Virus record (IMG/VR): IMGVR_UViG_3300025886_000163 | Coordinates: 1 to 23,896 of that record | From: a virus | Length of the DNA stretch: 23,896 bases | Direction: 5' to 3' (one strand) | Part shown: positions 1 to 23,896 of the stretch, in pieces | Layout: each line of letters opens with the position of its first letter | Position numbering within the stretch: the first letter of the stretch is position 1 | The notes under the pieces: generated by a model | Database searches by the model: none | The model's input: the letters and a program-made list of their open reading frames with translations, nothing else | Told to the model about the DNA's origin: nothing | Program-made: the position numbers and the translations under genes

Positions 1-12
1 TTCTCCTGTTTC

Positions 13-20
13 TATTTATC
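13..20 (-). promoter_or_regulatory. late promoter-like box for a gene beyond the left edge
   Basis: GATAAATA on the minus strand, 5 nt before a good Shine-Dalgarno AGGAG (3-7). The pair has the same layout as the starts of gp8 and gp25, so a further late gene should begin within a few bases outside the window. Confidence 0.45.
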
Positions 21-23
21 ATA

Positions 24-1088
24 TTATGAATACGCCAATGTAGCAACTGCGTGAATTTTTGTTGAACTTCTTACAATGTAATCTATTCTATCTACGGCAC
101 TAGCAGTGGTTGTCATTGTTGGTGCAGTTCCAGCAGCAAAATCCCAAACACTTCCATAAGCAACTGTTCTAGAACCTGTACCATCTTGTACAACAAAAAT
201 ACTTCCAGTAGTTCCTGCTGTTAATTCAGCTGGATTTGCAAGTGTTATATTACCACTTAATGTTAATTCAAAGTTTGCGTTTCTATTTAAATCTAATATG
301 TGTGAACCAGCACCTAAAGACATTGCTTCAATATCTACTGATACACTATTATCGAAGTTTGTATTTTGTCCACCACCTACATTTGCAATCTCAGAAACAC
401 CAGTTACTTTTGGTGCAGTTAATGTATTGGGTGTTTCAAGGTTAGTTCCTCTTTCAAGAATTATTTTAGTTGTTGATACTCTTGCACTTGTGCTTGTATC
501 TTGAAATAAAAATCCATTTTCATCATTATCTTCTAATACGATAACATCTTCATTTTCTCTAATTAAAGATGAGAGTGTATCTTTTTCAAATAAAAGTTTT
601 TCACCAGCATTTGTTGCAGAACCATCTGTACCATCTAATAATATAACTGAACCCTCGTTGGAAAAATTACTATCAGTCCCCTCTAACATGATTGACCTGT
701 GGTCGTTTATCTGTCCTTCTTCATCAGTTATAACTCCAGACGTGGTTGATATATTACCATTGACTGTTACTGTGCCACCAAATGTTCCACCACTTGTTTT
801 TGATACTGTGTCTGCAACAGTGAACACGTCATACACAACTACTTCAACAATATCACTTGCGGCTAAAGATGCAAGACTACCTATTGTGTTTGCAGTTGAT
901 GTATTATAGTCTGTATCTCTTAGAAGTAAAACACCGTTTAGATATACATCTACATATGTACCATCTTGAAATTTAAGAGTTCTACTATTATCGTCTGCAC
1001 CACTGACAGATGTTTCACTACCTGACGCAGTATAGACAAATCTATCCCTAACCCCAAAACCGTCTGAACTTCTTCCTAAATATGGCAT
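24..1088 (-). CDS. tail fibre-like protein (354 aa)
   Basis: This is a marine phage fibre. The N-terminal part carries DGTYVDVYLNGVLLLRDTDY (42-61) and IGSLASLAASDIVEVVVYDV (69-88), a widespread head module, followed by the stalk strand GGTFGGTVTVNGN. Residues 132-171 hold two repeat units, MLEGTDSNFSNEG and LLDGTDGSATNAG, matching the 381-aa fibre and the gp7-like protein. The C-terminal 110 residues are a second familiar module: LSGNITLANPAELTAGTTGS, then DGTGSRTVAYGSVWDFAAGT and SAVDRIDYIVRSSTKIHAVA near the end. The ATG has AAGGA seven or eight bases upstream. The stop is 23 bases from the window edge and is followed by another promoter-like box, so the fibre block continues leftwards. 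Confidence 0.78.
   Translation of the reverse strand: MPYLGRSSDGFGVRDRFVYTASGSETSVSGADDNSRTLKFQDGTYVDVYLNGVLLLRDTDYNTSTANTIGSLASLAASDIVEVVVYDVFTVADTVSKTSGGTFGGTVTVNGNISTTSGVITDEEGQINDHRSIMLEGTDSNFSNEGSVILLDGTDGSATNAGEKLLFEKDTLSSLIRENEDVIVLEDNDENGFLFQDTSTSARVSTTKIILERGTNLETPNTLTAPKVTGVSEIANVGGGQNTNFDNSVSVDIEAMSLGAGSHILDLNRNANFELTLSGNITLANPAELTAGTTGSIFVVQDGTGSRTVAYGSVWDFAAGTAPTMTTTASAVDRIDYIVRSSTKIHAVATLAYS
603..629 (-). repeat. 27-base direct repeat shared with the 381-aa fibre gene
   Basis: This stretch is identical to 3066-3092 and in the same orientation. It encodes part of the DGTDGSATNAG unit. Outside this core the two fibre genes diverge quickly at DNA level. Confidence 0.75.
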
Positions 1089-1105
1089 CTAATTTCCTTT
1101 ATTCT

Positions 1106-1113
1106 TATTTATG
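1106..1113 (-). promoter_or_regulatory. late promoter-like box before the 354-aa fibre gene
   Basis: CATAAATA on the minus strand, one base from the T4 late consensus and matching the NATAAATA form described for marine T4-like phages. It lies 6 nt before the AAGGA Shine-Dalgarno (1095-1099) and 17 nt before the ATG, the same geometry as the gp8 and gp25 boxes. Confidence 0.55.
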
Positions 1114-1534
1114 GGGTTTCACCCTCAACATTATATAGCACCCAACCTTTTGTTTTTGGGTCACCTGTATCTGCTTGATAAACATCTTCGTCCCAAATGT
1201 GTAGTGCAACACCACCATCAGCCGTTGGGTAATCTACTGGTGCTTCCCAAATGCAAGTAGATGTATTTAATGTCCAACTTGCATAATCTTTTCGTGGAAT
1301 AAACGCATCTAATGTTGCATCATATGAACCACCTATAGCTGCAAAATTCTTTCTAAATGGTGTACCACCTTTTAAATGAACACCTTCATAAGTATTGTAA
1401 GAAGTTCTTTTACAAGTTAATCCTCTAAATTTAGTATACCATGCTTCCCAATCTACTCCGTCTTCTCCTTCTTCTTTACCTGTAATAACATCAACTACAA
1501 CATTATTTTCATCTAAGTATGCATAATGTGCCAT
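1109..1534 (-). CDS. small conserved marine-phage protein (141 aa)
   Basis: The opening MAHYAYLDENNVVVDVITGK and the block TPFRKNFAAIGGSYDATLDA (58-77), followed by FIPRKDYASWTLNTSTCIWE (78-97) and APVDYP, mark a short family frequent near fibre genes in cyanophages and pelagiphages. The typical core is FRKNYA..G..YD..LDAFI.P.PY.SW.L....C.WEAP, and all its conserved points are present here. The length of 141 aa fits. Function is unknown; its constant place beside fibres and its Trp/Tyr-rich surface suggest a fibre accessory or tip protein. The start lies 8 bases after the glycine-rich gene, with AGGA in between. The stop overlaps a late promoter-like box. Confidence 0.72.
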   Translation of the reverse strand: MAHYAYLDENNVVVDVITGKEEGEDGVDWEAWYTKFRGLTCKRTSYNTYEGVHLKGGTPFRKNFAAIGGSYDATLDAFIPRKDYASWTLNTSTCIWEAPVDYPTADGGVALHIWDEDVYQADTGDPKTKGWVLYNVEGETP

Positions 1535-1542
1535 AACTATTC

Positions 1543-2445
1543 CTAACTAAAAGTAACCACACCAGTTCCAGCTGTAAATGTTACCACTCCAGTAGTTCCT
1601 GTAGATGTTAAACCAGCACCAACACTAGCACTTATACCATCTGGTAATTTGATAATTACCAACCCAGAACCACCAGCACCATTTGTTCCATAACTAGAAC
1701 CATTATAACCAGTAGCACCACCACCGCCACCAGTATTCACAGTTCCACTTGTAGCAGTAGCAGCACCTCTTGCACCATTACCACCACCACCTGAACCGCC
1801 AGAACCAGCAGAACCACCAGAGTATGGGCCTCCATTTGGAGTACCACCTCCACCACCACCAGCACGAGTTACAGATGTACCAGAAATTGTTGATGCTCTT
1901 CCAGCACCACCACTTCCAGAATTACTACCAGAGCTATTAGCACCAACAGCAGATGCACCTCCTCCACCACCAGATGGAAAACTCCAAAAACTATATGAAC
2001 CAGAACCACCATTATTACCTTGATTAGCAGTTCCTGAACCAACAGAACCTTGACCATAACATTGTCCACCACCAGAGCCACCATTTCCACCACCGTCACT
2101 TGCTTCAGCATCACCAAAACCTGTACCACCTCCACCTCCTCCTATTGAAGTGACTGTTGCAAGTACAGAGTTAGCGCCTGGGTTTTTAGCAGATGCAGAC
2201 CCTCCAGCACCAACGGTTACGGTGTATTCAGTATTAGTTTCTAAAGATAAAGTAGTTTCAGCACTACCAGTACCACCAGAATTTTCACTATTAAAAGATG
2301 AACGATAACCACCTGCTCCACCTCCACCACCGTATGGCCCACCAGAACCACCACCAGCAATAACTAAAAATCCTGTTAAATCAAATGGTGTAGCTCCTGC
2401 TCCACCACCAGAACCAAACCCTAATGTAGTAAAACCAAAAGACAT
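1543..2445 (-). CDS. glycine-rich adhesin / fibre-tip protein (300 aa)
   Basis: This protein belongs to the glycine-rich phage proteins that begin with a short lead (MSFGFTTLGFGSGGG), then FLVIAGGGSGG (26-36), and close with GGSGLVIIKLP (258-268). Between them about half the residues are Gly, in runs of three to six, with Ser, Ala and Asn spacers and one non-Gly insert at about 59-101 (TNTEYTVTVGAGGSASAK). The C-terminus repeats GVVTFTAGTGVVTFS. Known relatives in design are gp38-type adhesins of T2- and S16-like phages, where polyglycine helices pack into a receptor-binding tip; marine proteins of this type have a similar look but no proven role. The plus strand shows it as runs of CCA and CCT triplets. 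It starts inside the stop of the 381-aa fibre gene. Confidence 0.75.
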   Translation of the reverse strand: MSFGFTTLGFGSGGGAGATPFDLTGFLVIAGGGSGGPYGGGGGAGGYRSSFNSENSGGTGSAETTLSLETNTEYTVTVGAGGSASAKNPGANSVLATVTSIGGGGGGTGFGDAEASDGGGNGGSGGGQCYGQGSVGSGTANQGNNGGSGSYSFWSFPSGGGGGASAVGANSSGSNSGSGGAGRASTISGTSVTRAGGGGGGTPNGGPYSGGSAGSGGSGGGGNGARGAATATSGTVNTGGGGGATGYNGSSYGTNGAGGSGLVIIKLPDGISASVGAGLTSTGTTGVVTFTAGTGVVTFS

Positions 2446-3590
2446 TATGCGTCATTCCCAGCATTTGTTGTAAAGAATAATTTGATACCTAAAAGTAATG
2501 CGTCTGCTGAAAAGTTATCTTCTGATACATCTCTTGAAATCTCAAAGAATACATATTCTTCTGCTACTGGAGTACCAGCAATTGTAATTGCACCACTTTC
2601 TCTTGTTATATTTAAATTATATGCGACACCACTATGTGCTTTTGCTTCTGCCTGAACAGCAGTTCCAAATGCAATATTTGTTAGTTCACCATCAGCAAGA
2701 CCAACACCAGCAAGTTTAAACGCAACTGTTCCTGTGTTTGTACTGTTTCCAGTAAAGTATGCTTTGAAAGATACTGTTCCTTCATTCCATGATTTGGGAA
2801 AAGATATAGCAAATTGTGCAAACTCATCTGAGTCTTTGTCAAATGCTATGTGTTTTAATTCTGGCCCATTACCTAATTCTGTTTGAGCAGCTTCAGCACC
2901 ATTTGTAGTATTACCATACATTGCATTTGCAGGCACCCATATAGTTTCTCTACCAGCAGATTTTAACGCACCATCAGTTATAGTAGGTACTGCACTGAAA
3001 TTAACATTATTACCTTCAAAGTAAGCAGTTGGGTCACCAGTTTCATCTTCATATAAAAGACTTGAACCAGCATTTGTTGCAGAACCATCTGTGCCGTCTA
3101 GTAATATTAAATCACCAGCATTTGCTGAACCATCTGTTGAGTTTATTTGTATTCCGTCTGCACTAGAGTCAGAACGAAGATTACCAGATATCTTAGTATC
3201 TCCACCAATGGTTGCAGTGCTAGTTGTTGTCAAAGCACCACTAGCTGTTACTGCGGCTGCAGTAATTGTTCCACTTGAAGTAAAGTTAGTAACACTGTCA
3301 CTATCTCTGCCGGGCACTGGTAATAATCCATTACCTATTACTGTAGAATTATTAATAACGTAAATATTACTTGAACCAGATGCTGGTGCAGAAGTAAAAG
3401 TTAATGTTCTATCACTTGTGGTATAAGCAACATCAGGTTCTTGTCTTACGTTTGCAACAAATACATCTATAGTAGCTGCACTTCCAGCACTTTTACTTAA
3501 AGTAAAAACGGTTTCTGAACCATCACCACTAAAGACATCTTTAGTTGGTGCAGAGAAAACAGCAGGTGGTGACGCTCCCAGATATGCCAT
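2445..3590 (-). CDS. tail fibre-like protein (381 aa)
   Basis: The N-terminus is a fibre head module common in marine phages: MAYLGASPPAVFSAPTKDVF, SGDGSETVFTLS (21-32), IDVFVANVRQEPDVAY (41-56) and LTFTSAPASGSSNIYVINN (63-81). A stalk with short Thr/Ala strands follows. Two consecutive NAG-type units lie at 147-186 (INSTDGSANAGDLIL, then LLDGTDGSATNAG). The C-terminal half (about 215-381) begins with IWVPANAMYG and includes FDKDSDEFAQFAISFPKSWN (245-264), a block I know from other marine phage fibres, probably a jelly-roll tip. The DGTD unit is identical in protein to that of the 354-aa fibre and nearly so in DNA. Its stop shares one base with the start of the glycine-rich gene (TAATG). Confidence 0.78.
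   Translation of the reverse strand: MAYLGASPPAVFSAPTKDVFSGDGSETVFTLSKSAGSAATIDVFVANVRQEPDVAYTTSDRTLTFTSAPASGSSNIYVINNSTVIGNGLLPVPGRDSDSVTNFTSSGTITAAAVTASGALTTTSTATIGGDTKISGNLRSDSSADGIQINSTDGSANAGDLILLDGTDGSATNAGSSLLYEDETGDPTAYFEGNNVNFSAVPTITDGALKSAGRETIWVPANAMYGNTTNGAEAAQTELGNGPELKHIAFDKDSDEFAQFAISFPKSWNEGTVSFKAYFTGNSTNTGTVAFKLAGVGLADGELTNIAFGTAVQAEAKAHSGVAYNLNITRESGAITIAGTPVAEEYVFFEISRDVSEDNFSADALLLGIKLFFTTNAGNDA
3033..3152 (-). repeat. NAG/DGTD repeat pair in the 381-aa fibre gene
   Basis: Two adjacent units encode DGSANAG and LLDGTDGSATNAG. A 27-base stretch (3066-3092) is identical to 603-629 in the 354-aa fibre gene, pointing to duplication or recombination between the fibre genes rather than chance. 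Confidence 0.75.
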
Positions 3591-3591
3591 C

Positions 3592-3921
3592 TTATGTTAT
3601 CTCCATTATACTCATACAGGTATCTGCACTGTTTGCTGTGTCCGATTGTATCTTTATACTATGTCCTGCTTGTAAAATAATTTTATTCCCTGACATATAT
3701 TCAAATGAAGAACCTGCTGGTATGGGTAGGTTCTTTACAAGAAATACATTCGTACTTGCATCAAGTTTTATGTCAACAGTTATTTGATTGTTTGAAGTAT
3801 TTGCAACTGTCAAACCAATTACAACTGTTGTTGTTGAACTTGGTGCAGTGTAAGGAATCATATCCGAGTTTGCAGCTGTACTAGAACCATCAAAGGTTTT
3901 ATTTTTAAATGTATTAGCCAT
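3592..3921 (-). CDS. small conserved virion protein (109 aa)
   Basis: This protein resembles a short family common in marine T4-like phages that starts MANTFKN and has YTAPSSTTTVVIGLTVANTS (24-43), then VDIKLDASTNVFLVKNLPIP (48-67), and ends in a short strand (CMSIMEIT). The pattern predicts a single compact beta sandwich with alternating hydrophobic residues and an exposed PAGSSFEYMSGNK loop. It is usually annotated only as a structural or hypothetical protein. The start has AAGGAG nine bases upstream. The stop is one base before the 381-aa fibre start, whose Shine-Dalgarno (GGAG) lies inside this gene's last codons, so translation of the two is probably coupled. Confidence 0.75.
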   Translation of the reverse strand: MANTFKNKTFDGSSTAANSDMIPYTAPSSTTTVVIGLTVANTSNNQITVDIKLDASTNVFLVKNLPIPAGSSFEYMSGNKIILQAGHSIKIQSDTANSADTCMSIMEIT

Positions 3922-3934
3922 TTGATATTACTCC

Positions 3935-4402
3935 TTACGCAACATCATCTATTAATGCACACACAATTAAGTTTGCAGTTGCATCACCAGCATCTGCTAT
4001 ATCAGATGAAATTGCGTGAAGATTTCCAACTGTTGTGTTTGGAAGTCTTGCACAAAATGTTTCACTTGGGCCAATGAATATACCATCTGCAACATCATTT
4101 GCAGCTGTACCACCATCAAGAACAAGATAAACACCATCTGCTGAACTTGTGTTCTGAACAAATAAGAATTTTACTTTGTCTGATGTTGTGATTGCTGTCG
4201 GTGCAGTGTCATCATCAACTGCTGTGTAGTCTAAGAAACTACCAGCGATTAAGTCTGTGCTTGAATTTGTACAAGCTGTTAGTTTGTAATACCACTTATC
4301 ATTTGCATCAGCTGGTGCAACAGTCATTGACCCAGTCAGAGTTTTTGCAATCTCGTCTGGTAAGATAGTGGCTTGTATTGAAACGGAAGCGTCATCTGCC
4401 AT
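3935..4402 (-). CDS. small virion protein of unknown function (155 aa)
   Basis: I do not recognise a named family. The chain is acidic and rich in Asp, Ala and Thr. It shows alternating strands such as VSIQATILPDEI (7-18), KVKFLFVQNTSSADGVYLVL and GIFIGPSETFCARLP, which suggests a beta sandwich. The NTS...GVYLVLDGG...GPSE pattern is loosely like the NTSNNQ...LDAS...PAGS pattern of the 109-aa protein next to it, so the two may share a fold. The start has a strong AGGAG after a late promoter pair. The stop is 13 bases before the next start. Its place in a block of virion genes suggests a structural part or decoration; nothing supports an enzyme. Confidence 0.7.
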   Translation of the reverse strand: MADDASVSIQATILPDEIAKTLTGSMTVAPADANDKWYYKLTACTNSSTDLIAGSFLDYTAVDDDTAPTAITTSDKVKFLFVQNTSSADGVYLVLDGGTAANDVADGIFIGPSETFCARLPNTTVGNLHAISSDIADAGDATANLIVCALIDDVA

Positions 4403-4434
4403 TTTTTCTCTCCTAAAGTTTTAGTCTTTTAAAC

Positions 4435-4442
4435 TATTTATA
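4435..4442 (-). promoter_or_regulatory. T4-type late promoter box before the 155-aa gene
   Basis: An exact TATAAATA on the minus strand in the 44-base gap between two genes. It lies 20 nt before the Shine-Dalgarno AGGAG (4410-4414), further than the other boxes in the window, and 32 nt before the ATG. It would give a separate late transcript for the small virion and fibre genes to the left. Confidence 0.7.
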
Positions 4443-4443
4443 A

Positions 4444-4451
4444 TATTTATC
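4444..4451 (-). promoter_or_regulatory. late promoter-like box, upstream of a tandem pair
   Basis: GATAAATA on the minus strand, overlapping the stop codon of the 409-aa fibre gene. It is two bases from the exact box at 4435-4442, so the two may be alternative sites. Confidence 0.35.
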
Positions 4452-5676
4452 CAAGTGCAATTGCAAGAGCAGTTGGGTCGTCTGAACTGAATCCTTGTGC
4501 AGACATAAATGTTGTTAATCTTGATAATGCAGCTTTTTTGTTTGTTCCAGCAGCACCATCATCTACTATAATCAAATCACTTGATGTTAAATCTGCACCT
4601 ATATCTGAACCACCATCTATATCAATAGTTGCAAGTGGTAAAGTTCCTGTGTCACCAGAACCAATTAAAGTTCCAGTAGTAGTTGGAAAACTTATAAGTG
4701 CTTCTGTATGATTTATTTTATTTGAACCTAATACGATTGCGTGGTTACCCATATATGCGTGGTTGTAACACTGGTAATAAAGAATACTTGGTGTATCTTC
4801 ATCTACATCAATCTGTGTGTACGCACCAGAATTTCCTGGCGTACCACTTGTTGTTACTCCTGTTGAGTATATGGTGGTTTTGTCTGCATCAAGATAAAAT
4901 AATATTGGGTGTCCACTATTAGAACTGTCTGCTTGGTCAAACTTATAATAATATCCAGAGTCAGAAGTTGTATTATCTACACCATTTAATTGTAGTGCTG
5001 GTGATTCAACACCGTCTAAGAAATATGCACTACTACTTCCATCTCCATTGTATGGGTGTGCAGCTGTTTTACTTGCAACGGTAACAGTAATTGTAATCGG
5101 TGCAGATGAACTACCATAAGAACCACTAAGATTGTCTGCTTCTAATAATCCTATATCTCTAACATCATTGCCCTGACCATCAAGAAAACCTCCAAGTTGA
5201 GGCGTGGTATCTGAAACCACAGCTGTTAAACCACCAGCAGAACTGATTAGATTGTCAACTGTAATTCTTTTTAATGAAGATGCGTCTGCATCACTTACTA
5301 ATAATTCATCATTACCAGAAACAATATCACCAGAAGTAATAGATGTTTGTCCAGTAATAAATGTATTTGCAGTTGTTCCTGTGGATATTAATGTACCAGA
5401 TTCGTTAGGTAAGTTTATCGTTCTATCAGCAGTAGGGTCAATAACACCTAATGATGTTTCATTATCATCATCAGTTGAACCCTCAAATAGTATTGTGTCA
5501 GCACTAAACGTAGATGTAACTGTCAACTCTGCAACTGATATTGTTGTTGCAGATATATTTGTAAAACTTAAACTACCTGCTTCAATACCACTTACATCAG
5601 TTTGGAGTTTATTAAACTCTACTCTAAACTGTTCGAGTGTTGAAGTTGTAGTGACTTGTCCTGCTGTAATTGCCAT
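4447..5676 (-). CDS. tail fibre protein with cupredoxin-like module (409 aa)
   Basis: This protein is built like a marine phage fibre. A helical N-terminus (TSTLEQFRVEFNKLQTDV, 11-28) leads into strand repeats (FTNISATTISVAELTVTSTF), then INLPNESGTLISTG (87-100) and SDTTPQLGGFLDGQGNDV (155-172), common in fibre stalks. Residues about 200-317 form a distinct module: AAHPYNGDGSSSAYFLDGV, YYYKFDQADSSNSGHPILFY (242-261) and YYQCYNHAYMGN (300-311). H256, C303, H306 and M309 match the ligand order of type-1 copper proteins (His ... Cys-x2-His-x2-Met), and C303 is the only cysteine in the protein. The C-terminal 90 residues return to fibre-like sequence. The stop is followed by tandem late promoter boxes. 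A receptor-binding or stabilising role for the module is inferred; copper binding is not shown. Confidence 0.75.
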   Translation of the reverse strand: MAITAGQVTTTSTLEQFRVEFNKLQTDVSGIEAGSLSFTNISATTISVAELTVTSTFSADTILFEGSTDDDNETSLGVIDPTADRTINLPNESGTLISTGTTANTFITGQTSITSGDIVSGNDELLVSDADASSLKRITVDNLISSAGGLTAVVSDTTPQLGGFLDGQGNDVRDIGLLEADNLSGSYGSSSAPITITVTVASKTAAHPYNGDGSSSAYFLDGVESPALQLNGVDNTTSDSGYYYKFDQADSSNSGHPILFYLDADKTTIYSTGVTTSGTPGNSGAYTQIDVDEDTPSILYYQCYNHAYMGNHAIVLGSNKINHTEALISFPTTTGTLIGSGDTGTLPLATIDIDGGSDIGADLTSSDLIIVDDGAAGTNKKAALSRLTTFMSAQGFSSDDPTALAIALG

Positions 5677-5906
5677 TAGTTTTTATCCAGTAATGTTTTT
5701 AACATAGATTTAATTTCGTGCATTTCACATTTAATATTATTTATCTCTCTTGATGCGTTTCTTATTGCATCTCTTTCTCTTTGTGCAGATTCTGCCCTTT
5801 TCTTTGCTAACATATATGCACCTTTGTTCTTGTTTATAATCGCAGTAGATTCAGTATCTCTTACTAAATCTGTGTGTCCCTCAACTTGTAAAAATTTGTT
5901 TTCCAT
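5676..5906 (-). CDS. small coiled-coil virion-associated protein (76 aa)
   Basis: The opening KFLQVEGHTDLVRDTESTAI followed by INKNKGAYM is a pattern I associate with short conserved proteins of cyanophages and pelagiphages; no function is assigned. From about residue 33 the chain is one charged amphipathic helix (AKKRAESAQRERDAIRNASR, then EIKSMLKTLLDK) with heptad-like spacing, so it probably forms a coiled coil. There is one cysteine in the helix (NIKCEMHE). It overlaps the stop of the DUF4815 gene and the start of the fibre gene by one base each (TAATG both times), so it is likely translated together with both. A role as linker or chaperone for neighbouring tail parts is possible but is context only. 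Confidence 0.75.
   Translation of the reverse strand: MENKFLQVEGHTDLVRDTESTAIINKNKGAYMLAKKRAESAQRERDAIRNASREINNIKCEMHEIKSMLKTLLDKN
5738..5745 (-). promoter_or_regulatory. possible late promoter box inside the 76-aa gene
   Basis: GATAAATA on the minus strand, about 60 bases before the start of the 409-aa fibre gene. It is inside coding sequence (the EINN codons) and has no Shine-Dalgarno nearby at the usual distance, so it may be chance. Confidence 0.2.
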
Positions 5907-8900
5907 TATGTTGCCAGTGCGATTACTCTTAAATCTTTTATTCTTATAGGTTCAGCTGCATTTGTTCCCTGTCCAACTATCTTAATCGCAAACGCAATAA
6001 ACTCTGGTAGTGGTTCTCCAATACCATCATCTGTTACACCAGCAGTGTATAAGTATTGTTGGAAGTCACCATCATCTAATGATGAAGGTGTTGTTGCATC
6101 TGTAGTCCCTGTTGTATTAAAAAACTCATAACTTATTTCTTCAAAATCATCAGCAGAGTCAGACCTTAGTATTTTAAATAATACTTTAATCTCTGAACTT
6201 GAATGTCTATGACCAGCAAAGAAAACCTTTAACGCAGTAGCAGGATTTTCTAATGCAACTTTTTTAGTAATGTATATAAATGAATTTTGGTCACCATCTG
6301 GTTCTGTTGATGGATTATATTCTGTAGTGGGATAAACATCTGAAGAACTATCTACATTATCTAATCTATTTGCAACTGATATAATAGAAGCTCTTTCTAA
6401 ATCTACAACTGGTGAAAGATTACTTCTTGTTGTATCTAACACTATGTCAAGAAAGAAAGATTTTGCACCACCAAGTTCGTTTGTTTCATTTATAGAAGAT
6501 GCTATTAATCTTGATGAAGTAAATCTAAAATTTTCATTTAGTGGTATAACTGTTGAACTTGTATCAGTAGAGAAAGAACTCTCTGAACCAGCTGGACTTG
6601 TACCACTTGTTGTTTTTATACTTGAAGTTATAGTTGTATCTGGTATTTCTAATGTGCTTACTAAACCTTTCATTAATTCCATTCTATAGTTTTCTGTTGC
6701 AAACACACTTACATCACCAACCTCTGCACTTGTAGTTGCACCTGTTATTGTTGGTGCAGTTGTTAAACTAATAGTATAACTGTCCATCTCTATATTTGCA
6801 AGAGCAGTGTGTGTCTTATTAATTTGGTCTAATGGTGTTCCAAGTATTTGATAAAATTCAACTGTAACATCATCTGCGTGTGCAGCTGCAGTTGTTCCAT
6901 CTATACCTCTTGTGATACTTGATAATGCAGTTCCAGAAATAGTACCAAACATAATTTCATTACCTACCTTCACATAACATCTTGAACTTAGATTACTAGC
7001 AACAAACCCTGTTCCAGAAGTTAATGTTAATGATGTTGCAGTAGCAGTAATCGCACCATCTAGTGTTGTTTCTATTCCAGACTTCGCACCTGTAATTGTA
7101 ACATTGTTTGATGTGGAATACATGCCGTGGTCTGGGTGTTTAACTTTTACAACAGTAGAAGTAGTTTCTAAAGTTAATGGGTTGGACTGAAGTCTTCTTC
7201 CATAAACTTCTGTTGAACCATCTTCAGCAGTTGTTTCATCACCTATGTTATCATTTGTTAATGATACTTGTCCAGATGTTGGACTAAACTCTGCACGATA
7301 TAAAGTAAATTTCATATCTTCAGCTTGTATCGCATTCCAAGTTCTATTATTCTGTGATTTAAATAATACTCCAAGATGTGGTTGTTCTGAAACTAATCTT
7401 GAACCACCTACATCTAATTGACCCATTTCAGAAATCCAAACTTTGTAAAATAAACTATCTGTTAAAGTAACAAAACAATATTCAACACCTTGACTAAGAT
7501 ATATTGGTGAATCAAAAGTGAATGTCGTTGCAACTGAAGCATCATCTGATAAATTAATATCAGCTGGTTCTAATACCTTTCTACCAAATGGTAAAACTCT
7601 AGGGCCAGGATAACCATTAACAACTTCTCGTATTTCAACTCTAAGAGGTAAGTTTTCGTCTTTTGCTTGAACATATAAATCAATCTTCGTAATAAAACAA
7701 CCACCTTCCTCATTAACTATAAATGTCTGTGCAAGTGGGTCACCAGTACCATTCCACACTGGTGGTGGTGGATTAGCTCTAAAAACAGAACTTGTAAGAG
7801 TTCTATTTTCCGAAACATTTTCTTGTGTTAATATTCCATTTCTTGTTGCAACAATAGTTTCTTGCTCTACCTCTAGTGTTCCCTTTGCAAAATAAATTGC
7901 GTCTGCAAAAGTCTTTGGTGCTACACTTCTATCGTTTGTGGCACTTGATGTAACTCTAAATGCTACTTCTCCAGTTTTAAATTTTGGATTTGATTCTTGG
8001 CCAGGAAACTTGTAATCTGGTATTGCAAATGTTCCCTCTAACTTACCAGCTGCAGACGTAACTAAAGCACTACCTGCTGAAACTGATGTAGCTCCTGTTG
8101 TTGTATATGTAGTAGACAACGGTGTGACAAATGAATTTACATCTTGTCCATCAAAGAAAACATAAACTCTAGTTTTAGGTTTAAATCCTGTACCAGTAAA
8201 TGTTATATTTCTTGGTCTAACAAATGGTATCAATGACCTGTTAATAACTTTTGTACCTAATGACTCTTCTGTAACATTTTCAACAACAGTTGTTTGTAAT
8301 CCAGTTCTACTTTGGTCAGTTCTTGTATCTGTGGTTGTTCCTAAAGTTCTAGTTCTAACATTAGCTGTCATTCCAATGCCGCCTCCACCTGAGAATCTTA
8401 CTGTATTTCTTGTTGTAGAACCACTCCAAGTTGTTTCCCATGCATTCCAAACTGTTCCTATTGCGTTCCTATTTGCACTCAACACAGAATCAAAATTACC
8501 TTCAACATTTACAATAACATCTGGAGCAACTTCAGTTTCAAACCATTCATCTCCAGAAGGAGATAATTCTACTTGTCCAGCAAAACTTGCAACAAGAAAT
8601 GGTTGAACATTTTCAACTTTAGTTGCATAAGGTTGTTCTGTTAAGGTTGTTGATGTATAAGGTAGTGTGAGTATATCACCAGTTTTTTGATAACCAGCAC
8701 TAAGTCTAGTTGCATCTGTTGTATTTACTTCTGATAAAGTTGTATTTCTTAAAACACATTTAGGTCTAAGTTCTTTTTGAACCATATCAATTGCACATTT
8801 GTAATCTTTATTAGGTGTATTTCCTAATCTATGTCCAGCAAAATTATCTACAACAAACCCAGATTTAAATCTGTTTAGTCCGTTTGCATCTTGTATTTCA

Positions 8901-11900
8901 AATGACTCTGCATCTCTTTCTAATAAACTCAATGCAGTAGAAAACTCAAGATTTTCTATTCTATCTTGCAATCTTCCAATATCTCTCATAGTAAATCTTT
9001 GAGTTTTTAATCTTTCAAGAGTAACATCTTCTGGTGTAAATGTATAAGCTGGTATAGACAGTGTTGCTAATTTCATTGTGTTGTCTAAATCTTTTGGTTC
9101 AACTGGGTCTTCAGCAGACTGTCCTTCTACCAATCTAAAATCACCATCAGGTGTTAAAAATAATGATGCTCTTTTACTTAGAAAAAACTCAAAGTCTGCT
9201 TGTATAAAACTATCTGGTTGAGGACTGTCGACAACAACAGCACCTGTTCCATCAAATTGTCTTTGGAAGAAATCAAATGATTCTCCTGTAATTTCATCTA
9301 TGGCTGCAAGTGTTGATGATGCACCAGTTATGTTTTCACAGGTTGGTCTAAAATCTATACAGTCAGCAAGAGGAAACTCTCCACTTGGTTCTGGGTCATC
9401 TGGGTCAACTCTTGTTGCAGTGTATGTTGGAATATTATCATAGTCCATTTGTCCACCAACATTCGAATAAGAATCTACAGAAAAGAACTCTCCAGCACTA
9501 TGTGCAAAGAAATCATAAACAACTAACAGTCGTCCTCTAGGTGCAGTTGCAGTTTTCTTTCTCACTAATCTTGAAATGTCATAGAAGTTATCTCTTTGTC
9601 CAGTATCTAATGTAAAGTTACTGGTAATTACTTTACTTCCAGCAGTTACAGCACTTATGGTTGCAGTCGCACCAGAAGATGTTCCAGTGATTGTGTCAGA
9701 GGTTGTAAAGTCTGTTGCACCAAAACCATTTGTTAACACATATGACATAGGAGATGTTGTATCAATAATTCTGGCAACTGCACCAGATGATGAACCTGTA
9801 ATTTGTTCACCTCTAGTAAATGTTCCTGTGATTGTTCCAATAGTTAACTCTGGTGTTGTTGCATCTGAACTGGTATCTTCTGAATCAAACACACCCACTA
9901 CTTTAAATGCATCTGCACGACCTAAAGATATTTGTTCGTCTGTTGGTCTTGTACCAAATGCGTGAGTAGCACCTACATCAACTTTTAATTGTTTACATAA
10001 TTGTGTTGTCTTAACTTTAGAAGCAACACTTGTCTTTAATATTGTACCTATAAATTTAACTTTTGCACCAGAACCTAATATACTATTATCGGTTACTGTT
10101 AGTGTAGCTGTTCCAGTTCCAGATGTTTTACCAGATACAGAAACTATATCACCTTGACTACCAGTACCATCACCAGCAGTTAGAATAGACATAGTGTAAT
10201 CTTTTTCTGCAAACCCAACAAAGGTTTCGTTACTTCCAGCAGTGAATGATACCACACCACCAGTTGTAGTTGTTCCAACGAACTGTCTACGAACTGTTAT
10301 CTGTGAGTCACTTGCGTTATTGTTATCAGTTGTAAGTAATGTTTTAATTACTGGTTTTGGTAATTTAAATAATGAAACATTTTTTTCTGGACTTGTAAGT
10401 GTTGCAGTCTTGATATCTTCTCTTGCAATGTTACCAGTTGCATCTTCTAATTGGACATCATCATTAGCATTATTACTATTTGCATCTGTACCATTTAAAA
10501 CAACTTTACCACTTAAACCAGCAGTTGTTTGTAAAACTAAATCAGCAGTAAAATCTTGTCCACTATCTGAGTCGTCCATGAATATTTGTCTTGCATCTGC
10601 GAAAGAATGTGTAACTATATCTGATACTGTTAAGTCAGCATTAGCTGCATTCTCTATAATTAATCCAGTTTCAGCAGAGTCAGATGCAATTAACTTTTCA
10701 CCAGAACTAAATGTTCCAACCACTTGTGTAAGAACAAGTTGCGTTCCAGAAGTTAATGAACCAAAAACAAATCCAGTTGCACCAGATGTATTACCTGTAA
10801 TTTTCACACCACCGTTTGTTCTACTTGCAATTAGTGTTGGACTTGGTATATCGTTTAAAGTTAAATATGTAAATGGTCTAATATCAAATAAGAATAATTT
10901 GTAAACTGCGTCTGTATTACCAGCTGTTCCAGAATCATGTTGTATTGTTCTTGCTCTTGCAACACCAACTTGATTACCAGAAGCACTTCCTCTTGTAACA
11001 GTTTCTTTGTCAAATAAACTTAAAGTATTATATGCAGTTGTTTCACCACTGACTGCACCTATATCTGGTGTGCTGTATAAATTTGTAATTTTTGTAAAGT
11101 TACCTACTTCAAATGTTGTAACACCAGCATTAACTGTAGCAAAATCTCTTGCTTTATTTACATCTATAATACTATTAGCAACTTTTTCAATTTCATATCC
11201 CTTTACATAAGCTTTACCAGAAGTTACTGAAAGTGCAAGTAAACTATCTGATGCAGTATTACCATCATCTGTTGTTGCACCAGATGAATATACTCCAGTA
11301 AAAGTTTTATTTCTTAAAGTATTAGTTACAGACTCTCTCATATCAAACTGAAAAGGTCTTGTTGTATAATCACCAGATTCATCAAATGTTCTTCGTGCAA
11401 GTGTGTCACCAAGAATAGAGTAATCTGTAAATCTTGCATTATAATCTACGTTACCATTCCTAACTCTAACTATTTCAATGAAAGATGAGTCAGCAACTGA
11501 ACTTTCTGCAAGACTTGTAAGTGTTAATTCTATTTTTAATCTATGAGCACCTTTGGCTGCATAGTTTGGTGAACCTGTTGCATTATCTGTAAGTGAACTA
11601 TCTGATTCTGGAGTAACTAGTGTTTCTGTTATACTCAAACCAACTCTCGCATTTGCAACATCACTTGTAGCATCAATCACATGAGTTTGTTCTGCAACTC
11701 TTACAAATTGTCCTCTAACATAATAGATACCATTTTCTATTTTTGCAGATGTTCCTGTTTGAGCTGCTGTTGTATGCGTGGTTGCAGATGCAACATTTGT
11801 TGCGTATGTTGTAGTGTGTGTTACTGAAGCATCTGCTATAATATTTTCTGAATTACTGAAAGTTGTTGTTTCGTTATCTGTTCCTGCTTCAGTATATTGA

Positions 11901-12286
11901 ATATAAAGTCTAGGTTGTGTTGTAGATGTTCCTGCTTCAACTCCAATAACTCTTGCTTTAACACCAGAGGTTGCACCTGTTATGGTGACAGGAGTTGTAG
12001 TATTTAAATACTGTGCAACGACTACATCTTCTCCACCAAATGTAGATGCAAGTTGTATCGAAGTGTATGCGTCTGAAATAGATACTTGGCCTGGTATAAT
12101 AACTGTGCCATCTTTGAATACATTTTGTCCATGTCTTTCAATTTGATTTTGTAGTATAGACTGGAGTTGTGTTAACTCTCTAGCCTGAACTGCAAAGCCA
12201 GGTCTGAAAAGAACTCTGTGAAAATTATCGGTGGTATCAAAGTCGTCATAATAAGGTGCGACATTTAAGTCAGTTTTCTGTGCCAT
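5906..12286 (-). CDS. giant DUF4815-type baseplate / tail structural protein (2126 aa)
   Basis: The N-terminus is the DUF4815 signature of marine T4-like phages: LNVAPYYDDFD, FHRVLFRPGFAVQARELTQL (22-41), LQNQIERHGQNVF and GTVIIPGQ. Later conserved blocks are YVRGQFVRV (189-197), LVVYDFFAHSAGEFFSVDSY (921-940), FPLADCIDFRP (971-981), a block around 1352-1383 (PFVRPRNITFTGTGFKPKTR), DPLAQTFIVNEEGGCFITKI (1516-1535) and KVKHPDHGMYSTSNNVTI (1714-1731). The C-terminal FAGHRHSSSEIKVLFKIL is family-like too. Strand-rich inserts at 494-547 and 821-880 repeat an ITGxTSGATA element, and 595-620 holds one DGTD-like unit. Homologues are usually annotated only as virion structural proteins; the gene stands where T4 has genes 9 and 10, so an outer-baseplate, fibre-attachment role is inferred. 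It overlaps the next gene by one base (TAATG). Confidence 0.8.
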   Translation of the reverse strand: MAQKTDLNVAPYYDDFDTTDNFHRVLFRPGFAVQARELTQLQSILQNQIERHGQNVFKDGTVIIPGQVSISDAYTSIQLASTFGGEDVVVAQYLNTTTPVTITGATSGVKARVIGVEAGTSTTQPRLYIQYTEAGTDNETTTFSNSENIIADASVTHTTTYATNVASATTHTTAAQTGTSAKIENGIYYVRGQFVRVAEQTHVIDATSDVANARVGLSITETLVTPESDSSLTDNATGSPNYAAKGAHRLKIELTLTSLAESSVADSSFIEIVRVRNGNVDYNARFTDYSILGDTLARRTFDESGDYTTRPFQFDMRESVTNTLRNKTFTGVYSSGATTDDGNTASDSLLALSVTSGKAYVKGYEIEKVANSIIDVNKARDFATVNAGVTTFEVGNFTKITNLYSTPDIGAVSGETTAYNTLSLFDKETVTRGSASGNQVGVARARTIQHDSGTAGNTDAVYKLFLFDIRPFTYLTLNDIPSPTLIASRTNGGVKITGNTSGATGFVFGSLTSGTQLVLTQVVGTFSSGEKLIASDSAETGLIIENAANADLTVSDIVTHSFADARQIFMDDSDSGQDFTADLVLQTTAGLSGKVVLNGTDANSNNANDDVQLEDATGNIAREDIKTATLTSPEKNVSLFKLPKPVIKTLLTTDNNNASDSQITVRRQFVGTTTTGGVVSFTAGSNETFVGFAEKDYTMSILTAGDGTGSQGDIVSVSGKTSGTGTATLTVTDNSILGSGAKVKFIGTILKTSVASKVKTTQLCKQLKVDVGATHAFGTRPTDEQISLGRADAFKVVGVFDSEDTSSDATTPELTIGTITGTFTRGEQITGSSSGAVARIIDTTSPMSYVLTNGFGATDFTTSDTITGTSSGATATISAVTAGSKVITSNFTLDTGQRDNFYDISRLVRKKTATAPRGRLLVVYDFFAHSAGEFFSVDSYSNVGGQMDYDNIPTYTATRVDPDDPEPSGEFPLADCIDFRPTCENITGASSTLAAIDEITGESFDFFQRQFDGTGAVVVDSPQPDSFIQADFEFFLSKRASLFLTPDGDFRLVEGQSAEDPVEPKDLDNTMKLATLSIPAYTFTPEDVTLERLKTQRFTMRDIGRLQDRIENLEFSTALSLLERDAESFEIQDANGLNRFKSGFVVDNFAGHRLGNTPNKDYKCAIDMVQKELRPKCVLRNTTLSEVNTTDATRLSAGYQKTGDILTLPYTSTTLTEQPYATKVENVQPFLVASFAGQVELSPSGDEWFETEVAPDVIVNVEGNFDSVLSANRNAIGTVWNAWETTWSGSTTRNTVRFSGGGGIGMTANVRTRTLGTTTDTRTDQSRTGLQTTVVENVTEESLGTKVINRSLIPFVRPRNITFTGTGFKPKTRVYVFFDGQDVNSFVTPLSTTYTTTGATSVSAGSALVTSAAGKLEGTFAIPDYKFPGQESNPKFKTGEVAFRVTSSATNDRSVAPKTFADAIYFAKGTLEVEQETIVATRNGILTQENVSENRTLTSSVFRANPPPPVWNGTGDPLAQTFIVNEEGGCFITKIDLYVQAKDENLPLRVEIREVVNGYPGPRVLPFGRKVLEPADINLSDDASVATTFTFDSPIYLSQGVEYCFVTLTDSLFYKVWISEMGQLDVGGSRLVSEQPHLGVLFKSQNNRTWNAIQAEDMKFTLYRAEFSPTSGQVSLTNDNIGDETTAEDGSTEVYGRRLQSNPLTLETTSTVVKVKHPDHGMYSTSNNVTITGAKSGIETTLDGAITATATSLTLTSGTGFVASNLSSRCYVKVGNEIMFGTISGTALSSITRGIDGTTAAAHADDVTVEFYQILGTPLDQINKTHTALANIEMDSYTISLTTAPTITGATTSAEVGDVSVFATENYRMELMKGLVSTLEIPDTTITSSIKTTSGTSPAGSESSFSTDTSSTVIPLNENFRFTSSRLIASSINETNELGGAKSFFLDIVLDTTRSNLSPVVDLERASIISVANRLDNVDSSSDVYPTTEYNPSTEPDGDQNSFIYITKKVALENPATALKVFFAGHRHSSSEIKVLFKILRSDSADDFEEISYEFFNTTGTTDATTPSSLDDGDFQQYLYTAGVTDDGIGEPLPEFIAFAIKIVGQGTNAAEPIRIKDLRVIALAT

Positions 12287-12288
12287 AT

Positions 12289-13788
12289 TTAAAACTCAAT
12301 TATAAGTTTGATGTCTTCTGTTTGGTCAGAAGCTCTTTGGATTGGTTTTCTATTTTCTATGTAAACTATATCTCCACTGTCTGGGTCTAGCTCAGGATTT
12401 GCATATCCAGCAGTAAATACTGCTGTATTATTATTTGCAAGGGTTACTGTTTCTGAACTTGTTGTTTGAGGTGTTCCAGTTGCACTAGAAGTTGCACCTG
12501 TGATTAAGTTTGCACCACTGAAAGCAACAAATGCACCTGTAGTAGAGTTTGTTCCATAGTCACCAAATCGTTCTTGTTGGTAGTAAAGTATTTTATTTGA
12601 ACTATCGTACTCTACAACTTTACCACACGCACCAGTAGATGCTTGTGATATTTTTTCGTCTACATCAAATGTACCACTCGCAGTTGCGAACTTGACTGCA
12701 TAGGTTTGTCTTGCTGTAGTAGCACTTGCAACAGTTGATGTTCCAAATGCGTTTGGATTAACAACTAATCCTACTTCTCTAAAATCGTTTGCAACTGAAA
12801 AATCATCACCCTCTGCTTCTGTGATTGTTGTTGCAGTCATTACATAGTGTCCACCTAATTCATCTATTGCAGTAAAACCATGTCCACCCTTTGGGCCTAT
12901 GATAACCGTAACCTCACCACCTGTTCCACTACCTAATGTGGTAGATGATGAGAGAGAACTATCTGAGAAAATATAATCTGAACCTAGATTGACTGTTGCG
13001 AATGTGTATCCAGCACCAGCACTATGAATTGTTGTGTCTGTACCAGCAGTCAAACCAAAAGATTGTATTGCACCACCTGAAACCGTAATACGAACTATAG
13101 CACCAGATGATGTCCCTTGATTTGTTCCATCTCCATAGACAGCCGCATAGTAAGTTCCATCTGTATAACCTGAACCAGCAGTAACAGAAAGACTTTCTAT
13201 TGCACCATCTGTTGCAGCTGCAGTCACAGTCGAATCATCAAAGACTGGAACATAATCTGTTGTTACATATTTTGCAGCTTGTGACGCAGTAATTTTGTAC
13301 ATATACTTAAGAACATAACCACCAAGTGAGAATACTGATGTGGACTCTGATGTGGGTTCTGTACCACTATATGCAGTTCCACCGTTATTGTCAAGCACTT
13401 TATATACTCTAAAATCTGATGTTACGAAGAAGAATGTAGAGTCAAATAGATTAGACGCACCACTTGTAGCAGTGTTTGATGAACTGATATTGTCTTTGTA
13501 CATATCAAAGACTGTGGTGTTTGACCAGTTTCTTCTTGGTATTGCATAAGCAATATCAGAAGATGTAACCTTCTTTGCACCTAACATTGAGTCCCAGTTA
13601 TAAAATTCTCTGGATACACTGTCTGCTGGTGTGGAAGGTGAACTGTCACTTCCTCCAGTTGTACCTGTGGTAAATGGTGTGGCCTTTCCTAAGAAAAGGT
13701 AGTAGACATCTGCTGATGCCTCTGAAAAAGACTCATAAAAGTTTCTTGCGTTATGTTGTCTGAATTTTTCTGTAATGATTGCTGACAT
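12289..13788 (-). CDS. 8: baseplate wedge subunit gp8
   Basis: This 499-aa protein matches the gp8 wedge family of marine T4-like phages. It opens with the typical MSAIITEKFRQHNARNFYES, followed by YYLFLGKATPF (29-39), NWDSMLGAKKVTSSDIAYAI (64-83) and FDMYKDN. The middle has VFSLGGYVLKYMYKI (152-166) and repeated glycine-rich turns of the VTAGSGYTDGTY type (202-213). The C-terminus carries the strong family signature ENRKPIQRASDQTEDIKLII (478-497). Residues 375-445 hold a strand module (ISQASTGACGKVV ... ITGATSSATG) also seen in its neighbours. T4 gp8 is 334 aa, so this is the long marine form. The start follows AAGGAT, and the DUF4815 gene begins two bases after its stop. In T4, gp8 is an outer wedge component. 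Confidence 0.85.
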   Translation of the reverse strand: MSAIITEKFRQHNARNFYESFSEASADVYYLFLGKATPFTTGTTGGSDSSPSTPADSVSREFYNWDSMLGAKKVTSSDIAYAIPRRNWSNTTVFDMYKDNISSSNTATSGASNLFDSTFFFVTSDFRVYKVLDNNGGTAYSGTEPTSESTSVFSLGGYVLKYMYKITASQAAKYVTTDYVPVFDDSTVTAAATDGAIESLSVTAGSGYTDGTYYAAVYGDGTNQGTSSGAIVRITVSGGAIQSFGLTAGTDTTIHSAGAGYTFATVNLGSDYIFSDSSLSSSTTLGSGTGGEVTVIIGPKGGHGFTAIDELGGHYVMTATTITEAEGDDFSVANDFREVGLVVNPNAFGTSTVASATTARQTYAVKFATASGTFDVDEKISQASTGACGKVVEYDSSNKILYYQQERFGDYGTNSTTGAFVAFSGANLITGATSSATGTPQTTSSETVTLANNNTAVFTAGYANPELDPDSGDIVYIENRKPIQRASDQTEDIKLIIEF

Positions 13789-13806
13789 TCTTTAATCCTT
13801 TTGAAT

Positions 13807-13814
13807 TATTTATA
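13807..13814 (-). promoter_or_regulatory. T4-type late promoter box before gp8
   Basis: This is an exact TATAAATA on the minus strand, in the 33-base gap between the gp7-like stop and gp8. It lies 6 nt before the Shine-Dalgarno AAGGA (13796-13800) and 18 nt before the gp8 ATG. The 14-base context is identical to that of the gp25 box. Confidence 0.75.
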
Positions 13815-13821
13815 CAACTTG

Positions 13822-16800
13822 TTACGGTGTTATACCAGTTGCACCCTCTAAATCTAAATTATCCCCACTTGTTTCTTCTAGTAAGAAACCATTTGAGGAA
13901 TCGTTTGTGTCTGTTCCATCTTCAAGTGCAATGTCACCAGTATCTCTAGTTGTAATAACAGATGAATGTGTTACTGGGTCATAACCACTACTTGTACTAT
14001 TTAGTGTGAAATTACTTAGTGGTATTGAACCAACACTTGGAAATACATTTGATGTTTCCATCAAGAATACTCTTGGGTTCTGGAGTATTTCATCTTCGTC
14101 AAGTTGTGATAGTAGTTTGAAACCAGCATCTGAACTAGAACTGTCTGTTCCATTTAATATAATAACATCACCAGCATCTTGACCTGTACCATCTTCTAAT
14201 AAGAAACCATCATCAATATCATCATCTCTTGTAAGAGAACTTTCTATTGCAAGGTGGTCTTGTCCACCTACTTGTGTTCCACTTTCTAGTAATATAGCTT
14301 CTAATAATGAGTTTGTTGAATAATCTTCCACAACTAAACTTCCTGATTCTGCTTCTAATGAAATACCATCTGCCTCTTCTCCATGAGCCTGACTTGATTC
14401 TGTCTGTCCATTGTCCCTATATTTTGTTTTATATTTTGTTTCTTCTTCTAACTCTACAAAGAACTCACTATCTTCTAGTGCGATAGGTGACTCTCCACCC
14501 TCTACTGAAATATGATGTTTAAATTCTAAATGATTAATGTCAAAGTTATTCTCTATAATAATCTTATCTCTTCTCAAGAACTCTGCAAATGTAAAACTAC
14601 CTATCTGACTTAATTGAACTGCACTACTTCTATTATCCTCTACGATTATCTTCTCACCAGCATTTTGTCTTGCCTGTCCAATCTGCACAACATAAGAATC
14701 TTCTGTGATTAATCTTGCAGTGTCAATATCATGTGAGTCTTCCATATTAATATTATCACCAGCATTAGAACCATCTGCATCTGTTCCATCTAATACAATG
14801 AAACCAAAACTCTCTGGAGCTTGTGTTGCGTTTAGTACAAGGTTGTCTGATACGAGAGGTGATGTTCCTTCCTCTGCAAGAAATAAATCTCCAGAGTCAT
14901 CTTCATTAAGAAGATTGTTAGATTCTAAATCAGTGTTACCAAAATCTTCTAGTCCTAGTACCAATCCATTCTCTAACTGAATACCAGTCACATCTTCAAA
15001 CTCAAATGTGTTTGTTGCAATGTGTGTTAATAGGTTTCTACTTTGTCTAACTGTTGGTTTGACACTTAATTTAACAACGTGTTCTTTCGCAAGTGTTTTC
15101 TCATTTAATCCACCCACACCATTATGAGCACTCTCTGACTTCATTACTCCACCAGCAACTTCATTGTCTACTACTGTTCCCTCAAAGAGTATGTCATCAC
15201 CTTGTTTAATGAAACCATCTTCTAGTGCAAACAGATTACCACTCTCATCAAGTATGTTATCGTATTCATCTGTGATTGAACCAGCTTCAACATCTAACTT
15301 ACCACCCTCATCATTGAACCCATCACTTGAGTTTAGAACTAAGTATGCAACATCATAATCATATCCATCTGGTTGAGAACCACTCTCTAATAATATTGAA
15401 ATATTACTTGGTGTATTAGATGCAGCTACTGATGATGAACCATCAAGGATTAAATTATCTCCAGCAACGTGTCCTGTTTCGTAAATGATTTTATCATCTC
15501 TATGCGTAATACCAGAGTTGTCTGCTTTTAATCTCATTCCAAAAACTTGTTCAAAGATATTCTCAAGAGCAGATGCAAGGATTGGTGAGAACTTCTCTTC
15601 GTAGCCAGGTACTTCAGAACCAGCAGTTTTAATACCAGCATTAAGTGCAGTTGCAATTGTCACTTTACCAAATGGTGCAAATCCAGCAGGGTGTACTGCT
15701 TTCTTTAATTCATTTAGATAAGAAGTTAATGACGCACCAATTTGAACTTCGTATGAATAGTCTTGATAGAAATAAGAATCTTGTATTCTAATTAAATCTT
15801 CACCGATAATACTTTCGATACCTTCATAACTTCCAACTGATGTTGAAATAGTATCTACAACTGTTGTTCCTTTTGCAATGTCAGCTTTAATAATTGTACC
15901 AGACGCACCACTCGAATCAGTTATTGTAACATTCTTTTTAGAAAAGTCAATACCACTTTCGTGTATGATATCTGAACCAACATCTATACCAGATGCAGAT
16001 TGGTCATAAACCATATTACCATTACCAGTTTCATCTGGGAATAATAATGAACCCATTGCATCTGTTCCATCTGAGTCTGTTCCATTTAATATAAGTAAAT
16101 TACCAAACTCTTCTGTAGATACTCTATCGTTCTCATCTCCACTATTACCAGCTTCAATCACTAGGTAACTAGAGTTAGGATTATTCTCTCTGTATCTGTT
16201 AAGTAATAGTTTACTATTTGCGTGTTGTACTTGTTCGTTGTGATTACCTTCTAAAAGTATTTCACCACTGTTATCTTCTTGTATAATATTTCCAATAGAA
16301 GTAAAAGGTATTGTTCCTTCTTCTATTGTAATATTGTATGTCTGTTTACTTTCACCATCTAATAAAATAGAACCACCAGTTTCAAGTAGTATACCCTCAC
16401 CATCATCAAAGTCTAATTCATCTTCAAGTAAAATACCTTGAGGTTCTAAAATAGTTGTACCAGCCTCTAATGCAATCTCTTCGTTGAAAGTTCCTTCTTG
16501 TTCCTGTACCGTTCTGATTACATCTTCAAATGTTGTGTCAAGAACTTTCGTGTTGGTGTCAAAACCTTTAACTACACCAGTGTGAGTTGTTAAAGTATTA
16601 GTTGCAGAGAATGTTCCTGTAACGTCTTTAAGAATAAAGTGAGCTCGTAGTTCTATCTCTGGAGGATTATTACTTAAGTAATTAAAACCTGTATTGTTTA
16701 CATTGATAGATTTTGCAGAACCAATATCATTTGTTAATGCAGTAAGAGCTGCACCTGTACCACCTGTACTTGTAATTGTAACAGTTGGTAAATCTGAATT

Positions 16801-18324
16801 GTAAAGTCCACCCTCTGATAAGAATATTCTTTGTATAGAACCTCTCTCTGCTGTAGTGAAAGTATCTTCTTCTAAGAACAGTCTATCATTTGGAGTTCCG
16901 TATGTGTCGTTTGTTGTAACGACTGTATCAGTAAGTAATGAAAACCCAGCATTAGAACTTGTTGCATCTGTTCCATCAAGTATGATATCATCATTTGCAT
17001 TTGCACCATCTACATCTGTTCTATCTAAAACAATATTAAATGACTCTTCTGACGCAGTTGTTCCATCTTCTATAATGATTACATCTGATGTAACTTCAGA
17101 GTCATCTAGTGTCCCAGCTTCTAATTGTATACCACCACCAATTACACTGACAAAACCAGCTGCAGATTTAGTATCACTCTCTGAAGTTGTAAAGGTAAGA
17201 ACATCTCCTACCTCATATCCAGAACCAGCATCATCAACTATGACTTCACTTACCGAACCACTTGTGATACCACTCACAACTAACTCTGCTTTGTTGTTTC
17301 CTAAGTTTTCTATCTCTACAGGTTCTTGGTCTGTGTGAAGAATACCAGTATTAATAAGTGATGCAGAAGACAGTATAGCTTCTACAGTAAATGAAACATC
17401 AACATCTCTTACAGTAGAGTTTGCAGTTATTGTTTCACCGTCTTGAAATACTCCATCAATATTTGCAAGTTCTAGTTCTGTAACAGATTGTGTTCCCTCT
17501 TGAAATGTAATCGCATCATTAACAATTGCAGTAGCACCAGAAGTCTGTGCAGTAATCTTTTGATTGATAATCTCATCACCAGACACACCAGCAAAACCAG
17601 AACATCTTAAGATTGTTTCCGTTCTCCAGTCACCATTCGACACACGCAACATATGTTCTGTGGGATAGAATATGTTTGCTTCTTCTCCAAGTAATATTCT
17701 AAAGAATAGTTCGTGTCCTTCTTTTGTACCTTTAGCTGAATACAAGTCTTTAATGTTCTTAAGTAATTTTCTTTTTGATACACTAGTTGCAAGTGACTCT
17801 GGTATGGAGGTCATTAATGAAGAACGCATCTGGTCTAAGAAATCAAAGATAGTATTATCTACATCTGCATACTCTAAAAGTTGTTGTATGTTTTGTATAG
17901 GGTTTGCACGATATTGTGTGATACTTCCTTGAGCATTAGAAGTTTGTCCAGTAAATGTTTCACCAGTAATAAACTTTTGTTGTGACGATATATAAAGTCT
18001 TTTGTTTCTTGAATCTTCTACAAGTATTGTTGCAGTTGCATTTGATGTTTCACCTTTTACAATTTCACCATTTGTAAATTGTGCAGTATCTTCTGTAAGT
18101 ATCCTATCACCATCTTGTTCATCTAACACATACGCAGTCGTTGTTGTTTCATAACGCACATAACTGTTTACAACTGTATATGTAACTTGACCTGCTTCTA
18201 AAAACTTGTAATACTCTTTTAAGAACTTAACAAAAATTGGGTGGTCAGCCTGTATAAAATCAGGCACCTGTCCTTCTATAAGTGGTGAAAGTTTAGTCTG
18301 AAGTTTTGACTTTTCATCTGCCAT
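13822..18324 (-). CDS. 7: very large gp7-like baseplate wedge protein with internal repeats
   Basis: The position between gp6 and gp8, and two conserved blocks, point to the gp7-type wedge protein of marine T4-like phages. Block one is residues 10-215, with LSPLIEGQVPDFIQADHPIF (12-31), FLKEYYKFLEAGQ, and KLLKNIKDLYSAKGTKEGHE (186-205). Block two is about 850-930, with YQDYSYEVQ then HPAGFAPFGKV (878-888). The remainder, some 900 residues, is acidic and low in complexity. It is built of short strands of the type ILLEDGT or IALEDSE, with at least five copies of an (L)DGTD...NAG unit: 431-464, 744-767, 1176-1196, 1387-1405 and 1465-1488. Two beta modules of the GETSNATA type lie at 86-135 and 249-300. 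T4 gp7 is about 1030 aa, so this protein is much longer. T4 gp7 initiates wedge assembly and bridges the inner and outer baseplate; the repeats are probably surface-exposed. Confidence 0.75.
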   Translation of the reverse strand: MADEKSKLQTKLSPLIEGQVPDFIQADHPIFVKFLKEYYKFLEAGQVTYTVVNSYVRYETTTTAYVLDEQDGDRILTEDTAQFTNGEIVKGETSNATATILVEDSRNKRLYISSQQKFITGETFTGQTSNAQGSITQYRANPIQNIQQLLEYADVDNTIFDFLDQMRSSLMTSIPESLATSVSKRKLLKNIKDLYSAKGTKEGHELFFRILLGEEANIFYPTEHMLRVSNGDWRTETILRCSGFAGVSGDEIINQKITAQTSGATAIVNDAITFQEGTQSVTELELANIDGVFQDGETITANSTVRDVDVSFTVEAILSSASLINTGILHTDQEPVEIENLGNNKAELVVSGITSGSVSEVIVDDAGSGYEVGDVLTFTTSESDTKSAAGFVSVIGGGIQLEAGTLDDSEVTSDVIIIEDGTTASEESFNIVLDRTDVDGANANDDIILDGTDATSSNAGFSLLTDTVVTTNDTYGTPNDRLFLEEDTFTTAERGSIQRIFLSEGGLYNSDLPTVTITSTGGTGAALTALTNDIGSAKSINVNNTGFNYLSNNPPEIELRAHFILKDVTGTFSATNTLTTHTGVVKGFDTNTKVLDTTFEDVIRTVQEQEGTFNEEIALEAGTTILEPQGILLEDELDFDDGEGILLETGGSILLDGESKQTYNITIEEGTIPFTSIGNIIQEDNSGEILLEGNHNEQVQHANSKLLLNRYRENNPNSSYLVIEAGNSGDENDRVSTEEFGNLLILNGTDSDGTDAMGSLLFPDETGNGNMVYDQSASGIDVGSDIIHESGIDFSKKNVTITDSSGASGTIIKADIAKGTTVVDTISTSVGSYEGIESIIGEDLIRIQDSYFYQDYSYEVQIGASLTSYLNELKKAVHPAGFAPFGKVTIATALNAGIKTAGSEVPGYEEKFSPILASALENIFEQVFGMRLKADNSGITHRDDKIIYETGHVAGDNLILDGSSSVAASNTPSNISILLESGSQPDGYDYDVAYLVLNSSDGFNDEGGKLDVEAGSITDEYDNILDESGNLFALEDGFIKQGDDILFEGTVVDNEVAGGVMKSESAHNGVGGLNEKTLAKEHVVKLSVKPTVRQSRNLLTHIATNTFEFEDVTGIQLENGLVLGLEDFGNTDLESNNLLNEDDSGDLFLAEEGTSPLVSDNLVLNATQAPESFGFIVLDGTDADGSNAGDNINMEDSHDIDTARLITEDSYVVQIGQARQNAGEKIIVEDNRSSAVQLSQIGSFTFAEFLRRDKIIIENNFDINHLEFKHHISVEGGESPIALEDSEFFVELEEETKYKTKYRDNGQTESSQAHGEEADGISLEAESGSLVVEDYSTNSLLEAILLESGTQVGGQDHLAIESSLTRDDDIDDGFLLEDGTGQDAGDVIILNGTDSSSSDAGFKLLSQLDEDEILQNPRVFLMETSNVFPSVGSIPLSNFTLNSTSSGYDPVTHSSVITTRDTGDIALEDGTDTNDSSNGFLLEETSGDNLDLEGATGITP
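13861..17034 (-). repeat. DGTD...NAG protein repeats in the gp7-like gene
   Basis: Dispersed copies of a roughly 18-residue unit occur at 16933-17034 (a tandem pair), 16024-16095, 14737-14799, 14110-14166 and 13861-13932. The core is a hydrophobic pair, then L(D/N)GTD, four polar residues, NAG or DAG, and a short hydrophobic strand. The clearest copy is VLDGTDADGSNAGD. The interval given spans all copies; the sequence between them is unique. Confidence 0.7.
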
Positions 18325-18327
18325 TGA

Positions 18328-20259
18328 TTAGTATCCAGAAGAAGTAGGATAAGATGTAGTTGTATTAACTGATGTTGTACTTGCAGTTCCAGATGTTGTA
18401 GTTGTATAACCTACACCAGTTGTTGTAGTATTGTCTACTTGTCCTGTTACATTTGAGTTAATTAAATCTATTTCTAATAATTGATTACGAACTGGAACAA
18501 TATCATTAGAACTTGGTATTGCAGTTATTCTTATGTTATTAGATGTTTCTCCATCTACATTTGATACTGCTGTTATCTTTACTGCGTTAATAGACACAGT
18601 TCCATTTGCATAATCTATTGTACCAGCTGCAGAACTTAAATAGGTTCTTACACCAGAAACCACAGAGTATATTCTTACTACACCAGCACCATCTTCATCA
18701 AAGAAATATTCTGTGGTAGTATCTCCGTCAATTTGAAAACCTGTTGATGCAAGAATACCACCACCACTCTTATTGTGTTCAGAGTGAGGATTGTAAAATG
18801 CATTTGCAAAATTAATTGTATAGTTTGTAGATGTATTTAATGATGGTGTAAAAAATTTACCCATAGTCACTGTCGTTGTATTGTTTAGAATTGAATTGTC
18901 CACACCATCTATTTGTCCAGTTAATTGTGAATGTCTAAATGGTGAGTTGAATGTTTCTAGTCTTGCATTTGAGTAAGCAGTTATTGTATTAACAACTAAA
19001 GTTTCTAAATCTGATTTACCTTGTGTTGTTGCAGATGAGTTGTAATTAAATGAAATACCTAAAATTAAAAATGTTGTTTCTGGGTCAACTACCACTGGTG
19101 TAATAGACGCAACTTTAAAAGAACTTAAATCCTTTACCAAATTTTCTTTTTGTGATGTTGTGAGATTAAGTGCAGTTGTACTCTTTACTGATATAAAAAC
19201 TTTACCGTACTCTGGTGTTGAACTTACACCTGTACTCGTATTATAACTTCCATCTTCACCACCCCACACTGAAACAGCTTGTGTATTAGGAAAAAGTTTT
19301 TTTACATAAACTTTATAATCCTCTGCTGTAACTGCACGACCTTGTGATGCGTAATCTAATGGTGCGTTTAATTTTATAGAACTAGAAGATTCTGCTTCAG
19401 CACCACCACTTGCATTTGCGACTGTTGTAACTGAAATATTTGTAACCGTATCTATTGATTCTGTTCTAACAAAAGATGATGCACCGTTAGCTGCAGTTTT
19501 ATTAGTAATCACATAATTTAGTATAACTACATTACCATCTGATACTGCAACACTGGTTGCACCATCTCCAAAGTAAATTTCAAACTTACCACTTTCTGTT
19601 TCTTGTAAATAATAAACTGTACTTACACTTGACAGTTGTGTTATGTCAGTTGCCTTTGTGTATGTCGTAGAAGTTGTATCTGTTGTTGAGTTTTGAACTT
19701 TTACTGTGAGTGTTGTTGTATCTGCACGAATATCTGTCAACATAAATCTTTGGTCAACATCATTACTGTCCACAATATATTTCGTACTTGCATATGTTCC
19801 CTCATAAATTTCTGTGCTATCAAAGGGAATAGACGAACCTGTGTTTTGAGAAGTCTTATCATTAATTGTTACAAATTGAAAATTAACACCATCAATAGTT
19901 GTGTTGAATGTTGTACCAGCAGACATTATCGCAGTTGAATTTGATGTTGTAAGTGAAACATTGATTGTTGCAATAGGAGCTCTAGGTGAACCTACCTCAT
20001 ACCCTAACATCTTTGCATGAGATACCACACTGGAACGAAGTGATGCACTATCCAAGAACATTTCGTTTGCTAACATATTTGCATTGAAACCAAGATAGTG
20101 AGTATTGTATGCGAGGGTGTCTAATAATATATTCATACCAGAACCTTCAAAGTCATAGTCAGTAAATTCATTTTGTCCTTTTAGAAATGTTTTAAAATTT
20201 TCTTTTACAGTGTCAAAATCAAATTCTGTAACTCTTAATTTTTTATCATTTATTGCCAT
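18328..20259 (-). CDS. 6: baseplate wedge subunit gp6 (baseplate J-like)
   Basis: This 643-aa protein matches marine T4-like gp6, which forms the continuous ring that ties the wedges together. The N-terminus has the typical run TEFDFDTVKENFKTFL, then FTDYDFEGSGMNILLDTLAY (32-51) and EMFLDSASLRSSVVSHAKML (66-85). The central part carries YFGDG (229-233) and the baseplate-J signature with RAVTAEDYKVYVKKLFPN (308-325). The C-terminal part holds RNQLLEIDLINSNVTGQVD (591-609). It ends in a Ser/Thr-rich tail of about 35 residues (TTTTSGTASTTS and similar), probably disordered. The start has GAGAGG upstream and abuts the gp25 stop. Only three bases separate its stop from the gp7-like start. Confidence 0.88.
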   Translation of the reverse strand: MAINDKKLRVTEFDFDTVKENFKTFLKGQNEFTDYDFEGSGMNILLDTLAYNTHYLGFNANMLANEMFLDSASLRSSVVSHAKMLGYEVGSPRAPIATINVSLTTSNSTAIMSAGTTFNTTIDGVNFQFVTINDKTSQNTGSSIPFDSTEIYEGTYASTKYIVDSNDVDQRFMLTDIRADTTTLTVKVQNSTTDTTSTTYTKATDITQLSSVSTVYYLQETESGKFEIYFGDGATSVAVSDGNVVILNYVITNKTAANGASSFVRTESIDTVTNISVTTVANASGGAEAESSSSIKLNAPLDYASQGRAVTAEDYKVYVKKLFPNTQAVSVWGGEDGSYNTSTGVSSTPEYGKVFISVKSTTALNLTTSQKENLVKDLSSFKVASITPVVVDPETTFLILGISFNYNSSATTQGKSDLETLVVNTITAYSNARLETFNSPFRHSQLTGQIDGVDNSILNNTTTVTMGKFFTPSLNTSTNYTINFANAFYNPHSEHNKSGGGILASTGFQIDGDTTTEYFFDEDGAGVVRIYSVVSGVRTYLSSAAGTIDYANGTVSINAVKITAVSNVDGETSNNIRITAIPSSNDIVPVRNQLLEIDLINSNVTGQVDNTTTTGVGYTTTTSGTASTTSVNTTTSYPTSSGY

Positions 20260-20688
20260 CTATCGTAACCTCTCTAGAAATGCGTCAAGTTCAATTAATT
20301 CTGTTGGTGCGTTTACCACATAAAAATATACGGTAACTTGATAACCGTTTGAATCAAAGTTTGGATTTGTTCTTACACCCACAAGTCTTGCTCTTGGTTC
20401 GTGGTTTATAATTGAGTCTTCTATCTTTCTTGAGATAACAGACGCAACCATAGGGGTCATTAATTCAAATAACATTCCTCTTACATTACCACCAATTTCT
20501 GGGTGAAAAGGTTTTTCATAAGTGTTTAATAAAATTAAATTACGAACAGAACGTTTAACTGCTTCAATGTCAGTTACTCTGTTTATATCTTTATCAGACT
20601 TTTTACTAAAGAATAAATCTAAATCTCTATACTGTTTTACATTACGACTAATATCATTATTTCTTTGTGCGTCATTGTATGCAGACAT
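20260..20688 (-). CDS. 25: baseplate wedge subunit gp25
   Basis: This 142-aa protein is a T4 gp25 homologue, related to TssE of type VI secretion. It should be part of the inner baseplate, joining the wedge core to the sheath. The family signature is clear: an N-terminal polar segment; the helix VKRSVRNLILLNTYEKPFHP (44-63); the G-x-x-x-x-G-x-LFE turn (GGNVRGMLFEL, 66-76); the EPR motif in NHEPRARLVGV (E97-R99); and the closing beta hairpin (YQVTVYFYVVNAP). The length agrees with family members of about 130-145 aa. The ATG follows AGGAG with good spacing, and the stop directly abuts the gp6 start (TAG then ATG). Context gp5 - unknown - gp25 - gp6 fits marine T4-like phages. Confidence 0.9.
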   Translation of the reverse strand: MSAYNDAQRNNDISRNVKQYRDLDLFFSKKSDKDINRVTDIEAVKRSVRNLILLNTYEKPFHPEIGGNVRGMLFELMTPMVASVISRKIEDSIINHEPRARLVGVRTNPNFDSNGYQVTVYFYVVNAPTELIELDAFLERLR

Positions 20689-20707
20689 ACCTCTACTCCT
20701 AATGTAT

Positions 20708-20715
20708 TATTTATA
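20708..20715 (-). promoter_or_regulatory. T4-type late promoter box before gp25
   Basis: This is an exact TATAAATA on the minus strand, in the 32-base gap before gp25. It lies 7 nt before the Shine-Dalgarno AGGAG (20696-20700) and 19 nt before the ATG. The surrounding 14 bases (20706-20719, GTTGTATAAATAAT) are identical to those around the gp8 box. The box also sits between the arms of a 6-bp inverted repeat, TAATGT/ACATTA (20700-20705 and 20718-20723). Confidence 0.75.
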
Positions 20716-20720
20716 CAACA

Positions 20721-21479
20721 TTACTTGAATGGTGAAAACTTAGGTATGGTAACAGACAAATTAGCTGGAAGTAAATCTTTAGCACTTTCTATGTCTGCTG
20801 TTATCTGTTCTTGTGCAGATGAAATGTCAGAAGATATTTGTGCCTGAACATCTGGGTCTGCAAGTATTTTATTTGCTTTAGTCGTCATCTCACTAAACTG
20901 TGCATTAAAATCTACATTCGTAGAAACCTCTGCAAATTCTTCTGCTATACCTTTAGCATTTGAGAGAACAGTTTCTTGTGCAGATTGGATTGCTTCTGTC
21001 GCACCAGCTTTTAGTTCGAAGTTTGGACAGTCTTTACATATATCAAAACTTGGCACACTTGGTAAACTACCACTTAACAAATCTGATGCACTTGATAGAG
21101 CATCTGTTGCACTTGATATTGCTGGTGCAGCTTTTGAAACTAAATCATCAAGGTCGAAACCATTAGCTGATAATGCACTTCCAAAATTATCAGTGATTGA
21201 GGATAACTTAGATTGGTAATCTAACAAACCTGCTGGGGTTGATAAATCAAAACTTGCTAACGCAGTCAGTTCTCCTTGAAAACTTATTGCTGGTACAGAG
21301 GGTATCTCTGGTAACATACTTGATAAGTTTGATGATACACTTGTTATGTTTGCTGAAACTGCGTCCTTCAGTGCAGACGCAGAAGTAAAGTTCCCACCAA
21401 GTTGTGATGTTAGTTTACTTTTTAAATCAGCAGTTGCACCTGTTACTGCATCAAAGTTTATATTTGCTCCACAAGTCAT
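20721..21479 (-). CDS. conserved-looking virion protein between gp5 and gp25 (252 aa)
   Basis: I recognise the location rather than a named domain: marine T4-like phages often carry an unnamed structural protein between gp5 and gp25. The 252-aa chain is rich in Ser, Ala and Asp and looks mainly helical, with long amphipathic stretches at about 30-55, 85-135 and 155-235. Two similar Pro turns occur (LPEIPSVPAISF near 55-66 and LPSVPSFDICKDC near 139-151). The second leads into a C-x2-C pair (C148, C151), in a protein with only one other Cys (C3). The C-terminus is basic and Pro-rich (VTIPKFSPFK). The start has a strong AGGAG seven bases upstream, right after the gp5 stop. A hub or wedge-assembly role is likely from context only. 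Confidence 0.7.
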   Translation of the reverse strand: MTCGANINFDAVTGATADLKSKLTSQLGGNFTSASALKDAVSANITSVSSNLSSMLPEIPSVPAISFQGELTALASFDLSTPAGLLDYQSKLSSITDNFGSALSANGFDLDDLVSKAAPAISSATDALSSASDLLSGSLPSVPSFDICKDCPNFELKAGATEAIQSAQETVLSNAKGIAEEFAEVSTNVDFNAQFSEMTTKANKILADPDVQAQISSDISSAQEQITADIESAKDLLPANLSVTIPKFSPFK

Positions 21480-21488
21480 TTATTTCTC

Positions 21489-23069
21489 CTAATTTACTGG
21501 GGCAACTTCATCTGTACCAGTTCCTCTTGCTGGTGATACTGGGTGAACGTGGTCAGTTAAAGCTCCGTCACCTTTTACGTCAATAAATGTATCCCCATCA
21601 ATTTTCTCTTTGAACGCACCGACATAATGATGAGTTGCATCACCACTATACTTAATACCTGTTACACCAGATATTTTAGTTGTAAGAGATGAACTGTAAG
21701 TTTCTGTAACTGCACCTGTTACACTTTGACTTAATGTTCCACCAATTGTTTCTGTTACATTTTCTTCATAGTTAATTGTAACATTACTACCAGAACCATG
21801 TGATGTTTCGTTACCAGCTACAATAGACACATCATTGATAGCTATAACACCAAAGTCCTGTAGTGCAGTTTGAACGATTGATGCAGTTGTAGATGTGACT
21901 GAAATATCAGAGGTCACAGTTATGTCCTGTGTTCCACCCACTGTCCTAGTTTCATTTCCACTAACTGTTGTTGTTATATCTCCTAGTATCTGTCCGATAG
22001 TTGCAATGTAGTTTTTATCGACAGACAGATTGTAACTTCCATTTACAATTTCAGTTTCCATATTACCACCTATGGGATTACCATCTTCACCTTTCTTTCC
22101 ACCTATCTTTACAATCTCATTTAGTCCAACTCTACGAATATAGTTTCCAGTTATGTCAAGTGTGTAATCTCCATCTACATATTGTCTAACACTTCCATAT
22201 ACAGTCAAGTCTAGGGCTCCACTTGGATTACCTGTTTTTGCATCTTTTCCAACTGCATTGATAACTATCTTTTTATTTCTTGCGATAATCTCGTAATCAT
22301 CATAAACAACTTTTGTAACTCTTGTTCCCTGTGGGTGTATCTCCTCAAATGTTCCAGACATATGCTCTCTGTATAATCTCTCATTGTCTGGTGTATCATC
22401 TATCTCAAAGACGTGTCCACTCTCCGACTCTTGAACATGATTGAATGGATACTTTGCAGAAGGGTATGGGTCTTGATTACTGAATACAGATTTAGGGTGA
22501 GGTTCACTCCACTTACCATTTGCGACAGAAGTAGAAAATTCTTGTGAGTTGTTTAGGCCAGGTTTACCAGCAGTAGGAACATCTGCGAGTTTATTCTTTC
22601 TTCTTCTTTCAAGTGACTTGTGTGTTTCAGAAACAATACCCTGTGCAAGACGATTGGTGTCTGGTTCATTGATTGAATGATTGGAGTGTGTAATTTTTTC
22701 TGAGGGGTACTTTGCGTTAGGGTCACCAAATCCTCTAGTCGCATCTGCAACTGAGGTGGGTTTGCCAGGCAATGAACCTATGATGAGTGGTTGTTGTTTC
22801 TCCACTGCGTCCAAGAAGAAGCCCACAACCCAACTTCCTTCAACAAGAAAAGAAGGGGTGTTCCCTAGTCCTTGCATGGAAGGGTCGGTGATGGGGTGCA
22901 TAATGTGAGCCCAAGGCAAATCACTTTTAGGTATGTTTACTAAACTTTCTGAATGCCAACCTAAACAACGGACACGAACTCTTCCCAATTTTTCTGGGTC
23001 GTTTCTATCTTCCACGACTCCAGTGAACCAGACGAAACCGTCTTGTCCCATAAAATAATTTTCATTCAT
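21489..23069 (-). CDS. 5: baseplate central spike / hub protein gp5, without lysozyme domain
   Basis: This is the T4 gp5-type spike, 526 aa from the ATG at 23067-23069. That ATG lies 8 nt after a clear AAGGAG; an in-frame TTG two codons upstream would sit only 2 nt from it. Residues about 10-105 form the Gp5 OB-fold (FVWFTGVVEDRNDPEKLGRV, then WVVGFFLDAVEKQQPLIIGS). The middle (about 106-240) is a polar linker, rich in Pro, Asn and Lys, with no recognisable T4 lysozyme domain or catalytic Glu/Asp/Thr pattern. From about 245 the protein is strand-rich, with G-x-x repeats typical of the trimeric beta-helix needle. It ends with DHVHP (506-510), a possible metal-binding tip motif. T4 gp5 carries lysozyme between these two parts, so this spike probably punctures without that enzyme, as in other marine T4-likes. 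It is followed at once by the 252-aa gene. Confidence 0.82.
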   Translation of the reverse strand: MNENYFMGQDGFVWFTGVVEDRNDPEKLGRVRVRCLGWHSESLVNIPKSDLPWAHIMHPITDPSMQGLGNTPSFLVEGSWVVGFFLDAVEKQQPLIIGSLPGKPTSVADATRGFGDPNAKYPSEKITHSNHSINEPDTNRLAQGIVSETHKSLERRRKNKLADVPTAGKPGLNNSQEFSTSVANGKWSEPHPKSVFSNQDPYPSAKYPFNHVQESESGHVFEIDDTPDNERLYREHMSGTFEEIHPQGTRVTKVVYDDYEIIARNKKIVINAVGKDAKTGNPSGALDLTVYGSVRQYVDGDYTLDITGNYIRRVGLNEIVKIGGKKGEDGNPIGGNMETEIVNGSYNLSVDKNYIATIGQILGDITTTVSGNETRTVGGTQDITVTSDISVTSTTASIVQTALQDFGVIAINDVSIVAGNETSHGSGSNVTINYEENVTETIGGTLSQSVTGAVTETYSSSLTTKISGVTGIKYSGDATHHYVGAFKEKIDGDTFIDVKGDGALTDHVHPVSPARGTGTDEVAPVN

Positions 23070-23073
23070 AGTC

Positions 23074-23093
23074 AATACTCCTTACAGAGTATT
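23074..23093 (-). promoter_or_regulatory. hairpin overlapping the gp5 ribosome-binding site
   Basis: A perfect 7-bp inverted repeat (AATACTC / GAGTATT, minus-strand reading) flanks a 6-nt loop, TGTAAG. The gp5 Shine-Dalgarno AAGGAG (23078-23083) runs from the loop into the 3' arm, so a folded read-through mRNA would partly hide it. A transcript starting about 6 nt after the box at 23090-23097 would lack the 5' arm and leave the site free. The stem is AU-rich, so its stability is modest. Confidence 0.45.
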
Positions 23094-23097
23094 TAGT
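23090..23097 (-). promoter_or_regulatory. possible degenerate late promoter box before gp5
   Basis: Read on the minus strand the octamer is ACTAAATA followed by CT. It matches the last six bases of the T4 late box TATAAATA but differs at the first two. It lies 6 nt before the gp5 Shine-Dalgarno, the same distance as the better boxes upstream of gp25, gp8 and the 354-aa fibre gene. The constant placement is the main support; the sequence match alone is weak. Confidence 0.35.
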
Positions 23098-23100
23098 CCG

Positions 23101-23274
23101 TTAATGTAAATCAGGGTCACGGCCAAGTCGTGCTTTTCTTATCTCTTGATACTCTTCAATGTGTAAGTCTATGTCTTTTACTTGTTCGTTCATTATACTC
23201 ATTGTATCTTTTGCTTGGTCGTAATCTAAAGAATCATGTAATATCACTTTTTGTATGATGCGATATTTTGTCAT
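23101..23274 (-). CDS. small protein of unknown function (57 aa)
   Basis: I do not recognise this product. It is 57 aa, charged and probably helical. A basic N-terminus (MTKYRIIQKVILH) is followed by an acidic segment with alternating charge (DIDLHIEEYQEIRKARLGRD). A longer reading to 23328 exists, but its first codon is TTG and it would overlap the oxygenase gene, so the ATG at 23272-23274 is the better start. This leaves 28 bases after the oxygenase stop. No strong Shine-Dalgarno is visible, so expression may be low or coupled. It sits between the oxygenase and the gp5-like gene. Confidence 0.55.
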   Translation of the reverse strand: MTKYRIIQKVILHDSLDYDQAKDTMSIMNEQVKDIDLHIEEYQEIRKARLGRDPDLH

Positions 23275-23302
23275 AGTGAAGGTTATATAGTGTTTTGATT
23301 TT

Positions 23303-23839
23303 TTAGAAACTAGAAAGATTACCAGCAATCATGATTCTTTCATGGTCGCAAGTATGCTCTGGAACTTCGTGATGTAACCAGCCAGGGAAGATAGTCATGG
23401 TACTTACAGTAGGTGTCACACGATAATTTGCGTGAGTAAAGACTAAAGGACTGCATTGCTCACACCCACTGACGCAATACGTCCAACTCCAAGTATCAGG
23501 CCAGTGCGTATGACTATTGGTGAACTGACCTTTACCGTATATCAATCCCCAAGAGGTAGACACTTTATACTGAGTAGGGTTCTGTGTTCCGTCTTCGTTG
23601 GTTCTGGTTGCAAGAGGTAACAACTGTGCAAGACCTATAGCTGCATTACTTAACATACGAAACGCCTTAGATTGGTGATGCATATCCCAACGAGTCATCA
23701 TACACTGTGCAGAAGGGTTTCGCATTCCCAGACTATCTCCAGCAGTTCGGATATCTTCCTCTAGTATCTTATTCAGGTCTTCTACATTCGTCAGAGTTTC
23801 CGTATGGACAGGAAAACTTTCATCAAATTTAATCATCAT
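23303..23839 (-). CDS. 2OG-Fe(II) oxygenase-like protein
   Basis: This 178-aa protein resembles the short phage 2-oxoglutarate/Fe(II) dioxygenases of the 2OG-FeII_Oxy_5 type. The C-terminal half has the expected order: a His cluster at H110/H112 (SHTHWPDTWSWTY), a following beta strand (PLVFTHANYR), the FPGWLHHEVP motif with H156/H157, and R168 in HERIMIAGN, the usual position for binding the 2-oxoglutarate carboxylate. Which histidines bind iron cannot be settled by eye. The N-terminal 100 residues look like the usual helical lead-in. The start is ATGATG with a GAGAGA-type ribosome site upstream. It lies just upstream of the baseplate genes. Such enzymes are common in marine T4-like phages, where the substrate is mostly unknown; hydroxylation of a protein side chain is one option. 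Confidence 0.75.
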   Translation of the reverse strand: MMIKFDESFPVHTETLTNVEDLNKILEEDIRTAGDSLGMRNPSAQCMMTRWDMHHQSKAFRMLSNAAIGLAQLLPLATRTNEDGTQNPTQYKVSTSWGLIYGKGQFTNSHTHWPDTWSWTYCVSGCEQCSPLVFTHANYRVTPTVSTMTIFPGWLHHEVPEHTCDHERIMIAGNLSSF

Positions 23840-23894
23840 CAGAGTTATCTCTCACAGACGAATCGGAGTTTAGATTCGAGGATTTTTTACGTTC
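23829..23894 (-). CDS. 3'-end fragment of a gene running off the right edge
   Basis: One minus-strand frame stays open from the window edge for 21 codons and stops with TAA at 23829-23831. The visible tail is very hydrophilic, rich in Ser, Asp and Asn, and ends in three aspartates (SVRDNSDDD). The stop lies a few bases inside the next gene, so the two reading frames overlap by 11 bases, as is usual in this tightly packed region. The other two frames close within a few codons. With only the extreme C-terminus visible the product cannot be named, and a chance open frame of this length is possible. Confidence 0.4.
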   Translation of the reverse strand, partial: ERKKSSNLNSDSSVRDNSDDD

Positions 23895-23896
23895 CT

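Follow-up and report, generated by a model that had tools for sequence, protein, structure and literature searches.

The 409-residue tail fibre protein encoded in the window (the whole 23,896-nucleotide stretch of viral DNA analysed here) probably includes a cupredoxin domain whose type-1-like metal site is complete, and a copper-stabilised surface module, with copper binding inferred from the site, is its most likely nature. The computed support consists of the predicted fold, the placement of the ligands by strand order, and the joint conservation or loss of His256, Cys303, His306, and Met309. The gene lies at 4447..5676 on the minus strand, as do all the features of the fibre described below, and was identified by its open reading frame, its match to PHROG 30742, and its setting among tail genes. 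The cupredoxin-like domain within it covers residues 193-317 (4726..5100), as delimited by the AlphaFold model and its Foldseek/PDB and VIA matches. A separate module at residues 200-317 had been proposed in the sequence-only reading; the module proved real, but it begins at about residue 193, since the first strand of the model covers residues 194-202. Model residue i corresponds to protein residue i+182, so model residues 12-134 are residues 194-316 of the protein and the domain is placed at about 193-317.

Translation of 4447-5676 confirmed that the four residues noticed earlier stand where they were claimed to stand, in the order His...Cys...His...Met of the type-1 ligand set, in which Met is the usual last member. 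His256 (4909..4911), the predicted first metal ligand, is located just ahead of strand 5, is invariant in the 302 domains of the family with four ligands, and aligns with the His of the PHN motif in the copper-protein profile. Cys303 (4768..4770), at the end of strand 8, is the predicted thiolate ligand and, as had been stated, the sole Cys of the 409-residue protein. His306 (4759..4761) is the predicted second His ligand, with a Cys-to-His spacing of 3 in 302/302 domains, and Met309 (4750..4752) is the predicted axial ligand, with a His-to-Met spacing of 3 in 301/302 as in amicyanin. The Cys-His-Met motif of the fibre reads YYQCYNHAYMGN, and its C-x2-H-x2-M form was fixed across the 302 copies while loops elsewhere varied. 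All close viral homologues covering each position (80 to 86) carried the identical four residues, so the pattern is not accidental. Asn311, which falls at the plastocyanin Met position in an ungapped alignment, was rejected as the axial ligand since it varies among homologues whereas M309 does not. A further residue, His207 (5056..5058), which lies in the loop joining strands 1 and 2, was invariant only in the subgroup of modules to which the window belongs, where it is His in 86/86 close homologues; other subgroups have V, T, N, Y, or a gap. The signature around it in the window subgroup is HxYxGxGSS, and His207 might be a further ligand or a second-shell residue.

For the fold prediction, homologues were collected from viral contigs, 66 of them were aligned, and the module of the window was modelled. 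The AlphaFold model had a mean pLDDT of 85 and a pTM of 0.80, with nine strands, no long helix, and a core of pLDDT >90 covering most of the domain. Strands E76-79, E116-121, and E129-134 of the model, compared with H74, C121, H124, and M127 in the same numbering, place H256 before strand 5, C303 at the close of strand 8, and H306 and M309 in the loop ahead of strand 9. By strand order, the predicted structure thus appears to have the type-1 arrangement, with the first His before a central strand, the Cys ending the penultimate strand, and the second His and the Met in the next loop. The ligands of plastocyanin, azurin, and amicyanin are placed in this same arrangement. The Greek-key β barrel of about eight strands that defines the cupredoxin superfamily was recovered in the nine-strand model and in its Foldseek and VIA matches.

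Searching the PDB with the model using Foldseek returned cupredoxins, copper nitrite reductases (CuNIR), or multicopper oxidases in 50/50 of the top matches listed, with rusticyanin as the best (E 2.4e-4) and with amicyanin, plastocyanin, and nitrosocyanin also among the matches listed. The three-domain nitrite reductase 2dv6 has an extra cupredoxin domain at its N-terminus, and with this domain VIA-align gave a Z of 8.2 across 101 residues (17% identity). The single scores of these comparisons are moderate, and it is the uniform list of copper proteins returned by the model that convinces. With a Z near 8, a Foldseek TM near 0.4, and an rmsd of 4-7, the modelled module is a divergent member of the cupredoxins. 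The suggestion that the fibre carries a cupredoxin fold therefore held at the level of the model, for which prediction and fold search gave only cupredoxin-type matches among those listed. The model also matched two 'Beta-sandwich protein' entries of BFVD, A0A481YWX9 and A0A481Z6J5 from Marseillevirus and Pithovirus, at a TM of about 0.62.

Sequence profiles, which are independent of the model, pointed the same way. A profile search of the PDB gave two matches only below E=10, both of them weak and both copper proteins, namely the CuNIR 4kns (E 0.1) and the pseudoazurin 3tu6 (E 0.66), the latter aligned across the Cys-His-Met loop. Profile-profile alignment with plastocyanins and pseudoazurins taken from genomes and with amicyanin set H256, C303, and H306 on their ligands, with a pairwise E of 1.5e-4; the Met falls beside a gap in this alignment, and the equivalence of M309 rests on its spacing and conservation for this reason. 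The only match of a single-sequence search of the PDB, to a desmoglein, was judged meaningless.

Across the family the four residues are kept or lost together, and this behaviour favours metal binding by most of the copies. Scanning every locus, with a ligand-lost copy and distant relatives also used as starting points, gave 418 domains, among which the His-Cys-His-Met set was complete in 302, an exact proportion that is biased because two of the collection scans used motif-containing patterns favouring ligand-bearing copies. The bias matters less for the finding that partly stripped sites are rare. A single Cys was present in 299 of the 302 four-ligand domains. Nearly all of the other copies not cut by a contig end had lost the whole set, with Asp usually replacing the Cys. 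Because ranking conservation within the His-Cys-His-Met set would be circular, the all-or-none count over all copies was used instead. After clustering at 60% identity, 44/54 clusters had all four ligands, 6/54 had none, and 4/54 had a partial set; the 50/54 all-or-none clusters compared with a mean of 26.6 and a maximum of 34 upon column shuffling, a null that leaves descent out. The Cys, His, and Met did not vary freely among homologues, as nearly all of the 418 domains kept or lost them as a set. A tree calculated with the ligand columns masked demanded at least 6 steps for the change of the site, 3 of them forced by well supported branches, so the site disappeared repeatedly, on at least 3 to 6 occasions. 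For one ligand-lost relative the predicted model was of unusable quality (pLDDT 45), so its fold rests on sequence similarity.

Among the individual copies, one locus (L170) has a partly stripped site, in which Cys is changed to Ser and His to Asp while H256 and the Met are kept. Several proteins carry one copy with the site plus another copy without it. Such partly stripped sites and such mixed proteins were noted among the loci L170, L281, L282, L236, L283, and L085. A large ligand-lost family with the motif NISYYFDPSR (L307-L386, about 330 bases each) occurs around residue 1000 in a very large structural ORF of cyanophages, and 480 candidate stretches on viral contigs encode a relative.

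Residues 183-324 of the fibre matched PHROG 30742, 'tail fiber protein', with E=1.7e-39, and the gene is flanked by baseplate and tail genes of a T4-like myovirus, encoding gp6-, gp8-, and gp25-type wedge proteins and a hub/lysozyme. Both the family similarity and the tail-gene context thus identify the 409-residue protein as a phage tail fibre. The nearest relatives of the gp6-like protein of the window were found in Methylophilales phages of the Melnitz group (50%), followed by the Pelagibacter phages Mosig and HTVC008M, and the window is taken as a piece of a Melnitz-group myovirus on this ground. The family profile matched the 409-residue fibre alone, and no second copy of the module was found within the window. 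The fibre cluster also encodes a 300-residue protein rich in glycine runs (1543-2445, PHROG 2295), which recalls the polyglycine adhesins of T-even phages. The motif ILLDGTDxSxxNAGxxLL is repeated across three structural proteins of the window (24-1088, 2445-3590, and 13822-18324). A 2OG-Fe(II) oxygenase gene (23303-23839) adjoins the baseplate genes; S-H38 and P-HM1 likewise have such genes close to proteins with the module, and P-RSM1 has a prolyl 4-hydroxylase gene in that position.

The module occurs widely among phages of ocean cyanobacteria and SAR11-like bacteria, in their structural proteins. A tblastn search with the S-TIM5 copy as the query recovered it from at least 280 of 50,697 phage records, all of them marine by name and listed as Synechococcus, Prochlorococcus, cyanophage, Pelagibacter, Methylophilales, marine, uncultured, and one unclassified phage from seawater; enteric phages were absent from the tblastn matches listed. 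Both myoviruses and Autographiviridae podoviruses are among the carriers, and the module sits in tail fibres, gp7, gp9, and other structural proteins, such as that of S-TIM5 two genes from the portal. The plasmid collection gave no match to the module. Marine cell genomes gave many matches on viral-looking contigs and some apparently cellular copies, in very large ORFs of flavobacterial chromosomes (L209, L212) and in short proteins of Ca. Actinomarina that look secreted (L206, L207). One of the latter (L206:3358-4270) looks by eye like a lipoprotein with a Ser/Thr-rich linker and a four-ligand domain, and its gene is upstream of an ORF that resembles, also by eye, an NADH/cytochrome-b5 type reductase. 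This protein is a possible cellular redox relative; Pfam gave no match for it.

The window module had no match to the Pfam family Copper-bind (PF00127), for which the domain of P-HM1, the nearest phage relative, scored 20.1 bits against a gathering cut-off of 21.2. A cellular, bacterial domain (L242) scored above this cut-off and grouped with the P-HM1 phage domain with 99% SH-aLRT, which is the best link to the curated Copper-bind family. The Pfam search with the module gave only a sub-threshold At5g54830-like domain and weaker chance matches, which were set aside, and the NCBIfam search with the module gave no match.

On the copper-stabilised reading, one copper ion would be bound at the site in most copies. 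Since the cytosol holds almost no free copper, loading would probably take place after lysis or from the envelope. The ion may then make a small barrel, exposed at the surface of the virion, more rigid, and with less confidence we suggest that the barrel is a movable module of fibres and baseplate proteins, used for host contact or mechanical stability. The barrel may have been acquired from bacterial copper proteins. The domain can serve without metal, since several lineages kept it and lost the site. Both the surface and the stabilisation roles are only inferred.

A cupredoxin fold with the same four residues could instead hold zinc, another metal, or nothing in seawater, with the ligands holding the loops or serving assembly. 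In vitro, type-1 sites can also be occupied by Zn, Hg, and other metals, the phage particles are assembled in a copper-poor cytosol, and ligand-lost homologues exist; nevertheless, an empty site is at odds with the retention or loss of all four residues jointly and with the strict Cys-His-Met spacing, and two His with Cys plus Met are typical of Cu rather than Zn, which makes this alternative unlikely. The fold and the ligand set are those of electron carriers, and the Ca. Actinomarina relative adjoins a reductase-like ORF, as would suit a redox-active site at the host surface that takes electrons from or docks to host partners, or delivers copper as a copper 'Ferrojan horse'. Against this stand the occurrence of the module in gp7, gp9, and other structural proteins beyond the fibre tips, the lack of a known partner, and the identification of the reductase and the lipoprotein by eye in a locus whose protein Pfam does not recognise. 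We regard a redox role, or the delivery of copper to the host, as unsupported and quite improbable. The Ig-like fold is, like that of the cupredoxins, a Greek-key sandwich, one P-HM1 protein with module copies is annotated as PF07686 (Ig V-set), and the MED4-213 match bears the UniProt name 'Immunoglobulin domain-containing'; an ordinary Ig-like β-sandwich decoration domain with a chance motif is nevertheless disfavoured to the point of being very improbable, as the 50 top PDB matches listed were copper proteins, the listed Foldseek and VIA matches included no Ig domain, and the ligands stay or disappear together.

In cells, blue copper proteins are known to carry electrons or to form domains of enzymes. 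The literature searched, which consisted mostly of papers available without subscription, yielded no description of a phage virion with a cupredoxin or blue copper domain; the fold is old, and its use as a phage virion module with an intact site is undescribed in that literature. In database records, the proteins with the module go under tail fibre or hypothetical, with PF07686 in one case, and the family has long been visible in cyanophage genomes under other names. With an intact-site domain spread across the structural proteins of abundant marine phages, virions could be loaded with copper, which makes copper per virion and a coloured module testable predictions and would give a new angle on host contact and the marine copper pool. 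A bolder and rather doubtful extension is that many marine phages have working type-1 copper sites on their virions and use copper, through redox or copper-sensed folding, in host attachment or triggering; if true, metallated virions would be a feature of ocean phages and the marine copper cycle would be linked to infection.

Compared with known systems, the module shares its predicted fold and the ligand order His...Cys-x2-His...Met with amicyanin, plastocyanin, and pseudoazurin (PF00127), which are small exported electron carriers, whereas the module is part of a phage fibre. The sequence-only reading had compared it with plastocyanin through the 47 residues between the first His and the Cys; the distance was confirmed, but the agreement carries little weight, because the distance runs from 31 to 76 among the 302 four-ligand domains, with 47 the commonest (175/302). 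Plastocyanin has C-x2-H-x4-M, unlike the C-x2-H-x2-M of the fibre, whereas amicyanin (C92-TP-H95-PF-M98, checked against PDB 1aac) has exactly the spacing of the fibre. The module also differs from these three proteins in the Pro after the first His and in the extra invariant His207 of the window subgroup. This Pro was found in 283/302 copies in place of the Asn (or Ser) of the plastocyanin and azurin type; Asn is usual after the first His in plastocyanin and azurin, and Pro at this position occurs in the type-1 sites of laccases. The best structural matches, the N-terminal cupredoxin domains of 2dv6 and 6tfd and rusticyanin, belong to enzymes or soluble carriers, with identities to the module of 17% and 12-16%. 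PHROG 30742 includes the segment of the fibre that holds the module, and PHROGs gives it no copper-protein relationship. Like the Ig-like modules of other phages, the module is a small β-sandwich placed in varied tail and baseplate proteins, but its fold is matched by cupredoxins and it has a metal site of four residues, which sets it apart from them.
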